In this document: piece by piece, positions 1 to 64,000 of the stretch
Layout: each line of letters starts with the position of its first letter
How positions within the stretch are numbered: the first letter of the stretch is position 1
Assembly: GCF_000425365.1 (NCBI RefSeq)
Contig: NZ_AUDH01000002.1
Coordinates: 186,001-250,000 of the forward strand
DNA length: 64,000 nucleotides
Source: Rubritepida flocculans DSM 14296
GTDB lineage: Bacteria > Pseudomonadota > Alphaproteobacteria > Acetobacterales > Acetobacteraceae
Direction of reading: 5' to 3'
The notes under the pieces: generated by a model
What the model saw: only the letters and a program-made list of their open reading frames with translations
Told to the model about the DNA's origin: nothing
Databases searched by the model: none
Translations under genes and position numbers: made by a program

Positions 1-1369
1 AGGTGATGATGAGCGCGGCCACCGCGGGCACCAGCGCCGCCTGCCAGGGCAGGCCGCCCAGGAACCACCAGCCGAGAAAGGTGAGCAGCGCGATGGCGTG
101 CGCGATGGGCACATAGATGCGCGCCGCGCGGTCGGCCAGGGCGGGGAAGCGGCCGCGCGCCTGCTCGGCGCGCTCGATCAGCCGGCCCATGGCGGCGAGG
201 GAGCCCTCGGCGGCGCGGGCCGTGACGCGCGCGACGAAGGGCGCGCCCATGTTCACGCCGCCCGCGGCCAGCGCCTCGCCGCGGGAGAAGCGCCGCGGCA
301 GGCTCTCGCCCGTGGTCGCGGCGGTGTCGAGCAGCGCCTCCTCCGATTCCAGCACGGCGTCGAGGCGCAGCCTCTCCCCGGCCGCGACGAGGATGCGCGC
401 GCCGGGCGCCACGCGCTCGACGGGAACGGGGGCGGGGGCGCCCAGCACCTGCACCTGCCCCTCCTGCAGCGCGAGGAGTTCCGCCACCGACTGCCGCGCG
501 CGCCGCCGCGCCGCGCGGTCGAGCAGCCGCCCCGCGAGCATGAGCGCGAGCAGCGCCGTCGCGCCGTCGAACCAGGTGTACTCGCCGTTGCGCAGCGTCT
601 CGGAGAAGGACATCGCCGTGGTGGCGAGCACGCCGAGCGAGACGGCGCTGTCCATGTTCAGCCGCCCCGCGCGCAGCCCCCGCCAGGCGCCGCGGTAGAG
701 CGGCATGCCCGCGACCAGCACCGTGGGCATGCCGATCAGCGCGGCGAGCCAGTGCATGAGGTGGCGCGTCTGCTCGCCCATGTCGATGCCGGCCCAGACC
801 GGCACCGAGACGAGCATCACGTTCATCGCCCCGAAGGCGGCGATGCCGAGGGCGCGGAGCAGCTCCCGCCCCTCCGCGTCGTCGCTCGCGCGCAGGCAGG
901 CGGGCGAGAAGGGCGCGACGCGGAAGCCGAGCCGCGCGATCAGCGCGGCGAAATCATTGGCGCGCGCGGCCGGCCCCTCCCAGGCGAGAGTGAGACGGCG
1001 CGTGGAGAGGTTCGCGCGGGCGCGCCGCACATCCGGCTCCGCATGCAGCGCCTGTTCGACGAGCCAGACGCAGGCGCCGCAGGTGAGGCCGGAGACGACG
1101 AGCTCCAGCCGGTGCAGGCCCGGCTTCTCCTCCAGCGCATGCGCTGCGAAGTCGGCGGGCGGCGCCTCGACGGGGCGCAGCGTGCCGGCGGCCATCGCGC
1201 GCTTGCGGTAGAAGGCCTCGAGGCCGAGCCCCTGCACCAGGTGGTGCGCGCCCTCGCAGCCCGCGCAGCAGAAGCGCCCCGCACCGGGCGGCACGGGCGC
1301 GCCGCAATGCGCGCAGGCCGGCGCGCTCTGCGGCGCCTCCGCGGCAGGGGCGCGGCCGAGCACGCTCAC
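1..1369 (-). CDS. ccoI: CcoI/FixI copper-translocating P-type ATPase (3' end missing)
   Basis: P1B-type ATPase that delivers copper for cbb3 oxidase assembly at the cytoplasmic membrane. About 456 N-terminal residues are in the window and the frame runs open off the left edge. The N-terminus has the CcoI-type cysteine cluster (CAHC and FCCAGC), followed by a heavy-metal domain with the CGAC motif, several hydrophobic segments and the actuator motif TGES. The CPC and DKTG motifs must lie outside. I chose the GTG at 1369 because its TGA-overlap (GTGA) with ccoH is typical of this operon and the encoded N-terminus is canonical. It is the last gene of ccoNOQP-GHI seen here. Confidence is high for family, and the copper role is inferred from context. 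Confidence 0.93.
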   Translation of the reverse strand, partial: MSVLGRAPAAEAPQSAPACAHCGAPVPPGAGRFCCAGCEGAHHLVQGLGLEAFYRKRAMAAGTLRPVEAPPADFAAHALEEKPGLHRLELVVSGLTCGACVWLVEQALHAEPDVRRARANLSTRRLTLAWEGPAARANDFAALIARLGFRVAPFSPACLRASDDAEGRELLRALGIAAFGAMNVMLVSVPVWAGIDMGEQTRHLMHWLAALIGMPTVLVAGMPLYRGAWRGLRAGRLNMDSAVSLGVLATTAMSFSETLRNGEYTWFDGATALLALMLAGRLLDRAARRRARQSVAELLALQEGQVQVLGAPAPVPVERVAPGARILVAAGERLRLDAVLESEEALLDTAATTGESLPRRFSRGEALAAGGVNMGAPFVARVTARAAEGSLAAMGRLIERAEQARGRFPALADRAARIYVPIAHAIALLTFLGWWFLGGLPWQAALVPAVAALIIT

Positions 1370-1830
1370 GGCAGCAGCAGCCTCTGGCGGATGTCGAGGT
1401 GGCGGCCCTGGCCGTCGGTCAGCGTGCCGCGGAACTCCCACTGGCCGGGGCGCAGTTCGGGCAGGTCGAAGCCCTGGCGCGGGGTGGCCGCACCGAGCTC
1501 CACGCGCGTGCCCTCGAGCGGGCGCACGAGATGCGCCTCGATCACGCCCTCCACCGGGCGGCCCTCGCGGTCGGTCACCGCGACCGCGATGCGGCCATCG
1601 CGCAGGGCGACGCGCGGCGTCCAGCCCAGCGCGTCCTGGCGGGCGGCCTCCTCCAGCACCCGGTTGTAGGCGCGGCCGCGGTCGTAGCTCTGGCCCGTGG
1701 TGAGTCCCGGGAAGGTGCTGAGCGCGGCCCAGATCATGACCCCGTTCACCACCACGACGACGAGCATGCCGCCCACGAAGATCCAGGGAATCCAGCCGCT
1801 GCGGCGCGGGGTGGCGGTGCTCTGGCTCAT
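1366..1830 (-). CDS. ccoH: CcoH/FixH cbb3 oxidase assembly protein
   Basis: A 154-residue membrane-anchored FixH family protein required for cbb3 oxidase assembly or stability. It has one strong N-terminal transmembrane segment (about residues 14-35), then a periplasmic beta-rich domain with the family pattern YDRGRAYN shortly after the membrane anchor. The start ATG overlaps the ccoG stop by four bases (ATGA) and its own stop overlaps the ccoI GTG, so translation of ccoG-ccoH-ccoI is probably coupled. Length and position between ccoG and ccoI match the family exactly. Confidence 0.93.
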   Translation of the reverse strand: MSQSTATPRRSGWIPWIFVGGMLVVVVVNGVMIWAALSTFPGLTTGQSYDRGRAYNRVLEEAARQDALGWTPRVALRDGRIAVAVTDREGRPVEGVIEAHLVRPLEGTRVELGAATPRQGFDLPELRPGQWEFRGTLTDGQGRHLDIRQRLLLP

Positions 1831-3335
1831 CGGCGCGGCCCCAGGAAGCTGCTCTGCTGGGCCAGCACGCTGCGTCCCTGCGCGTCCAGCAGGCGGAAGG
1901 TGATGGGCGTGCTCTCCGGCAGGTTGAGGCCCGCAGGCGCGGTGACCAGGGCGCGCCACTGGGTGATGCCGTCGTCGCGCGTCGTGATCACCGGCCGGCC
2001 CGCCGCGTCCTGCTCGGCGTCCTGCACCGTCAGCCGCAGGCCCTGCGGGCCTTCGAGGGCCACGGCGAGGTGCAGCGTCGCGCCCCGGCCCTTGTTGGCG
2101 AGCTTGAGCGTGTAGCCGTTGCGGATGCCGCCGTCGGAGAGGGTGACGTAGAGGGGCGCGCGGTCGCGCTGCACGGAGAGGGTGAGCGTCTCGCGCATCA
2201 GCCAGGCGCCGAGCATGACGAGCAGCACCGCGCTCAGCACCCCGGCATAGACCAGGGTGCGCGGGCGGATCACCTTCTGCGGCCGGCGCACTGCCATGCC
2301 GGCGGCCAGCCGTTCGGGCCCCGGCGCCATGCCCCTGGTCGCGGCCTGGGAGGCGGCGAGGTTCTTCAGCGTCTCGAAGGCGATCAGCCCCTTCTCGCGG
2401 CCGAGCTTGGCCATCACGTCGTCGCAGGCGTCCACGCAGAGGCCGCAGCCGATGCATTCGAGCTGCTGGCCGTCGCGGATGTCGATGCCGGTGGGGCAGA
2501 CATGCACGCAGGCCTTGCAGTCCACGCAGTCGCCATGCGCCGCGTCCGGCTTGCCGCGCGGCTCGCCGCGCCAGTCGCGGTAGGTGACGACGAGGCTGTT
2601 CTCGTCGAGCATCGCGCCCTGGAAGCGCGGCCAGGGGCACATGTAGGTGCACACCTGCTCGCGCGCCGCGCCGGCCAGAACATAGGTGGTGGCCGTGAAC
2701 AGCGCGAAGAAGCCATAGACGGCGAGCGAGGCGCGGCCGGTCAGGATGTCCACCGTCACGGTCGGCGCGTCGTTGAAGTACATGATCCAGGCGCCGCCCG
2801 TGGCCATGGCGATGGCGAGCCAGGCGGCGTGCTTGACCAGCTTGAGCCGCCACCAGCGCGCGTCCCGTGGGCCGTGGTCGAGCTTCATGCGGGCGTTGCG
2901 GTCGCCCTCGATGCGCCGTTCCACCCACATGAACAGGTCGGTCCAGACGGTCTGGGGGCAGGTGAAGCCGCACCAGATGCGCCCGAAGAGCGAGGTGACG
3001 GCGAAGAGGCCGATCGCGCCCAGCACCAGAAGGCCGGTGAGGAAATACACCTCCTGCGGCCAGATCTCGAACCAGAAGAAGAACAGGCGCGCATGCGCCA
3101 TGTCCACCAGAACGGCCTGGTCGGGCACGCCCTCCCCGCGGTCCCAGCGGATCCAGGGAACGACGTAGTAGAGCGAGAGCAGCACCGCCAGCACCGCCCA
3201 TTTCACGCGCCGCACCGGGCCGGACACCGCCCGCGGATAGACCTTCTGGTGCTTGGCGTAGAGCGAGGGCTCGCTGGAGGTGGAGGACACGCCGCTCTCC
3301 TTCCCTGGTGGCTTGCCCGGCGCAAGCGCGTTCAT
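1827..3335 (-). CDS. ccoG: CcoG/FixG cytochrome cbb3 accessory protein, 2x[4Fe-4S]
   Basis: A 502-residue polyferredoxin-like membrane protein; CcoG proteins act as cupric reductases in cbb3 oxidase biogenesis (established for the family). It has several transmembrane segments (about residues 46-62, 97-117, 168-186, 205-223 and 338-355), a WCGFTCPQT motif at about 121-129, and two ferredoxin-type clusters, CxxCxxCxxxCP at 270-281 and CxxCxxCxxxC at about 294-304. A C-terminal immunoglobulin-like (FixG C-terminal) domain follows. It lies 10 bp downstream of ccoP and overlaps ccoH. Confidence 0.95.
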   Translation of the reverse strand: MNALAPGKPPGKESGVSSTSSEPSLYAKHQKVYPRAVSGPVRRVKWAVLAVLLSLYYVVPWIRWDRGEGVPDQAVLVDMAHARLFFFWFEIWPQEVYFLTGLLVLGAIGLFAVTSLFGRIWCGFTCPQTVWTDLFMWVERRIEGDRNARMKLDHGPRDARWWRLKLVKHAAWLAIAMATGGAWIMYFNDAPTVTVDILTGRASLAVYGFFALFTATTYVLAGAAREQVCTYMCPWPRFQGAMLDENSLVVTYRDWRGEPRGKPDAAHGDCVDCKACVHVCPTGIDIRDGQQLECIGCGLCVDACDDVMAKLGREKGLIAFETLKNLAASQAATRGMAPGPERLAAGMAVRRPQKVIRPRTLVYAGVLSAVLLVMLGAWLMRETLTLSVQRDRAPLYVTLSDGGIRNGYTLKLANKGRGATLHLAVALEGPQGLRLTVQDAEQDAAGRPVITTRDDGITQWRALVTAPAGLNLPESTPITFRLLDAQGRSVLAQQSSFLGPRR

Positions 3336-3345
3336 GGCCGCCCCC

Positions 3346-4215
3346 TCACTCCCCGCCGCCGAGGGCGTGGACGTAGACGGTCAGCATGTTGATGGTGGCG
3401 GGATCGAGCCGCCCGCGCCAGGAGGGCATGACGCCCGCGCGGCTGTAGGAGATGCTGCGCACGATGCTCGCCTTGTCGCCGCCGTAGAGCCAGATGCGGT
3501 CGTTCAGGCGCGGCGCGCCCATGTCGCGGTTCCCCTCGCCGCGCTCGCCGTGGCAGGAGGCGCAGTTCTCGGCGAAGAGCTCTGCGCCGCGCTGCGCCGC
3601 GGCCCGGTCCGTCGCGCGATCGGTGAGGGAGAGCACATGCTCCGCCACGTCGTTGATCTGCGCGAGGGTGAGCATCTGCGTCGCCAGATAGGCGGGCATG
3701 GCGATGCCGCGCTCCTCGTCGCTCTCGCCGGCGCGCACGCCGTGGGAGATGGTGTGGTGGATGGCCTCGAAGCTGCCGCCGTAGATCCAGTCGTCGTCGG
3801 CGAGGCTCGGGAAGCCGCCCGCCGCGCCCTGTCCGCCCGCGCCGTGGCAGCCGGCGCAGTTGTTGGCGAAGGCCACGCGCCCGCCGGCCATGGCGAAGGC
3901 GCGCAGCTCGGGGTCGGCGGCGATCTGCTCGGGCGTCGCGGCGCGGATGCGGGCGAGCATGGGCTCCATCCGCGCCCGGCTCTGCTCGAGCTGGGCGGGC
4001 AGCGCGCCGCGCGCGGTCCAGCCCGTGAGCCCGGTGGCGCCGGTGATGGGCAGGGCCGGGTAGAGCACCACCCACACCAGCGAGAACAGCACCGTGGCGT
4101 AGAAGGTGTAGAGCCACCACTTCGGCAAGGGCGTGTTGAGCTCCTTCAGCCCGTCCCACTCGTGGCCGGTGGTGTTCTGGCCGGAGAGGCTGTCCTTTTC
4201 GATCTTCGTCGGCAT
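3346..4215 (-). CDS. ccoP: CcoP/FixP cbb3 oxidase diheme cytochrome c subunit
   Basis: A 289-residue diheme cytochrome c subunit passing electrons from the bc1 complex or soluble cytochromes to the CcoO/CcoN subunits. A FixP N-terminal domain contains one membrane anchor (about residues 33-55). Two class I heme domains follow, with C120-AGCH and C218-ASCH binding motifs and probable methionine ligands at M173 and M263. The open frame extends 21 residues upstream, but the ATG at 4215 gives the canonical N-terminus MPTKIEKDS and sits just after ccoQ. Part of ccoNOQP. Confidence 0.95.
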   Translation of the reverse strand: MPTKIEKDSLSGQNTTGHEWDGLKELNTPLPKWWLYTFYATVLFSLVWVVLYPALPITGATGLTGWTARGALPAQLEQSRARMEPMLARIRAATPEQIAADPELRAFAMAGGRVAFANNCAGCHGAGGQGAAGGFPSLADDDWIYGGSFEAIHHTISHGVRAGESDEERGIAMPAYLATQMLTLAQINDVAEHVLSLTDRATDRAAAQRGAELFAENCASCHGERGEGNRDMGAPRLNDRIWLYGGDKASIVRSISYSRAGVMPSWRGRLDPATINMLTVYVHALGGGE

Positions 4216-4229
4216 GGTGTTGCCTTTCC

Positions 4230-4382
4230 TCAGCCGTTCTTCTCGTCGCGGAAGATCATCTCGCCGCGGCGGCGCCATTCCTCGCGCCGCGAGGGGCGCA
4301 TCACCCAGATCAGGATCCCGCCGAAGAGCAGGAAGAACCAGACGACCCAGAGGGTGGAGAAGAGGGGTTGCAGCTCGGCCAT
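4230..4382 (-). CDS. ccoQ: CcoQ/FixQ small cbb3 oxidase subunit
   Basis: A 50-residue single-span membrane protein in the right place between ccoO and ccoP. The N-terminal half is hydrophobic (about residues 8-27) and is followed by an R/E-rich cytoplasmic tail ending FRDEKNG, which is the CcoQ layout. CcoQ stabilises the assembled oxidase, especially on exposure to oxygen (family knowledge). It starts 10 bp after the ccoO stop and stops 14 bp before the ccoP ATG. Confidence 0.9.
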   Translation of the reverse strand: MAELQPLFSTLWVVWFFLLFGGILIWVMRPSRREEWRRRGEMIFRDEKNG

Positions 4383-4392
4383 CGCCGCCTCC

Positions 4393-5124
4393 TCACTGCT
4401 GACGGAGCTGGGCGGGCGTCACGTCGCGGAAGTCCACGAGCGTGCCCAGCATCTGCAGATAGGCCACCAGCGCGTCCATCTCGGTCACCACCGCGGGGTT
4501 GCCGTCGAAGGCGGCCTGGCGGGCGCGGGCGTAGCGGGACTGGAAGCCCGCCGCGTCGCGGTCGGGGCGGGCCTGCGCCTCCAGATCGGCCCGCGCATTC
4601 GCCACCATCTCGTCCGTGTAGGGCACGCCGAGGGCGCGCAGCGCGCGCAGATGCTGCTCGATGTTGCGGTAGTCGAGCGGCCGGTCGAGGAAGGCGTAGG
4701 GCGGCATCACGCTGCCCGGCACCAGCGCGCGCGGATCGCGCAGATGCGCCGCGTGCCAGTCGTCGGAGTAGCGGCCGCCGACGCGCGCCAGATCCGGCCC
4801 CGTGCGCTTCGAGCCCCACTGGAAGGGATGGTCGTACATGCTCTCGGCGGCGAGCGAGTAGTGGCCGTAGCGCTCGGCCTCGTCGCGGAATGGGCGCACC
4901 ATCTGGCTGTGGCAGACGTAGCAGCCTTCGCGCACGTAGATGTTGCGGCCCATCAGCTCGAGCGGCGTGTAGGGGCGCACGCCCTGCACGCGCTCGATGG
5001 TGCTCTCCACCGTGAAGAGCGGCACGATCTGCGCGAGCCCGCCGATCGAGACGGTGATGAGCGAGAGCACGGCGAGCAGGATGACGTTCCGCTCGATGGT
5101 GCCGTGGGTGAAGTTCTTCAGCAT
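4393..5124 (-). CDS. ccoO: CcoO/FixO cbb3 oxidase monoheme cytochrome c subunit
   Basis: A 243-residue membrane-anchored cytochrome c subunit. The N-terminal anchor is at about residues 12-33. The single heme c motif is C68-YVCH, followed by the very conserved [10 protein letters not shown] stretch. The sequence PPYAFL holds the likely methionine ligand region (SVMPPYAF). Its length and all landmarks match the family. It is 13 bp downstream of ccoN in the ccoNOQP operon. Confidence 0.96.
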
Positions 5125-5137
5125 GGCGTGGGCTCCC

Positions 5138-6628
5138 TCACTCGGCCGGCACGGCGCGGGCGCCGGCGGGCGCGGCCGCGCGGACGGGCTCCTCGGCCTC
5201 GCTCTCGGTGATGGTCTTCCAGACGTTCCAGGCCATGAGGCACGCGCCGGCCAGGTAGAGCACGCCGCCCAGCATCCGGATCACGTAGTAGGGATGCATG
5301 GCCGCGACCGTCTCGATGAAGCTGTACTGCAGGAAGCCCAGCTCGTCGTAGGCGCGCCACATGAGCCCCTGCATGATGCCCGAGACCCACATCGCGGTGA
5401 TGTAGAGCACGATGCCGATGGTCGCGAGCCAGAAGTGCCAGGACATCAGCTTTGTGCTCCACATGCCGCGCCGGCCCCACAGCGTCGGGATCAGCCAGTA
5501 GAGCGCGCCGAAGGTCACGAGCCCGTTCCAGCCCAGCGCGCCCGAATGCACGTGGCCGATCGTCCAGTCCGTGTAGTGGGACAGGCCGTTCACCGCGCGG
5601 ATGGACATCACCGGCCCCTCGAAGGTGGACATGCCGTAGAAGGCCACCGCCGTGACGGAGAAGCGCAGGCCGGGGTTGGTGCGCAGCTTGTCCCAGGCGC
5701 CCGAGAGGGTCATGATTCCGTTGATCATGCCGCCCCAGGAGGGCATCCACAGCATGACCGAGAACACCATGCCGAGCGTCTGCGCCCAGTCGGGCAGGGC
5801 GGTGTAGTGCAGGTGGTGCGGGCCCGCCCAGATGTAGAGGAAGATCAGCGACCAGAAGTGCACGATGGAGAGGCGGTAGGAATAGACCGGCCGCTCCGCC
5901 TGCTTCGGGATGAAGTAGTACATCATCCCGAGAAAGCCCGCGGTGAGGAAGAAGCCCACCGCGTTGTGGCCGTACCACCACTGGATCATCGCCCCCTGCA
6001 CGCCCGGCGGCGCCGCATAGGACCATGTGCTGCCGATGGAGACCGGCAACGAGATGTTGTTGCCGATGTGCAGCATCGCCACCGTGATGATGAAGGCGAG
6101 GAAGAACCAGTTCGCCACGTAGATGTGCGGCTCCTCGCGCTTCATGATCGTGCCGACATAGGCGACGAGGTAGATCACCCACAGCACGGTCAGGAAAAGG
6201 TCCACGAACCACTCGGGCTCGGCGTATTCCTTGCCCTGGGTGACGCCGAGCACGTAGCCGAGCGCGGCCGAGACGATGAAGAACTGGTAGCCCCAGAACA
6301 GGAACCAGCCCATCTCCTCGCCGCCGAACAGCCGCGCGCGGCAGGTGCGCTGCACGATGTAGAGCGAGGTGCCGAGCAGCGCGTTGCCGCCGAAGGCGAA
6401 GATCACCGCGCTGGTGTGCAGCGGCCGCAGCCGGCCGAATGTGGTCCATTCCAGGTCGAGGTTGAGCAGCGGCCAGGCGAGCTGGGCGGCGATCACGACG
6501 CCGACCAGGAAGCCCACGATGCCCCAGAACAGGGTGATGACGGCGAAGGCCCGGATCGGGCCCTCCACATAGTCCGGCATGGGTCGGTCTGCGGCGCCCC
6601 CATGGGCGGCCGCGGCTGCGGTGGCCAT
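5138..6628 (-). CDS. ccoN: CcoN/FixN cbb3 oxidase catalytic subunit I
   Basis: A 496-residue heme-copper oxidase subunit with twelve predicted transmembrane helices. It carries the low-spin heme b, the heme b3-CuB oxygen-reduction centre and the proton channel. Conserved features include the [16 protein letters not shown] stretch in helix II, the [10 protein letters not shown] helix, the paired histidines in [15 protein letters not shown] and the [11 protein letters not shown] segment. The open frame continues 47 residues upstream, but the ATG at 6628 follows a good GAGGAAGG ribosome-binding site. A candidate FNR/FixK box lies about 90 bp upstream, consistent with micro-oxic induction. Confidence 0.96.
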
Positions 6629-6715
6629 CTCGCGTCCTTCCTCGCTCCTCGGCGCGCGCGGAATCGGGGCCGCGCGGCGATGGGCCAAGGGAAGCAGTGC
6701 TGCGGCGCAGCGTCC

Positions 6716-6729
6716 TTGAGGGAGATCAA
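6716..6729. promoter_or_regulatory. FNR/FixK-type anaerobox
   Basis: TTGAG-N4-ATCAA is a 14-bp imperfect palindrome differing at one base from the FNR/FixK/Anr consensus TTGAT-N4-ATCAA. It lies 88 bp upstream of the ccoN start and 64 bp upstream of the divergent DUF2189 gene, so it could serve either or both. cbb3 operons are classic FixK/FNR targets. The regulator itself is not in the window. Confidence 0.72.
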
Positions 6730-6792
6730 CCCGCTGGCGCCCGTTTTCGGCGACACAGTAGGATCGCACCCGCAGATCCCAGGGAGGTTCCG

Positions 6793-7578
6793 ATGGAAGC
6801 AGAGAGCACCGAGGCCGCCATTCCCCTCACGCGCCGCGTGCGCCATGTCGCCACCGACCGCCCCTGGACTTGGCTGACCGCCGGCTGGCGGGACATGATG
6901 GCGAACAAGCCCATCAGCCTCGCCTATGGCGCGGCGCTGGTGCTGCTGGGCTGGGTGCTCACCCTGCTCATGTTCGAGTTCGAGACGCCCTGGGCCATCC
7001 TGCCGGCCAGCGCGGGCTTCTTCATCATGGCGCCGATCCTCGCCACCGGGCTCTACGAGGTCAGCCGCCGCCGCGCGGCGGGCGAGGGGGTGACCCTGGC
7101 CGAGGCGGCGCAGGGCTTCCGCCGCAACGGCGTGCAGATCGCCATGATGGGCGTGCTGCTGCTGGTGATCCACCTCTTCTGGATCCGGATCGCCGGTCTG
7201 CTCTTCGCGCTGTTCTTCGGGATCAATTTCGCGCCCTCGCTGGCGCAGCTCCCCCTGGCCATGCTGCAGAGCGACCAGCTCCTGCCCTTCCTGATCGTGG
7301 GCACGGGCTTCGGCTTCGTCCTGGCCGCGGCCACCTTCGCCATCTGCGCCGTCTCCATTCCCATGCTGCTCGACCGGCCGGAGGTGACCTTCCTGGAGGC
7401 GGTGACGGTCTCCATCCAGGCGGTGATGGAGAACTGGAAGGCCATGGCGCTCTGGGCCGGGCTGATCGTGGTGTTCACCGGCCTTGCGCTGATTCCCTTC
7501 TACCTCGGCCTGATCATCGCCATGCCGCTGATCGGGCACGCGACCTGGCACGCCTACAAGGATCTCGTGCTGCGCTGA
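6793..7578 (+). CDS. DUF2189 family integral membrane protein
   Basis: A 261-residue polytopic protein with about six transmembrane helices (roughly residues 37-56, 63-83, 115-140, 160-190 and 220-250) and a short basic N-terminal cytosolic region. It matches the DUF2189 family, whose biochemical function is unknown. DUF2189 genes are often beside cbb3 oxidase genes in alphaproteobacteria, and here the gene is divergent from ccoN and shares the FNR-like box. I used the ATG at 6793 because AGGGAGG precedes it; the frame is open upstream. A role in oxidase function or membrane redox physiology is inference from position only. Confidence 0.85.
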
Positions 7579-7691
7579 GGGGGGGGCGGGGCGCGGCGCT
7601 TCCTTCTGGAAGCCGGCAAGCCGTTCTGGCACACTCTCCGGTAGAGGAGTGCACGCGCGGGGCGTGCATTCCCCCGATCCGAAGGGGCGTC

Positions 7692-8753
7692 ATGCGGAGC
7701 CTGGGCCGTTCCTTTCTCTGGGCGTTGCTGCTCGCCTGCCCAGCGATTCTCTGGGCCTTTGCGGCGCGGGCGGACGGGCCTGTGCATCTGCGAATCCTGG
7801 GCGGGCTGGCCAATGTCAGCCAGTATCTGCGCTTCGAGCAGCCCTTCTGGGAGCGGCGGGTCCGCGAACTGAGCGGCGGAAGGATCACCGCCGAGATCAT
7901 GCCCTTCGACCAGGCGGGGCTGCGCGCGACGGAGGTGCTGCCGCTGATGCGCCTCGGGGTGGCGCCCTTCGCCTATGCGCTGCTGGCCGCCGCCGCCGCC
8001 GAGGAGCCGGAGATCAACATCGCCGATCTGCCGACCCTCAACCCCGACATCGCGACGCTGCGGCGCAATGTGGCGCGGGTGCGGCCCTTCCTCGCGCAAC
8101 TGCTGCGCGAGCGTTACGATGTCGAGCTGCTGGCCATCTACACCTATCCCGCGCAGGTGATCTTCTGCCGCCGGCCCTTCACGGGCCTGTCGGACCTCGC
8201 CGGGCGGCGCATCCGCACCTCCTCGGTGGCGCAGTCGGAGGTGATGGAGGCCCTCGGCGCCACGCCCGTGGTGATTCCCTTCGCCGAGATCGTTCCCGCC
8301 ATCCGCGCCGGCGTGGTGGAATGCGCCATCACCGGCACGCTCTCGGGCAACGCCATCGGCCTGCACGAGGTGACGACGCATGTGCATGCGCTCGCGATCT
8401 CCTGGGGCCTCGCGGCCTTCGGCGCGAGCCGCGGCGCCTGGGAGGCGCTGAGCGAGGCCGACCGGGCCCTGCTGCGCGAGGGGCTCGCGGGCCTCGAACG
8501 CGACATCTGGGAGGGCGCCGAGCGCGAGACCGGCGAGGGGCTGGCCTGCAACACCGGGCAGCCGGGTTGCACCGCCGGGCGGCCCGGGCGGATGACGCTG
8601 GTGCCGGTCTCCGCGGCGGATTCGGCGCGGCGCGAGCGCCTGCTGCGCGAGACCGTGCTGCCCCGCTGGATCGCCCGCTGCGGGCCGGAATGCGCCGAGG
8701 TGTGGAACAATCTGCTCGCCCCCGTCACCGGGGTGCGCGCGGGCGCGCCCTGA
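7692..8753 (+). CDS. DctP-like periplasmic solute-binding protein (likely sensory)
   Basis: A 353-residue secreted protein of the TRAP-transporter DctP superfamily. A signal peptide occupies about residues 1-27 (hydrophobic core then AFAARADG). The family landmarks follow: GRRIRTSS with the ligand carboxylate-binding arginine, then PVVIPFAEIVPAIRAGVVECAITG. Four cysteines cluster near the C-terminus (CNTGQPGC and CGPEC), unusual for DctP and possibly disulfide-forming. No DctQ/DctM permease is adjacent. Instead the stop overlaps the start of a hybrid histidine kinase (ATGA), so it probably presents a ligand to that kinase rather than to a transporter. The ligand is not predictable from sequence alone. 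Confidence 0.85.
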   Translation: MRSLGRSFLWALLLACPAILWAFAARADGPVHLRILGGLANVSQYLRFEQPFWERRVRELSGGRITAEIMPFDQAGLRATEVLPLMRLGVAPFAYALLAAAAAEEPEINIADLPTLNPDIATLRRNVARVRPFLAQLLRERYDVELLAIYTYPAQVIFCRRPFTGLSDLAGRRIRTSSVAQSEVMEALGATPVVIPFAEIVPAIRAGVVECAITGTLSGNAIGLHEVTTHVHALAISWGLAAFGASRGAWEALSEADRALLREGLAGLERDIWEGAERETGEGLACNTGQPGCTAGRPGRMTLVPVSAADSARRERLLRETVLPRWIARCGPECAEVWNNLLAPVTGVRAGAP

Positions 8754-11560
8754 TGCGCGGCACAGGGCTGCTGCGGCTCGCGGTGCTGGCCGCCGTGGTC
8801 TGCATCCTGCTCGCCCAGGCCCTGGCCACGGCGCTGCTGCTGGAGCGGTCCCACCGGGCCGCGCTGGAACAGGCGCGCGAGACGGTGGCCCGCGTCGGGC
8901 GGTCGGTGGAGGCGGCGCTCAACCGCAACCTCCTGCAGGTGGATTCCATGCTGCTCGGCCTGCCGGTGCTGCTGCAGCCGGTGGTGCGGGACGGCCGGCT
9001 GGACGGCAACGCCGCCAGCCTGCTGCTGCGCGAGATTTCCAACCAGAACTTCACCTTCCGCGACGTGCTGCTGGTGGGCGCGGACAACATGCCGGTCGCG
9101 ACGGCGCTGACCGTCTCGCGCCGCCGGCCCCTGCCCCTGCCGCTCGGCGCCGGCTACGCCGAGACGGGCGTGCCCGGCGGCGTGCTGCGGATCGGCGGGC
9201 CCGTCCGCAACCCGATGACGGGCGAATGGGCCGTCTTCTTCGCCCGGCCGGTGACGCTGCGCGGCGTCGGCCCGCTCACCGCCGTGGCCGAGCTGCCGGT
9301 CTCGTGGCTGGGCGGGCTGCTCGCGGCGGGGGGCGAGCCGCCGGGGCTGCGCGTGACGCTCGAACTGCGGGACGGCACGCTGCTCGCCTCGCTGCCGCAT
9401 GACGAGGGGCGGATCGCCACCCGGCTGCCCCGGGGCGGCAGCCCCTCGCACACCGAGGTTTCGCGCTTCGACGGGCAGCCGGTGCTCGGCATCGAGCGCC
9501 CGACCCTCTACCCCGCCATGGCGGTGGTGGTGACGATGGACCGCAGCGCCGCGCTGGCCGGATGGCGGGCGGAGCTGACGCGCTCCATCCTCGTCTCGGT
9601 GGGCCTCGGCGCGCTGGTGGTGGCGCTGGCGGCGCTGCTGCTGCTCTCGCTGCGCCAGCGCGCCCGGGTGGAGGAGGAGCGGCAGCGCTGGCGCGCCCGG
9701 CTGGAGAGCGCGCTCGACAGCATGAACGACGGCTTCGTGATGTTCGACGCCGAGGATCGGCTCGTCATCTGCAACCAGCGCTACAAGGAGCTCTATGCCG
9801 CCTCCGCCCCCTATATCGTCGAGGGGGCCCATTTCGACGACATCATGCGCGGCGGGATCCGCAACGGCCAATACCCGCAGTTCAGCGGCGACCCGGAGCA
9901 GTTCATCCAGGAGCTGAAGGCCTGGCGGCGCTCCAACGGCCCGCCCATCGAACGCCTGCTGCCCGACGGGCGCTGGGTGCTGATCACCGAGCGGCCCATG
10001 CCCGATGGCGGCACCGTGGGCATCCGCACCGACATCACGGCGCTCAAGCGCGCGATGGAGGAGGTGGAGCAGGCCGCCGAGGCCAAGACCATGTTCCTCG
10101 CGCGCATGTCGCACGAGCTGCGGACGCCGCTGAACGCCATACTGGGCTTCGCGCAGCTCCTGCTCTCCAGCGGCAACCTCACGCCGACGCAGTACGAGCA
10201 GCTTCGGCTGCTGCATGAGGCGGGGCACCACCTGCGCGAGCTGGTGAACAGCCTGCTCGATCTCGCCAAGATCAACGCCGGCAAGCTGGAGCTGGAGCTG
10301 GCGCCCACGCCGCTCGCGCCGCTGCTCGAGGGCTGCGCGGGGCTGCTCGGCCCCGAGGCGCAGCGCAAGGGCGTGGAGCTTCGCCTGGAACGCGCGCCCG
10401 GCCTGCCCGAGGTGGTGGAGGCGGACGCCACCCGGCTGCGCCAGATGGTGCTCAACCTGCTCTCCAACGCGGTGAAGTTCACGCCCTCCGGCGGCCGCGT
10501 GGTGCTGCGCGCCGCGCCGCTGGCGGGCGAGGGGGTGCGCATCGAAGTGCAGGACAGCGGGCCCGGCGTGCCGGAGGCCAAGCGGCACCTGCTCTTCCAG
10601 GATTTCACGCAGCTCGGCCGGGCGGGCGATCCGGAAAGCCCGGGCACTGGCCTCGGCCTCGCCATCACCTCGCGGCTCGCCGCGCTGATGAAGGGGCGCG
10701 TCGGCGTGGAGAGCCAGGAGGGCAGGGGCGCCACCTTCTGGATCGAGCTGCCCCTGCGCGCCGCGAGCATGCCCTCCGCCGCGCCGCAGATCGCCGACGC
10801 GCCGCCCCCGCTGCCCCCGCTGCGGCTGCTGGTGGCCGACGACATCGCGCCGAACCGCATCCTGATGCGCGCCATGCTGACCGCGGCGGGCCACCAGGTG
10901 ACGCTCGCCTCTGATGGGATGGAGGCGCTGGCCCAGCTCCGCACGGGCGTCTTCGACGCGGTGCTGATGGATGTGCGGATGCCGGGGATGGACGGGCTGG
11001 AGGCCACGCGGCGCATCCGCGCACTGCCGGGCCCGGTGAGCCGCACCCTGGTCATCGCCGTCACGGCGTCCGCCCTGCCGGAGGAGATCGCCGAGTGCGA
11101 AGCCGCCGGCATGGACGCGCACATCGCCAAACCCGTGGACCGCGAGGCGCTGTTCGCGCTGCTGCGCCGGCTGCGCGAGGAGAGGCGCCGCGCCGCGGCC
11201 TCCGAGGCCGTGCCGGAAGGTCCGGGCCGGGCGCTGCTGCAGGAGCTCGGCGCCTCCGGGCCGGAGCTGCTGCGGGAGTTCATGGCGGAGCTGGAGGCCG
11301 TCGTGGCCGAGCTCCAAGCGCCGCAGGCGCAGGCGGATGCCGACCGCCTGCACGCGCTGCTCCACCGCGGCCTGGGCGCCAGCGCCACGCTGGGCGCGGA
11401 GGCGCTGCGCGCCGCCTTCGACGCGGCGACCGACCGGCTGCGCAAGGGCGCGGCGCCCGGGGCCGTGCTTGCGCCCCTGCGCGAGCGGCTCGCCGCCGAG
11501 ATGCCGGCGCTGCGCGAGACGCTGCGCGGCGCGGCGGAGGCCGGCACGGCGGCGGCTTGA
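8753..11560 (+). CDS. Hybrid sensor histidine kinase (periplasmic sensor-PAS-HisKA-HATPase-REC-HPt-like)
   Basis: A 935-residue membrane kinase. TM1 is at about residues 8-30, and a periplasmic PDC/Cache-like region spans about 31-275. TM2 is at about 278-300, followed by a PAS domain (about 312-430). The HisKA domain carries the phosphoacceptor H454 in SHELRTP. The HATPase has N-box SNAVKFT, G1 DSGPGVP and GTGLGL. The receiver domain has D740 in MDVRMPGMDG and K793. A C-terminal HPt-like helical region has H871 in the pattern HRGLGASATLGA, where the usual HxLKG lysine is replaced. The start codon overlaps the stop of the DctP-like gene. No downstream DNA-binding response regulator is adjacent, so the phosphorelay output is elsewhere or intramolecular. 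Confidence 0.93.
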   Translation: MRGTGLLRLAVLAAVVCILLAQALATALLLERSHRAALEQARETVARVGRSVEAALNRNLLQVDSMLLGLPVLLQPVVRDGRLDGNAASLLLREISNQNFTFRDVLLVGADNMPVATALTVSRRRPLPLPLGAGYAETGVPGGVLRIGGPVRNPMTGEWAVFFARPVTLRGVGPLTAVAELPVSWLGGLLAAGGEPPGLRVTLELRDGTLLASLPHDEGRIATRLPRGGSPSHTEVSRFDGQPVLGIERPTLYPAMAVVVTMDRSAALAGWRAELTRSILVSVGLGALVVALAALLLLSLRQRARVEEERQRWRARLESALDSMNDGFVMFDAEDRLVICNQRYKELYAASAPYIVEGAHFDDIMRGGIRNGQYPQFSGDPEQFIQELKAWRRSNGPPIERLLPDGRWVLITERPMPDGGTVGIRTDITALKRAMEEVEQAAEAKTMFLARMSHELRTPLNAILGFAQLLLSSGNLTPTQYEQLRLLHEAGHHLRELVNSLLDLAKINAGKLELELAPTPLAPLLEGCAGLLGPEAQRKGVELRLERAPGLPEVVEADATRLRQMVLNLLSNAVKFTPSGGRVVLRAAPLAGEGVRIEVQDSGPGVPEAKRHLLFQDFTQLGRAGDPESPGTGLGLAITSRLAALMKGRVGVESQEGRGATFWIELPLRAASMPSAAPQIADAPPPLPPLRLLVADDIAPNRILMRAMLTAAGHQVTLASDGMEALAQLRTGVFDAVLMDVRMPGMDGLEATRRIRALPGPVSRTLVIAVTASALPEEIAECEAAGMDAHIAKPVDREALFALLRRLREERRRAAASEAVPEGPGRALLQELGASGPELLREFMAELEAVVAELQAPQAQADADRLHALLHRGLGASATLGAEALRAAFDAATDRLRKGAAPGAVLAPLRERLAAEMPALRETLRGAAEAGTAAA

Positions 11561-11627
11561 TACGGGCGGCGTCTCATACCAGCGGCCGCTGATTTCGACT
11601 CCTGAGGAGCCGTGCGGCCGCTGGCAT
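11558..11627 (+). repeat. Stop-codon-embedded hairpin repeat, copy A
   Basis: It begins at the kinase stop codon (TGATACGGGCGGC) and contains the 14-bp arms ATACCAGCGGCCGC (11576-11589) and GCGGCCGCTGGCAT (11614-11627), with one mismatch. The loop holds a smaller CTCC-TGA-GGAG hairpin. It fills the gap between two convergent genes and may end transcription from both sides. It lacks the longer flank (AAAACAAAGGCAT side) seen in copies D and E. Confidence 0.8.
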
Positions 11628-11633
11628 GATCGG

Positions 11634-13226
11634 CTACCAGAGCGAGTCGAAACCCGGCCCCTGCGGCAGCGAGAGGAACTCGCTGGCGTTGGTCAGGTTG
11701 GAGAGCACGGTCGCCATGAAGGCGGGGCGCATGTCCTGCCCGCCCTGCGCCATGGAGGCCCAGGCGTTCAGCGCGCCGCTGTTCAGCGTCCCGCCCGCCG
11801 CCTCCTGGAAGAAGGCCGAGAAGAACTGGGCCTGGCTCATATGCCCCCAGCGCGCCTGGAACTGCGGCGTCTTCACGACTTCGGCGGCGAGGCCCTGCAG
11901 GTCGAACATGCCGATGTCGAGCCCCCATTGCCAGCCGAGCGACCAGGCGCCGAAGTCGAGCCCCATGCCGACCTTTCCGAGCGCGCCCAGCACCTCCATG
12001 TGCTTGCGCGGCACGTAGAAGCCCTGTTCCGCGCGGCTTTCGAAATCGGCCAGGCCGCGCCGCCACTCCACGATCTCGAGGATGAACTGCTCGCGGGTGA
12101 TGATGCCCGCATTGATGCGCCCCGCGTGCCAGTTGATCGCGTCCTGCCCGATGTCCCAGGAGACGGCGTTGGAATAGATGGCGCGCACGAAATCCGCGGC
12201 GCTCATGCTCTTGTACGCCTTGCCCTGGGCGTAGTGGGTCATGATGGCGTCCACGAAATCCCTCGCGGTGGCGCCATGGGCGCGCATGGCCGTGACCACG
12301 GCGCCCATCATGCGCGCCGAGGGGGTGACGTTCAGCATCGTCTCCCAGATCAGCCAGGCCGTGGCCGCCTCGCCGCCCTTGCGGAAATCCATGTAGCCGG
12401 AGCCGAGGTCGAGGATGACGGGCGATTCGAACCACACCGCCTTGCCGTCCTCGCGCGTCACTCCGACGAGACCCCCCTCCTTGCGGATGGAGGCCACCTC
12501 CCAGGCGGGGACATAGCCGGAGACGACGCCGGCGCTGGCCCAGGACATCCCGTGCTTGGTGATGCCGGGGACGAGATAGTCGATCGGCTCGCGGCTGACG
12601 CCCGGCTGGGGCAGCACCTCGAAGGTGATGGTGAAGGCGCTGGACTGGCTGCCGTCGGAGACGGTGACGGTGATGCTGCGCTCGCGCCCGTCGGCGAGGC
12701 TGAGCGAGACCCCCGGCTTCAGCCGCAGCACATTGCCCACGACCTCGAACTGCCAGGCGTCCTGCTCGTCCAGCATGAAGGTGAAGCCCGAGGCGGTGTC
12801 AGGGTCGCTCACCGCCAGCGCGCCGATCACGGCGCCGGGCGTGTCCGCGCGCACCTGGCCGCCGGTCTGGAAGGCCAGGCCCTGGGGCGGCGTGTCGTCT
12901 ATGTTCACCACCGTGACGGCGAAGCCGCGGTCGCTCACGGCCTGTGTGCCGTCCGTCATGAAGAAGCGCAGCCGCAGGTCGAGCGTCATGGAGACGCCCA
13001 TGGACGCGAACCACTCCGCGTCCACGCGCGCGGAGGGCACGATGGTGATCACGCCGTTCGCGCGGTTGAGCATCGCGTCGAAGAAGTTGCCGGCGAAGCC
13101 GTCCACCTCGAGGGAGAGCACCTCGTTCGGGTTGCTGTTCAGCCGCAGCCCGCCCGACCATTCCCAAGGCGCCGTGTTCTCGACGATGGTGGCGGGGAGG
13201 CTCCCCGTCACGCTGAGGGTTCGCAT
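11634..13226 (-). CDS. Cadherin-like/DUF4214 domain surface protein
   Basis: A 530-residue protein without a clear N-terminal signal peptide. The first 230 residues look like two beta-sandwich repeats of cadherin/dystroglycan type, with PPQGLAFQ and the calcium-site-like phrase SDPDTASGFTF. The C-terminal third has the DUF4214 pattern (ADFVRAIYSNAV... followed by INWHAGRINAGIITREQF). Such architecture is common in large secreted or surface proteins exported by type I systems, but no RTX nonapeptides or transporter genes are visible here. Function is unknown. The gene is convergent with the hybrid kinase. Confidence 0.7.
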   Translation of the reverse strand: MRTLSVTGSLPATIVENTAPWEWSGGLRLNSNPNEVLSLEVDGFAGNFFDAMLNRANGVITIVPSARVDAEWFASMGVSMTLDLRLRFFMTDGTQAVSDRGFAVTVVNIDDTPPQGLAFQTGGQVRADTPGAVIGALAVSDPDTASGFTFMLDEQDAWQFEVVGNVLRLKPGVSLSLADGRERSITVTVSDGSQSSAFTITFEVLPQPGVSREPIDYLVPGITKHGMSWASAGVVSGYVPAWEVASIRKEGGLVGVTREDGKAVWFESPVILDLGSGYMDFRKGGEAATAWLIWETMLNVTPSARMMGAVVTAMRAHGATARDFVDAIMTHYAQGKAYKSMSAADFVRAIYSNAVSWDIGQDAINWHAGRINAGIITREQFILEIVEWRRGLADFESRAEQGFYVPRKHMEVLGALGKVGMGLDFGAWSLGWQWGLDIGMFDLQGLAAEVVKTPQFQARWGHMSQAQFFSAFFQEAAGGTLNSGALNAWASMAQGGQDMRPAFMATVLSNLTNASEFLSLPQGPGFDSLW

Positions 13227-13344
13227 CCTGCGCTCCCGCTCGGTTGGTCCGGGCGCTTTGTCCCGGACCGACCTGAAGGAAGCGTTAAGCCGCGAACCCG
13301 GCGGCCGCGTGGGGCGGCCCTTCGCGCCGCAGCGCGACGGCGGG

Positions 13345-13421
13345 CATGCGCCGGTTCTGGCGCGCCGCCGTCCGCCAGCCCCGGCTGCGCGATGCGTTGA
13401 GCGTGACCGCCGGCCGGATCA
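13345..13421 (-). repeat. Dispersed repeat, copy B (stemless, diverged)
   Basis: Read on the minus strand it starts at the stop codon of the TauE-like gene as TGATCCGGCCGGCGGTCACG. It is collinear with copy D through the ATCGCGCA and GGCGGCGCGCCA segments and then the GCATGC junction. The large stem-loop half is missing. It lies downstream of the TauE-like gene and upstream of the cadherin-like gene. The remaining 13227-13344 spacer shows no gene. Confidence 0.65.
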
Positions 13422-14150
13422 GGCGGCGAGCCGCACCGCGAGGCCGATCAGCACCGCGGCGTTGAGGAGGAACAGGATGGCGCCCGCGGCCGGCGCCGCG
13501 CCGCCCAGCAGATGCCGCAGCCCCCGCCCGAAGAAGGCGAGGGCCATCAGGGCGGGCATGGTGCCCGCCACGAAGGCGACCATGGCGAGCGCCCCGGCGA
13601 GCGCGCTGCCCGAGGCGGCCGCCCCTGCCAGCGCGGCGTAGAGCAGCCCGCAGGGCAGGGCGGAGAGAAACACCCCGAGGCGAACGCCGCGCCAGCCCGT
13701 CGGCGCGGCCATCAGGGGGGCAAGCCGCGCCTCCAGCGCGCGCGCGAAGGGCGGCGCAGGAAGCCGCGGCAGCCAGGCGGAGAGCCTCGCGGAGGCCTGC
13801 GCCAGCATCAGCAGCCCCGCGAGCAGGAGCAGCCCGGCGGCGAGGAAGCGCACGCCGCTGGCCTGCGCGAACAGCGCGCCCGCGCCGCCGGCCAGCGCCC
13901 CCAGCAGCCCGTACCCGATCGCCCGCCCGGCGTGGTAGGGCAGCAAGGCCGCGCCGGTGAGGCGGCGCAGCGCGCCCCCGCCCAGCGCATCGGGCGCGAT
14001 GGCCGCAGTCTGCGCGAGCACGAAGGGCCCGCACATGCCAAGGCAATGGGTGAGGCCGCCGGCCAGCCCGGCGAGGAAGAGAGCGCCCATCAGCGCCGGC
14101 AGCCCGCCGGGGCCGAGGGCCGCGAGGTCATGAAGGCAATCGCCCCACAT
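13419..14150 (-). CDS. TauE/SafE-DsbD-like membrane protein (UreH-type domain)
   Basis: A 243-residue polytopic protein with about six transmembrane helices. The first helix pair carries the motif HCLGMCGPF, a metal- or thiol-type signature found in the sulfite exporter TauE/SafE and 'urease accessory protein UreH-like' (DsbD_2) families. Homologues of this type frequently accompany cbb3 oxidase or c-type cytochrome maturation genes, so a role in copper or cytochrome maturation is plausible, with the oxidase operon 7 kb away. That is inference. The stop codon lies inside repeat copy B. Confidence 0.78.
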   Translation of the reverse strand: MWGDCLHDLAALGPGGLPALMGALFLAGLAGGLTHCLGMCGPFVLAQTAAIAPDALGGGALRRLTGAALLPYHAGRAIGYGLLGALAGGAGALFAQASGVRFLAAGLLLLAGLLMLAQASARLSAWLPRLPAPPFARALEARLAPLMAAPTGWRGVRLGVFLSALPCGLLYAALAGAAASGSALAGALAMVAFVAGTMPALMALAFFGRGLRHLLGGAAPAAGAILFLLNAAVLIGLAVRLAA

Positions 14151-14237
14151 GGCGCGGCGATTAGGCGGAAGCCGACGCGCGCGCCTTGCGGCGGATCAAG
14201 CCCGCCAGGCTGCCCTCGACAAATTGCCAACTGGTGT

Positions 14238-14255
14238 GTGTCATCAAAGCTTCAT
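14238..14255 (+). promoter_or_regulatory. Candidate Pho box upstream of pstS
   Basis: Two 7-mers, GTGTCAT and GCTTCAT, are separated by CAAA, giving the 11-bp periodicity of PhoB half sites (CTGTCAT-N4-CTGTCAT). The first unit has one mismatch and the second three. The site lies about 90 bp upstream of the pstS GTG in an AT-richer stretch, and phoB is in the same operon. Confidence 0.5.
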
Positions 14256-14346
14256 CGAAATGAAACAGCATCGTCTTTCCATGCCTCTAACAGCCGGGCG
14301 TCCGCCCGCCTCCCCCGGGTGCGGGCCCTGTTGCACGGAGACGCCA

Positions 14347-15414
14347 GTGAATCGCCGTTCCCTTCTCGCCCTCGCCGCCTCCGGCGTGGCCGCCCCCGCC
14401 CTCCTGCGCCCGGCCTTCGCCCAGCAGGTGCAGATCACCGGCGCCGGCGCCACCTTCCCGCGCCCGCTCTATGACCGCTGGAGCGCGGCCGCGCGCGACG
14501 CGATCGGCGTCTCCCTCAACTACCAGTCCATCGGCTCGGGCGGCGGCATCAACCAGATCGCCGCGCGCACGGTGGATTTCGGCGCCTCCGACGCGCCGCT
14601 GACCACGGCGCAGCTCACCGAGCGCAACCTGCTCCAGTTCCCGACCGTGATGGGCTCGGTGGTGCTCTCGGTGAACATCCCCGGCGTGGCCGACAACGCG
14701 CTGCGCCTGACGCCCGAGCTGATCATCGAGATCTTCTTCGGCCGCGTGCAGTTCTGGAACGACCCGCGCATCGTCGAGCTGAACCGCGAGCTGCGCCTGC
14801 CGCGCCTGCCCGTCTCGGTGGGCTATCGCGCCGACGGCTCGGGCACGACCTGGGTGTGGACGACCTACCTCTCGCGCATCTCCGAGGAGTGGCGCAACGG
14901 CCCCGGCGCCGGCACCTCCGTGCGCTGGCCCTTCGGCAACGGCGCGCGCGGCAATGAGGGCGTGTCCAACATCATCCGCAACACGCCGGGCGCCATCGGC
15001 TACATCGAAAACGCCTACGCGGTGGTGAACCGGATGATCACCACGCAGATTCGCAACAAGGCGGGCCAGTTCGTCCGCCCCGTGCCCGAGACCTTCAACG
15101 CCACCGCCGCGGCGGCCGACTGGACCGCGCCCAACTTCGCGCCGGACACCATCGATCTCGCGCTGCCCAATGTCTGGCCGGCGACGTCTCCGACCTACAT
15201 CCTCCTGCCGACCAACCCGGTGGCGGACCGCGTGGCCGGCAGCCGCAACACCATGCGTTTCTTCGACTGGGCGTTCCGCAACGGCTCGCAGATCGCCTCC
15301 AGCCTGGAGTACATCCCGCTGCCGACCTCCGCGCACAACCTCATCCGCGCCGCCTGGGCCCGTTCCGTGCGCGATCCCTCGGGCAACCCGATCTGGACGG
15401 GGCCCACGACCTGA
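14347..15414 (+). CDS. pstS: PstS phosphate ABC transporter substrate-binding protein
   Basis: A 355-residue periplasmic phosphate receptor. The GTG at 14347 follows GGAG with good spacing and gives a Tat-like signal (NRRSLLALAASG) cleaved near FAQQ. The phosphate-binding loops are clear: GAGATFPRPLY near the N-terminus, QSIGSGGGINQI, the DFGASDAPL segment and RADGSGTT. The frame is open further upstream, but those codons overlap the candidate Pho box and do not resemble PstS. First gene of pstSCAB-phoU-phoB; a stem-loop between pstS and pstC may raise its relative expression. Confidence 0.95.
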   Translation: MNRRSLLALAASGVAAPALLRPAFAQQVQITGAGATFPRPLYDRWSAAARDAIGVSLNYQSIGSGGGINQIAARTVDFGASDAPLTTAQLTERNLLQFPTVMGSVVLSVNIPGVADNALRLTPELIIEIFFGRVQFWNDPRIVELNRELRLPRLPVSVGYRADGSGTTWVWTTYLSRISEEWRNGPGAGTSVRWPFGNGARGNEGVSNIIRNTPGAIGYIENAYAVVNRMITTQIRNKAGQFVRPVPETFNATAAAADWTAPNFAPDTIDLALPNVWPATSPTYILLPTNPVADRVAGSRNTMRFFDWAFRNGSQIASSLEYIPLPTSAHNLIRAAWARSVRDPSGNPIWTGPTT

Positions 15415-15426
15415 GTCTTCCTCCCG

Positions 15427-15450
15427 AGGGGGCGTCGTGCGGCGCCCCCT
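15427..15450 (+). terminator. Intercistronic hairpin between pstS and pstC
   Basis: AGGGGGCG (15427-15434) pairs perfectly with CGCCCCCT (15443-15450) around an 8-base loop, with no U tract. Such stems behind binding-protein genes commonly act as partial terminators or 3'-end stabilisers that keep binding protein in excess over permease. That role is inferred. Confidence 0.55.
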
Positions 15451-15480
15451 CCCTTCGTATCGCGGCTTGAGCGAGGTTCC

Positions 15481-16452
15481 GTGTCCGCCCGCACCCTCAG
15501 CGCCCCACCGATCGGCCAGCGCCGCAAGATCGGCGACACGGGCGACAAGATCTTCGCCGCGCTCTGCATCGGCTCAGGTGGTTTCGTCCTGGTGCTGCTC
15601 GGCGCCATCATCGTCACGCTGTTCATCGGCGGGCTGCCGGCCTTCGAGCGCTTCGGCGTGGAGTTCATCTGGGGCACCACCTGGAATCCGGTGGAGGGGC
15701 GCGAGGAGTTCGGTGCGGGCGTCTCCATCCTCGGCACCGTGGTGTCCTCGCTGCTCGCCATCATCTTCGCGGTGCCCGTCGCTTTCGGCATCGCCTTCTT
15801 CCTGACCGAACTGGCGCCCGGCTGGCTCAAGCGCCCGATCGGCACGGCCATCGAGCTGCTGGCGGCGGTGCCCTCGATCATCTACGGCATGTGGGGCCTG
15901 TTCATCGTGGTGCCCTTCGTGCAGAAGAACATCCAGCTCGCCTTCGGCGAGCAGCTCGCCTCCATCCCGCTCATCGGCTTCCTCTTCGACAGCACGAATT
16001 TCGCGGGCACATCGCTCTTCTCCGCCTCCATCGTGCTCGCCATCATGATCCTGCCCTTCATCGCGGCGACGATGCGCGACGTGTTCGAGCAGGTGCCGCC
16101 CGTGTACAAGGAGAGCGCCTACGGCCTGGGCGCGACGCGCTGGGAGGTGATGACGGGCGTCGTCATCCCCTACACCCGCGTCTCGGTGGTGGGCGGCGTC
16201 ATGCTGGGCCTCGGCCGGGCGCTGGGCGAGACCATGGCGGTGACCTTCGTGATCGGCAACGCGAACCGCATCGCCCATTCGCTCTTCGACTCGACCACGA
16301 CCATCGCCTCGGTCATCGCCATGGAGTTTCCCGAGAGCCTAGCGGGCAGCCTGCAGCAGTCCGCGCTCTTCGCCCTCGGCTTCCTGCTCTTCGTGATCTC
16401 CTTCATCGTGCTGGCCGTCTCGCGCTGGCTTCTGCGTCCCCGGCTGAAGTGA
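15481..16452 (+). CDS. pstC: PstC phosphate ABC transporter permease
   Basis: A 323-residue inner-membrane permease with six transmembrane helices. The EAA-type cytoplasmic loop reads KESAYGLGATRWE (about residues 210-222) and is followed by ALGETMAVTFVIGN, typical of PstC. It starts with GTG at 15481. It pairs with PstA, with PstB supplying ATP hydrolysis. It is 66 bp after pstS and 10 bp before pstA. Confidence 0.95.
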   Translation: MSARTLSAPPIGQRRKIGDTGDKIFAALCIGSGGFVLVLLGAIIVTLFIGGLPAFERFGVEFIWGTTWNPVEGREEFGAGVSILGTVVSSLLAIIFAVPVAFGIAFFLTELAPGWLKRPIGTAIELLAAVPSIIYGMWGLFIVVPFVQKNIQLAFGEQLASIPLIGFLFDSTNFAGTSLFSASIVLAIMILPFIAATMRDVFEQVPPVYKESAYGLGATRWEVMTGVVIPYTRVSVVGGVMLGLGRALGETMAVTFVIGNANRIAHSLFDSTTTIASVIAMEFPESLAGSLQQSALFALGFLLFVISFIVLAVSRWLLRPRLK

Positions 16453-16462
16453 GGGCCCTGCC

Positions 16463-17371
16463 ATGAGCGCGACGACGGCGGGCGCCTTCGCCCGCAGCCC
16501 GGCGGAAGTGAAGGTCCAGCGCGCGCTGGGGCGCCGCCGCAAGCTGGTGGACGAGCTGGTGCGCTGGTTCTGCCTGGCCGCAACCGCGGTGGGGCTGTTC
16601 TTCCTCGCCTCCATCATGGTCACCCTGCTCTGGCGCGGCGTGGTGGCGCTGGACTGGATCGTGCTGACGCAGGAGTTCCAGCCCACCCGCTACGGCGACG
16701 ATTCGCTGCCCAAGGGCGGCCTCGTCCACGCCATCGTGGGCAGCCTGATCCAGACCTCCATCGCCACCGCCATCGGCACGCCCATCGGGCTCTTCGTGGG
16801 CACCTATCTCTCGGAGTACGCGCGGGGGTCGAAGTTCGGCTATTCCGTGCGCTTCATCTCGGACATCCTGCTCTCCGCGCCCTCGGTGCTCATCGGGCTC
16901 TTCATCTACCAGATCTTCGTGCTGCCCACCGGAGGCTTCTCGGGCATGGCGGGGGCGCTCGCGCTCGCCATCATCGTGATCCCCGTCGTCGTGCGCACCA
17001 CCGAGGACATGCTGCAGCTCATTCCCAACACGCTGCGCGAGGCGGTGGTGGCGCTGGGCGCGCCCAAGTGGAAGATGATCACGCTGGTCGCCTGGCGGGC
17101 GGCGCTGTCCGGCATCCTGACGGGCATCCTGCTCGCCTTCGCCCGGATCATGGGCGAAACCGCGCCGCTGCTGCTGACCAGCTTCGGCAACAACATCCTG
17201 AGCACGGATCTCTCGCGCGCGATGGCGAGCCTGCCGGTCTCCATCTACCAGCAGGCGAATTCGGGCTTTCCCGACCTCATCGAGATCGCTTGGTCCGGCG
17301 CGCTGATCGTCACGCTCACCGTGCTCGTCGTCAACATTCTCGCGCGCGTCGCGCTGCGCAAGCGCAAGTAG
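16463..17371 (+). CDS. pstA: PstA phosphate ABC transporter permease
   Basis: A 302-residue permease with six transmembrane helices. The coupling loop [16 protein letters not shown] and the following [13 protein letters not shown] segment are diagnostic of PstA. A cytosolic N-terminal extension of about 35 residues precedes TM1. It lies 10 bp after pstC and 13 bp before pstB. Confidence 0.95.
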
Positions 17372-17384
17372 CGGAACCCCTCCC

Positions 17385-18227
17385 ATGAACGACCAGACCC
17401 AACCCGTCACCGAGAGCGCGGCCAGCTTCGGCGGCGTGCAGGCCCGTTCGGAGGCGGCGATCAACCACGTCTCGCGCATCTCGGTGCGCAACCTGGACTT
17501 CGTCTATGGCGAGGGGCTGCCCAAGGCGCTCAAGGGCATCAACCTCGAATTCCCCGACCGGCAGGTGACGGGGATGATCGGCCCCTCCGGCTGCGGCAAG
17601 TCCACCCTGCTGCGCGTGCTGAACCGCATGTACAGCCTCTATCCCGGCCAGAAGGCGACGGGAGAGGTGCTGATGGACGGGCGCAACCTGCTCGACGCGA
17701 ACGTGGACATCAACGAGCTGCGTTCGAAGATCGGCATGGTGTTCCAGAAGCCCACCCCCTTCCCGATGACGATCTACGAGAACATCGCCTTCGGGGTGCG
17801 GCTGCACGAGAAGCTCTCGAAGAAGCAGATGGACGAGCGGGTGGAGTGGGCGCTCTCCCGCGCCGCCATCTGGAACGAGGTGAAGGACAGGCTGCAGACC
17901 AACGCGATGGGCCTCTCCGGCGGCCAGCAGCAGCGCCTGTGCATCGCGCGCACCATCGCCGTGCGGCCCGAGGTGATCCTGTTCGACGAGCCGACCTCCG
18001 CGCTCGACCCGATCAGCACGCTCAAGATCGAGGAGCTGATCGACGAGCTGAAGCGCGACTTCACCATCGTCATCGTCACCCACAACATGCAGCAGGCCGC
18101 CCGCTGCGCGGACCAGGTGGCGTTCTTCTACCTCGGCGAGCTGATCGAGGTGGCGCCGGCGGCGCAGATGTTCACCGCGCCGCGCGAGCAGAAGACGCAG
18201 GAATACATCACCGGCCGCTTCGGCTGA
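17385..18227 (+). CDS. pstB: PstB phosphate ABC transporter ATP-binding protein
   Basis: A 280-residue ATPase. Walker A is GPSGCGKST, the Q-loop lies in [12 protein letters not shown], the signature is LSGGQQQR, Walker B is [13 protein letters not shown] and the switch histidine is in VTHNMQQA. The [10 protein letters not shown] stretch is specific to PstB. The N-terminus has a roughly 25-residue extension before the ATPase core, common in the family. Confidence 0.97.
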
Positions 18228-18240
18228 GGAGCCACGAGAG

Positions 18241-18966
18241 ATGCCCAACGGCCAGCCACAGCACATCGTCCGCTCCTACGAGGACGACCTCAAGCGCCTG
18301 CGCGAGCTGATCGCGCGCATGGGCGGCCTGGCGGAGCGCCAGGTGGCCGACAGCGCCGAGGCGCTGATCCGCCGCGACACGGACCTCGCCGCCGAGGTCG
18401 TGCAGCGCGACGCGCAGCTCGACGAGATGGAGCGCGAGATCGAGCAGTTCTGCGTCCGCCTGCTCGCGCTGCGCCAGCCGGTGGCGAGCGACCTGCGCCT
18501 CATCGTCGCCTGCATGAAGATCAGCCAGGATCTGGAGCGCATCGGCGACTACGCGCGCAATGGCGCCAAGCGCGCCATCGTGGTGGCGCAGCAGCCCGGC
18601 CTCGGCAGCCTCAACGGCTTCGAGCGCATGGCCGAGCTGGTGCAGGAGAACCTGCGCGACGCGATCGACGCGCTGGTGGAGGACGACGCCGCCAAGGCCG
18701 ACGCCGTCTGGGCCAACGACGCGCCCATCGACGGCATCTACAACGGCATCTTCCGCGAGCTCCTGACCTTCATGATGGAGGACCCGCGCAACATTACCGC
18801 GGCGACGCACCTCCTCTTCATCGCGAAGAACATGGAGCGGATCGGCGACCACGCGACCAACATCGCCGAGCGCGTGCATTACGCGGTGGTGGGCCAGCCG
18901 CTCGTCGAGGAGCGCCCGAAGGCGGATGTTTCCGCGTCCGCCGTGGTGCGTCCGCCGGGCGAATGA
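18241..18966 (+). CDS. phoU: PhoU phosphate signalling regulator
   Basis: A 241-residue all-helical protein with two PhoU repeats. Each repeat carries an acidic metal-binding pattern: DLERIGDYARN in the first and NMERIGDHATNIAE in the second. PhoU links the Pst transporter to the PhoR/PhoB two-component system and limits phosphate uptake (family knowledge). It follows pstB by 13 bp and its stop overlaps an upstream candidate start of phoB. Confidence 0.96.
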   Translation: MPNGQPQHIVRSYEDDLKRLRELIARMGGLAERQVADSAEALIRRDTDLAAEVVQRDAQLDEMEREIEQFCVRLLALRQPVASDLRLIVACMKISQDLERIGDYARNGAKRAIVVAQQPGLGSLNGFERMAELVQENLRDAIDALVEDDAAKADAVWANDAPIDGIYNGIFRELLTFMMEDPRNITAATHLLFIAKNMERIGDHATNIAERVHYAVVGQPLVEERPKADVSASAVVRPPGE

Positions 18967-18983
18967 GCAAGGGAGGCGCGCGC

Positions 18984-19697
18984 ATGCCCGAAGGCTTCAA
19001 CGGCGGCGGGAAGCCGACGATCCTCGTCGTCGAGGACGAGGCGGCTCTGCTCGCCCTGCTCCGCTACAACCTGGAGCGCCAGGGCTTCCATGTGGAGGAG
19101 GCGACGGACGGGCAGGAGGCGCTGCTGCGCATCGCGGAAGCCAAGCCCGATCTCGTCCTGCTGGACTGGATGCTGCCTGCCATGTCGGGCATCGAGGTCT
19201 GCCGGCAAATCCGCCGCCGCCCCGCGACGCGGGATCTTCCGGTGATCATGGTCACCGCCCGCACCGAGGACCAGGACGCGGTGCGCGCGCTCGACACCGG
19301 CGCGGACGACTACATCGCCAAGCCCTTCGCGGTCGAGGCGCTGATGGCGCGCATCCGCGCGCTGCTGCGCCGCGCCTCCACTGTCGCGGCCAAGGGCAGC
19401 CTCACCTACCTCGACCTCACCATGGACCAGGACGCGCACCGCGTGACGCGCAACGGCCGCGCGCTGCACCTGGGGCCGACCGAGTACCGGCTGCTGGAGT
19501 TCTTCCTCTCCCACCCGCGGCGCGTCTTCACGCGCGAGCAGCTTCTCGACGCCGTCTGGGGCCGCGACATCCATGTGGAGCTGCGCACGGTGGACGTGCA
19601 CATCCGCCGCCTGCGCAAGGCGATCAACGCCGAGGGCGAGGTGGACCTGATCCGCACCGTGCGCTCGGCCGGCTACGCGCTGGACGCCGACGCCTGA
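18984..19697 (+). CDS. phoB: PhoB phosphate regulon response regulator
   Basis: An OmpR/PhoB-family transcription factor of about 237 residues. The receiver domain has the acidic pair in VVEDEAALL, the phosphoacceptor Asp in LVLLDWMLP and the conserved Lys in DDYIAKPF. The C-terminal winged helix carries LGPTEYRLLEFF, VWGRDIHVELRTVDVHI and RTVRSAGYAL. I prefer the ATG at 18984, preceded by GGGAGG. An in-frame ATG at 18963 overlaps the phoU stop and would add seven residues. No phoR is present, so the cognate kinase is encoded elsewhere. Confidence 0.94.
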   Translation: MPEGFNGGGKPTILVVEDEAALLALLRYNLERQGFHVEEATDGQEALLRIAEAKPDLVLLDWMLPAMSGIEVCRQIRRRPATRDLPVIMVTARTEDQDAVRALDTGADDYIAKPFAVEALMARIRALLRRASTVAAKGSLTYLDLTMDQDAHRVTRNGRALHLGPTEYRLLEFFLSHPRRVFTREQLLDAVWGRDIHVELRTVDVHIRRLRKAINAEGEVDLIRTVRSAGYALDADA

Positions 19698-19716
19698 CGC
19701 GCCCGGCTTGACCACC

Positions 19717-19740
19717 GGCGGCGGGCGTGGTTCCGCCGCC
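19717..19740 (+). terminator. GC hairpin after phoB
   Basis: GGCGGCGG (19717-19724) and CCGCCGCC (19733-19740) form a perfect 8-bp stem with an 8-base loop, 20 bases past the phoB stop. No U run follows, so factor-independent termination is uncertain, but it separates the pst-pho operon from allE. Confidence 0.45.
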
Positions 19741-19781
19741 CGGCCCGCCCGCCCTCGCGGCGCGGCCCGAAAGGTGGCCCC

Positions 19782-20552
19782 ATGCGCGTCCCGACTCCCC
19801 ATCCCCCGCCCGGCATCATCGGCCAGAACCGCGCGGTCCTGACGCCGCACTACTGCGTCTTTCCGCCCGAGGGGATCATGGACAGCCTGCTGCCGAGCTG
19901 GCCGGGCTGCATCGTCCGCTTCCAGACCACGCCGCAGATGGGCGCGCGCTTCGCGCAGGCGCTGCTGATCCTGCCGCCCGGCGCCGGCAGCGCGGGGGCG
20001 GTGGACGACGGGGTGCAGGCCTTCCTCTACGTGCAGCAGGGCGTGCTGGAGGTGACGATCGAGGGCGCCGCGCACCGCCTCGCCCCCGGCGGCTACGCCT
20101 ATGTGCCGCAGGGCCTTCCCTACGCCGTGCGCAACGCGGGAGAGGGCGAGGCGCGCGCCATCTGGGTCCGCAAGCGCTACCAGCCCGCGGCCGGCGTGCC
20201 GGCCCCGCGCGTCGTCATCGGCCATCGCGACAGCGCGCCGCGCGAGGACAGCGGGCCGCGCTGGCGCCACCTCCTGCTCGGCACGCGGGAGATGGCGATG
20301 GACTTCGAGATGAACATCATGTGCTACGCTCCGGGCGCGCATTTCTGGTGCGTGGAGACGCACATCATGGAGCACGGCATGGTGATGCTGCAGGGCCAGG
20401 CGCTGCAGCTCCTCGGCCGCGACTGGCACGAGCTCTGGACCGGGGATTTCGTCTGGATGGGGCCCTATGTGCCGCAGCAGATCTACGCCATCGGTCCCGA
20501 GGTCTGCGAATACCTGCTCTACAAGGACGTGAACCGGGACGTGGCCCTGTAA
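19782..20552 (+). CDS. allE: (S)-ureidoglycine aminohydrolase (bicupin)
   Basis: A 256-residue bicupin that hydrolyses (S)-ureidoglycine to (S)-ureidoglycolate and ammonia, using Mn2+, in purine/allantoin catabolism. The N-terminal signature RAVLTPHYCVFPPEGIM and the C-terminal cupin with FEMNIMCYAPGAHF, ETHIMEHG and a late glutamine-containing DFVWMGPYVPQQ are characteristic of AllE/YlbA. The second cupin holds the E-H-H-Q metal set. No other allantoin genes are adjacent, so it stands alone here between the pho operon and a fatty-acid cluster. Confidence 0.93.
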   Translation: MRVPTPHPPPGIIGQNRAVLTPHYCVFPPEGIMDSLLPSWPGCIVRFQTTPQMGARFAQALLILPPGAGSAGAVDDGVQAFLYVQQGVLEVTIEGAAHRLAPGGYAYVPQGLPYAVRNAGEGEARAIWVRKRYQPAAGVPAPRVVIGHRDSAPREDSGPRWRHLLLGTREMAMDFEMNIMCYAPGAHFWCVETHIMEHGMVMLQGQALQLLGRDWHELWTGDFVWMGPYVPQQIYAIGPEVCEYLLYKDVNRDVAL

Positions 20553-20635
20553 GCCGCTTTGCCGCGCCCCGTTGACAGGGGCGCGCGCCCGGTCGGATGC
20601 TCCCTGCGACAAGGAAGGACAAGCGGGGAACGCCC

Positions 20636-22720
20636 ATGCTCGAAGAGCGCTTCGTGGAGCACGCGCGCGATGGCGACGTGCACATCCTGCGCATCGCCAA
20701 TCCGCCGGTGAACACGCTGCGCACCGGCGTGCGCGCAGGGCTGCACGAGGGCATCGCCGCCGCGCTGCGCGAAGGCGCGCGCGCCATCGTGCTGATCGGC
20801 GCGGGGCGCATGTTCTCGGCCGGCGCGGAGATGACGGAGTTCAACAAGCCCCGCCAGCCGCCCTCGCTGCCCGAGGTCTTCGACGCGATCGAGACGAGCA
20901 AGGCGCCCGTCATCGCCGCCATCCACGGCAGCGCGCTGGGCGGGGGCCTCGAACTCGCCCTGGCCTGCCATGCGCGCGTCGCCGCGCCGGGCGCGATGCT
21001 CGGCCTGCCCGAGGTGAAGCGCGGCTTCGTGCCCGGCGCCGGCGGCACCCAGCGCCTGCCGCGGCTGATCGGCGGCGAGGCAGCGCTGCGCATGATCGTC
21101 AGCGGCGAGCCGGTGACGGCGGCCGAGGCCCTGGCGCTCGGCTTCGTGGACGCGGTGCTGGAAGGGCCGCTCGAGGCCGCCGCCGTGGAGTGGGCGCGGG
21201 CCAACGCCGGGCGCGGCTTCACCCTCGCCCGCAAGCGCGAGGACAAGGTGAAGGGCGCCGACCTCGCGGCCTTCGACGCGCTCGCGGCCTCGCTGCTCAA
21301 GCGCACGCGCGGGCAGGAGAGCCCGAAGGGCTGCGCGGCGGCGGTGCGCGCGGCGCTGACCTCGAGCTTCGAGGACGGGCTCAACACCGAGCGCGAGATC
21401 TTCACGAAGCTTGTCAACGGCGAGCAGAGCTTCGCGCTGCGCCACATCTTCTTCGGCGAGCGCGAAGCGAGCCGCGTGCCCGACATGCCCGCCGACACCC
21501 ATCCGCTGCCGGTGAAGAAGGCGGTGGTGATCGGTGCGGGCACCATGGGCGGTGGCATCGCGATGAGCTTCGCGAACCACGGCATCCCCGTCACCGTCGT
21601 CGAGCAGTCGGCCGAGGCGCTGGAGCGCGGCCTCAAGCGCTGCGAGGCGAACTGGGAGCGGACCGTGGCCTCCGGCAAGCTTTCGGCCGAGGAATACGCG
21701 AAGCGCCGCGCGCTTCTCTCCGGCAGCACGGACTGGAACGCGGTGAAGGAGGCGGATCTCGTGATCGAGGCCGTCTTCGAGGACATGGCGGTGAAGAAGG
21801 AGGTCTTCGCGAAGCTCGACGCGCTGGCGCGCCCGGGCGTGGTGCTGGCCTCCAACACCTCCACCCTCGACATCGACGCCATCGCCGCCGCCACGAAGCG
21901 GCCCGAACTCGTGCTCGGGATGCACTTCTTCTCGCCGGCCAACGTGATGCGGCTGCTCGAGATCGTGCGCGGCAAGGCCACCTCCTTCGAGGCCATCGCC
22001 ACCGCGATGGATGTGGGCAAGCGCATCGGCAAGGTGAACGTGGTCGTCGGCAATTGCGACGGCTTCGTGGGCAACCGCATGACGGGCAAGCGCGGCTTCC
22101 AGCTCGAAAGGCTGCTGCTCGAGGGCGCGCTGCCGCAGGACATCGACCGCGTGATGGAAGCCTACGGCATGGCCATGGGCCCCTGCGCGACGGGCGACCT
22201 CGCGGGGCTCGACATCGGCGCGGCGGTGCGCCGCGCGCGGGGCACGGTGGCGCCCATCGCGGATGCGCTGGTCGCGGCCGGCCGCTACGGCCAGAAGACG
22301 GGCAAGGGCTGGTATCTCTACGACGAGAAGCGCCAGCGCCACCCGGACCCGGAGGTGGAGCGCCTGATCCTCGACATGAGCGAGAAGATGCAGGTGCGCC
22401 GGCGCAAGATCGAGGACGCGGAAATCCTGGAGCGCCTGCTGCTGCCCATGGTGAACGAGGGCGCGCGCATCCTGGAGGAGGGCATCGCCTCCCGCGCCGT
22501 GGACATCGACGTGATCTTCGTCAACGGCTTCGGCTGGCCCGCCTGGCGCGGCGGCCCGATGTTCTGGGCGGACCGCATGGGCCTCAAGGCGGTGCGCGAC
22601 AAGCTCGCGCGCTATGCCGAGGCCACGGGCGATGCGAATCTCAAGCCCGCCGCCCTGATCGAGAAGCTCGCCGCCGAGGGCGGCAGCTTCGCCGGCCTCC
22701 ACGCCAAGCGCGCCGCCTGA
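20636..22720 (+). CDS. Bifunctional enoyl-CoA hydratase/3-hydroxyacyl-CoA dehydrogenase (PimF/FadB-like)
   Basis: A 694-residue fusion enzyme for two beta-oxidation steps. The N-terminal crotonase domain has the oxyanion segment SAGAEMTEF, GSALGGGLELALACH and PEVKRGFVPGAGGTQRLPR, with both catalytic glutamates present. The C-terminal part has the NAD-binding motif GAGTMGGGIA (about residue 303), the NTSTLDI segment, MHFFSPANVMRLLEI with the catalytic histidine, and tandem HAD C-terminal domains. The ATG at 20636 starts the conserved N-terminus. It is followed directly by large and small PimC/PimD-like dehydrogenases, as in the pimeloyl-CoA pathway of Rhodopseudomonas, so dicarboxylyl- or medium-chain acyl-CoA is a likely substrate. 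Confidence 0.92.
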   Translation: MLEERFVEHARDGDVHILRIANPPVNTLRTGVRAGLHEGIAAALREGARAIVLIGAGRMFSAGAEMTEFNKPRQPPSLPEVFDAIETSKAPVIAAIHGSALGGGLELALACHARVAAPGAMLGLPEVKRGFVPGAGGTQRLPRLIGGEAALRMIVSGEPVTAAEALALGFVDAVLEGPLEAAAVEWARANAGRGFTLARKREDKVKGADLAAFDALAASLLKRTRGQESPKGCAAAVRAALTSSFEDGLNTEREIFTKLVNGEQSFALRHIFFGEREASRVPDMPADTHPLPVKKAVVIGAGTMGGGIAMSFANHGIPVTVVEQSAEALERGLKRCEANWERTVASGKLSAEEYAKRRALLSGSTDWNAVKEADLVIEAVFEDMAVKKEVFAKLDALARPGVVLASNTSTLDIDAIAAATKRPELVLGMHFFSPANVMRLLEIVRGKATSFEAIATAMDVGKRIGKVNVVVGNCDGFVGNRMTGKRGFQLERLLLEGALPQDIDRVMEAYGMAMGPCATGDLAGLDIGAAVRRARGTVAPIADALVAAGRYGQKTGKGWYLYDEKRQRHPDPEVERLILDMSEKMQVRRRKIEDAEILERLLLPMVNEGARILEEGIASRAVDIDVIFVNGFGWPAWRGGPMFWADRMGLKAVRDKLARYAEATGDANLKPAALIEKLAAEGGSFAGLHAKRAA

Positions 22721-22731
22721 GGAGCACAGGG

Positions 22732-23934
22732 ATGGAACTCCGCTTCACCGACGCCGAGCGCGCCTTCCGCGAGGAGGTGCGCGCCTTCCTGGCCGCCGAA
22801 TGCCCCGAGGCCACGCGCCGGCACATGATCGCGGGCAAATCCCCCACCAAACAGATGGTGGTGGAGTGGCAGCGCAAGCTGAACGCGAAGGGCTGGGCCA
22901 CGCCGGAATGGCCCGTCGAGCATGGCGGGCCGGGCTGGACTCCCGCGCAGAAATACATCTTCCGCGAGGAGCTGCAGATGTGGCCCGCGCCGCAGCCGCT
23001 CGCCTTCAACGTGAACATGTGCGGCCCCGTGATCATCGAGTTCGGCACCGAGGCGCAGAAGAAGCGCTTCCTGCCGCGCATGGCCAACCTCGACGACTGG
23101 TGGTGCCAGGGCTTCTCCGAGCCCGGCGCGGGCTCCGACCTCGCCGGCCTCAAGTGCCGCGCGGTGCGCGAGGGCGACCACTACGTCGTCAACGGCCAGA
23201 AGACCTGGACGACGCTGGCCCAGCACGCGGACTGGATCTTCCTGCTCGTCCGCACCGACCCCAACGCGAAGAAGCAGGAGGGGATCTCCTTCCTGCTGGT
23301 GGACATGCGCTCGCCGGGCATCACCGTGCGCCCGATCATCACGATCGAGGGCGGGCACGAGGTGAACGAGGTCTTCTTCGACGACGTGCGCGTGCCGGTG
23401 GAGAACCTGGTCGGCGAGGAGAACAAGGGCTGGGACTGCGCGAAGTTCCTGCTCGGCAACGAGCGCTTCGGCCAGGCGCGCGTCGGCGCCTCGCGCGAGC
23501 GCATCCGCCGCCTCAAGACCATCGCGCGCGAGACGCTCGACGGCGGCCGCCCGCTGATCGAGGATCCCGAGTTCCGCCGCCAGATCACCGAGATGGAGGT
23601 GGAGCTGAAGGCGCTGGAGATGACGGTGATGCGCGTCATCGCCAACGAGACGAAGCGCGCCGGCACCGGCAAGCCCGACCCCGCGACCAGCGTGCTCAAG
23701 ATCAAGGGCACCGAAATCCAGCAGGGCGTGGCGGAGCTGCTGATGAAGGCCGCCGGCCCCTATGCCTGGGTGGATGGCGATCCGGACGCGGAGGGCAGCA
23801 ACGAGTGGGACGTGGCGCCCGACTGGGCCTTCGGCCTCGCCGGCGTCTATTTCAACTGGCGCAAGCAGAGCATCTACGGCGGGTCCAACGAGATCCAGCG
23901 CAACATCATGGCCAAAGCCTTCCTGGGCCTGTGA
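22732..23934 (+). CDS. pimC: Acyl-CoA dehydrogenase, PimC-like large subunit
   Basis: A 400-residue flavoprotein closely resembling the pimeloyl-CoA dehydrogenase large subunit. Landmarks are WPVEHGGPGWTPAQKYIFRE, the FAD-binding GFSEPGAGSDLA, NGQKTWTTLAQHADW, NEVFFDDVRVPVENLVGEEN and the C-terminal YGGSNEIQRNI. It is 11 bp after the hydratase/dehydrogenase gene and 7 bp before pimD. The two products probably form a heteromeric dehydrogenase. Physiological substrate is inferred from the family; odd-chain or branched acyl-CoA cannot be excluded. Confidence 0.9.
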   Translation: MELRFTDAERAFREEVRAFLAAECPEATRRHMIAGKSPTKQMVVEWQRKLNAKGWATPEWPVEHGGPGWTPAQKYIFREELQMWPAPQPLAFNVNMCGPVIIEFGTEAQKKRFLPRMANLDDWWCQGFSEPGAGSDLAGLKCRAVREGDHYVVNGQKTWTTLAQHADWIFLLVRTDPNAKKQEGISFLLVDMRSPGITVRPIITIEGGHEVNEVFFDDVRVPVENLVGEENKGWDCAKFLLGNERFGQARVGASRERIRRLKTIARETLDGGRPLIEDPEFRRQITEMEVELKALEMTVMRVIANETKRAGTGKPDPATSVLKIKGTEIQQGVAELLMKAAGPYAWVDGDPDAEGSNEWDVAPDWAFGLAGVYFNWRKQSIYGGSNEIQRNIMAKAFLGL

Positions 23935-23941
23935 GGATCAC

Positions 23942-25087
23942 ATGGACTTCGACCTGAACGAATCGCAGTCGCTGCTGCAGGACAGCCTGCGCCGCCTGCT
24001 CGCCGACAGCTACGGCTTCGAGGCGCGCAAGGCCTACTTGGCGAGCGAGACGGGCTGGAGCCGCGAGATCTGGGCGCGCTACGCGGAGCTCGGCCTGCTC
24101 GGCCTGCCCTTCGCGGAGGAGGATGGCGGCTTCGGCGGCGGCGGCGAGGAGACGATGATCGTCGCCGAGCAGATGGGCCGGCACATCACGCTCGAGCCCT
24201 GGTTCAGCACCGTGGTGCTGGGCGGCGGCTTCCTGCGCCACGGGGCGGAGGCGGCGCTGCGCCAGGAGATGGTGGGCGGCATCGCCGCGGGCGAGGTGCT
24301 GCTCGCCTTCGCCCAGCAGGAGCGCCAGTCGCGCTACGACCTGTTCGACGTGCTGACCACGGCGAAGAAGGACGGTAGCGGCTGGCTGATCTCGGGCCGC
24401 AAGGGCATGGTGCTGCACGGCGACACGGCGGACCATTTCGTGGTCACCGCGCGCATGGCCGGCGGCCAGAGGGACCGGTCGGGCATCGGCGTCTTCCTCG
24501 TTCCCGCGAGGGCCGAGGGCGTCTCGGTGCGCGGCTTCCGCCAGGTGGACGGAACCCGCGCGGCGGAGGTGGAGTTCGCCGGCGCCCGGGCCAGCCATCT
24601 GCTGGGCGAGCCGGAGAACGGCCTCGCCCTTGTGGACCGGGTGGTGGACGAGGCGATCGCCGCCCTCGCCGCCGAGGCGGTGGGCGCGATGGATGTCGTC
24701 CACGGCATGACGGTGGAGTACATGAAGACGCGCCAGCAGTTCGGGAAGCCCATCGGCAGCTTCCAGGCGCTGCAGCACCGCGCGGCCGACATGCTGGTGG
24801 CGCTGGAGCAGGCGCGCAGCATGGCCTTCTTCGCCACCATGGCGGCACGCGAGGAGGATGCGCTGGAGCGCCGCCGCAACATGCATGCGGTGAAGGCGCA
24901 GATCGGCCGCGCGCAGCGCTTCGTGGGCCAGCAGAGCATCCAGCTCCATGGCGGCATCGCCATGACGATGGAATATGCCGCCGGGCACTACTTCAAGCGC
25001 CTGACGGTGAACGAGGCCGCCTTCGGCGACACCGACTTCCACCTGCGCGCGCTGGCGGACATGGGGGGGCTGGTGCAGGCGGCCTGA
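23942..25087 (+). CDS. pimD: Acyl-CoA dehydrogenase, PimD-like small subunit
   Basis: A 381-residue partner of the preceding dehydrogenase. Typical PimD stretches include LPFAEEDGGFGGGGEETMIV, EYMKTRQQFGKPIGSFQALQ, HRAADMLVALEQARSMAFFA and FVGQQSIQLHGGIAMTMEY, ending HYFKRLTVNEAAFGDTD. The FAD-binding region is more diverged than in PimC, as usual for the small subunit. It lies 7 bp downstream of pimC. A following spacer of 60 bp carries the start region of the ABC importer. Confidence 0.9.
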   Translation: MDFDLNESQSLLQDSLRRLLADSYGFEARKAYLASETGWSREIWARYAELGLLGLPFAEEDGGFGGGGEETMIVAEQMGRHITLEPWFSTVVLGGGFLRHGAEAALRQEMVGGIAAGEVLLAFAQQERQSRYDLFDVLTTAKKDGSGWLISGRKGMVLHGDTADHFVVTARMAGGQRDRSGIGVFLVPARAEGVSVRGFRQVDGTRAAEVEFAGARASHLLGEPENGLALVDRVVDEAIAALAAEAVGAMDVVHGMTVEYMKTRQQFGKPIGSFQALQHRAADMLVALEQARSMAFFATMAAREEDALERRRNMHAVKAQIGRAQRFVGQQSIQLHGGIAMTMEYAAGHYFKRLTVNEAAFGDTDFHLRALADMGGLVQAA

Positions 25088-25147
25088 TTCCCGTTGCGGC
25101 GGCCGCCGCCTCTTGCTTGGATGCCGCCGGAACGAGGAGGCATCCCC

Positions 25148-26362
25148 ATGACCATGACCCTGCGCCGCCGCACGGCGCTGCTCGGCGCCGCCGCCACGCT
25201 CGCCGCCCCCACCGTGCAGGCGCAGGAAGGGCCGATCCGCATCGGCGAGATCAACTCCTACTCCGCGCAGCCCGCCTTCCTCGTGCCCTACCGCAACGCC
25301 TGGATGCTGGCGCAGGAGGAGGTGAATGCCGCCGGCGGCATCAATGGCCGGCGCATCGAGACGGTGTTCCGCGACGACGCCGGCCGCCCCGAGGACGCGG
25401 TGCGCCACGCGGGCGAGCTGGTGAACAGCGAGCGCGTGCACCTCCTGGCCGGGGCCTTCCTCTCGCATGTGGGCCTCGCCATCGCCGACTACGCGAACCA
25501 GAACCGCCGCCTCTTCGTCGCCTCCGAGCCGCTGACCGATGCGCTGGTCTGGGCGCGCGGCAACCGCTTCACCTTCCGCCTGCGCCCCTCGACCTACATG
25601 CAGTGCGCCATGCTGGTGGAGGAGGCGGCGAAGCTGCCCGCCCGGCGCTGGGCCACCGTCGCGCCGAACTACGAATACGGCCAGTCCGCCGTGCGCTGGT
25701 TCAAGGAGCTGCTGACGCGCGCCAAGCCCGATGTCCAGTTCGTCGCCGAGCAGTTCCCCGCGCTCGGCCGAATCGACGCCGGGGCCACGGTGCAGGCGCT
25801 GGCCGGCGCGAATCCGGAGGGTATCTTCAACGTCACTTTCGGCGCGGATCTGACGAATTTCGTCCGCCAGGGCTCCACGCGCGGGCTGTTCGAGCGCCGC
25901 CGCGTCGTCTCGCTGCTGACGGGCGAGCCGGAATACCTCGACCCGCTGGGCGACGAGGCGCCGGAGAACTGGATCGTCACCGGCTACCCCTGGGCGGAGC
26001 TGAACACGCCCGGCCATGTGCGCTTCCGCGACGCCTATCGCCGGCGCTTCAACGATTATCCGCGCCTCGGCTCCGTCGTCGCCTACGACACGGTCACCGC
26101 CATCGTCGCCATGCTGCGCCGCGCCGGCTCCACCGACACGGAGCGCATGATCGAGGCGATGCGCGGGCTGCGCTTCCCCACCGCCTTCGGCGAGGCGGAG
26201 GTGGAGTTCCGCGCCATCGACCACCAGTCCACGCTCGGCGCCTATGTCGGGCGCACCGCGCTGCGCCAGGGCCGCGGCGTGATGGTGGACTGGCGCTACG
26301 CCGACGGGCGGAACTACCTGCCCTCCGACGAGGTGGTGCGCACGCTGCGTCCGCAAGGGTAG
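25148..26362 (+). CDS. Liv-type ABC transporter periplasmic binding protein
   Basis: A 404-residue type I periplasmic binding protein (LivJ/LivK superfamily). A basic LRRRTALLG start and hydrophobic stretch ending TVQAQEG form the signal peptide. Core motifs include RIGEINSYSAQPAF, EVNAAGGINGRRIE, VFRDDAGRPEDAV and the FNVTFGADLTNF hinge region. The ATG at 25148 has a strong GAGGAGG site upstream. It is the first gene of a complete importer (binding protein, fused permease, two ATPases). The ligand may be an amide, an aromatic acid or a carboxylate linked to the flanking acyl-CoA genes; this is inference. Confidence 0.9.
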   Translation: MTMTLRRRTALLGAAATLAAPTVQAQEGPIRIGEINSYSAQPAFLVPYRNAWMLAQEEVNAAGGINGRRIETVFRDDAGRPEDAVRHAGELVNSERVHLLAGAFLSHVGLAIADYANQNRRLFVASEPLTDALVWARGNRFTFRLRPSTYMQCAMLVEEAAKLPARRWATVAPNYEYGQSAVRWFKELLTRAKPDVQFVAEQFPALGRIDAGATVQALAGANPEGIFNVTFGADLTNFVRQGSTRGLFERRRVVSLLTGEPEYLDPLGDEAPENWIVTGYPWAELNTPGHVRFRDAYRRRFNDYPRLGSVVAYDTVTAIVAMLRRAGSTDTERMIEAMRGLRFPTAFGEAEVEFRAIDHQSTLGAYVGRTALRQGRGVMVDWRYADGRNYLPSDEVVRTLRPQG

Positions 26363-26368
26363 GCCCGC

Positions 26369-28207
26369 TTGTTCGAGAATCTGCTGGTGCAGGGCCTCTC
26401 CGGCCTTGCATCCGCCTCCTCGCTGTTCCTCGTCGCCTCCGGGCTGACGGTGATCTTCGGCGTCACGCGCATCGTGAACTTCGCGCATGGCAGCCTCTAC
26501 ATGCTCGGCGCCTATCTCGCCTGGACGCTGGTGACGAATCTGCCGCGCGGGCATTTCGGCTTCTGGGGCGGGGTGCTGGCGGCCGCGCTGATCGTGGGCG
26601 TCGTGGGCGTGCTGATCGAGGTGCTGCTGCTGCGGCGCATCTACAAGGCGCCGGAGCTGTTCCAGCTTCTCGCCACCTTTGGCGTGGTGCTCATCGTGCA
26701 GGATCTCGCGCTGATGATCTGGGGGCCGCAGGATCTTCTCGGCCCGCGCGCGCCGGGGCTGCGGGGGGCGACCGAGATTCTCGGCGTGCGCTTTCCGCTC
26801 TACGAGCTCTTCCTGATCTTCGTGGGGCCCGTGGTGCTCGGCCTGCTGTGGCTGCTGTTCCACCGCACGCGCTGGGGCACGCGCGTGCGCGCCGCGACGG
26901 CGGATCGCGAGATGGTCGGCGCGCTGGGCGTGAACCAGCGCCTGCTGTTCACCACCGTCTTCTTCCTCGGCGCCTGCCTCGCGGGGCTCGGGGGCGCGCT
27001 GCAGCTCCCGCGCGAGAGCGTGAACCTGCAGATGGACCTCGCCATCATCGCGGAGGCCTTCGTCGTCGTCGTCATCGGCGGGCTGGGCTCGCTGCCGGGC
27101 GCCTTCCTCGCCGCGCTGCTGATCGGGCAGATGCAGGCCTTCGGCATCCTGATCTTCCCCAAGATCACGCTGGTGCTCGCTTTCCTGGTGATGGCGGTGG
27201 TGCTGATCCTCAGGCCCTATGGGCTGCTCGGCCGGCCGCCCGCCTCGGCCCATGCGGCGCAGGTGGTGGAGCCGCCCTACCCGCCGCCCTCGCCCGCCTT
27301 CCGCGCGCTCGGCCTCGCCACGGTCGCGGTGGCGCTGCTCCTGCCGCCCTTCCTGGGCGACTTCGCGCTGATCGTCTTCACCGAGATCGCGATCATGGTG
27401 CTCTTCGCCGCCTCGCTGCATTTCATCATGGGGCCTGGCGGCATGGCGAGCTTCGGGCATGCGGCCTATTTCGGGCTCGGCGCCTATGGCGCGGCGCTGC
27501 TGGTGAAGCATGTCGCCGCGCCGATGGAGATCGGCCTCCTCGCCGCGCCCTTCGCCGCGGGGCTCGCCGGCGTCGTGTTCGGCTGGTTCTGCGTGCGGCT
27601 TTCGGGGGTATATGCCGCGATGCTCACGCTGGCCTTCGCGCAGATCGCCTGGTCGGCGGCCTTCCAGTGGGTGGAGCTGACGGGGGGCGACAACGGCATC
27701 CTCGGCGTCTGGCCGAGCGACTGGGCGCGGAACAAGCTCGCCTACTACTACCTGGCGCTGCTGCTCTGCCTCGGCGCGACGCTGCTGCTGCGCCGCGCGA
27801 TCATGGCGCCCTTCGGCTACGCGCTGCGCGCGGGGCGGGATTCGCCGCTGCGCGCCGAGGCCATCGGCATGGACGGCTTCCGCATCCGCTGGGTGGCCTT
27901 CATCCTCGCCGCCGTGGCGGCGGGCATCGCGGGCGGGCTGTTCGCCTATGCCAAGGGCAGCGTCTTTCCCACCTACATGGCCATCCCGCGCAGCGTGGAC
28001 GCGCTGCTGATGGTGTTGCTGGGCGGCGTGCAGACGCTTTCGGGCCCCATTGTCGGTGCGCTGGCCTATACCTGGATCCATGAGCAGCTCATGCGGCTCT
28101 TCGAGCTGTGGCGGCTGCTGCTCGGCGCGGTGATCCTGCTGCTGGTGCTGTTCTTCCCGCAGGGCCTGGCGGGGGCGGCGCAGCGCGCGGCGGAGAAGCG
28201 CGCATGA
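26369..28207 (+). CDS. Fused LivH-LivM branched-chain-type ABC permease
   Basis: A 612-residue permease with both Liv permease halves in one chain. Residues about 1-285 resemble LivH (GLTVIFGVTRIVNFAHGSLYMLGAYL, given here in part, and VVIGGLGSLPGAFL). A proline-rich linker is at about 288-310. Residues about 311-612 resemble LivM (GMASFGHAAYFGLGAYG, then the GRDSPLRAEAIGMD coupling loop). It starts with TTG at 26369, 6 bp after the binding-protein stop, with a weak ribosome site. The stop overlaps livG (ATGA). Fusions of this kind exist but separate genes are the rule. Confidence 0.93.
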   Translation: MFENLLVQGLSGLASASSLFLVASGLTVIFGVTRIVNFAHGSLYMLGAYLAWTLVTNLPRGHFGFWGGVLAAALIVGVVGVLIEVLLLRRIYKAPELFQLLATFGVVLIVQDLALMIWGPQDLLGPRAPGLRGATEILGVRFPLYELFLIFVGPVVLGLLWLLFHRTRWGTRVRAATADREMVGALGVNQRLLFTTVFFLGACLAGLGGALQLPRESVNLQMDLAIIAEAFVVVVIGGLGSLPGAFLAALLIGQMQAFGILIFPKITLVLAFLVMAVVLILRPYGLLGRPPASAHAAQVVEPPYPPPSPAFRALGLATVAVALLLPPFLGDFALIVFTEIAIMVLFAASLHFIMGPGGMASFGHAAYFGLGAYGAALLVKHVAAPMEIGLLAAPFAAGLAGVVFGWFCVRLSGVYAAMLTLAFAQIAWSAAFQWVELTGGDNGILGVWPSDWARNKLAYYYLALLLCLGATLLLRRAIMAPFGYALRAGRDSPLRAEAIGMDGFRIRWVAFILAAVAAGIAGGLFAYAKGSVFPTYMAIPRSVDALLMVLLGGVQTLSGPIVGALAYTWIHEQLMRLFELWRLLLGAVILLLVLFFPQGLAGAAQRAAEKRA

Positions 28208-28959
28208 CGCTCCGCGTCGAGGATCTGCACAAGAGCTTCGGCGGCGTGCAGGCCGTGGCGGGCGTCTCGCTCGAGGTGGCGGCGGGGGAGCTGGTGGCGC
28301 TGATCGGGCCCAATGGCGCGGGCAAATCCACCTGCTTCAACATGCTCAACGGCCAGCTCCGCCCCGACCGCGGCCGCGTGGTGCTGAAGGGCGAGGACAT
28401 CACCGGCCTGCCGCCGCGCGCCGTCTGGCGGCGCGGGGTGGGGCGCACCTTCCAGATCACCGCCACCTTCGCCTCGATGAGCGTGCTGGAGAACGTGCAG
28501 ATGGCGCTGCTCTCGCACCGCCGCCGCCTGTTCGATCTCTGGCGGCCCGTGGCGCGCGAGGATCCGGCCGAGGCGCTGGCGCTGCTCGCGCGCGTCGGCA
28601 TGCAGGCGCAGGCCGGCCGCCCCTGCGGCGTGCTGGCCTATGGCGACCTGAAGCGCGTGGAGCTCGCCATCGCGCTCGCCAACGCCCCCGCCCTGCTGCT
28701 GATGGACGAGCCCACCGCCGGCATGGCCCCGGCCGAGCGCGTGGCGCTGATGGAGCTCACCGCGCGCATCGCCCGCGACTCGGGCATCGCCGTGCTGTTC
28801 ACGGAGCACGACATGGACGTGGTCTTCGCCCATGCCGACCGCATCCTGGTGCTGGACCGCGGGCGGCCCATCGCGGAAGGCAGGCCGGCCGAGGTGCGCG
28901 CCGATGCGCGCGTGCGCGAGGTCTATCTCGGCACCGGCGCCACCCACGGAGGGCATTGA
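28204..28959 (+). CDS. livG: LivG-type ABC ATPase
   Basis: A 251-residue ATPase of the branched-chain amino acid transporter class. Walker A is GPNGAGKST, followed by NGQLRPDRG and the GVGRTFQ Q-loop. The signature region LAYGDLKRVELA replaces the canonical LSGGQ, as is normal for LivG. Walker B is LLLMDEPTAGM and the switch histidine is in FTEHDMDVVF. The ATG overlaps the permease stop and its own stop overlaps livF, so translation is coupled through the operon. Confidence 0.93.
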   Translation: MTLRVEDLHKSFGGVQAVAGVSLEVAAGELVALIGPNGAGKSTCFNMLNGQLRPDRGRVVLKGEDITGLPPRAVWRRGVGRTFQITATFASMSVLENVQMALLSHRRRLFDLWRPVAREDPAEALALLARVGMQAQAGRPCGVLAYGDLKRVELAIALANAPALLLMDEPTAGMAPAERVALMELTARIARDSGIAVLFTEHDMDVVFAHADRILVLDRGRPIAEGRPAEVRADARVREVYLGTGATHGGH

Positions 28960-29660
28960 TGCTGGAGGTGGAGGGGCTGCACGCGCATTACGGCCGCGCG
29001 CACATCCTTCAGGGTGTCACGCTCTCCGCCGCGCAGGGCGAGGTGGTGGCGCTGCTCGGCCGCAACGGCGCGGGCAAGAGCACCACCATGAAGGCCATCA
29101 TGGGCCTCGTGCGGCCCACCGGCGGGCGCGTGCGCTTCCAGGGCCAGGACGTGACGGGGCGCGAGCCCTTCGAGATCGCGCGCCAGGGCCTCGGCTATGT
29201 GCCGGAGGAGCGGCGCATCTTCACCGAGCTCACGGTGATGGAGAACCTCGATGTGGGCCGCCAGCCGCCGCGCGCGGGCCTCGCGCCCTGGACGCCGGAG
29301 CGCGTCTTCGCCCTCTTCCCGAGCCTCGGCGCCATGCGCGCGCGGCCGGGCGGGCGGATGAGCGGCGGCGAGCAGCAGATGCTCACCATCGCGCGCACGC
29401 TGATGGGCAACCCGCGCCTCATCCTGCTCGACGAGCCGAGCGAGGGGCTCGCGCCCGTGATCGTCGAGCGCATGGCCGCCGCCATCCTCGAACTGAAGCG
29501 CGAGGGGATCACGGTGCTGCTGAGCGAGCAGAACCTGCACTTCGCGCGCCTCGTCTCCGACCGCGCCTGCGTGCTGGAGAAGGGCGCCATCCGCTGGGAG
29601 GGCACGCTGGCGGCGCTGATGGAGGCGGAGGAGGTCCGCGCGCAGTATCTGAGCGTGTGA
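28959..29660 (+). CDS. livF: LivF-type ABC ATPase
   Basis: A 233-residue second ATPase. It carries Walker A GRNGAGKST, GYVPEERRIF typical of LivF, signature MSGGEQQM, Walker B LILLDEPSEGLAP and LSEQNLHFA as the switch region. The ATG at 28959 overlaps the livG TGA. Its TGA is the first base group of the palindrome at 29658-29690 shared with the convergent amidohydrolase gene. Confidence 0.93.
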   Translation: MLEVEGLHAHYGRAHILQGVTLSAAQGEVVALLGRNGAGKSTTMKAIMGLVRPTGGRVRFQGQDVTGREPFEIARQGLGYVPEERRIFTELTVMENLDVGRQPPRAGLAPWTPERVFALFPSLGAMRARPGGRMSGGEQQMLTIARTLMGNPRLILLDEPSEGLAPVIVERMAAAILELKREGITVLLSEQNLHFARLVSDRACVLEKGAIRWEGTLAALMEAEEVRAQYLSV

Positions 29661-29690
29661 TCCGGGCGGCACGCCACGCCGCCCGCATCA
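29658..29690. terminator. Palindrome containing both convergent stop codons
   Basis: TGATCCGGGCGGC (29658-29670) and GCCGCCCGCATCA (29678-29690) are 13-bp arms with a single mismatch, separated by seven bases. The outer triplets are the livF stop and, on the minus strand, the amidohydrolase stop. It looks like a compact bidirectional terminator. The arm sequence recurs at other gene ends in the window (copies A, B, D and E). Confidence 0.7.
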
Positions 29691-30755
29691 GGGGTCCAGA
29701 TCCACCCCCGCCAGCCCGTAGGTCGCCACCGCCGTCCCGCTGAACAGCGCGGCGCGCTCCTCCGCGCTCGCGCCGGCGGCGAGGCGCTTGAAGGCGTTCC
29801 ACAGCGCCCTGTAGCCGCACATCCCCTTGTCCACGGGGAAGTTGCTCTCGAACATGGCGCGCCGCGCGCCGAAGGCCTCGATGGCCGTCTCGATCCAGGG
29901 CCGCCACGCCTCGGCGAGCTGCCGCGAATGGGGCGGGCGCGGCGCCTCGTGGAAATCCCAGCCGCCCACCTGCATCGCAAGCCCGCCCAGTTTCACGCGG
30001 AGGTTCGGGCAGGCGGCGAGGGCGCGGATCATCTCCCGCCACTCGGCGAACACCTCCTCCCGCCGGCCCGCATAGGGCCCCACGCCGAGCGGCCCGCCCA
30101 GATGGTCGAGCACGATGGCGAGCTCCGGCACGGCGCGCGCGAGGTCGAGCAGCAGCGGAAGCTGCGTATGGTAGCACCAGACATCCAGCACCAGCCCCGC
30201 GCGCGCCAGCGCCCGCGCGCCCTCGAGGAAGGCCGGCGTGCCGAGCGGCCCCGGCGGCGGCGCGGTGAGGTTGGAGCGCACCTCGGGCGAGGGGTGCCAG
30301 GCGGTGCGGTTGCGCACCCCCACGAAGCGCGGCCCCGCGATGCGCCGATGCGCCTCGATCAGCCGCTCCACCTCCGCGGGCGGCAGGGTGAGGTCCACGA
30401 GGCCGATGATGCCGGCGCAGAGGCGCGCGCGGCCATAGGCGCCGCTCGCGCTCATCGCCGCGACGCCGTTGGCGAACTCCGTCTCGCCCAGCGGCCGCTC
30501 CGCCTCCGGCCCGTCGGCGCGGTACATCGCGCCGCACTGCACGAAGACGCTGCCCCGGATGTCGTGGCCGCTCGCCGCATCGGCGCGCAGCTCGTCGAAC
30601 AGGTAGCGCTCGCCCGGATGGTCCCAGAGGTGGTGGTGCGGGTCGAGGATGGGCAGGCCGGGCGCCAGCACCTCCTCCTCCTCGGCGAGGGCCAGCCACT
30701 CCTCCCGCACGGCGATCTGGCGGGAGCGGGTGAAGCTCCAGGGCCGGGCGCTCAT
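29688..30755 (-). CDS. Amidohydrolase family 2 (TIM-barrel metal hydrolase/decarboxylase)
   Basis: A 355-residue member of the amidohydrolase-2 superfamily. It has the metal site HxH-like LDPHHHLWD (about residues 36-44), VFVQCGAMY, a mid-sequence histidine in CYHTQL, VLDHLGGP and the C-terminal ESNFPVDKG with the catalytic aspartate region. Relatives hydrolyse lactones or decarboxylate aromatic acids. It is translationally coupled (ATGA) to the upstream CoA transferase gene and belongs to a three-gene minus-strand set with the CitE-like lyase. Substrate unknown. Confidence 0.85.
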   Translation of the reverse strand: MSARPWSFTRSRQIAVREEWLALAEEEEVLAPGLPILDPHHHLWDHPGERYLFDELRADAASGHDIRGSVFVQCGAMYRADGPEAERPLGETEFANGVAAMSASGAYGRARLCAGIIGLVDLTLPPAEVERLIEAHRRIAGPRFVGVRNRTAWHPSPEVRSNLTAPPPGPLGTPAFLEGARALARAGLVLDVWCYHTQLPLLLDLARAVPELAIVLDHLGGPLGVGPYAGRREEVFAEWREMIRALAACPNLRVKLGGLAMQVGGWDFHEAPRPPHSRQLAEAWRPWIETAIEAFGARRAMFESNFPVDKGMCGYRALWNAFKRLAAGASAEERAALFSGTAVATYGLAGVDLDP

Positions 30756-31975
30756 GGCGTGCGGATCACCCCGGCCTCGACCAGCGCGGCGTAGCGCGCC
30801 TCGCCCAGCAGCGGGCGCAGCACCGCCTCGTTGTGCTCGCCGAGCCGCGGCGCGGGGCGGGCGAAGAGGGTGGGGGTGGCGGAGAGCTTCGGCACCTCGC
30901 CATGCATGGGCAGCCAGCCGCCGGGCATTTCCGCATCCGGCACCTCGACCAGCGCAGCGCGGGCAGCGATGTAGGGGTCCTCGAGCAGCCCGGCCGCGTC
31001 CTTGATGGGGCCGATGGTGACGCCCGCCGCGTCGAAATGCGCGAGCACCTCGGCCTGGCTGCGTTCGGCGATGAAGGCGGCGATGATCGCGTCCAGCGCC
31101 TCCACATGGCGCAGCCGGTCGGCATTGGTGCGGAAGCGCGGATCCTCCATCAGTTCGGGCCGGCCGATGCTGCGGAACAGCTTCTCCGTCATGCCCTGGG
31201 TGGAGGCGGAGAGGCACACCCAGCCGCCATCCCGGGTGCGATAGGCGTTGCGCGGCGCGCTGTTGGTGCTGCGGCTGCCGCTGCGCGGCTTCACCTCGCC
31301 GGTCAGGCGCTGGTTCGCCGTCTGCGGCTCCATCACCGCGAGCATGGGCTCGAGCAGCGAGAGGTCGATCACCTGGCCCTGGCCGGTGGCCTTCGCGTGG
31401 TGGAAGGCCGCGAGCGCCGAGGCCGCGCCGTAGAGCCCGGCATAGGCGTCGCCCATGAACATGGGCGGCAGCACCGGCTCGCGGTCGGCGAAGCCGTTGA
31501 CGGCGGCGAAGCCCGAATAGCCCTCGACCAGCGTGCCGAAGCCGGGCTTGTGCCGGTAGGGCCCCGTCTGCCCCCAGCCCGAAATCCGCACGATGACGAG
31601 GCGCGGATTGAGCGCCAGCAGCGCCTCGGGGGCGAGGCCCATCTCCTCCAGCACGCCGGGGCGGAAGCTCTCGCAGAAGATCTCGGCCGTGGCGGCGAGG
31701 GCGCGCACCACCTCGATCCCCGCCGGGTCGCGCAGCGCGAGGCAGAGGCTCTTCTTGTTGCGGCACCAGGTCTTCCAGGAGCTTTCCACGCCCTGCACGC
31801 GCCAGGCGCGCAGCGTGTCGCCCTCGGGCGGCTCCAGCTTCAGCACCTCCGCGCCGTGGTCGGCGAGCACCTTGGTGAGCATGTTGCCGGCGACGAGGCG
31901 CGAGAGATCGACCACCCGCACGCCCTCCAGCGCGCCGCGGGCCGTGGGGTCGAAGGCGCGGCGGGGCAGGCTCAT
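30752..31975 (-). CDS. Class III CoA transferase (CaiB/Frc family)
   Basis: A 407-residue CoA-transferase III. Motifs include RVVDLSRLVAGNMLTKVLAD, GAEVLKLEPPEGDTLR, NKKSLCLALRDPAG, the GWGQTGPYRHKPGFG region and GQVIDLSLLEPML. The catalytic Asp of the family is expected in the MFMGDAYAGLYGA stretch. It would load CoA onto a carboxylate, e.g. for the CitE-like lyase encoded immediately upstream. Overlaps at both ends (ATGA) with neighbours support one operon. Confidence 0.88.
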   Translation of the reverse strand: MSLPRRAFDPTARGALEGVRVVDLSRLVAGNMLTKVLADHGAEVLKLEPPEGDTLRAWRVQGVESSWKTWCRNKKSLCLALRDPAGIEVVRALAATAEIFCESFRPGVLEEMGLAPEALLALNPRLVIVRISGWGQTGPYRHKPGFGTLVEGYSGFAAVNGFADREPVLPPMFMGDAYAGLYGAASALAAFHHAKATGQGQVIDLSLLEPMLAVMEPQTANQRLTGEVKPRSGSRSTNSAPRNAYRTRDGGWVCLSASTQGMTEKLFRSIGRPELMEDPRFRTNADRLRHVEALDAIIAAFIAERSQAEVLAHFDAAGVTIGPIKDAAGLLEDPYIAARAALVEVPDAEMPGGWLPMHGEVPKLSATPTLFARPAPRLGEHNEAVLRPLLGEARYAALVEAGVIRTP

Positions 31976-32826
31976 GGCGCGGCCTCCCCGGCGCGGGCGA
32001 GCAGCGCGCGGGCGCGGGCGATGAAGGGGGCGTCCACCATCTCTCCCTCCACGGTGAAGGCGCCGAGGCCCTGCGCCTCGGCCTCGCGCGCGGCCGCCAG
32101 CACGCGGCGCGCCCGGGCGAGCTCCGCCTCCGTGGGCAGGAAGGCGGCGTTGACCACGGCGATCTGCCCCGGGTGGATGCAGGATTTCCCGGCAAAGCCG
32201 AGGCGCTTGGCGGCGCGGGCCTCGGCGGCCAGGCGCTCGGGCGCGGCCAGCGCGGCCAGCGCCCCGTCGAAGGCGGGCAGCCCGGCCTCGGCGGCGGCGA
32301 GGCGCACCGCCATGCGGACATGCTGCAGCGCCGCCTCCTCGTCCCGCGCGATGCCGGCGGGCTCGAGGAGGTCGGCATAGCCGATCTGCAGCCCGCGCAC
32401 GCGCGGGTGGGCGAGGGCGAGCTCGGCGGCCCGGCGCAGGCCGCGCGGCGTCTCGATGGTGAGCAGCAGGCCGGCGGCGCAACCCGCCGCCTCGAGCAGC
32501 GCCGCGGCCTCCCGCACCTCCTCGGGCGATTCGCACATGGGCAGGTTGAGCGCGTCGACCCCGGGCAGGGCGACGGCGGCCAGATCCGCCGCGAAATGCG
32601 GGCTGTGGCGCGCGTTCACGCGCACGATCACCGTCTTGCCATGGCCGGGCGGCAGGGCGCGCAGGAAGGCGGAGACGGCGGCGCGGGCCTCGGCCTTGCG
32701 GGGCTCGGCCACCGCGTCCTCGAGGTCGAGCGAGAGGCCGTCCGCCTCCGAGGCCAGGGCCTTGGCGAACAGCTCCGGCCGCGATCCGGGCACGAAGAGC
32801 TTGCTGCGCATCAGCGCGAGGGACAC
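31972..32826 (-). CDS. CitE-like HpcH/HpaI aldolase/CoA-ester lyase
   Basis: A 284-residue TIM-barrel lyase of the CitE/malyl-CoA lyase group. It has RSKLFVPGSRPELFAKAL, the acidic metal site SLDLEDAV (about residues 31-38), VRVNARHS, LTIETPRGL with the second metal-binding glutamate, and FAGKSCIHPGQI near the end. I chose the GTG at 32826 because GAGGAGG precedes it; an ATG five codons later is the alternative. First gene of a lyase, CoA transferase, amidohydrolase operon. It probably cleaves or condenses a 3-hydroxyacyl-CoA; exact substrate unknown. Confidence 0.87.
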   Translation of the reverse strand: MSLALMRSKLFVPGSRPELFAKALASEADGLSLDLEDAVAEPRKAEARAAVSAFLRALPPGHGKTVIVRVNARHSPHFAADLAAVALPGVDALNLPMCESPEEVREAAALLEAAGCAAGLLLTIETPRGLRRAAELALAHPRVRGLQIGYADLLEPAGIARDEEAALQHVRMAVRLAAAEAGLPAFDGALAALAAPERLAAEARAAKRLGFAGKSCIHPGQIAVVNAAFLPTEAELARARRVLAAAREAEAQGLGAFTVEGEMVDAPFIARARALLARAGEAAP

Positions 32827-33035
32827 GGGCGCTTCCTCCTCGCCGCGAGTGTGGCACGGCGGGCGGGCGGGGTCAGCCCAGCGCCGGCGTGGCGAGACGT
32901 GGTGGATGTGCGCCAGTGCCCGTCGCGGATGCGGCGGGAAATCGGGGCGGCGTCGTCTGCGGCTCCTGCAACGAGGCAGCACCGGTGTCGGGGGCGTCTG
33001 TAGACGGCCCGCCATGGGCGGGGATATCATGCGAG

Positions 33036-33120
33036 CCGCTGCTGGTATGCCTTTGTCTTGGCACGCCGCCGCCCGCCAAGCCGAGATGCTCGATACGCCC
33101 CGCGCGAGCGTCGGACGTGT
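33036..33120 (-). repeat. Dispersed repeat, copy C (partial)
   Basis: On the minus strand this matches copy D from the GTATCG segment through GGCGGGCGGCGGCGTGCCA and the AAGACAAAGGCATACCAGC junction, then the match ends. It sits in the 32827-33200 gap, between the CitE-like gene and a truncated IS. Apart from this repeat I see no gene in that gap. Confidence 0.6.
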
Positions 33121-33199
33121 CACATCCCGGACCTGACTGGGCTGGCCGCCGAGGTGATGCCCGTCGGCGCGATATGGTGGCCCATCTCCTGACGCCCCG

Positions 33200-33756
33200 G
33201 TCGCGCAGGTCCCGCCGGATGGGGTCGCTGTCATAGCCCTTGTCGCCCAGCATGATGGCGGGGTCGCTGTCGCGCGCCGCCATCAGCGCCTCGTAGTGCG
33301 AACAGTCGGCCTCCTGACCTGCGCTCAGGTGCAGGGCGATGGGCAGTCCGTGGGCGTTGGCGCGGAGGTGGAGCGTGCACGTGAAGCCACCGCGCGAACG
33401 GCCAAGAGCCTGGCGATGAGTCCCCCCCTTCCGCCGGCGGCGCAGTGGTGCGCCCGGATGCTGGTGCTGTCGATCATTTGCAGGAGGTCGGCATCGCCGC
33501 CGCCATCGGCCAATGCTTCGAGCATCACGTCCCACAGGCCAGAGGCGCTCCAGCGGCGGAACTGCCGGAACACCGAGTTCCAGTTGCCGAACCCGGCCGG
33601 CAGGTCACGCCACGGCGCGCCGGTGCGCGCGATCTGGAAGATGGCGTCGAGCACACGCCGGTGGTCGCGCGGAGGCCGCCCGCCGAGCGGGCTGGCGGAC
33701 ATCACGAAGGGTTCGAAGAAGGACCATTCCTCGTCGCTCAGACGCCCGCGGATCAA
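33200..33756 (-). pseudogene. IS5/IS427 transposase remnant, frameshifted and 3'-truncated
   Basis: Frame A (33325-33756) encodes the N-terminal half: LSDEEWSFFEPF, GRPPRDHRRVLDAIF, GAPWRDLPAGFGNWNSV and the first catalytic aspartate in MIDSTSIRAHH. A run of seven G (33422-33428) then separates it from a second frame encoding LGRSRGGFTCTLHLRA and LGDKGYDSDPIRRDLRDRG with the second aspartate. This two-frame layout with slippage is normal for the group. The final region with the catalytic glutamate (Y(2)R(3)E(6)K) is absent, so the copy is dead. Confidence 0.82.
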
Positions 33757-33844
33757 CGCCGATCTCCATGCCAGGGATCAGCTTGGAATCACGTCCGCAC
33801 TCCGATGGGAATCCCCTGTCTACAGGTTTGTCCACGAGGCCTAG
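33200..33844 (-). mobile_element. Truncated IS5-family (IS427-like) element
   Basis: The 5' end is intact: the terminal sequence GCCTCGTGGACAAACCTG (reading inward on the minus strand from 33840) abuts a CTAG tetramer (33841-33844), a target type used by IS427-group elements. The 3' third of the transposase and the other terminal repeat are missing; similarity stops near 33200 and is replaced by sequence leading into repeat copy C. Boundaries on the left are approximate. Confidence 0.75.
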
Positions 33845-33881
33845 CAGGGACGAAAAACCCTCGCGCCGCCTCCGCCGCCAG

Positions 33882-33944
33882 CATTCTCAAACGGTCTCGC
33901 ACATCACCCGCAGCCGCATCGCGACAAGCCATTCTCAGACGGCC
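33882..33944 (+). repeat. Pair of 15-bp direct repeats next to the IS remnant
   Basis: CATTCTCAAACGGTC (33882-33896) and CATTCTCAGACGGCC (33930-33944) differ at two of 15 positions and lie between the IS end and the phaA stop. They may be ends of a lost insertion or regulatory/terminator sequence. No gene fits in 33845-33946. Confidence 0.4.
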
Positions 33945-33946
33945 GC

Positions 33947-35119
33947 TCAGCGCTCCACGCACATGGCCACACCCATGCCGCCGCCGATGCAGAGCGTGGC
34001 GAGGCCCTTCTTCGCGCCCCGCCGCTGCATCTCGAAGAGCAGTGTGGTCAGCACCCGCGCGCCCGACGCGCCGATGGGATGGCCGAGCGCGATGGCCCCG
34101 CCATTCACGTTCACCTTGGCCGTGTCCCAGCCCAGATCCTTGTTCACAGCGCAGGCCTGGGCCGCGAAGGCCTCGTTCGCCTCGATGAGGTCGAGATCCT
34201 CGATCTTCCAGCCCGCCTTGGCCAGCGCCTTGCGCGAGGCCGGGATGGGGCCCGTGCCCATGATGGCGGGGTCCACCCCCGCGGTCGCCCAGGAGACGAT
34301 GCGCGCCATGGGCGCGATCCCGCGCCGGGCGGCCTCGGCGCCCGACATCACCACCAGCGCCGCCGCGCCGTCATTGATGCCCGAGGCGTTGCCCGCCGTC
34401 ACCGTGCCGTCCTTGGCGAAGGCGGGGCGCAGCTTCGCCAGCACCTCCACCGTGGTGTCGGGCTTCGGATACTCGTCCTCGCTCACCACCACCTCGCCCT
34501 TGCGGGTCTTGACGGTGACGGGCGCGATCTCGTCGCGGAAGCGGCCGGCCTTGATCGCCTCGCCCGCCTTGCGCTGGCTGTGATAGGCGAACTCGTCCTG
34601 CTCCTGACGGGTGAGCTGGTATTTCTGCGCCACGTTCTCGGCCGTGTTGCCCATGTGGTAGCCGTGGAAGGCGTCCCACAGCCCGTCCTTGAGCATGGTG
34701 TCCACCAACTCGAGCCCGCCCATCTTGGTGCCGGCGCGCAGGTTCGCGCAGTGCGGCGCCTGGGTCATGCTCTCCTGCCCGCCGGCCACCACGATGGCGG
34801 CGTCGCCGGTGGCGATCTGCTGCGCGGCCAGCGCCACGGCGCGCAGCCCCGAGCCGCAGAGCTGGTTGATGCCGAAGGCGGTGCGCTCGACCGGGATGCC
34901 GGCGTTCACCGCGGCCTGGCGGGCCGGGTTCTGCCCCGCCCCGGCCGAGAGGATCTGGCCGAGGATCACCTCGTCCACCTCGGCGGGCGCCACGCCTGCC
35001 CGGGCCAGGGCGGCCTCGATGGCCACCTTGCCGAGATCGTGCGCGGCGAGCCCGGCGAAGGCCCCGTTGAAGGCGCCGACCGGGGTGCGCGCGGCCGAGG
35101 CGATGACGATGTCCTGCAT
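33947..35119 (-). CDS. phaA: Acetyl-CoA acetyltransferase (beta-ketothiolase)
   Basis: A 390-residue thiolase that condenses two acetyl-CoA (or cleaves acetoacetyl-CoA). The nucleophile is C88 in [12 protein letters not shown], with H347 in [15 protein letters not shown] and C377 in CIGGGMG. Length and sequence match PhaA/AtoB. It supports polyhydroxybutyrate synthesis or degradation of acetoacetyl-CoA. No phaB or phaC is adjacent. The IS remnant lies just downstream. Confidence 0.94.
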
Positions 35120-35199
35120 GGGGTCTGGCCCTCCTCCTGTCGGGGCGGACTCTGCGCCGGAACGCTGCGCCGCGGCAAGCGGCGGCCCGGCCGGCGCGC

Positions 35200-35568
35200 T
35201 CAGGTCCGGCGGGGCGGCTCCCGGCTCAGCCCCTTCAGCGCCAGGGCGCGCTCGTATTCGGCCCAGCGCTCGGCCTGCTCCTCGCCCAGCCGGCGCAGGT
35301 AGTCCCAGGAGTAGATGCCGGAATCGTGCAGATCGTCGAAGGCGATGCGCACGGCGTAATGCCCCACCGGCTCGATGCGCATGATCCCCACATGCCGGCG
35401 GCCCGCCACGAGGGTCTTCTGCCCCGGCCCATGCCCCTGCACCTCGGCCGAGGGGCTCTCCACGCGCAGATACTCCGCCGGCAGGGAGAAGCGCGCGCCG
35501 TCGGCGAAGGCCACCTCCAGCAGCTTCTCGGCCGAGCGATAGCGCAGCTCGGTGACGGGCGGGGTCAT
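35200..35568 (-). CDS. DUF971 (gamma-butyrobetaine hydroxylase-like N-terminal domain) protein
   Basis: A 122-residue single-domain protein. It contains the DUF971 pattern [36 protein letters not shown] and the terminal [20 protein letters not shown]. The family is sometimes linked to iron-sulfur protein maturation, but the role is unsettled. Its ATG overlaps the stop of the Trm112-like gene (ATGA). Confidence 0.88.
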
Positions 35569-35777
35569 CCCTCCAGCTTGCGCGCCTGGTCGGGCAGCAT
35601 GATCGGGATGCCGTCCCGCACGGGATAGGCGAGGCCCGCGGCCTCGCTCACCAGCTCGCCCCGCTCGCGGTCATAGCGCAGCGGCTTCTTCGTGACCGGA
35701 CAGACCAGGATTTCCAGGAGCTGCGGATCCACGGCGCCGCCCGTGGGAGCGCCGGCGGGAGGGGGCGTTTCGCTCAT
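35565..35777 (-). CDS. Trm112-family small protein
   Basis: A 70-residue protein with the bacterial Trm112/YcaR signature [19 protein letters not shown], a central [21 protein letters not shown] and a short disordered N-terminus. Eukaryotic and archaeal Trm112 activates methyltransferases; the bacterial role is less clear. It has only one of the four zinc-site cysteines, typical for these short bacterial forms. Coupled to the DUF971 gene. Confidence 0.88.
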
Positions 35778-35786
35778 GCCGCGCTT

Positions 35787-36449
35787 CTAGCTCGGGCGGG
35801 CGTCCGGCGGAAGCTCGCCGCCGCCATGGGCGGCCATCCGCAGCAGCGCTATCAGCGTCTCGGCCCGCTCGGGCAGGCCCGGCGCCTCCAGCAGCGCCTG
35901 CTTCTCCGGCACGGCGAAGGGGCAGACCATGGCGAGGGTGGTGACCAGCGCCGGCCCGGACATGGTCTCGATCGCGGACCAGTTCGCCTCGATGCCCTTG
36001 GCCGCGAAATAGGGGCGCAGCGCCGCGAGGATGGCCTCGCAGGGCGCGACCTCGGGCGGCGGGTCGAGGTCCGCGAGGTAGGGGGCGTAATCCGCCCGCA
36101 CGCGCCGGTAGCCGCGGCGCATCTCGATCTCCTCGGCCACCCGGAAGCGGATCACGCCGGTCAGCGTGATCAGCAGCCGCCCGTCCTCGGTCTCGGCGAA
36201 GGAGGAGATGCGCCCGAGGCAGCCCACCCCGTAGATGGTGCTGCCGCGCTCGCCGCGCGGCTTCGAGGGGTCGCCCTGGATCATGCCGAAGAGCCGGCCC
36301 TGGGCGAGGCTGTCCAGCGTCATCGCCAGGTAGCGCGGCTCGAAGATGTTGAGCGGCAGCCTTCCGCCCGGCAGCAGCAGCGCGCCCGAGAGGGGGAAGA
36401 TCGCGATCTCCTCGGGCAACTGCTCCGGCGCGGGCTGGAAGGGATCCAT
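35787..36449 (-). CDS. LON peptidase substrate-binding domain protein
   Basis: A 220-residue stand-alone LON N-terminal domain protein. The core begins PEEIAIFPLSGALLLPGGRLPLNIFEPRY, given here in parts, and includes RLFGMIQGDP, GCLGRISSFAETEDGRLLITL and GVIRFRVAEE. There is no AAA+ or protease domain. It lies in the conserved cluster CnoX-LON-Trm112-DUF971, suggesting a role in protein quality control, which is inference. Confidence 0.88.
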   Translation of the reverse strand: MDPFQPAPEQLPEEIAIFPLSGALLLPGGRLPLNIFEPRYLAMTLDSLAQGRLFGMIQGDPSKPRGERGSTIYGVGCLGRISSFAETEDGRLLITLTGVIRFRVAEEIEMRRGYRRVRADYAPYLADLDPPPEVAPCEAILAALRPYFAAKGIEANWSAIETMSGPALVTTLAMVCPFAVPEKQALLEAPGLPERAETLIALLRMAAHGGGELPPDARPS

Positions 36450-36457
36450 GCCCGGCG

Positions 36458-37387
36458 TCAGCGGAACAGGATGGCCGAGAGGCCGCGGCGCGCCTTCATC
36501 GTCGCCGGGTCGTCGAAGCCCCAGGCCTCGAAGAACTTGAGGAGCTGCTTGCGCGCCGCCTCGTCGTTCCAGGCGCGGTCGCGCCGGATGGCCTCGAGGA
36601 GCTGCTCCGCCGCCTCCTGGCGCTTGTCCATGGCGTTCAGCGCCACGGCGAGCTCGATGCGCGCCTCATGGTCGTCGGGATCGGCGGCGAGGCGGCGCTC
36701 GAACTGGCCGAGCTGGGCGGCCGCCGCGCGCCCCTGCGCGGCCAGCTCGATGGACGCGCGGACGGAGGCGATCTCGGGGTGCGCTTTTAGCTTGTCGGAG
36801 AGGCTGTCGAGCATGTTGCGCGCCTGCTCCTCCTCGTCGAGGGCGAGCAGGCAGCGCGCGAGCCCGGCCAGCGCCTCGGCGTTCTCCGGCTCCTGCTGGG
36901 CGAGGGCGGCGAAGATCTCGAGCGCGCCCTGATGGTCGCCCTTCTCGGCCAGGGCCTTGGCCTCGGCGAGCAGCTCGGCCGAGGGCATCTGCCCGCCCGA
37001 CATCTTGAGCAGGTTCTCGACGAACTTCTTCACCTCGCTCTCGGGCAGCGCGCCCTGGAAGAGGTCGGCGATCTGGCCCTGCACGAAGGCCGCCACCGTC
37101 GGCACCGACTGGATCGGCAGGCCGAGCTGCGCGAGCTGCTGCACCAGGGCGCGGTTCTTGTCGATGTCGATCTTCACCAGCCGCACGCGCCCGCCGGCGG
37201 CGCGCACCACCTTCTCGAGCACGGGGGTGAGCTGCCTGCAGGGCCCGCACCAGGTGGCCCAGAAATCCACGAGTACGGGCACCTCGCGCGAGGCGTGGAC
37301 CACGTCCTGCATGAAGGTCTTCTGGTCCCCGTCCATCACGGGGTCGGGCTGGCCGGAGGGCTTGTTGGGGTCGAAGATGACGTCCAT
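36458..37387 (-). CDS. cnoX: CnoX/YbbN-type thioredoxin-TPR chaperedoxin
   Basis: A 309-residue protein with a thioredoxin fold (about residues 24-135; active site W46-CGPC with C47 and C50) followed by TPR-like helical repeats to the C-terminus. This is the CnoX/YbbN layout, in which the protein holds oxidation-sensitive clients and hands them to chaperonins. The active-site CGPC is intact, so redox activity is probable. The ATG at 37387 starts the typical MDVIFDP segment. First gene of the four-gene minus-strand group. Confidence 0.88.
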   Translation of the reverse strand: MDVIFDPNKPSGQPDPVMDGDQKTFMQDVVHASREVPVLVDFWATWCGPCRQLTPVLEKVVRAAGGRVRLVKIDIDKNRALVQQLAQLGLPIQSVPTVAAFVQGQIADLFQGALPESEVKKFVENLLKMSGGQMPSAELLAEAKALAEKGDHQGALEIFAALAQQEPENAEALAGLARCLLALDEEEQARNMLDSLSDKLKAHPEIASVRASIELAAQGRAAAAQLGQFERRLAADPDDHEARIELAVALNAMDKRQEAAEQLLEAIRRDRAWNDEAARKQLLKFFEAWGFDDPATMKARRGLSAILFR

Positions 37388-37498
37388 GGGGGATGTCCTG
37401 GCGCTTTCGGTAGATGTTGCGCGGAAGGGATAAGGCAAGTGGCGGGGCTTGTCGCGGGGCGTTGCCGCGACCCGGGGCGCGCCTCTAGCATCGCGGCC

Positions 37499-37789
37499 AT
37501 GGACAGGCCCCCGCCCGCGCTGCACGACCTCGGCGGAAACCCGCGCTTCCGCTGCACCCCCGTCGAACCCGAGGAGGACGGCCCGCCCGACGCCTTCGGC
37601 AAGAGGGTGGACGCGCTGCGCGCCGTGCTGCGCGAGAAGGGCCTCTTCACCACCGACGAGATGCGCCTGCACATCGAGGAGCTGCCGGAGGAGGAGTATT
37701 TCTCCCTGACCTACTACGAGAAATGGCTGCGCTCGATCGCCGCGGCCATGCTCCAGAAGGGCCATGTGAGCTGGGAGGATCTGGCGTGA
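37499..37789 (+). CDS. Thiocyanate hydrolase beta-like / nitrile hydratase beta N-terminal-like subunit
   Basis: A 96-residue helical protein like the N-terminal half of nitrile hydratase beta: LHDLGGNPRF at the start, GLFTTDEMRLHIEELPEEEY in the middle, then YYEKWLRSIAAAMLQKG. In thiocyanate hydrolase this half is a separate subunit (ScnB), and the gene order scnB-scnA-scnC is the order seen here. It is shorter than the described ScnB. A nitrile hydratase accessory (metallochaperone-like) protein is an alternative reading because those also resemble this half. Its stop overlaps the next GTG. Confidence 0.75.
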   Translation: MDRPPPALHDLGGNPRFRCTPVEPEEDGPPDAFGKRVDALRAVLREKGLFTTDEMRLHIEELPEEEYFSLTYYEKWLRSIAAAMLQKGHVSWEDLA

Positions 37790-38097
37790 GCGCCGCGGCG
37801 GCCGCTCCGCCCCGCCCGCGTTTCGCCCCCGGCCAGCGGGTGCGGGTCCGCGCGGCCTATCCCGAGCGCATCGCGCGGCTGCATCTGCGCACGCCGCACT
37901 ACCTGCGCGGCCGGCCGGGCACGGTGCAGCGTGTGCTGGGCAGCTTCCCCAACCCCGAGGCCATCGCCTTCCAGCGCCCGGCCGAGCCGCGCGTGCTCTA
38001 TCATGTGCTGTTCGACCAGCCCCCCGTCTGGGGCGAGGGCGCGCCGGGGGACACGCTGCTGGTCGAAATCTTCGAACACTGGCTGGAGGAGGCCTGA
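37786..38097 (+). CDS. Thiocyanate hydrolase alpha-like / nitrile hydratase beta SH3-like subunit
   Basis: A 103-residue SH3-like beta-barrel protein corresponding to the C-terminal half of nitrile hydratase beta: FAPGQRVRVRAAYPERIARL, HYLRGRPGTVQRVLGSF, then VLYHVLFDQPPVWGEGAPGD and a closing VEIFEHWLEEA. Start GTG at 37786 overlaps the upstream stop as GTGA. The stop is 2 bp before the catalytic-subunit ATG, so the three proteins are probably made in stoichiometric amounts. Confidence 0.8.
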   Translation: MSAAAAAPPRPRFAPGQRVRVRAAYPERIARLHLRTPHYLRGRPGTVQRVLGSFPNPEAIAFQRPAEPRVLYHVLFDQPPVWGEGAPGDTLLVEIFEHWLEEA

Positions 38098-38099
38098 GC

Positions 38100-38705
38100 A
38101 TGGCCAGCAAGGCCCCGCGCCCCGAGAGCCTCGCGCTGCTCGAGAAGCTCGTCGCCGCCCTCGCCCGGCGCGGCCTGGTGACGGAGGCGGAGATCGCCGA
38201 ACGCCAGGCGGCGACCGAGCGCGCGAGCCCCGAGACGGGCGCGCGCATGGTGGCCCGCGCCTGGGTGGATCCCGCCTACCGCGCGCTGCTGCTGCGCGAC
38301 GGCACGGCGGCCGCCGAGGCCATGGGCGTGGCCATGGCCGGCCAGCCGCCGCTCGGCGTGCTGGAGGACACGGAGCGGCTGCATCACCTCGTCGTCTGCA
38401 CCCTCTGCTCCTGCTACCCGCGCGCGGTGCTGGGCTATCCGCCCCACTGGTACAAGTCGGCCGCCTATCGGGCGCGCGCGGTGCGCGAGCCGCGCGCCGT
38501 GCTGGCCGAATGGGGCACGGTGCTGCCCGAGGGCGTGGAGCTGCGCGTGGTGGACAGCACGGCGGACTACCGCTGGATGGTGCTGCCGCTGCGCCCCGCC
38601 GGCACCGAGGGCTGGAGCGAGGCCGAGCTCGCCGCCCTGCTGCACCGGGACCACCTGGTGGGCGTGCGCCTGCCCAGCGCCGGCCGCCCCGCCCGGGCGG
38701 CGTGA
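38100..38705 (+). CDS. Thiocyanate hydrolase gamma / nitrile hydratase alpha-like catalytic subunit
   Basis: A 201-residue metal subunit. The claw motif VCTLCSCYPR has C100, C103 and C105 with S104; threonine at position 101 is the cobalt-type variant (iron-type has serine). The arginine after CYP, where most characterised cobalt nitrile hydratases have tryptophan, points towards the thiocyanate hydrolase side or an unusual nitrilase-like substrate. The downstream LGYPPHWYKSAAYRARAVREPRAVL, cited in part, is also typical. The product would convert thiocyanate to carbonyl sulfide and ammonia, or a nitrile to an amide. Confidence 0.85.
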   Translation: MASKAPRPESLALLEKLVAALARRGLVTEAEIAERQAATERASPETGARMVARAWVDPAYRALLLRDGTAAAEAMGVAMAGQPPLGVLEDTERLHHLVVCTLCSCYPRAVLGYPPHWYKSAAYRARAVREPRAVLAEWGTVLPEGVELRVVDSTADYRWMVLPLRPAGTEGWSEAELAALLHRDHLVGVRLPSAGRPARAA

Positions 38706-40021
38706 GCGGCGCGGACGGGCTGCCCGAGCCCCGACGGCGGCGGGCGGCGCTGTGCATCCTGGGCGCGCTGGCCGCCAGCGTGCTCGACGCCTCCATGCTC
38801 AACGTCGCGCTGCCCACCCTGGCGCGGGAGTTCGGGGTGAGCGCGGCCGAGGCGGTCTGGGCGGTGAACGCCTATCAGATCGCCGTGGTGGGCACGCTGA
38901 TCCCCTTCGCGGCGCTGGGCGAAATCCTGGGCTTCCGGCGCGTCTGGGCGGCGGGTCTCGCGCTGTTCTGCGCGGCCGCGCTGCTCGCGGCGCTGGCGCC
39001 GGGCTTCGAGGCGCTGCTGGCCGCGCGCGTGCTCCAGGGGCTGGGCAGCGCGGCGGTGATGAGCCTGCTCGCGGGGCTGGTGCGCCACAGCTATCCGGCG
39101 AAGGATCTGGGCCGCGCCATCGGCAACACCGCCCTCACCGTCGCGGTGTGCTCGGCCGTCGGGCCCTCTCTGGGCGCGGCGGTGCTCGCGCTGGCGAGCT
39201 GGCCCTTCCTGTTCCTGCTGCACCTGCCGCTCGGCCTCGCCGCGCTCGGCTTCGGGCTGCGCGCCCTGCCCGAGCCGCAGCCCCAGCCCCGCGCCTTCGA
39301 CCTCGGCGCGGCGGCGCTGAACATGGCCGCCTTCGGCCTCGTCTTCCTCGGCCTCGACATCCTGCTGCACCACCCGCTGGCCGGGCTGTTCGCGCTGGCG
39401 GGCGGGATCGGCTGCGGGGCCGTGCTGGTGCGGCGGGAGATGGGGCGCAGCGCGCCGCTGCTGCCGCTCGATCTGCTCGCGATCCGCACGGTGCGGCTGG
39501 CCATCGCGGCCTCGGTGTGCATGTTCGGCGCGCACATGCTCTGCGTCATCCCGCTGCCCTTCCACCTCAGCGCCGCGGGGTATTCGGCCTTCGAGATCGG
39601 GCTGATCATCACGCCCTATCCGCTCGCGGTGGGGCTGCTCGCGCCCATCGCGGGGCGGCTGAGCGACCGGGTGCCGAGCGCGCTGCCCTGCGCGCTGGGC
39701 GGCGCGGTGCTGGCGGGGGCGCTCCTCGCGCTGTGGCTGCTGCCGCCGGCGCGGGTGGAGTGGCTCTGCGCCGCGCTGCTGCTGGCGGGCATCGGCTTCG
39801 GCTTCTTCCAGGCGCCGAACAACCGCACCATCCTCGCCGGCACGCCGCGCGCGCGGGCGGGCAGCGCGGGCGGCATGCAGGCCACGGCGCGGGTGCTCGG
39901 CCAGTCCCTGGGCGCGACGGGGGCGGCGCTGTGCTTCACCCTGGCGGGGCCGCAGACCGCCTTCCTCTCCGGGGCCGTGCTGGCGCTGGCGGCGGGCGGG
40001 CTCAGCCTCGCCCGGCGGTGA
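38702..40021 (+). CDS. MFS transporter (DHA2-like)
   Basis: A 439-residue major facilitator protein with 12-14 predicted transmembrane helices. The DHA2-type motif D1 reads LDASMLNVALPTLAREFGVS, and motif C-like GPSLGAAVLA lies in helix 5. It begins with GTG at 38702 overlapping the stop of the catalytic hydratase-like gene, so it is translated with that operon. It could move the substrate (thiocyanate or nitrile), a product, or an unrelated drug; coupling favours a functional link but does not show direction. The last gene of the plus-strand operon, ending 12 bp from the convergent hmuV. Confidence 0.85.
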   Translation: MSGADGLPEPRRRRAALCILGALAASVLDASMLNVALPTLAREFGVSAAEAVWAVNAYQIAVVGTLIPFAALGEILGFRRVWAAGLALFCAAALLAALAPGFEALLAARVLQGLGSAAVMSLLAGLVRHSYPAKDLGRAIGNTALTVAVCSAVGPSLGAAVLALASWPFLFLLHLPLGLAALGFGLRALPEPQPQPRAFDLGAAALNMAAFGLVFLGLDILLHHPLAGLFALAGGIGCGAVLVRREMGRSAPLLPLDLLAIRTVRLAIAASVCMFGAHMLCVIPLPFHLSAAGYSAFEIGLIITPYPLAVGLLAPIAGRLSDRVPSALPCALGGAVLAGALLALWLLPPARVEWLCAALLLAGIGFGFFQAPNNRTILAGTPRARAGSAGGMQATARVLGQSLGATGAALCFTLAGPQTAFLSGAVLALAAGGLSLARR

Positions 40022-40033
40022 GGGCGCGGCGCG

Positions 40034-40834
40034 TCACCTCCCGGGCGCGGCGCTCTCCTCGGCCGGGAGGAACAGCCCCGCCGGCACGCAGGGCGTGGCG
40101 ATGCGCCGCACCGCGAGGCCATAGGCCTCGCCCACCGCCGCCTCGCTGAGCGCCTCCGCGGGCGGGCCCTCGGCCAGGCGCCGGCCGGCGTGCAGCAGCA
40201 GCACCCGCTCGCAATAGCGCGCGGCGAGGGCGAGGTCGTGCAGCACCACCACCACCAGCCCCCCCGCCCGCGCGCGCCGCTCCGCCGCGCGCAGCACCGC
40301 GTGCTGCTGCGCGAGGTCGAGCGCCGCGGTGGGCTCGTCGAGGAACAGCGCCGTCCGCTCCGGCGGCGGGCCATGAAGCTGCGCGAGCACGCGGGCGAGC
40401 TGCACGCGCTGCTGCTCGCCCCCCGAGAGGCTCGCGAAGAAGCGCTGGGCGAGATGCGCCACATCCGCCTCCTGCATGGCGGCGGCGAGCGCGGCGCGGT
40501 CCTCGGCGCGGCTCGCGCGGCCGGCGTGCGGCAGGCGGCCGAGCGCCACCACCTCCGCCACGCGCAGCGGGAAGCCGAGCCCGCCCGATTGCGGCAGCAC
40601 CGCGCGCCGCCGCGCCAGCGCATCGGCCGGCCAGTCGAGCACGGGCACGCCGTCGAGGAAGGCGCGCCCGGCCTCGGGCCGCAGCTCGCCGCTCAGCACC
40701 CGCAGCAGGGTGGATTTCCCCGCACCATTCGCGCCCAGTATGCCGGTGACGCGCCCGGGGGCGATGGCGAGGTCGGGCAGGTCCAGGATGCGCCGCCCGC
40801 CGCGCCGGACGACGAGGCCGCCGGCCAGGATCAT
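40034..40834 (-). CDS. hmuV: Heme ABC transporter ATP-binding protein HmuV
   Basis: A 266-residue ATPase. It has Walker A GANGAGKST, signature LSGGEQQRVQLA, Walker B FLDEPTAALD and the switch histidine in VLHDLALAARYC. The LPQSGGLGFPLRVAEVVALGR region is typical of hemin/siderophore ATPases. The ATG overlaps the hmuU stop. Last gene of hemP-hmuRSTUV. Confidence 0.92.
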   Translation of the reverse strand: MILAGGLVVRRGGRRILDLPDLAIAPGRVTGILGANGAGKSTLLRVLSGELRPEAGRAFLDGVPVLDWPADALARRRAVLPQSGGLGFPLRVAEVVALGRLPHAGRASRAEDRAALAAAMQEADVAHLAQRFFASLSGGEQQRVQLARVLAQLHGPPPERTALFLDEPTAALDLAQQHAVLRAAERRARAGGLVVVVLHDLALAARYCERVLLLHAGRRLAEGPPAEALSEAAVGEAYGLAVRRIATPCVPAGLFLPAEESAAPGR

Positions 40835-41910
40835 CGCCCGTCCACCGAAAGCCGCTGGCGCAGCAGCAGCGCGAGGAAGAAGGGGCCGCCCAGCAGCGCC
40901 GTCAGCAGCCCGATGGGCAGCTCGGCCGGCGCCACCAGCACGCGCGCGGCGGCATCGGCCAGCAGCAGCAGCGCCGCGCCGATCAGCGCCGAGGCCGGCA
41001 GCACCCAGCGATGGTCGGCGCCGCGCAGCAGCCGCGCGAGATGCGGCGCGACGATGCCCACGAAGCCGATCATGCCCGCCGCCGCCACCGCCGCCCCCAC
41101 GGCGAGCGCCACCAGCAGCACCGAGACTTGCTTCAGCCGCTCGACGGGCATGCCGAGCGTGGCGGCCTCGCGCTCGCCCAGGATCAGCGCGTTGAGCCCG
41201 CGCGTCAGGAAGGGCGCGGCCAGCAGCAGCGGCAGGGCGCAGGCCAGCGTCACCGCCAGCGCGGCCGGGGTGGCCCCCGCGCAGGAGCCCATGGTCCAGA
41301 ACAGGATGTCGCGAAGCTGCAGGTCGTTGGCCGCGAACACCATCGCCGATGTGGCCGCCCCCGCGAGCGCGTTGAGCGCGATGCCCGCGAGCAGCATGGA
41401 GGCGATCAGCATCCGTCCCTCGTGCCGCGCGATGCGCATCACCAGCAGCGTGACCAGCAGCGCGCCGGCGAAGGCGGCGAGCGGGGTGCCATAGGGGCGC
41501 AGCGGCTCGGCCAGCAGCGGCAGGCCGAGCACGATCATCCCCACCGCCCCGAGCGCCGCTCCGGCCGAGACGCCGAGCAGCCCGGGATCGGCCAGCGGGT
41601 TGCGGAACAGCCCCTGCATCACCGCCCCCGAGAGCCCGAGCACCGCGCCGGTCAGCGCGGCGAGCAGGCTGCGCGGCACGCGCAGCGTCCAGAGGATGGC
41701 CTGCTCGGCCGGGTCGGCCCCGGCCAGAAGCCCCGTGGGCGCGAGCAGGGCGCGCAGCACCGCCCCCGGCGGCAGGCGGATCGCCCCGGCGCCGAGCGCG
41801 AGAAGCAGGGCCGCCGCGAGGAGGGCGAGGAGCAGCGCGAGCGCCGCGCCATGCCCCGCCCGCCCGCCCGGCGGGCGCGATGCGGCCCGCGTGGCTGCCG
41901 CCCCGATCAT
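40831..41910 (-). CDS. hmuU: Heme ABC transporter permease HmuU
   Basis: A 359-residue FecCD/BtuC-type permease with about ten transmembrane helices. Family stretches are RVPRSLLAALTGAVLGLSGA, MQGLFRNPLADPGLLGVSAG, then GIALNALAGA and MIGFVGIVAPHLARLL. It moves heme from the periplasmic HmuT into the cytoplasm with HmuV. Overlaps hmuT and hmuV by four bases each. Confidence 0.93.
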   Translation of the reverse strand: MIGAAATRAASRPPGGRAGHGAALALLLALLAAALLLALGAGAIRLPPGAVLRALLAPTGLLAGADPAEQAILWTLRVPRSLLAALTGAVLGLSGAVMQGLFRNPLADPGLLGVSAGAALGAVGMIVLGLPLLAEPLRPYGTPLAAFAGALLVTLLVMRIARHEGRMLIASMLLAGIALNALAGAATSAMVFAANDLQLRDILFWTMGSCAGATPAALAVTLACALPLLLAAPFLTRGLNALILGEREAATLGMPVERLKQVSVLLVALAVGAAVAAAGMIGFVGIVAPHLARLLRGADHRWVLPASALIGAALLLLADAAARVLVAPAELPIGLLTALLGGPFFLALLLRQRLSVDGR

Positions 41911-42797
41911 GCCGCCTCGCCGAGCCAGGGGCGCTCGGGCAGCCGCGCCACCGCCGCCTCGCCGTGCAGCGCGGCGGCCAGGTCGCGCGCCGCGTGCGGC
42001 GTGCGCGGGCCGAAGCCCAGCAGATACAGCATGTCGAAGGCGGCGAGGCGCCCCTGCCGCGCGGCGGGCAGCAGGGCGAGGGCGGGCTGGGCGAGGAAGC
42101 GCTCGCGCCCGCCCAGCGCCTGCACGCTGTGCGCAGGCGCGACCAGCCAGTCGGGCGCGGCGGCCAGCGCGGCCTCGGCGCCGAGCGGGCGATAGCCCTC
42201 ATAGCTCTCCACCGCGCTGCGCGCCCCGGCGAGCCGGAGCATGGCCGCGGCCGCGGTGCCGCGCCCCGAGGCCATGGGCGCGCCACCCCCGACTGCCAGC
42301 AGGAAGAGCGCGCGCGGGGAGGGGGCCGCGCGCGGCAGCCCGGCCTCGAGCGCCGCGAAATCCGCGGCCACGGCGGCCGCGAGGGCACGCCCCGCCGCCC
42401 GGCGCTCGAGCGCCCCGGCGACGAGATGGATCGCCTCGGCCAGCTCCTCGGGCGACTGCACCCGGCCCGCCTGCACCACGCGCAGCCCGGCGGCGCGAAG
42501 CTGCGCCACCGCCCCTGGCGGGCCCGCCTCCTGCGCCAGCAGCAGCAGGTCGGGCCGCAGGGAGAGCACGCCCTCGGCCGAGAGCTGCCGCAGATAGCCG
42601 ATCTGCGGCAGGCGCGTGAGCGCGGCCGGAAAGAGGCTGGTGCTGTCCACGCCCACCAGCGCCTCGCGCGCGCCGAGCGCCACCACGATTTCCGCGAGGC
42701 CGCCGCCGGCGACGACGAGGCGCGCCGGGGCGGCGCGGGAGAGGCGCGGCGCGGCGAGCAGCGGCGCGGCCAGCAGAAGCGCGCGCCGGGGCGTCAT
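41907..42797 (-). CDS. hmuT: Periplasmic heme-binding protein HmuT
   Basis: A 296-residue class III binding protein. The Tat- or Sec-type signal MTPRRALLLAAPLLAAP is followed by the conserved RLVVAGGGLAEIVVALG and LVGVDSTSLFPAALTRLPQI. A heme-ligand tyrosine is likely in the ESYEGYRPLGAEA region. It links the receptor HmuR with the HmuUV permease. Its start overlaps the hmuS stop. Confidence 0.9.
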   Translation of the reverse strand: MTPRRALLLAAPLLAAPRLSRAAPARLVVAGGGLAEIVVALGAREALVGVDSTSLFPAALTRLPQIGYLRQLSAEGVLSLRPDLLLLAQEAGPPGAVAQLRAAGLRVVQAGRVQSPEELAEAIHLVAGALERRAAGRALAAAVAADFAALEAGLPRAAPSPRALFLLAVGGGAPMASGRGTAAAAMLRLAGARSAVESYEGYRPLGAEAALAAAPDWLVAPAHSVQALGGRERFLAQPALALLPAARQGRLAAFDMLYLLGFGPRTPHAARDLAAALHGEAAVARLPERPWLGEAA

Positions 42798-43831
42798 CGC
42801 GCCTGCTCCTCCGCGAGCGCGCGCCAGGCGGGGTCTTCCGCCTCGCCGGGCTTGCGCTTGCCGAAGAGCATGATCGCGAGCTCGCCCTCCGCGTCGAAGG
42901 CCTCGAGGGAGGTGACGACGCCATCCTCCGTCGGCTTGCGCACGAGCCAGATCTCGGCGAGCCCGGGGCTGTGCAGGTGCAGGTTGAAGTCCGGGTCCAT
43001 CACGTTGAACCAGGGCCCGCGGGGCAGCAGCCGCTCCACCCGGCCGGTGTGGATCTGGATGCAGCCGGGATTGCCCACGAAGACCATGATGGGCAGCCGG
43101 GTGGCGGCCGCGCCGTGCAGCGCGCGCTCGATGGCCCCGGGCGCGAGGCGCTGCGCGAAGGCCTCGCCCGCGAGGCGGAAGGCCTGGCGGCGCTCCGCGC
43201 CGAAGCGGCGCAGCATCGGGAAGAAATCGTGCGTGTCGCGCAGCGCGGCCCAGGCGGCGCGCAGGCCGGCGCCGTCGATCTCCGCATCGGGGCGCGGCGC
43301 GGCGGGGGCGGGGCGGGGGGCGAGGCGCAGCGGCGCGGCCGGCGCGGCGGCGAGATCGGCGGCGATGCGCTCCAGCGCGCCCTCGGGCGTAGCCTCGGTG
43401 GCGAAGACCTTGTGCATCGCCGTGCCGGCGGCGTCGAAGATCTGCAGGCTGCCGCGCGGGCTGCCCGGCTGGCCGGCGGGCACGAAGAAGCCGTGCGCCC
43501 AGCGGGCGAGGAAGAGGCGCAGGTCGATGTCCTCGCCCAGAACCAGGCCCATCTGCCCGTTCACCGAGACCTCGCGGTAGCGGCCATGGCGTTCGTGCAC
43601 GCAATGGGCGTTGCGCGTCAGCGCCATCACTTCGCCCGCCCCGGTCAGCGCGCGCAGCAGCGCCTCCCAGTCGGGCCGCAGCGCAACCGCGCCGGGCAGG
43701 GTGGCGACGAGCGCGGCCTCGCCGGTGGCCAGGCGCAGCGCGGCGTCGCGCACGCGCAGGCCGGGCTCCTCCTCGCGCAGCCGCGCCCAGCGCGCGGCGA
43801 GATCCTCGGAAGGGGGAAGCGTGTCGGGCAT
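42794..43831 (-). CDS. hmuS: Hemin-degrading/heme-transport factor HmuS
   Basis: A 345-residue cytoplasmic HmuS/ChuS protein with two structural repeats. The first contains MALTRNAHCVHERHGRY and GPWFNVMDPDFNLHL is in the second; NGQMGLVLGEDIDLRLFLARW (cited in part) is typical. A histidine in NPGCIQIHTG is a likely heme ligand. Members degrade or traffic heme after uptake. It is 12 bp downstream of hmuR. Confidence 0.92.
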   Translation of the reverse strand: MPDTLPPSEDLAARWARLREEEPGLRVRDAALRLATGEAALVATLPGAVALRPDWEALLRALTGAGEVMALTRNAHCVHERHGRYREVSVNGQMGLVLGEDIDLRLFLARWAHGFFVPAGQPGSPRGSLQIFDAAGTAMHKVFATEATPEGALERIAADLAAAPAAPLRLAPRPAPAAPRPDAEIDGAGLRAAWAALRDTHDFFPMLRRFGAERRQAFRLAGEAFAQRLAPGAIERALHGAAATRLPIMVFVGNPGCIQIHTGRVERLLPRGPWFNVMDPDFNLHLHSPGLAEIWLVRKPTEDGVVTSLEAFDAEGELAIMLFGKRKPGEAEDPAWRALAEEQAR

Positions 43832-43843
43832 CTGGGGCCTCCT

Positions 43844-45892
43844 TCAGAACTGCGCGGAGATGCGGAACTGCACGTTGCGGCCGACGTCGTAGAAGGCGCT
43901 GCGGGTCACGCCCGCGTCCCAGGAGGCGCGGCGGTAGCGGACATCGGCGAGGTTCGCGACGCCGAGATCGAAGCGGAAGGGCGCGAGCGGCCCCTCGGGC
44001 GGCTGCCAGGTGAGGAACAGGTCCATCAGCGCATAGGGCGCGGTGCGCGGCGGAAGCTGGCCGGTGGAGAGGTCGCGCGGCTTGCGGTCCTGCTCGGCGA
44101 CGAGCTGCACGCGCCCGCCCAGCGTCACCCCCTGCTCGAGGAAGCGCCGGCCGAGCGTGAGCGAGAGCTTGTGCGCGGGGATGAGCGAGAGCGGCTGGCC
44201 GTTGCTCAGGTTGTCGCCGCGCAGGATGGAGGCGCCGGCGCGGGCGAACCACAGGCGGCTCTCGTACTGGCCTTCCAGCTCGAAGCCGTCGATGCGCGCG
44301 CGGGTGACGTTGCGCTGCTCTGTGGTGGTGGCGGTGACGATGGTCTCGATGAAGTCGGAGACGTTGTTGCGGAACAGCGCGGCGCGCAGGCGCAGGCTGT
44401 CGCCGTCCTCGAGCACGTCGCGGAAGCGCAGATTCACGCCCATCTCCGCGTTGCGCGAGGTCTCGGGCCGCAGGTTGGGGTTGGGCACGAAGACGTTGAA
44501 GACCGGCCGCGGCGTGACCGCGACGGGGAAATGCACGCCGAAATTGTAGAGCTGGGTGAGGTTGGGCGCGCGATAGGCCTCGGCGTAGGAGAGGTAGGGC
44601 TGCAGCCAGTCGGTGACGCGCCAGGCCAGCGAGACGCGCGGCGAGAGCCGGTCGTTGGACTGGCTGCGCTGGCCGGGCGCGGAGGATTCGTAGCTGTCGT
44701 AGCGCAGCCCGGCGGTGAGCGTGGCGGGGCCGATGTTCAGCTCCTCCTGCGCGAAGAAGCCGAACACCTCCTGCCGCGCGTCGGGATACTGGCCGCGCTC
44801 GGCGCCGTTGCGCCGGCCCGCCTGCTCGTCGCGATGGCCGTCGAAGCCGATGGTCAGCGCGTGACGGTCCCAGCCCAGCAGGGAGAAGCGCGAGGTGTTC
44901 TGCAGCGACAGCCCCATCGTCTCCAGCGTGGTGCCGTCGCGCCGCCCGTCATTGGGCAGGATGCGCGTCTCGGTGATGGCGATGTCGTTGCGGTAGAGGC
45001 TCGCGCGCAGGTCCACGAGGCGCGTCGCGGGCGGGGCCCAGGCGAAGTTGAGCGTGTACTGCGTGCCGCGCAGCGTGCGGTCGGCGATGTTCGTCGCGTC
45101 GAAGGTGTTGGCCGCGACGGGGATCACCTGCTGCTCGTCGCGGTGGATGACGCCGGCGGAGATGCGCATCCCCGGCAGCGGATTCCAGCCGAGCCGCGCC
45201 ATGACCGTGTTGGTCGTGGGGTCGGTGTAGGGGATGGTGCGGCCCGCGCCGTCGGTCAGGTTGTTCCCGGCGTTGCGCGCATAGGCGAGGATGCCGTCGA
45301 AGCCGCCGGCCTGGAAGGCCGCGCCGGCGCTGGAGCGCCAGCGCCCGCCGTTGCTGTCGTAGCCCTGGGAGAGGAAGAAGCCGGTGGCGCGGCCGGGGCG
45401 GATCAGATCCTCCGCCTCCAGCGTGCGCAGCGCGATCACGCCGCCCAGCGCGCCCGAGCCGTAGAGCATGGAGGCGGGGCCGCGCAGCACGTCCACCTCG
45501 CGCAGCAGCTCGGGCTCGAAGAAGAAGCGGCCGCGATGGCCGGCGTTGAAGTTCTGCCGCACGCCGTCGAGCTGGATGAGCACGCGGTCATCGCCCAGGC
45601 CGCGGATTTGAGGCTGCTGCACGCTGGCGCGCGGCAGCCCGTCGGCCTCCACGCCCGGGATGTCGCGCAGGATGTCGTTCAGATTGCCGGGCTGGCGGCG
45701 GCGCAGCTCCTCGCGCGGCACGACGGTGACGGGCGCGGCCACATCGCCCGCCACCTGGGGGGTGCGGGTGGCGGTGGTGGTCACGGCGTCGAGCGGCGTC
45801 AGCGCCGCGCTGGGGGGCGATTCCTGCGCCATGGCGGGCAGCGCCGCGAGCATGGTGGTGGCGAGCAGCCACGGGCGGGCGGATCCAGACAC
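43844..45892 (-). CDS. hmuR: TonB-dependent heme receptor HmuR
   Basis: A 682-residue outer-membrane receptor. A signal peptide ends near PAMAQ, followed by a TonB-box-like region (DAVTTTATRTP), a plug domain with PQIRGLGDDRVLIQLDGVRQ and SMLYGSGALGGVIAL, and a beta-barrel ending with the aromatic FRISAQF terminus. The FRAP- and NPNL-type boxes of heme receptors are present (YRAPNLTQLY and NPNLRPETS) with a histidine between them (GVHFP). It starts with GTG at 45892, 81 bp after hemP. Confidence 0.94.
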   Translation of the reverse strand: MSGSARPWLLATTMLAALPAMAQESPPSAALTPLDAVTTTATRTPQVAGDVAAPVTVVPREELRRRQPGNLNDILRDIPGVEADGLPRASVQQPQIRGLGDDRVLIQLDGVRQNFNAGHRGRFFFEPELLREVDVLRGPASMLYGSGALGGVIALRTLEAEDLIRPGRATGFFLSQGYDSNGGRWRSSAGAAFQAGGFDGILAYARNAGNNLTDGAGRTIPYTDPTTNTVMARLGWNPLPGMRISAGVIHRDEQQVIPVAANTFDATNIADRTLRGTQYTLNFAWAPPATRLVDLRASLYRNDIAITETRILPNDGRRDGTTLETMGLSLQNTSRFSLLGWDRHALTIGFDGHRDEQAGRRNGAERGQYPDARQEVFGFFAQEELNIGPATLTAGLRYDSYESSAPGQRSQSNDRLSPRVSLAWRVTDWLQPYLSYAEAYRAPNLTQLYNFGVHFPVAVTPRPVFNVFVPNPNLRPETSRNAEMGVNLRFRDVLEDGDSLRLRAALFRNNVSDFIETIVTATTTEQRNVTRARIDGFELEGQYESRLWFARAGASILRGDNLSNGQPLSLIPAHKLSLTLGRRFLEQGVTLGGRVQLVAEQDRKPRDLSTGQLPPRTAPYALMDLFLTWQPPEGPLAPFRFDLGVANLADVRYRRASWDAGVTRSAFYDVGRNVQFRISAQF

Positions 45893-45973
45893 GCTACTTC
45901 CTCTCTCTCCCGGCCCCGGCGGGCCGACTGGGGGAAGCGCTGGCTGGCGGAGAGGCTGGCTCGCGCGGATGGG

Positions 45974-46171
45974 TTACTTGGTGAGGATCAGCTTGCCGCC
46001 GCGGGTGCGGCGCAGCCGGTAGATCTCCTCGCCGTGGAGGATTTCGACCTCGCCCCGCCCCCCCAGCAGCACCCCGCTGGGGATGCGGCGGGGCGCGCCG
46101 GGGCCCGGCCGGCGGACCGGGGCGGCGCCGCGTGGCGCCGGGGGCGGGGCGGGGTCGGGCTTCTCTTCCAC
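45974..46171 (-). CDS. hemP: HemP/HmuP family hemin uptake regulator
   Basis: A 65-residue protein ending in the diagnostic HemP sequence: GVLLGGRGEVEILHG, YRLRRTRGGKLILTK. A proline-rich N-terminus (about residues 7-30) precedes it. No ATG is available; the GTG at 46171 gives a sensible protein and lies just inside the Fur-like site. HmuP in rhizobia and Bradyrhizobium co-activates heme uptake genes with Irr (family knowledge). First gene of the hmu operon. Start assignment is tentative. Confidence 0.85.
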   Translation of the reverse strand: MEEKPDPAPPPAPRGAAPVRRPGPGAPRRIPSGVLLGGRGEVEILHGEEIYRLRRTRGGKLILTK

Positions 46172-46186
46172 AGCGTCGGCTTTAGC

Positions 46187-46205
46187 GCGAATGAGAATCG
46201 TTCGC
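46187..46205 (-). promoter_or_regulatory. Fur-like box upstream of hemP
   Basis: GCGAATGAGAATCGTTCGC is a 19-bp palindrome with one internal mismatch pair and agrees with the E. coli Fur consensus at 13 of 19 positions, including the core AATGA-AATC-TT. It lies 16 bp before the hemP GTG, where a bound repressor would block the promoter or ribosome start. Irr recognition is an alternative. Confidence 0.7.
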
Positions 46206-46214
46206 AAGTATGGG

Positions 46215-47159
46215 TCAGCGCAGCCGGAACCGCACCGGGACGACGAAGGCCGCCTCGGCGGCCGGCCAGCTCTCCGGCAGGGCGGGGGCGGGCGAGATGC
46301 GCGCCAGCAGGGCCAGCGCCTCCTGGTCGAGCGCGGCGACGCCGCTCGAGCGCATGAGCTGCGCCCCGCGGATGGTGCCGTCCCGCGCCACGCGGAAGGC
46401 CAGGATGGCGTCGCCCTCCTCGTCGCGCTCGCGCGCCGAGGGCGGGTAGCGCAGGGCCTGGCGCAGCCGCGCGCCGAGCGCGGCCCGGTAGGAATCGGGC
46501 AGCAGCGCGGCCGAGAGGGCTTCGGAGGGGGCGGGTGGCGCGGGCCCGGCCGGCCCGGCCGCCACGGGCCCGGCCGCCACGGGGGTGGCCGCCATGGGGC
46601 TGGCCGGGGCGTGCGGGCCCGCCGGCCGCGCGGCGGGGCGGGCGGCCTCGCGCGGCGGTGCGGGGCGCGGCGCTGCGGGCCGCGGGGCGGGCGGCGCGGC
46701 CAGGGACGCCGCCTGGAGCGGGGCGGGCGGCGGGGGTGCGGGCGGCGCGGCCTCGGCCGCTGCGGGGGCGAGGGGGGCCGACTCGGCCGGGAGCGGCGGC
46801 GGTGCCGGGGCGAGCGCAAGCCTCTCCGGCTCGGACGGGGCAGGCGGGGGCGGAGGGGGCGCGACCACCACGGGGGGGCCGGGCGGCGGCGGTTCGGCCA
46901 GGGGCTCGGGCGCGGGCGGCGCCTCCGCCGCCTCCGGGACCGGCTCGGCCCCCCCGTCCTGCTCCCCGGGCGGCGCCCAGGCCAGGGCGATGGCGAGGGG
47001 GCCGGGCGGCGGCGGCGGCGCGCCGCGCGGCAGGGAGAGGGCGGAGAGCAGCGCGCCATGCAGCGCGAGCGAGGCGAGCCAGAGCGGCCGGGCGCGCGGA
47101 CAGGCCGCGGGCGGGGGGGCGCGGCGGCGGGCGGGCGTGGCGGGAACCGGGTTCGGCAC
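46215..47159 (-). CDS. tonB: TonB energy transducer
   Basis: A 314-residue TonB family protein. It has an N-terminal membrane anchor (about residues 26-45, LWLASLALHGALLSALSLP), a very long Pro/Ala-rich periplasmic linker (about 46-225), and a C-terminal TonB domain with YRAALGARLRQALRYPPSAR, GDAILAFRVARDGTIR and the SSGVAALDQEALALL helix. The GTG at 47159 is the only reasonable start. No exbB/exbD is adjacent. It lies upstream of hemP on the same strand and likely powers HmuR. Confidence 0.88.
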   Translation of the reverse strand: MPNPVPATPARRRAPPPAACPRARPLWLASLALHGALLSALSLPRGAPPPPPGPLAIALAWAPPGEQDGGAEPVPEAAEAPPAPEPLAEPPPPGPPVVVAPPPPPPAPSEPERLALAPAPPPLPAESAPLAPAAAEAAPPAPPPPAPLQAASLAAPPAPRPAAPRPAPPREAARPAARPAGPHAPASPMAATPVAAGPVAAGPAGPAPPAPSEALSAALLPDSYRAALGARLRQALRYPPSARERDEEGDAILAFRVARDGTIRGAQLMRSSGVAALDQEALALLARISPAPALPESWPAAEAAFVVPVRFRLR

Positions 47160-47190
47160 GGCGCGCAGTCATGGCGCGGGCGGGCGCTAT

Positions 47191-47207
47191 TTGCAAGTGA
47201 CTCGCAA
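47191..47207 (-). promoter_or_regulatory. Candidate Fur/Irr-like palindrome upstream of tonB
   Basis: TTGCAAGTGACTCGCAA is a 17-bp palindrome with one mismatch pair, 31 bp upstream of the tonB GTG. It resembles TTGC-AATGATTC-GCAA-type iron boxes and shares GCAAGT with the region beside the hemP site, suggesting the same regulator for both transcripts. Confidence 0.45.
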
Positions 47208-47240
47208 TCGCGACTGGACCCGCCGGGCGGGCCGCGCCGT

Positions 47241-47371
47241 CCGCACCATACCAGCGGCCACTTGCTTCGACTCGTGAGCAAGCGGCTTGGCCGCTGGTAT
47301 GCCTTTGTTTTGGCACGCCGCCGCCCACCAACCCGGCGTGCGCGATACGTCCGGCGTGACCGCCGGCCGCA

Positions 47372-47374
<3 letters not shown>
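47241..47374 (-). repeat. Stop-codon-embedded hairpin repeat, copy D (full length)
   Basis: Read on the minus strand it begins at the glmS stop (TGATGCGGCCGGC), continues through a 60-base conserved middle with CGTATCGCGCA and GGCGTGCCAAAACAAAGGCA, and ends with the stem TGGCCGCTGGTAT/ATACCAGCGGCCA (47288-47300 and 47248-47260, 13 bp perfect). The stem's interior contains a second hairpin CTTGCT/AGCAAG (47261-47266 and 47277-47282). It separates glmS from tonB. Confidence 0.85.
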
Positions 47375-49195
<1,821 letters not shown>

Positions 49196-49317
49196 GAAGC
49201 CTGCTTCTCCCTCGATGGCGAAGGCGGCTTCGATGCCATGGATGGCCGCGCCGCTCCAAGCGGGCGGGGGCGCGACATTTTGTTGCCTGGCGTGTCAGCC
49301 CGCCGCGCCTGCGCCCC

Positions 49318-49666
49318 CGCCGAGACGCACGCCTTGTCGCCGTTGCCCCCCATCACGCGCGACAGGATCGACGCTTCGCGCCTTGCGAGGGGATCCGGCC
49401 GCAAGGCGGCCGGCGCCGCCCAACCGCCCTCGCGGCCGGGCGCGCCCGGCGCGCGGCGCAGCCAGCGCGCGGAGCGCGCGCCCGGCGCCGAGGAGGACAC
49501 CCTTTTCGCGATGGCGTCGCCATCACGCGCAACAGGATCGAAGCTTCGCGGCCTTGCAAGGGGATCCGGCCGCAAGGCGGCCGGCGCCGCCCACCTGCCC
49601 TCGCGGCCGGGCGCGCCCGCCGCGCGGCGCAGCCCAGCGCGCGGAGCGCGCGCCCGGCGCCTGAGG
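49318..49666 (+). repeat. Imperfect tandem duplication, about 170-bp period
   Basis: Two units line up at a 170-base offset: CATCACGCGC at 49351 and 49521, then ACAGGATCGA, GGGGATCCGGCCGCAAGGCG, GCCGGCGCCGCCCA, CTCGCGGCCGGGCGCGCCC and GCGCGGAGCGCGCGCCCGGC in both. Divergence is modest and the left 30 bases are more degraded. Each unit can form strong hairpins (GGCCGC-AAG-GCGGCC). The 49196-49669 gap between glmS and phnE holds this and no convincing gene; the frames open across it are repeat translations. Confidence 0.8.
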
Positions 49667-49669
49667 GCA

Positions 49670-50488
49670 TCAAATGATATGATGCCGCACCCGCGCGCTC
49701 ACCCACTCGCTCACCAGCACGGTGGCGAGGATGAGGGCGAAGATCACCGTCACCTGCGGCCAGGCCAGCGTGTTGATCGACGCCTCGAGCTGCATGCCGA
49801 TGCCGCCCGCGCCGACGAGCCCCAGCACCGTCGCCTCGCGGATGTTGATGTCCCAGCGGAAGACGGTGATGCCCGCGAAGGCCGGCATCACCTGCGGCAC
49901 GATGCCCCAGGTGAGCACCTGCGCGCCGGAGGCGCCGGTGGCCGTCAGCGCCTCCACCTGGGTGGGGTCGATCTCCTCGATCGCCTCGTAGAGCAGCTTG
50001 GCGATGAAGCCGATGGAGCGCAGCGCGATGGCGAGGATGCCCGCCAGTTCCCCGGGGCCGAGGATGATCACCAGGACCAGCGCCCAGATCAGCGAGTTGA
50101 TGGAGCGGCTGGCCACGATCACGATCAGCGCCACGGGCCGCACCAGAACGACCGAGGGCGTGGTGTTGTGCGCCGCAAGGAAGGCGAGCGGCACGCCGAT
50201 CACGACCGCGAGCGCCGTGCCCAGGGTCGCCATGTTGACCGTGTCCCACAGCGGCTTCCAGAGCTGGTGCGCGTATTCCCAGCGCGGCGGGAACATCCGC
50301 CCAACCAGGTCCGCGCCCTGCTGCGGCGCGTCCCAGACGAACATCCAGATGGTCCGGTCCGAGATGAACTGGAAGCAGGCCACCGCCAGCGCCACGCCGC
50401 ACAGCCAGCCCAGCCAGACGAGCAGATCGCCGCGCGGCGTGCGGCGGCGCCACAGCGGCGTTCCGTCGGGGGCGGTGGAGACGGCCAT
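49670..50488 (-). CDS. phnE: PhnE-type phosphonate ABC permease (second copy)
   Basis: A 272-residue permease with about six transmembrane helices. The PhnE hallmarks are IGVPLAFLAAHNTTPS, ASRSINSLIWALVLVIILG, ALRSIGFIAKLLYEAIEEID (20 residues) and [20 protein letters not shown]. It begins one base after the first phnE copy stops. Last gene of phnDDCEE. Two different permease chains imply a heterodimeric channel. Confidence 0.92.
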   Translation of the reverse strand: MAVSTAPDGTPLWRRRTPRGDLLVWLGWLCGVALAVACFQFISDRTIWMFVWDAPQQGADLVGRMFPPRWEYAHQLWKPLWDTVNMATLGTALAVVIGVPLAFLAAHNTTPSVVLVRPVALIVIVASRSINSLIWALVLVIILGPGELAGILAIALRSIGFIAKLLYEAIEEIDPTQVEALTATGASGAQVLTWGIVPQVMPAFAGITVFRWDINIREATVLGLVGAGGIGMQLEASINTLAWPQVTVIFALILATVLVSEWVSARVRHHII

Positions 50489-50489
50489 G

Positions 50490-51314
50490 CTACTGCACCC
50501 AGCGCCGCAGCCAGCCGCTCGCGTATTCGCAGGCGAGCACGATGGCGATGATGATGAGCAGGATGGCCGCGGCCGTGTCGAACTCGTAGCGGTCGAAGGC
50601 GGTGTTCAGCGTGTCCCCGATCCCGCCCGCGCCGACCAGGCCGAGCACGGCGGATTCGCGGAAGTTGATGTCGAGGCGATAGGCCGAAAGCCCGATCAGC
50701 CGCGGCTTCACCTGCGGCAGCACGCCCCAGGCGATCCAGGAGAACCAGCCCGCCCCGGTGGCGCGCACGGCCTCGGCCTGGGCCCGCTCGATGTCCTCGA
50801 TGTCCTCGGCCAGCAGCTTGGCCATGAAGCCGATGGTGGCGAAGGCGAGGGTGAGCATGCCCGCCAGCGGCCCGAAGCCCACCATGGCCACGAAGACGAT
50901 GGCGATGATGACCTCCTGGAAGGTGCGGCTGATGGCGATGATCGCGCGGCAGAACAGGTAGATCGGCAGCGGCGCCAGGTTGCGCGAGGCGCCGAGCGCC
51001 ACGGGAACGGAGAGCGCGATGCCGATGGCGGTGGAGACCACCGTCATCGTCACGCTCTCCAGCAGCCCTTCGAGGATGTCCTCGCGCTTGGTCAGGAAAT
51101 CGGGCGGCAGGAAGCCGGCGAGGAAGCGCGCGCCGCGCTCCAGCCCCTCGGCGGCGCGGGCCCAGTTCACCTCGACCGTGGCCACGCCCAGCACGGCGTA
51201 GAGCAGCGCCCCGAGATAGATCGCCCAGCGCAGCCAGCGCGTCGCGATCAGCGGCGGCGGGCGCCAGGCGCGCGCCGCGGCGACCGCGTCGAAGGGCGCG
51301 GCGGTGGCGCTCAC
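50490..51314 (-). CDS. phnE: PhnE-type phosphonate ABC permease (first copy)
   Basis: A 274-residue permease paralogous to the following gene. It has [56 protein letters not shown] and the [20 protein letters not shown] coupling region. The start overlaps the phnC stop by four bases. A hydrophilic N-terminal tail of about 22 residues precedes TM1. Confidence 0.92.
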
Positions 51315-52123
51315 GCCAGCTCCTCCTCCTCGGCGGCCTCGGCGCGGCGGATGGTGCGCGACCAGTCCTCCTCGCCGTAGATGCGCGTCAGCGCCGCCGC
51401 GTCCAGCGTCTCGGCCGGCCCGTCGAAGACGATGCGGCCCTGGCGCAGCCCGACGATGCGCCGCGCGAACTCCTGCGCCAGCGCCACGTCATGGATGTTG
51501 ACGATGGCGGCGAGGCCGCGCTCCTCGCACAGCTCCACCAGCAGCCGCATGATCTGGCGCGAGGTCTTGGGGTCGAGGCTCGCCGTCGGCTCGTCCACCA
51601 GCAGCAGGGCGGGGTCCTGCATCAGGGCGCGCACGATGCCCACGCGCTGGCGCTGCCCGCCCGAGAGCGCGTCCGCGCGCTTGTCCGCCATGTGGGCGAG
51701 GCCCACGCGGTCGAGCAGGCGGAAGGCCTCCACCACGTCGCGCCGGGGGAAGCGGCGGAACCAGGCGGCCCAGAATCCCGTGTAGCCGAGCCGGCCGGAA
51801 AGCACGTTCTCCATCACGGAGAGGCGCTCCACCAGCGCGTATTCCTGGAAGATCATCCCCATGCGCCGGCGCGCGCGGCGCAGCGCCCCGCGGCCGAGCC
51901 GCGTGAGATCCTCGCCGTCCAGCCGCACCTCGCCGGCGCTGGGCTCGACGAGGCGGTTCACGCAGCGGATCAGGGTGGATTTCCCCGCCCCGGAGGGGCC
52001 GATCAGCGCCATCACCTGGCCGGGGGGAACCTCGAGGTCCACCCCGTCGAGGGCGAGATCGCCCGTCGGGTAGCGCTTCGTCAGGCCCCTGAGCGCCAGG
52101 AGCGGGCGGGCATCGGGCGTCAT
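51311..52123 (-). CDS. phnC: PhnC-type phosphonate ABC ATPase
   Basis: A 270-residue ATPase. It has Walker [30 protein letters not shown] (Q-loop region typical of PhnC), signature [11 protein letters not shown], Walker [14 protein letters not shown] and the switch histidine in NIHDVALA. It serves the two PhnE permeases. It is 27 bp downstream of the second phnD gene. Confidence 0.94.
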
Positions 52124-52150
52124 GCCCGCCTCCTTACCATTCGCGCCCCG

Positions 52151-53128
52151 TCACTGGCAGCGATACTGCACGCCCACCGCGGCGTCGGACTGGCGCACCA
52201 CCTCCCAGTGCTCGCGGTAGGTGATGGGCAGGAAGCGCTGCATGGGCGGGATGGAGTTGCCGAACTCGCGCGCCAGCTCGCTGCCCTCCCAGTTGAAGGT
52301 GAAGAAGGCCTCGCGGATGCGCTCCTGGAGCTGCGGCGTGAGGTTGTGCGCCATGCCGTAGCCGGTGGTGGGGAAGGTCGCGCTCTTGTAGATGGTGCGG
52401 AACGTGTCGCGGTTCACCACGTTGCGCGCGGCCATGCGGAACAGCACCTCGTTGGCGATGGCGGCGGCGTCATAGTCGCGGTTGGCCACGCCCATGATGC
52501 TGTTCTGGTGGCTGCCCGAGAAGGCGGCGCGGAAGTCGCGGTCGGGCAGCATGTTGAACTGGTCGCGCAGCAGGGCCGAGGGCACGCGGAAGCCGGAGTT
52601 GGAGGTCTGGCTGGTGAAGGCAAGGCTGCGGCCGCGCAGATCCTCCATGCTGCGGATCGGGCTGTCGGCGCGGACGATGATCTCCATCTCGTAGCCGAAC
52701 TCGCCGGCGTTGGAGGCCATCACCGCGAAGGGCACGAAGCCCGCGCAGTTGACCGCGAGCGGCGTGCCGCCCGTGTTGAAGCCCGCGATGTGCAGGCGGC
52801 CGGCGCGCATCGCCTCGATCTGCGCGGCGTTGTTCTGCACCGCGAAGAACTGCGTGCGCTTGCCGGTGACGCGGGAGAGGTGGTTCAGGAACCCCTCGAA
52901 GACGCGGCGATAGACGGACGGATCCTCCACGGGAGTGTAGGCGAAGACCAGCACCGGCGGGTCCACCTGCTGGCGCGGATCGGTCGGCGTGTCGGCCACC
53001 AGGTCGCCGTCGCGGTCGCAGAAGCGGGCGTCGAGCTGCCCGCGCGGACAGTCGGGCGCGGTCTGCGCCGCGGCGGGCAGCGCGAGGCCGAGGCCGCAGG
53101 CGGCGGCGAGAAGGGCGCGTCGGAACAT
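52151..53128 (-). CDS. phnD: PhnD-like phosphonate/phosphite-binding protein (second copy)
   Basis: A 325-residue periplasmic protein. Signal peptide is about residues 1-22 (LGLALPAAAQT). After it comes CPRGQLDARFCDRDGDLVAD, a two-cysteine segment with a D-x-D-G-D loop resembling a calcium site, then the PhnD fold: VFAYTPVEDPSVYRRVFEGF, RAGRLHIAGFNTGGTPLAVN and FTSQTSNSGFRVPSALL, the oxyanion-binding STSSG-like turn (TSNSG). Closely similar to the copy at 53152. It may differ in ligand (phosphonate, phosphite or phosphate). Confidence 0.9.
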   Translation of the reverse strand: MFRRALLAAACGLGLALPAAAQTAPDCPRGQLDARFCDRDGDLVADTPTDPRQQVDPPVLVFAYTPVEDPSVYRRVFEGFLNHLSRVTGKRTQFFAVQNNAAQIEAMRAGRLHIAGFNTGGTPLAVNCAGFVPFAVMASNAGEFGYEMEIIVRADSPIRSMEDLRGRSLAFTSQTSNSGFRVPSALLRDQFNMLPDRDFRAAFSGSHQNSIMGVANRDYDAAAIANEVLFRMAARNVVNRDTFRTIYKSATFPTTGYGMAHNLTPQLQERIREAFFTFNWEGSELAREFGNSIPPMQRFLPITYREHWEVVRQSDAAVGVQYRCQ

Positions 53129-53151
53129 GGCGTCGGTTCTCCCTGAAGGCG

Positions 53152-54123
53152 TCAGCGGCAGGCGTAGGAGACGTTCATCGCCTGGTCGATCTGGCGGATG
53201 ACGGCCCAGTGCTCGGCATAGGTGATGGGGATGAACTTCTCCTGCGGCGGCTGGCTGCGCTGGAACTCCGCGAGCAGCGCCGTGCCCTCCCAGTTGAAGC
53301 TGAAGAAGGCCTCGCGGATCCTCTCCTGCAGCGCGGGCGCGAGGTTGTGCGCCACCCCGTAGGCCGAGGTGGGGAAGGTCTGGCTGCGGTAGATGGAGCG
53401 GATGGCGGCGGGGTTCACCGCGCCCCGCGCCACCATGCGGTTCAGCACGGAGTTGGCGATGGCCGCCGCGTCGTAGTCGCGGTTCGCCACGCCGAGGATG
53501 CTGTTGTCGTGCCGGCCGGAGAAGGCGGTGCGGTAGTCGCGGTCGGCCACCATGCCGAACTGGCTCTCGAGCAGCGCCGAGGGGGCCTTGAAGCCGGAGT
53601 TCGAGGTCTGCGCGGTGAAGGCGATGGTGCGCCCGCGCAGATCCTCGATGCGCTGCGCGGGCGAGTTCGCCGGCACGATGATCTCCATCTCGTAGCCGAA
53701 GGCGCCGTCGCGGCTCGCCATCATGGCGAAGGGGCGGAAGCCCGCGCAGTTGACCGCGAGCGGCGTGGAGCCCGTGTTGAAGGCCGCGATGTGCAGCCGG
53801 CCCGAGCGCATGGCCTCGATCTGCGCGGCGTTGTTCTGCACCGCGAAGAACTGCACGCGCCGGCCGGTGACGCGCTGCATGTGGTCGAGGAACTCCTGCC
53901 AGACGCGGCGATAGACGGCCGGATCCTCCACCGGGGTGTAGGCGAAGATGAGGGTGGGCGGGTCCACCTGCTGGCGCGGGTCGGTCGGCGTGTCGGCGAC
54001 CAGATCGCCGTCGCGGTCGCAGAAGCGGGAATCGAGCGCGCCGCGCGGGCAGTCCTGCGCCGCGGCGGGGGCGGCGAGGCCCAGGGCGAGCGAGACTCCG
54101 AGCAGCCATCGGCGCGGAATCAT
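53152..54123 (-). CDS. phnD: PhnD-like phosphonate/phosphite-binding protein (first copy)
   Basis: A 323-residue paralogue of the following gene, roughly two thirds identical by eye. It has signal peptide MIPRRWLLGVSLALGLAAPA, cysteines C25 and C35 around a D36-x-D-G-D40 loop, the binding turn in FTAQTSNSGFKAPSALL, and a terminal YACR cysteine. First gene of the transporter operon, 23 bp before the second copy. The 54124-54210 leader is AT-richer and contains a TTTCA-N6-TGAAA-type inverted repeat. Confidence 0.9.
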   Translation of the reverse strand: MIPRRWLLGVSLALGLAAPAAAQDCPRGALDSRFCDRDGDLVADTPTDPRQQVDPPTLIFAYTPVEDPAVYRRVWQEFLDHMQRVTGRRVQFFAVQNNAAQIEAMRSGRLHIAAFNTGSTPLAVNCAGFRPFAMMASRDGAFGYEMEIIVPANSPAQRIEDLRGRTIAFTAQTSNSGFKAPSALLESQFGMVADRDYRTAFSGRHDNSILGVANRDYDAAAIANSVLNRMVARGAVNPAAIRSIYRSQTFPTSAYGVAHNLAPALQERIREAFFSFNWEGTALLAEFQRSQPPQEKFIPITYAEHWAVIRQIDQAMNVSYACR

Positions 54124-54185
54124 GCGGGGCTTCCTTTCCGGCTCGTCATGCGGCGCGCCGATAGCCTGCCCCGGAGCAGATTTCT

Positions 54186-54203
54186 ATTTCAACCAGATGA
54201 AAC
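54186..54203 (-). promoter_or_regulatory. Inverted repeat in the phnD leader
   Basis: ATTTCA (54186-54191) and TGAAAC (54198-54203) form an inverted repeat in an AT-rich island 63 bp upstream of phnD. On the minus strand GTTTCAT resembles one PhoB half site (CTGTCAT), but the second half site is not evident. A similar TTCATCGAAATGAA palindrome adjoins the pstS Pho box. Weak evidence for shared control. Confidence 0.3.
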
Positions 54204-54210
54204 CATGCGG

Positions 54211-54981
54211 TCAGAGCCAGCGCGCCACCGCCCAGGCCAGCGCCACCGGCAGGGCGGCCAGCAGGGCGAGCAGCACCGGCGCCTGCCAGCCTGCCCGTCG
54301 GCCCGTGAGGTGCGGCCCGAGCAGCACCACCAGCGGGGCGGTGGCGGCGATCCAGTCGGCCGGGGCGCCGCGCGCCAGCACGGGCCCCGCCATCAGCCCC
54401 GCCAGAAGCGGGGCGAGGGCGAGGCGCCCGGGCTCGGCCATCGCCGCGCCGGCGACCAGCAGCGGCAGGGCGGCGGCGGCCAGCACCAGCGCCAGCGGCC
54501 ACCAGGGCCCGGGCGTGCTCGCGGCCCAGAGCGCGGCGGCCAGCGCCAGCACCGCCACCTGCCCGCGCCAGGGGCCCGCCGCCTCGCGGTAGAGCAGCGG
54601 CACGAGCAGCGCCAGCACGATCCAGACCGGGGCGGCGCGATGGATGTCCTGCGGCCAGAGCGGCGCGCCGGCCAGCCACCAGCCCCCCGCCACCGCCCCC
54701 GCCAGCAGCAGCGGCAGGGCGAGCCAGGTGCGCGGCAGCGCGGCCAGCAGCAGCGCCGCCCCCGCCGCCCCCGCCGCCAGAAGGGGCAGGCGCTCGGGCA
54801 ATTGCCGGGGCGAGGCGCTGAGGCCCCCGAGCGTCACGACGAAGCCGGCCAGCGCCGCGACCGGCAGGGCGAGCCCCGCCCAGCCCGCGCCGCCCCGCAC
54901 GCCCAGAAGCGCCGCGACGCCGAAGCCCAGCAGCAACGCCAGCAGCGCGCCCTCATGGGGCGCCAGCGAATCGAAGTTCAT
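54211..54981 (-). CDS. Uncharacterised polytopic membrane protein
   Basis: A 256-residue, extremely Leu/Ala-rich protein with about eight transmembrane helices and few polar residues ([13 protein letters not shown] near residue 110 is the main hydrophilic stretch). I do not recognise a family. It is upstream of phnD on the same strand but separated by 87 bp, and divergent from the cytochrome b gene. The low-complexity composition makes any weak similarity unreliable; the frame, start ATG and codon bias support a real gene. Confidence 0.6.
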
Positions 54982-55082
54982 GACGGGGAGCTTGCCCGAG
55001 CCCCGCCCCGCCCCGCTATGCTGCGCCGCGCAAGCCGTCGCCCTCGCCGGGGCGCGCGGCGCGCAGAGCCACGGGGAATCGC

Positions 55083-55748
55083 ATGGGCGAGACGCGCGTG
55101 AAGGTCTGGGATGGCTGGGTGCGGCTCTGGCACTGGTCCATCGTGCTGCTCATTCCGGTGAGCTACCTCACCGCCCAAGCGCAGAAATGGGACTGGCACT
55201 TCTATTCGGGCTACGCGCTGCTCACGCTCGTCTCCTTCCGCATCCTCTGGGGCGTCTTCGGGTCGGAGCCGGCGCGCTTCGCAACCTTCCTCAAGTCGCC
55301 CTTCGCGGCGCTCGCCCACCTCGCGCGCATCCGCCGCGAGGAGGGGCCGGACCGCGAGCTCACCCACAACCCCGCGGGCGGCTGGGTGGCGCTGGCGATG
55401 ATGGCGCTGCTGCTCGCGCAGGCGGTGAGCGGCCTCTTCGCCTACGACCAGATCTTCACCTATGGCCCGCTGGCCCGGCAGGTGAGCGAGGAGACGCGCG
55501 ACCTCGCGACCTCCCTCCACATCCGCGTGATCAATGTGCTGCTCGGGCTGATCGCGCTGCACATCCTGGCCATCGTCTGGTACCGGCTGATCAAGGGGCA
55601 TGACCTGGTGCAGGCCATGATGATCGGCACCAAGCCCATGCCCGAGGGCACGCGCGCGCCGCGCATGGCCCCGCCGCTGCTGGGGCTCGCGCTCTTCGCG
55701 CTCTGCGCGGCGGTGGTGCTCTACATCCGCAGCTTCGGGGATTATTGA
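55083..55748 (+). CDS. Cytochrome b561/Ni,Fe-hydrogenase b-type membrane cytochrome
   Basis: A 221-residue four-helix membrane cytochrome. It opens VKVWDGWVRLWHWSIVLL with a conserved heme histidine, then HFYSGYALLTLVSFRILWG, where a second histidine and RxxWG are typical. TSLHIRVINVLLGLIALHI gives two more histidines. It would accept electrons from c-type cytochromes or dehydrogenases into the quinone pool. It stands alone, and its stop codon begins repeat copy E. Confidence 0.9.
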   Translation: MGETRVKVWDGWVRLWHWSIVLLIPVSYLTAQAQKWDWHFYSGYALLTLVSFRILWGVFGSEPARFATFLKSPFAALAHLARIRREEGPDRELTHNPAGGWVALAMMALLLAQAVSGLFAYDQIFTYGPLARQVSEETRDLATSLHIRVINVLLGLIALHILAIVWYRLIKGHDLVQAMMIGTKPMPEGTRAPRMAPPLLGLALFALCAAVVLYIRSFGDY

Positions 55749-55884
55749 GACGGGCGGCATGACATGCCGACCGTATCGCGCGCAGGGTTGGTGTGGCGGC
55801 TGCGCGCCAAAACAAAGGCATAGCAGCGGCCGCACCGGCCCCTCAGGAGTCGAGATCAGCGGCCGCTGGTATGAGACGGGCGGC
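55746..55884 (+). repeat. Stop-codon-embedded hairpin repeat, copy E
   Basis: It begins at the cytochrome stop as TGAGACGGGCGGC (55746-55758), and the identical 13-mer recurs at 55872-55884, bounding the element. Between them lie the shared CGTATCGCGCGCAGGGTTGG and CGCCAAAACAAAGGCAT segments, then 14-bp stem arms at 55820-55833 and 55859-55872 (one mismatch). Orientation is the reverse complement of copy A. It fills the space between convergent genes. Confidence 0.82.
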
Positions 55885-55899
55885 CGCCTGCGCGGCGGC

Positions 55900-57126
55900 C
55901 TATTCCGCCGCGATCTTCGCCCCCTCGCTCATGGCGAGCTGCAGCACGCCCTCGCGCGTCTGCGGCAGCTTGCGGCCGAGGAGCTGCTCGGCCACCTGGT
56001 TGCGCAGGATCTGCGCGGTGCCGCCGGCGATGGGGAACATCCGCGCATCGCGCACCGCGCGCTCCATCGGGTTGTCGCGCGAGTAGCCGGCCGCGCCCCA
56101 GAGCTGCAGCGCCATGTTCGTGACCTCGACGGCGGAGTCGGCGGCCAGCACCTTCGCGCGCGCGGCCATCAGCCGGTCGGGGAAGCCGTTGGGGCCGGCG
56201 CTGGCGGCGGCCTGCCAGATCAGCGCGCGGCTCGCCTCGAGCTTGATGGACATGTCGGCCAGCATCCAGCCCACGCCCTGGAACTCCGCGATGGGGCGGC
56301 CGAACTGGCGGCGGCGCTGGGCGAAGGCGAGCGCATGCTCATAGGCGCCGGCGGCGATGCCGAGCGCGGCGGTGGCCGCGCCCACGCGCTGGCCGTTGTA
56401 GGCGTCCATCAGCTTGCCGAAGCCGCGCTTGAACCCGCCGGGGGCGCGCAGCACCATGTGGTCGGGCACCTCGAGGTCGCGGAAATGCAGCTCCGCCTCG
56501 GGCATGCCGCACAGGCCCATGGAGGGGATGCGCCGCGCCACCACGAGGCCGGGCGGGTCGTTCTCGCCGTGGCGGACGACGAGGAAGCCGCCGATGCCCT
56601 GCTCCACCCCGTCCTCGATGGCGCGGGCGAAGATCAGGTGCAGCTTCGAGACGCCGCCGCCGGTGATCCAGTGCTTCACGCCGTTGATGATCCAGCGGTC
56701 GCCGCGCTTCACGGCGGTGGTGGTCATCTCGGTGGCGGCGGAGCCGGCCTCGGGCTCGGTGATGCAGATGGCGGGCTTGTCCCCGGCCAGCACGAGCCCG
56801 GCCGCGAGCTTCTTCTGCGCCTCGGTGCCATAGGCCATGACGGCGCCGATCGCGCCCATGTTGGCCTCCACGGCGATGCGCCCGCACACGGCGCAGGCCT
56901 TGGCGAACTCCTCCACCACCAGCACCGCGTCGAGGTAGCTGCCGCCCCGGCCGCCCCAGGCGCGCGGGATGGTGAGGCCCATGAAGCCCCCCTCCGTCAT
57001 GCGGCGCACCATGGGCCAGGGATACTGGCCGGTGCGGTCCGTCTCGGCGGCCTGGGCGGCGGCCTCCTGCGCCATCTCGCGCGCGGCGCCGCGCAGGTGC
57101 TCCTGCTCGGGCGTGAGGGTGAACAT
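55900..57126 (-). CDS. Acyl-CoA dehydrogenase
   Basis: A 408-residue acyl-CoA dehydrogenase. It has IPRAWGGRGGSYLDAVLVVE, the FAD site CITEPEAGSAATEM, RGDRWIINGVKHWITGGGVS, FGRPIAEFQGVGWMLADMSI and AAGYSRDNPMERAVRDARMF, a C-terminal pattern of short-chain enzymes. It is unlike PimC/PimD. Transcribed behind nfu and a DUF533 gene with a 5-bp gap. Substrate chain is not predictable. Confidence 0.93.
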   Translation of the reverse strand: MFTLTPEQEHLRGAAREMAQEAAAQAAETDRTGQYPWPMVRRMTEGGFMGLTIPRAWGGRGGSYLDAVLVVEEFAKACAVCGRIAVEANMGAIGAVMAYGTEAQKKLAAGLVLAGDKPAICITEPEAGSAATEMTTTAVKRGDRWIINGVKHWITGGGVSKLHLIFARAIEDGVEQGIGGFLVVRHGENDPPGLVVARRIPSMGLCGMPEAELHFRDLEVPDHMVLRAPGGFKRGFGKLMDAYNGQRVGAATAALGIAAGAYEHALAFAQRRRQFGRPIAEFQGVGWMLADMSIKLEASRALIWQAAASAGPNGFPDRLMAARAKVLAADSAVEVTNMALQLWGAAGYSRDNPMERAVRDARMFPIAGGTAQILRNQVAEQLLGRKLPQTREGVLQLAMSEGAKIAAE

Positions 57127-57131
57127 GGGCG

Positions 57132-57794
57132 CTATCCTCCGAGGCGCGCCTCCATGGTGGAGCGCGCCGCCGCGTCCAGTCTGAGCGCCGCGCCGAAGCG
57201 GTCAAGCCAGGCGCGCTCGGCGGGGCTGATCTCGCCCATGGCGACGAAGGCGGCGGCGTAGAGCTGGGCGGCCAGCATCGGGTCGCGCGCGGCGCGGGCC
57301 AGTTCCTCGATGGTCGCGGGGCGGTCGAACTCGGCCAGGACGGCGTCGCGCTCGGGGCCGGTGAGGCCGGCGGCGTCGAGCTGGGCGGCGATGGCCTGGC
57401 GCTCCTCGCGGTCCAGCGCGCCATCGGCCTTCGCGGCGGCGATCATGGCGCGGAGGATGAGCCGCGCCTCGGCCTGCTCGGCCAGCGGCTCGGGCGCGGC
57501 GGGGGCGGGGCGGGGCGCGGTCTCAGGCAGGCGGCGCGGCGGCGCGACGGGCGGGAGGGGCTTGCCGGGCGCGGCGCCGCCCGGGGCAGGGGATGGCGGC
57601 GGGGCGGGGCGCTGGGATTTGGCCAGCGCCTCGGCGGCGATGCCCGCCAGCGCGCCCAGCGCGCGGCCGATCTGGCGCGTCTCGGTCTGGGTCAGGCCGA
57701 AGGGGCCGCTGCCGCGGCGCGCCGCGGGGGCGCGGCGGCGGGGCGGGCGGGCCGCCCCGGTGAGCACCGCGCCGAGGATGCGGCCCAGATCCAT
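57132..57794 (-). CDS. DUF533/TerB-like tellurite-resistance-type protein
   Basis: A 220-residue protein with a proline-rich middle (about residues 65-105) and a helical C-terminal TerB-like domain: ARLILRAMIAAAKADGALDR, EERQAIAAQLDAAGL and YAAAFVAMGEISPAERAWL. This resembles DUF533 (YebE). The acidic ADGxLDxxE loop is the TerB metal-binding hallmark. Function unknown; 7 bp downstream of nfu. Confidence 0.82.
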   Translation of the reverse strand: MDLGRILGAVLTGAARPPRRRAPAARRGSGPFGLTQTETRQIGRALGALAGIAAEALAKSQRPAPPPSPAPGGAAPGKPLPPVAPPRRLPETAPRPAPAAPEPLAEQAEARLILRAMIAAAKADGALDREERQAIAAQLDAAGLTGPERDAVLAEFDRPATIEELARAARDPMLAAQLYAAAFVAMGEISPAERAWLDRFGAALRLDAAARSTMEARLGG

Positions 57795-57801
57795 CGGGGC
57801 C

Positions 57802-58362
57802 TCAGGCCTCGACCTGCTCCACCGCCAGGACTTCGGGGATGTAGTGGCGCAGCATGTTCTCGACGCCGTGCTTGAGCGTGGCGCGCGAGGAGGGGCAGCC
57901 CGAACAGGCGCCCTGCATCTTCAGCTTCACGATGCCGTCGCGGAAGCCGCGGAAGACGATGTCCCCGCCATCGCCGGCCACGGCGGGGCGCACGCGGCTG
58001 TCCAGCAGCTCCTTGATCTGGGCCACCGTCTCGGCGTCGGCCGGCTCGAAATCCTCGGCCAGCGCCTCCTCCAGCCCCTCGATCACGGGCAGCCCGGCGA
58101 GGAAATGCTCCATCACCGCGCCCAGCACCTGGGGCCGGAGCGCCTGCCAGTCCGTCTCGTCGGTCTTGGTGATGGTGACGAAATCCGCGCCCAGGAACAC
58201 CCGCGCCACGCCGGGCAGCGCGAAGAGGCGCGCGGCGAGCGGCGAGCGGGCGGCGTCCTCGCCCGCCACGAAATCGGCGGTGCCGGCCGCGCCCATCACC
58301 TCCCGGCCGGGCAGGAACTTGAGCGTGGCGGGGTTGGGGGTGCTTTCGGTCTCGATGAACAT
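57802..58362 (-). CDS. Nfu-type iron-sulfur cluster scaffold
   Basis: A 186-residue protein. The N-terminal Scaffold/Nfu domain has FIETESTPNPATLKFLPGR, and the C-terminal NifU-like domain has IVFRGFRDGIVKLKMQGACS with the cluster-binding CSGC, then SRATLKHGVENMLRHYIPEV. It donates [4Fe-4S] clusters to targets. The order nfu-DUF533-acyl-CoA dehydrogenase is compact and likely co-transcribed. Confidence 0.94.
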   Translation of the reverse strand: MFIETESTPNPATLKFLPGREVMGAAGTADFVAGEDAARSPLAARLFALPGVARVFLGADFVTITKTDETDWQALRPQVLGAVMEHFLAGLPVIEGLEEALAEDFEPADAETVAQIKELLDSRVRPAVAGDGGDIVFRGFRDGIVKLKMQGACSGCPSSRATLKHGVENMLRHYIPEVLAVEQVEA

Positions 58363-58482
58363 GGCGGTCCTGGCGGTCCTTGATCCCGGACAGATGTTGT
58401 CCGCTTTGCCCGGCGATGCAAGCGGGCGCGGCTGGCATGGCGGTTGCGAGGCCCATGGCGCGACCCCCCCCGGAGTGCCGCC

Positions 58483-58911
58483 ATGCTGCACGATCCCATC
58501 CGCCTCTCCTTCGGCATGCGCCCGCACCATGCCGAGCCGCCGCCCGATGGCGGCCCGCCGCTGGACGGCGACCAGGCCCTGCCCATCCCGGGGCGGATGA
58601 GCTTCGACGAGTTCCTGCAGGGGCTCAATCCGCTGCACCATGTGCCGGTGCTGGGCATGGTTTACCGGGCGGCGACGGGGGCGGAGATCCATCCCGTCAT
58701 GCGCATCGCCGGGGCGGCGGCGGTGGGCGGGCCGGCGGGTCTGTTCCTGGGCGTGCTGGGCGCGATCGTCGAGCTCTCGCAGCCGCTGGAGCGGCTGGCG
58801 GCGGCGCGGGCCGGCCGGCCCGACCCCTGGCTGGCCGCGCCCGAGGGGCAGGAGGGCGCCTCGCCGCGCAGCGTGGCCGAGGCCTACCGGCGCTGGTCCC
58901 AGTTCGCCTGA
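58483..58911 (+). CDS. Hypothetical protein with a Gly/Ala hydrophobic segment
   Basis: A 142-residue protein that I do not recognise with confidence. It contains a conserved-looking core MSFDEFLQGLNPLHHVPVLG followed by VYRAATGAEIHPVMRIAGAA and a hydrophobic stretch GPAGLFLGVLGAIVE. Proteins of this kind occur next to nfu in many alphaproteobacteria. Its last 28 bp overlap the 3' end of the convergent yggS gene. The ATG at 58483 has a plausible site (GGAG) upstream. Confidence 0.75.
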   Translation: MLHDPIRLSFGMRPHHAEPPPDGGPPLDGDQALPIPGRMSFDEFLQGLNPLHHVPVLGMVYRAATGAEIHPVMRIAGAAAVGGPAGLFLGVLGAIVELSQPLERLAAARAGRPDPWLAAPEGQEGASPRSVAEAYRRWSQFA

Positions 58912-59576
58912 GCCCGGGCGCCGAAGATGGCGCTGCCCACCCGCACATGGGTGGCGCCCTCGGCGATGGCCGCCTCGAAATCCCCGCTCATGCCCATGGA
59001 GAGCACGGAGAGCCCCTCGCGCGCCGCAAGCCCGGCGAGGAAGGCGAAATGCGGCCGCGGATCCTGATCCACCGGCGGGATGCACATGAGGCCCCTGACC
59101 GGCAGGCCCCATTCCTCCCGGCAGGCGCGCAGGAAATCCCGCGCCTCGGCGCGGGCGACGCCGGATTTCTGCGGCTCCTCGCCGGTGTTCACCTGCACGA
59201 GGCAGTCGGGGCGGCGGCCCTCCTTCGCCATGGCCTCGGCGAGCGCGGCGGCGAGCTTCGGGCGGTCCAGGCTCTCGATCACGTCGGCGAGGCGCACCGC
59301 CTCGCGCGCCTTGTTGGTCTGCAGCCCGCCGATGATGTGCAGGCGCAGCCCCGGATGGGCGGCGCGCAGGGCGGGGAACTTGGCGGCGGCCTCCTGCACG
59401 CGGTTCTCGCCGAAGACCATCTGCCCCGCGGCGAGGGCGGCCTGCACCGCCTCCGCCGGATGCGTCTTGGAGACGGCGACGAGGGCGACGCTGCCGGGCG
59501 GGCGGCCGGCGGCGGCGGTGGCGGCCTCGATTCGCGCGCGAATCCGGGCGAGGTTGTCGGCGATGTGCTTCCACAT
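58884..59576 (-). CDS. YggS/PLPBP pyridoxal phosphate homeostasis protein
   Basis: A 230-residue TIM-barrel protein that binds PLP without known catalysis. The PLP lysine lies in LVAVSKTHP (about residue 37), followed by FGENRVQEA, LHIIGGLQTNK and the phosphate-binding LSMGMSGDFEAAIAEGATHV, RVGSAIFG. The start codon is oddly placed: its ATG overlaps, on the opposite strand, the ATG of the divergent ThiE-like gene. Confidence 0.95.
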   Translation of the reverse strand: MWKHIADNLARIRARIEAATAAAGRPPGSVALVAVSKTHPAEAVQAALAAGQMVFGENRVQEAAAKFPALRAAHPGLRLHIIGGLQTNKAREAVRLADVIESLDRPKLAAALAEAMAKEGRRPDCLVQVNTGEEPQKSGVARAEARDFLRACREEWGLPVRGLMCIPPVDQDPRPHFAFLAGLAAREGLSVLSMGMSGDFEAAIAEGATHVRVGSAIFGARAQANWDQRR

Positions 59577-60168
59577 GCCGCACAGGATAGGCCCGCGCGG
59601 GCGCGACGCCAGCGTGCCCCGGCTGTGGCTGCTGAGCGACCCCGCCCGGCTGCCGGACCCGCTTCCGCTGATGGCGCGGCTGCCGCGCGGGGCGGCGGTG
59701 CTGCTGCGCGGGCCCGCGCCAGGGCTGGCGGCGGCGGCGGCGCGCCGGGCGCGGGCGCGCGGCCTGATGCTGATCCTGGCCGGGGAGGGGCGGGGGGCGC
59801 TGGCCGCAAGGGCGGGCCTGCATGTGCCGGAGCATCGCCTGATGCGGCATTTGCTCCCCTTTCTGATGATGCGCAGGCATGCGGGGCCGCGCGCGCGCCC
59901 GCTGCTCAGCCTTGCGGTGCATGGCCGGGCGGGGGTGGCGCGGGCGCGGCGGCTTGGCGCCGATGCGGCGCTGGTCTCGCCCGTCTTTCCCACGGCGAGC
60001 CATCCGGGCGCCCCCGCGCTGGGGCCGCTGCGCTGGGCGGCGCTGGCCCGGGCCCTGCCCTGCCCGGCGGTGGCGCTGGGCGGGATGTCGGCGCGCCGGG
60101 TCCGGCGTCTGCCGCGGCGGCTCTGCGCGGGCTGGGCGGCCATCGGGGCCTGGGCGGGCGCGGCGTGA
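59575..60168 (+). CDS. Thiamine phosphate synthase-like (ThiE-fold) protein
   Basis: A 197-residue protein weakly resembling ThiE. It has LMLILAG, LHVPEH, LSLAVHG, then the clearest segment GADAALVSPVFPTASHPGAP (20 residues) and PAVALGGMSARRVRRL. Several ThiE substrate residues are altered, so it may be a TenI/ThiE relative without synthase activity. The ATG at 59575 overlaps the divergent yggS start codon; a GTG at 59614 is the alternative and would avoid that clash. Confidence 0.75.
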   Translation: MPHRIGPRGRDASVPRLWLLSDPARLPDPLPLMARLPRGAAVLLRGPAPGLAAAAARRARARGLMLILAGEGRGALAARAGLHVPEHRLMRHLLPFLMMRRHAGPRARPLLSLAVHGRAGVARARRLGADAALVSPVFPTASHPGAPALGPLRWAALARALPCPAVALGGMSARRVRRLPRRLCAGWAAIGAWAGAA

Positions 60169-60169
60169 T

Positions 60170-60189
60170 CTGTGGCGTGTCCGCCACAG
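60170..60189 (+). terminator. Hairpin after the ThiE-like gene
   Basis: CTGTGGCG (60170-60177) and CGCCACAG (60182-60189) form a perfect 8-bp stem with a four-base loop, one base after the stop codon. No U tract follows. It separates this gene from the porin leader. Confidence 0.5.
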
Positions 60190-60365
60190 TGTCTCAAGGA
60201 AGTCGCGGCCGGCCTGCATCCCCGGTTGCCCGCGCGTAACCCCCCAACGCATAGTCCGGCGCGGACCCGGCGATTCCCGCGCCCTGTCATGCCGTCGGCG
60301 CAGGCCAGGCGAGGGGCGGGGGTCGCAACTCCCACCAGCAATGGGGGAGGGGGTCAGGGGAACAA

Positions 60366-60381
60366 GCCGGGCGCGCCCGGC
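60366..60381 (+). promoter_or_regulatory. Perfect 16-bp palindrome in the porin leader
   Basis: GCCGGGCGCGCCCGGC lies 4 bp upstream of the GAGGAG ribosome-binding site of the porin gene. It could fold in the mRNA near the ribosome site or bind a protein as a dimer. In such GC-rich DNA a chance palindrome is possible. The rest of 60190-60365 shows no gene or clear motif. Confidence 0.35.
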
Positions 60382-60399
60382 GCGTGAGGAGAGTTGAAC

Positions 60400-61866
60400 A
60401 TGCGCAAGATTTTGCTGGGCACGACGGCGGTCGTGACGGCGGTTCTGGCGGGGGCGCCCATGGCTTCCGCGCAGCAGGCGCCCACGGTCCGCATCGGCGG
60501 CTCGATCCAGGCCTATGCCGGCTACATCCAGCAGTCGGGCAGCTTCTCGCAGCCCGGCACGAACTACACGATGCAGGCCTTCGCCGGTCAGCCCGGCGCG
60601 CTGACGGTCAGCACGCCGACCGGCACGGCCATCATCCCGAACAACCTAGCCGCCTCCGGCGTCGGCAACCATGCCCGCCTCGGCAAGTTCGACTTCATCG
60701 CCATCCCGACGGTGAACGTGATCGTCTCGGGCAAGCTGGCGAACGGCCTGACCTATGGCGGTCAGGTGGACATCGTCTTCAACAACGAGTCGCGCGCCAT
60801 CCTGCCGGGCTCGACCAACGCGCTCGGCACCTCGCGCACCGCGGCCGCGATGGACGAGGCCTATGTGTTCGTGGCGCATCCGCGCTTCGGCCAGGTCCGC
60901 TTCGGTGACGAGGACGGCGTGATGGGCGGCCTGATGAACTCGGGCTGGATCACGGGCTTCGGCACGGGCGGCGTGCTCGGCATCTGGGAGAACTTCCAGA
61001 CCCGCCAGGGCGGCAACCGCACCCAGACGGCGCCGGGCGGCCTCGGTGACAACACCAAGATCGTCTACATGACGCCGCAGTTCTTCGGCTTCGACTTCGG
61101 CGTGAGCTATGCGCCGAACCTCGGCACCGGCGGTCAGCACGGCTGCCCGAACGACACCAACACCGGCCTCTGCGACCGCTCCTACGCCTTCAGCGGCGCC
61201 ACCAGCGCCGGCATCCCGGCCCGCGGCGGCGAGCTCGGCGTGCGCCGCAACGAGTGGCAGACCGCCCTGCGCTACCGCGGCAACTTCTCCGGCGTGGGCG
61301 TCTCCGCCACGGTGGGCTGGATCTACGGCAACGCCGCCAAGGATCTGACCGACCTCGGCGCGCAGCGTCGCACCATGTCCGACCTGAACATCTGGCAGGT
61401 CGGCGCGCAGGTCTCCTACATGGGCGCGACGCTCGGTGCGATGTACCAGCGCGGTGACTTCAACTTCTTCTGGGGCAACCCGGTGCGCGGCGACCGCACG
61501 GGCGAGCAGCTCGTGCTCGGCGCCCAGTACACCAACGGCCCGATCACGGTCGGCGTGAACTACACGAACACGCTGGTCGAGGGCGGCGCCCGCTTCGGCT
61601 TCAGCTCCAGCACCGGGCTGATGACGCGCGGCGTGCCGGGCGTGTCCTCCACGGGCGCGCTGCAGTCCACCAACCAGGCGATGATGCGTCGCTGGGGTCT
61701 CGGCATCGGCGGCAACTACCGCCTGGCGCCCGGCCTCGACCTGATCGCCGAGTACGTCTACCACTCGATCCGCGAGCGCGGTCGCGACCTCGACGCGGGC
61801 CGCGCCGGCATCCAGGACCGGATGTTCACCAACACCTTCATCCTCGGCACCCGCCTCGCCTTCTGA
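60400..61866 (+). CDS. Gram-negative porin
   Basis: A 488-residue outer-membrane porin (Porin_4 type). The signal peptide is about residues 1-25 (LLGTTAVVTAVLAGAPMASA). A 16-strand-like beta-barrel pattern follows, with RIGGSIQAYAGYIQQSG early, FVAHPRFGQVRFGDEDGV (the loop-3 type segment) and a terminal phenylalanine (ILGTRLAF) required for barrel insertion. The ATG at 60400 has GAGGAG upstream; a TTG two codons earlier is less likely. A strong terminator follows, as expected for an abundant protein. Confidence 0.92.
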   Translation: MRKILLGTTAVVTAVLAGAPMASAQQAPTVRIGGSIQAYAGYIQQSGSFSQPGTNYTMQAFAGQPGALTVSTPTGTAIIPNNLAASGVGNHARLGKFDFIAIPTVNVIVSGKLANGLTYGGQVDIVFNNESRAILPGSTNALGTSRTAAAMDEAYVFVAHPRFGQVRFGDEDGVMGGLMNSGWITGFGTGGVLGIWENFQTRQGGNRTQTAPGGLGDNTKIVYMTPQFFGFDFGVSYAPNLGTGGQHGCPNDTNTGLCDRSYAFSGATSAGIPARGGELGVRRNEWQTALRYRGNFSGVGVSATVGWIYGNAAKDLTDLGAQRRTMSDLNIWQVGAQVSYMGATLGAMYQRGDFNFFWGNPVRGDRTGEQLVLGAQYTNGPITVGVNYTNTLVEGGARFGFSSSTGLMTRGVPGVSSTGALQSTNQAMMRRWGLGIGGNYRLAPGLDLIAEYVYHSIRERGRDLDAGRAGIQDRMFTNTFILGTRLAF

Positions 61867-61893
61867 GGCGGGGCTTCCCGAGGGGAAGTTCCG

Positions 61894-61926
61894 GGGGCGG
61901 CAGGCCACTGCCGCCCCTTTTCTTTT
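61894..61926 (+). terminator. Strong intrinsic terminator of the porin gene
   Basis: GGGGCGGCAG (61894-61903) and CTGCCGCCCC (61908-61917) give a perfect 10-bp stem with loop GCCA, followed by TTTTCTTTT. It is the clearest factor-independent terminator in the window. A smaller CTTCCC/GGGAAG hairpin precedes it at about 61874-61888. Confidence 0.93.
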
Positions 61927-61954
61927 GTCCGGCGCCTCGCTAATCCAGCGCCCT

Positions 61955-62491
61955 ATGCGCGCCACCGCCCGAATCGCCCTCGCCCTCTCCGCCACGGCCC
62001 TGCTCGCCGCCTGCGGGGGAGGCCGCCTCGTGGGCAACGAGGAATACGGCACCGACAACCAGCGCGAGATGATCCTGCGGCAGACGGGCCGGAACCCCGC
62101 GGACGCCGGCATCGTCATCTTCGGCGTGGACCGCTCCCGCCAGCAGGAGCAGGCCTCCGGCGGGGCCGGCATGGCCGTGAACGCCTTCCTCTGGCGCGCC
62201 ACTCTGGACACGCTCTCCTTCATGCCGCTGGCCAGCGCCGATCCCTTCGGCGGCGTGATCATCACCGACTGGTATTCGCCGCCCGGCGCGCCCGGCGAGC
62301 GCTTCAAGGCCACCGCCTATGTGCTGAGCCGGCAGCTCCGCTCCGACGGGGTGCGCGTGCAGGTGTTCCGCCAGGTGTTGCGCGGCAACCAATGGGTGGA
62401 TGCGCCGGCCTCCGCCGCCACCAACGCCGAGTTCGAGGACCGGGTGCTGGCCCGCGCGCGCGAGCTGCGCACCCAGTCCGCCGGGCGCTAG
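61955..62491 (+). CDS. DUF3576 lipoprotein
   Basis: A 178-residue envelope lipoprotein. The lipobox is LLAAC with C20, following a hydrophobic signal. The mature protein has the DUF3576 pattern: NAFLWRATLDTLSFMPLASA, DPFGGVIITDWYSPP and RFKATAYVLSRQLRSDGVRV. The family is widespread in alphaproteobacteria and of unknown function, probably in outer-membrane biogenesis. It starts 30 bp after the porin terminator. Confidence 0.9.
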   Translation: MRATARIALALSATALLAACGGGRLVGNEEYGTDNQREMILRQTGRNPADAGIVIFGVDRSRQQEQASGGAGMAVNAFLWRATLDTLSFMPLASADPFGGVIITDWYSPPGAPGERFKATAYVLSRQLRSDGVRVQVFRQVLRGNQWVDAPASAATNAEFEDRVLARARELRTQSAGR

Positions 62492-62536
62492 GCCAGGAAC
62501 GGATTTCGCGGATCATGGCCTGGCCTTCGCCGAGAG

Positions 62537-62564
62537 GGCGATTCGCCGCTGCGGCGACTCCGCC
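62537..62564. terminator. Hairpin between DUF3576 and hydrolase genes
   Basis: TCGCCGC (62543-62549) and GCGGCGA (62551-62557) with outer GGCG/CGCC pairs make a long GC stem between two convergent genes. The same 62492-62579 spacer carries a TTCGCGGATC direct repeat (about 62505 and 62565). Bidirectional termination or a REP-like unit are both possible. Confidence 0.45.
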
Positions 62565-62579
62565 TTCGCGGATCGCGCC

Positions 62580-63680
62580 CTAGCCGCCCCCGCAGCCGCG
62601 GCGGCGCAGCCCGCGCGGCGCGCCGGCCTCGGGCGCGCGCAGCAGCGTGATCACGCAGGCCGCGTAGTCGCGCGTGAAACGCCAGTCCCCGACCGCCGAG
62701 TGCCCGCGCGCCGGCCCCTGCGGCCAGAGCGCGAGGGTGGGCGCGCGCCGCTCCGCCGCCAGCTCGGCCACGGCGCGGGCGCGCTGGCCGGGGTCGGGGT
62801 CGAACTCGTCCTCCTCGAACAGCATCACCAGCAGCCGCAGCGGCGTCTCCCGCAGCCCGGCCAGGGCGCGGCGGAAATCCTCGAGCGCCAGGGCCTGGGT
62901 CTCGGTCGAGGCCCCCATCTCGCCATGCGCGGCCGGGGCGGCGGCCAGCACCGCCTCCACCAGATCGGGCCGCTGCGCCGCCGCCAGCATGGCCTGCCAG
63001 CCCCCGCGCGACTGCCCGCCCAGGATCACGCGGCGATAGCCGGCCTCGCGCAGCAGGGGCAGGGCGCGCACCAGGCGCGGCAGGGTGAGGGCCAGCGCGT
63101 CGTCGCCCGGCACGCGGTCGAAGCGGAGGATGTCGTAGCCCGCCTCGTTCAGCGCGGTCAGGAAGCCGGGCAGGGGCGCGCCGCGCATCTCCTCCCCGGC
63201 CCCGCCATAGCCATGGCCCCAGACCACCACCCCCTCCGCGGCGGCGGGCCCGCGGTGCAGGTGGAAGGCGCTGCGGGTGAAGGGACCGAGCGCGCCCTGC
63301 TCGGCCGGAATCGCCGGGCCGCCGATGATGCGCCCATCGCTCGCCAGCAGGCGGCAGGGCGCGTGCAGCGGCTGGCGCAGGCGGCGAAGCTGGCGCTCGC
63401 AGCCTGCCATGGCCTCGCGCTCCGCCTCCTCCGGGCTCGCGCGGCCGGAGGCCAGCGCCCAGGCGGCGCGCCCATCCTCCCCCTGGGCGAAGGCGAAGGC
63501 GGCGTGCGGCGCCGCGCCCCGATAGTGCTGGGTGAAGCCGATGGCGAGGCTCGCGCTCGGCAGCCCGCCGGGCGTGGGGATGCTGGCCGCGGAGAAGACG
63601 CGGCGATGCGCGCCCTCATCCCCCGCGCGGGCGGCGACGGGCAGAAGCAGCAGCGCGAGGAGGAGGGCGAGGCGGCGCAC
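62580..63680 (-). CDS. Secreted alpha/beta-hydrolase
   Basis: A 366-residue protein with an N-terminal signal peptide (about residues 1-19, ending VAARAG). An N-terminal domain of about 130 residues with two cysteines (GCERQL and APCRLL) precedes an alpha/beta-hydrolase domain: oxyanion region VVVWGHGYGG, nucleophile serine in LGGQSRGGWQAM, and a late histidine in GHSAVGDW. A likely acid is in EEDEFDPDPG. It may be an esterase or dienelactone-hydrolase-like enzyme in the periplasm. Substrate unknown. Confidence 0.82.
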   Translation of the reverse strand: MRRLALLLALLLLPVAARAGDEGAHRRVFSAASIPTPGGLPSASLAIGFTQHYRGAAPHAAFAFAQGEDGRAAWALASGRASPEEAEREAMAGCERQLRRLRQPLHAPCRLLASDGRIIGGPAIPAEQGALGPFTRSAFHLHRGPAAAEGVVVWGHGYGGAGEEMRGAPLPGFLTALNEAGYDILRFDRVPGDDALALTLPRLVRALPLLREAGYRRVILGGQSRGGWQAMLAAAQRPDLVEAVLAAAPAAHGEMGASTETQALALEDFRRALAGLRETPLRLLVMLFEEDEFDPDPGQRARAVAELAAERRAPTLALWPQGPARGHSAVGDWRFTRDYAACVITLLRAPEAGAPRGLRRRGCGGG

Positions 63681-63726
63681 CTGCCGGAGTTTGGGCGCCC
63701 GTGGGCCCGGCGCAAGGCGTGCGCCG

Positions 63727-64000
63727 CTACTCCGCCCGGTAGGCGAGGCGGAAGCCGCCCCAATGCCGCCCGCGCACCAGGATGGGGGCCGAGCAGTCCT
63801 TCATCAGCGCCACCTGCCCGCCGCCCATGTCCCGGCGGTAGGCCTGGAGCAGGAAGGGCTTGCGGTTGCGCGCCGCGCCGAGGCCGGTGCGGTCGTCGAA
63901 GATGCGGCGGTTGCGGCAGTTCGCCGTGTTCCAGGCCGTCTCGCCCGGGCGCTGGGGCTGGCTGAACTTCGCGTTGTGCGTGGGCAGATAGCCGTTGCGG
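63727..64000 (-). CDS. C-terminal part of a chemotaxis/sensor-type protein (partial)
   Basis: The last 91 codons of a gene that enters from the right edge. The sequence contains YLPTHNAKFSQPQ, NCRNRRIFDDRTGL, FLLQAYRRDMGGG and a terminal VRGRHWGGFRLAY. This tail resembles the C-terminal sensory module found in some alphaproteobacterial methyl-accepting chemotaxis proteins, where histidine/cysteine residues may bind a cofactor. The rest of the protein is outside the window, so family assignment is tentative. Confidence 0.6.
   Translation of the reverse strand, partial: RNGYLPTHNAKFSQPQRPGETAWNTANCRNRRIFDDRTGLGAARNRKPFLLQAYRRDMGGGQVALMKDCSAPILVRGRHWGGFRLAYRAE

Follow-up and report, generated by a model that had tools for sequence, protein, structure and literature searches.

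Palindromic elements directly behind TGA triplets in Rubritepida flocculans: a probable family of small mobile repeats found mostly at gene stops

Stop-anchored motifs in a 64-kb window

We analyzed a stretch of 64,000 nucleotides of the Rubritepida flocculans DSM 14296 genome (the window), in which an initial annotation had noticed a short motif, TGATNCGGSCGGC or TGAGACGGGCGGC, beginning at the stop codons of six genes. Each of the six motif starts coincided with the stop of a called gene (Table 1). There were exactly five perfect matches to TGATNCGGSCGGC in the window (11558+, 13421-, 29658+, 29690-, and 47374-), and TGAGACGGGCGGC was present at 55746+. An extra TGAGACGGGCGGC at 55872+, not listed previously, is at the far end of the element that begins at 55746 and lies away from a stop. 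The conserved stem built on ATACCAGCGGCC was also found as described, at 11578 and 47248, and the element at 55746 carries it on its right arm. With two mismatches allowed, the window held 47 matches to the motif against a shuffle mean of 52.7, which is not an enrichment. The window alone could therefore reflect chance, and we sampled the genome; the significance of the motif lies in its position and in its exact genome-wide copies. A search of the window against Rfam gave no matches at the gathering score. The region between glmS and the next called gene also contains an 84-bp direct repeat (49380-49463 and 49551-49634, 95% identical, spacing 171).

Table 1. Genes that end at the motif and repeat features in the window
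Feature	Position	Strand	Remarks
Hybrid kinase gene	8753-11560	+	Called gene, motif at 11558
TauE-like gene	13419-14150	-	Called gene, motif at 13421
livF	28959-29660	+	Called gene, motif at 29658
Amidohydrolase gene	29688-30755	-	Called gene, motif at 29690
glmS	47372-49195	-	Called gene, motif at 47374
Cytochrome b gene	55083-55748	+	Called gene, motif at 55746
Stop codon of hybrid kinase plus H3-type outer arm, TGATACGGGCGGC	11558..11570	+	Copy A, rearranged
H1 hairpin alone	11574..11630	-	Deleted element, model positions 107-164
Decayed composite element behind TauE-like stop TGA	13292..13421	-	Ends set by sister comparison
Solo hairpin TGA..TCA	29658..29690	.	Common to the convergent livF (+) and amidohydrolase (-) stops; gap of 27 bp
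Composite element fragment	33034..33123	-	Intergenic, not at a stop; absent from the initial annotation
Composite element, short form, type-B H3	47246..47374	-	TGA of the element coincides with the stop of glmS; TGG as the triplet on the right
Complete composite element, short form	55746..55874	+	129 bp with both TGAs; TGA at cytochrome b stop
Parts of the 55746 element	H3 55746-55777, H2 55778-55808, linker 55809-55818, H1 55819-55874	+	
Right-end TGA plus H3-arm-like right flank (TGAGACGGGCGGC)	55872..55884	+	Repeats the left 13 bases

Placement across the genome

We joined the window to 786 kb of the same genome to give a sample of 850 kb (GC content, 73 to 74%) and called genes with a purpose-made codon model, which yielded 827 genes with 702 TGA, 97 TAG, and 28 TAA stops. 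The initial annotation had left it to a genome-wide count whether copies fall at random relative to stops or are no more frequent at stops than base composition predicts. The sample answers this question. Among the 38 copies of TGATNCGGSCGGC that it contains, 32 started at a called stop, 6 were intergenic, and none was coding; TGATNCGGNCGGC stood at a called stop in 38 of 49 cases. The core CGGSCGGC was found at offset +5 from 42 of the 827 stops, compared with 0 to 4 at each of the remaining offsets between 0 and 59. When TAG and TAA were also admitted in front of NNCGGNCGGC, all 48 such stops were TGA (baseline, 85%; P = 4 × 10−4), and 36 of the 48 belonged to convergent neighbors. The exact motif had 160 matches genome-wide (1 for the reversed-pattern control) and 2 to 24 in each of 20 same-genus genomes (controls, 0 to 5). 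Exact anchoring of a hairpin repeat family on stop codons is thus supported far outside the window.

The strong peak was specific to this lineage. In samples of 200 kb from each of four comparison genomes (two of the same genus, one of the same family, and one of the same class), the motif was absent at +5 from 194, 177, 143, and 181 stops, or 0 of 695 together (Fisher P = 8 × 10−12). In a sample of the sister genome, G018, CGGSCGGC occurred five times at +5 and five times at +16 among 746 stops, equal counts that form no single peak. These results argue that the strong peak belongs to the lineage rather than to a general habit of terminators.

Architecture and copies of the element

The motif is the outer arm of a hairpin, H3, within a larger element. 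The 30 loci that we read resolved into one mosaic element, the main form of which consists, from the gene side outward, of H3 (arms TACGGNCGGC..GCCGNCCGTATC, with two loop types), H2 (arms GCGCGCAGGGTT..GCTGCGCGCC, joined by one more hairpin in a long form), an A-rich linker, and H1 (arms CATACCAGCGGCC..GGCCGCTGGTA). Its end sequences are TGATACGGNCGGC and GCCGCTGGTATGA, and the consensus ends may form an imperfect terminal inverted repeat (TACGGTCGGC versus TACCAGCGGC, 7 of 10 bases). Complete ends were present in 51 copies, 30 of 128 to 130 bp and 21 of 164 to 167 bp with both TGAs counted; the net gain per insertion, counting a single TGA, is about 126 or 163 bp.

A 13-mer from H1 had 153 exact matches genome-wide (control, 0) and 257 with at most one mismatch (control, 2). 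A profile search of the 850-kb sample found 36 composite copies or fragments. The left end was intact in 27, of which 19 lay exactly at a called stop and 8 lay away from called stops, yet also behind a TGA. BLAST of the whole genome gave at least 66 matches, with 40 of 250 candidates scored, and some of these are second matches to the same palindromes, so that 66 should not be taken as the number of copies. Elements lie no more than a few hundred bases from the start of several contigs (C6:64, C15:118, and C24:291), and the assembly may therefore hide copies.

BLAST matches occurred in 11 of 21 same-genus genomes, the present one included, and besides it long matches were confined to G018. Elsewhere (G020, G010, G004, G002, G011, G015, G009, G014, and G001) the match covered mainly the H2 part, about 28 to 55 bp; in G020, the profile match extends towards H1 (L273 to L275). 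An older repeat may have given rise to H2, the middle part of the element. A 17-mer from H1 had matches in at least 76 stretches of genome contigs; among those listed in a profile scan, a single one, from Roseococcus sp. SKW89, held a strong match (E = 1.4 × 10−23; the next, 0.06). Another repeat, CTAGACAGAAACTGACACGCGGGC..GGTGGGTAAC, adjoins ends of the composite element in places (C1:374814-374928, L217, and C3:181128-181240, L218, for example). Its 20-mer had 30 genome-wide matches with at most two mismatches (control, 0). This repeat starts with a TAG; its CTAG start coincides with the TAG stop of a called gene in each of the two sampled copies.

Flanking TGAs

We judged the ends of the 51 complete copies with a model that lacked the terminal triplets, its seeds having had TGA ends; the copies were partly fetched by similarity to H1, and the set therefore leans to intact ones. 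TGA flanked 44 copies on both sides, with a left TGA in 49 and a right TGA in 45. One copy had TAA on both sides (C1:384366), and none of the 51 had TCA on both sides: the orientation is strict. Tandem copies have one TGA in common (L024). One empty site holds a single TGA. A fixed triplet looks the same as an end carried by the element.

Among 11 variant copies, 4 had a left arm matching the right flank past the TGA (permutation value of 0.003 over 40 copies), a likeness that a plain 3-bp duplication does not explain. A long target duplication, supported in just these 4 of 11, was not adopted. The second base after the right TGA was A in 53% of cases, compared with 11% for stop TGAs as a whole; the difference arises from the many copies placed at an H3-like hairpin that was there before them (L012, L023, and L027, for example). 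The element may accordingly prefer a TGA that is followed by a hairpin.

Comparison with the sister genome

The sister genome is 91% identical to the window over 16 kb and contains empty sites. At C2-238054, an intergenic copy, G018 has a single TGA, and both flanks align to the base: the filled site reads ..GGC-TGA-element-TGA-AGGGGG.. and the empty site reads ..GGC-TGA-AGGGGG... At no other site did the alignment of both flanks reach the TGA. At window position 13421, the sequence TGA-element-GGCTTAACGCTTCC corresponds to TGA-GGCCTTAACGCTTCC in the sister, where the right flank follows directly after the TGA. At C1+55203, a 70-bp reduced form stands opposite an empty TGA in G018.

Across 245 orthologous stops, the motif was present 10 times here only, once in G018 only, and never in both, a lineage-specific gain. 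Of the 10 motif-bearing genes, 9, including livF and the gene at 13421, have their stop at the same TGA in G018, where the motif is missing. The stop at these sites is thus the gene's own, and the element mostly lands behind existing stops. Three of the 10 sites (C1-369165, C1-350416, and C2-191796) differ by more than a clean insertion. The sister has copies of its own: among 13 places fetched, the left end was intact in 7, and 6 of these 7 start at a called stop.

The suggestion that the repeat supplies gene stop codons does not hold as a rule, given these nine shared stops, and survives as a possibility at one gene. The amidohydrolase gene of G018 runs 13 codons further than the one here, whose stop at 29690 coincides with the beginning of the solo hairpin; in G020, a more distant relative, the amidohydrolase also runs on past this position. 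The stop may have come from the far end of that hairpin, which would have shortened the protein. In the G018 assembly the amidohydrolase gene is not beside livF.

Solo hairpins and folding

Gaps between convergent genes in the sample peaked at 26 and 27 bp (7 and 6 of 119 pairs). Gaps of this size were found in 1 of 99 pairs in G018, 1 of 21 in G010, and none in the other three genomes. Eleven of the 13 gaps were palindromic and reached both stops, with 8 or more of the 13 outer pairs formed. At C2:17853, convergent stops 26 bp apart enclose an H3-like hairpin, and the same gap in G018 is 4 bp (TGA-GGCG-TCA); at least one solo hairpin is thus also a lineage-specific difference. The solo hairpins seem to belong to this family, as members or in reduced form, and fit it loosely.

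In gene orientation, folds were more stable than those of shuffled sequences for the copies at 55746 (z, −4.0) and 47374 (z, −4.9) and for the solo hairpin at 29658-29690 (z, −4.2). The best fold of the 55746 copy in this orientation kept H3 and paired H2 with H1; in the 47374 copy, and also on the opposite strand, H2 and H1 fold separately. At H3 pair 9 in 40 type-A copies, we counted T-A in 21, C-G in 5, G-C in 5, and other combinations in 9, so that three Watson-Crick types account for 31 of 40 copies, with some compensating changes. From the far side, the H1 stem was followed by CCTTTGTTTT in 15 of the 28 copies among the 12 kinds listed. A simple scan for intrinsic terminators gave no match at two loci. 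The layout of a stop-plus-terminator cassette, as the family was first described, is present. The element itself proves mobile, and the terminator reading draws on the stem-loops, with the scan negative at two loci; terminator action of the hairpins is a hypothesis from sequence.

A mobile element behind TGA and its alternatives

We consider it likely that the family consists of small, apparently nonautonomous mobile palindromic elements placed behind TGA in one orientation. An element would insert directly behind a TGA in that orientation, leaving a second TGA at its far end; we infer that this TGA duplicates 3 bp of the target and is not carried by the element itself. An enzyme acting in trans would move it. 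Stop TGAs would be enriched among the sites since insertion there spares the protein, perhaps helped by a preference for a TGA plus a hairpin. The hairpins may terminate or protect the preceding gene's transcript, and H1 with a T-rich tract, read from the opposite side, may do the same for a convergent gene.

Purging of promoter insertions can explain part of the stop excess, and purifying selection alone could produce it. Were all TGAs outside genes equally likely targets, the 478 free stop TGAs and the 812 other intergenic TGAs (of 903 in all, 91 lie in or next to copies and were set aside) would place 37% of copies at stops. The observed 19 of 27 exceeds this TGA-only prediction (P = 4.5 × 10−4).

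The searches for a mover covered several candidates. PF01797, the family of the Y1 transposase RAYT, had no match in the genome itself or in the sister, and RAYT was not supported as the mover. IS110 was not supported either: it had three matches here and none in the element-bearing G018, and no element ends were found at those three loci. A parent insertion sequence (IS) with paired ends 250 to 3,600 bp apart did not appear in the 850-kb sample or the fetched loci, apart from one tandem-copy place seen in two loci.

Selection could instead have built a genome-specific stop-plus-terminator signal, perhaps spread by gene conversion and with no transposition, the hairpin being a homogenized bidirectional terminator. 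The 13 of 119 convergent pairs with gaps of 26 to 27 bp, mostly filled by hairpins reaching both stops, are what such a signal would look like, as are the stable folding of the hairpin at 29658-29690 and the compensating changes; the available text of PMC1590033 also describes very stable stem-loops as common in prokaryotes, both close to stops and in the spaces that separate convergent genes. We nevertheless regard this origin as unlikely. It does not account for the left-intact composites that lie off stops and still follow a TGA, for the gain of a whole unit at an intergenic TGA that the empty site records, or for tandem copies with a common TGA, and the terminator scan was negative at two loci. 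Composition would explain the pattern as a coincidence of GC-rich hairpin arms and TGA stops, both common at this GC content, and the motif with two mismatches was indeed no commoner in the window than in shuffles. The single-offset peak (42 against 0 to 4) and its absence at +5 in the four other genomes leave this reading with next to no probability.

Membership in a REP/BIME family mobilized by RAYT would fit a palindromic, intergenic, multicopy hairpin mosaic with tandem arrangement and an H2-like hairpin in other genomes of the genus. Among 21 same-genus genomes, however, a single one, which is not the sister, has a PF01797 match, and the ends of the element are TGA with no GTAG or CGTC tag, so we judge this origin very improbable, more so than the selected terminator.

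We return to the mobile element placed behind TGA, which may have a stronger form. Targeting would then amount in effect to recognition of stop codons: a TGA and a palindrome would be read in one orientation, the protein would be left mostly intact, and the element would bring its own bidirectional hairpins. The 32- to 33-bp solo form would serve both stops of a convergent pair and at times supply one, and the mover would be a recombinase class not yet linked to such repeats. We offer this form tentatively and think it somewhat doubtful.

Mobile repeats usually have a loose intergenic preference. Here, a strict three-base site used in one orientation puts most left-intact sampled copies on stops to the base, and a stop TGA is available at almost every gene as a place where insertion mostly does no harm. 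The family would explain exactly phased hairpins that resemble a designed stop-terminator, and it offers a natural test of target choice against selection in a compact insertion system that can be traced. Motifs phased to stops should not be read as regulatory before empty sites have been checked.

Relation to known systems

IS200/IS605 elements and their derivatives have hairpins at both ends and insert behind a short fixed motif in one orientation. The present element likewise has end hairpins, a short fixed target motif, and one orientation; it differs in that its genome has no Y1 transposase match and its hairpins reach the very ends.

Our literature search, drawn largely from papers available without subscription, found no description of a TGA-specific or stop-codon-anchored bacterial repeat. 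In the text available for the works compared below, stable stem-loops are favored between convergent genes and over the first 50 bp after a stop (PMC1590033), a distance preference for which that text describes no mobile unit; our element has one fixed offset. REP/BIME sequences with RAYT (PMC2817692) and the GTAG and CGTC REPs (PMC3733652) are palindromic repeats as well, and the CGTC type is reported to predominate in alphaproteobacteria without a dedicated transposase (PMC3733652). Unlike these, the element is a longer, three-hairpin unit with exact stop anchoring and has neither a GTAG or CGTC tag nor a RAYT. IS1272 also takes inverted-repeat structures as targets in its stem-loop-replacing transposition, as described in the portion available (PMC5678879). 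It replaces the target stem-loop, whereas here the hairpin-like flank behind the TGA is kept (L012 and L023) and the TGA is fixed.

YPAL/RU-2 of Yersinia, a 168-bp repeat with targets that span or adjoin a dyad symmetry, resembles the element in its internal inverted repeats and its filled and empty sites; its duplications are 3 to 26 bp, and the text available describes no fixed TGA (PMC2229807). The likeness extends to bacterial miniature inverted-repeat transposable elements (MITEs) and other small mobile repeats, including MITEAba12 (PMC2229807 and PMC6382973), which, as far as the consulted text goes, are also noncoding, shorter than 200 bp, and present in many copies, with filled and empty sites between relatives; the 7-of-10 match between the ends of the present element and its flanking TGAs may correspond to their terminal inverted repeats and target duplications. 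MITEs are described there with a TA motif at the ends or with 9-bp and variable duplications; the site here, by contrast, is nearly always TGA, used in one orientation and mostly a gene stop, and a parent IS was not found. The element is short and multicopy, and its filled and empty sites mark it as mobile. We file it as a MITE-like mobile palindromic element whose new feature is the TGA target rule.
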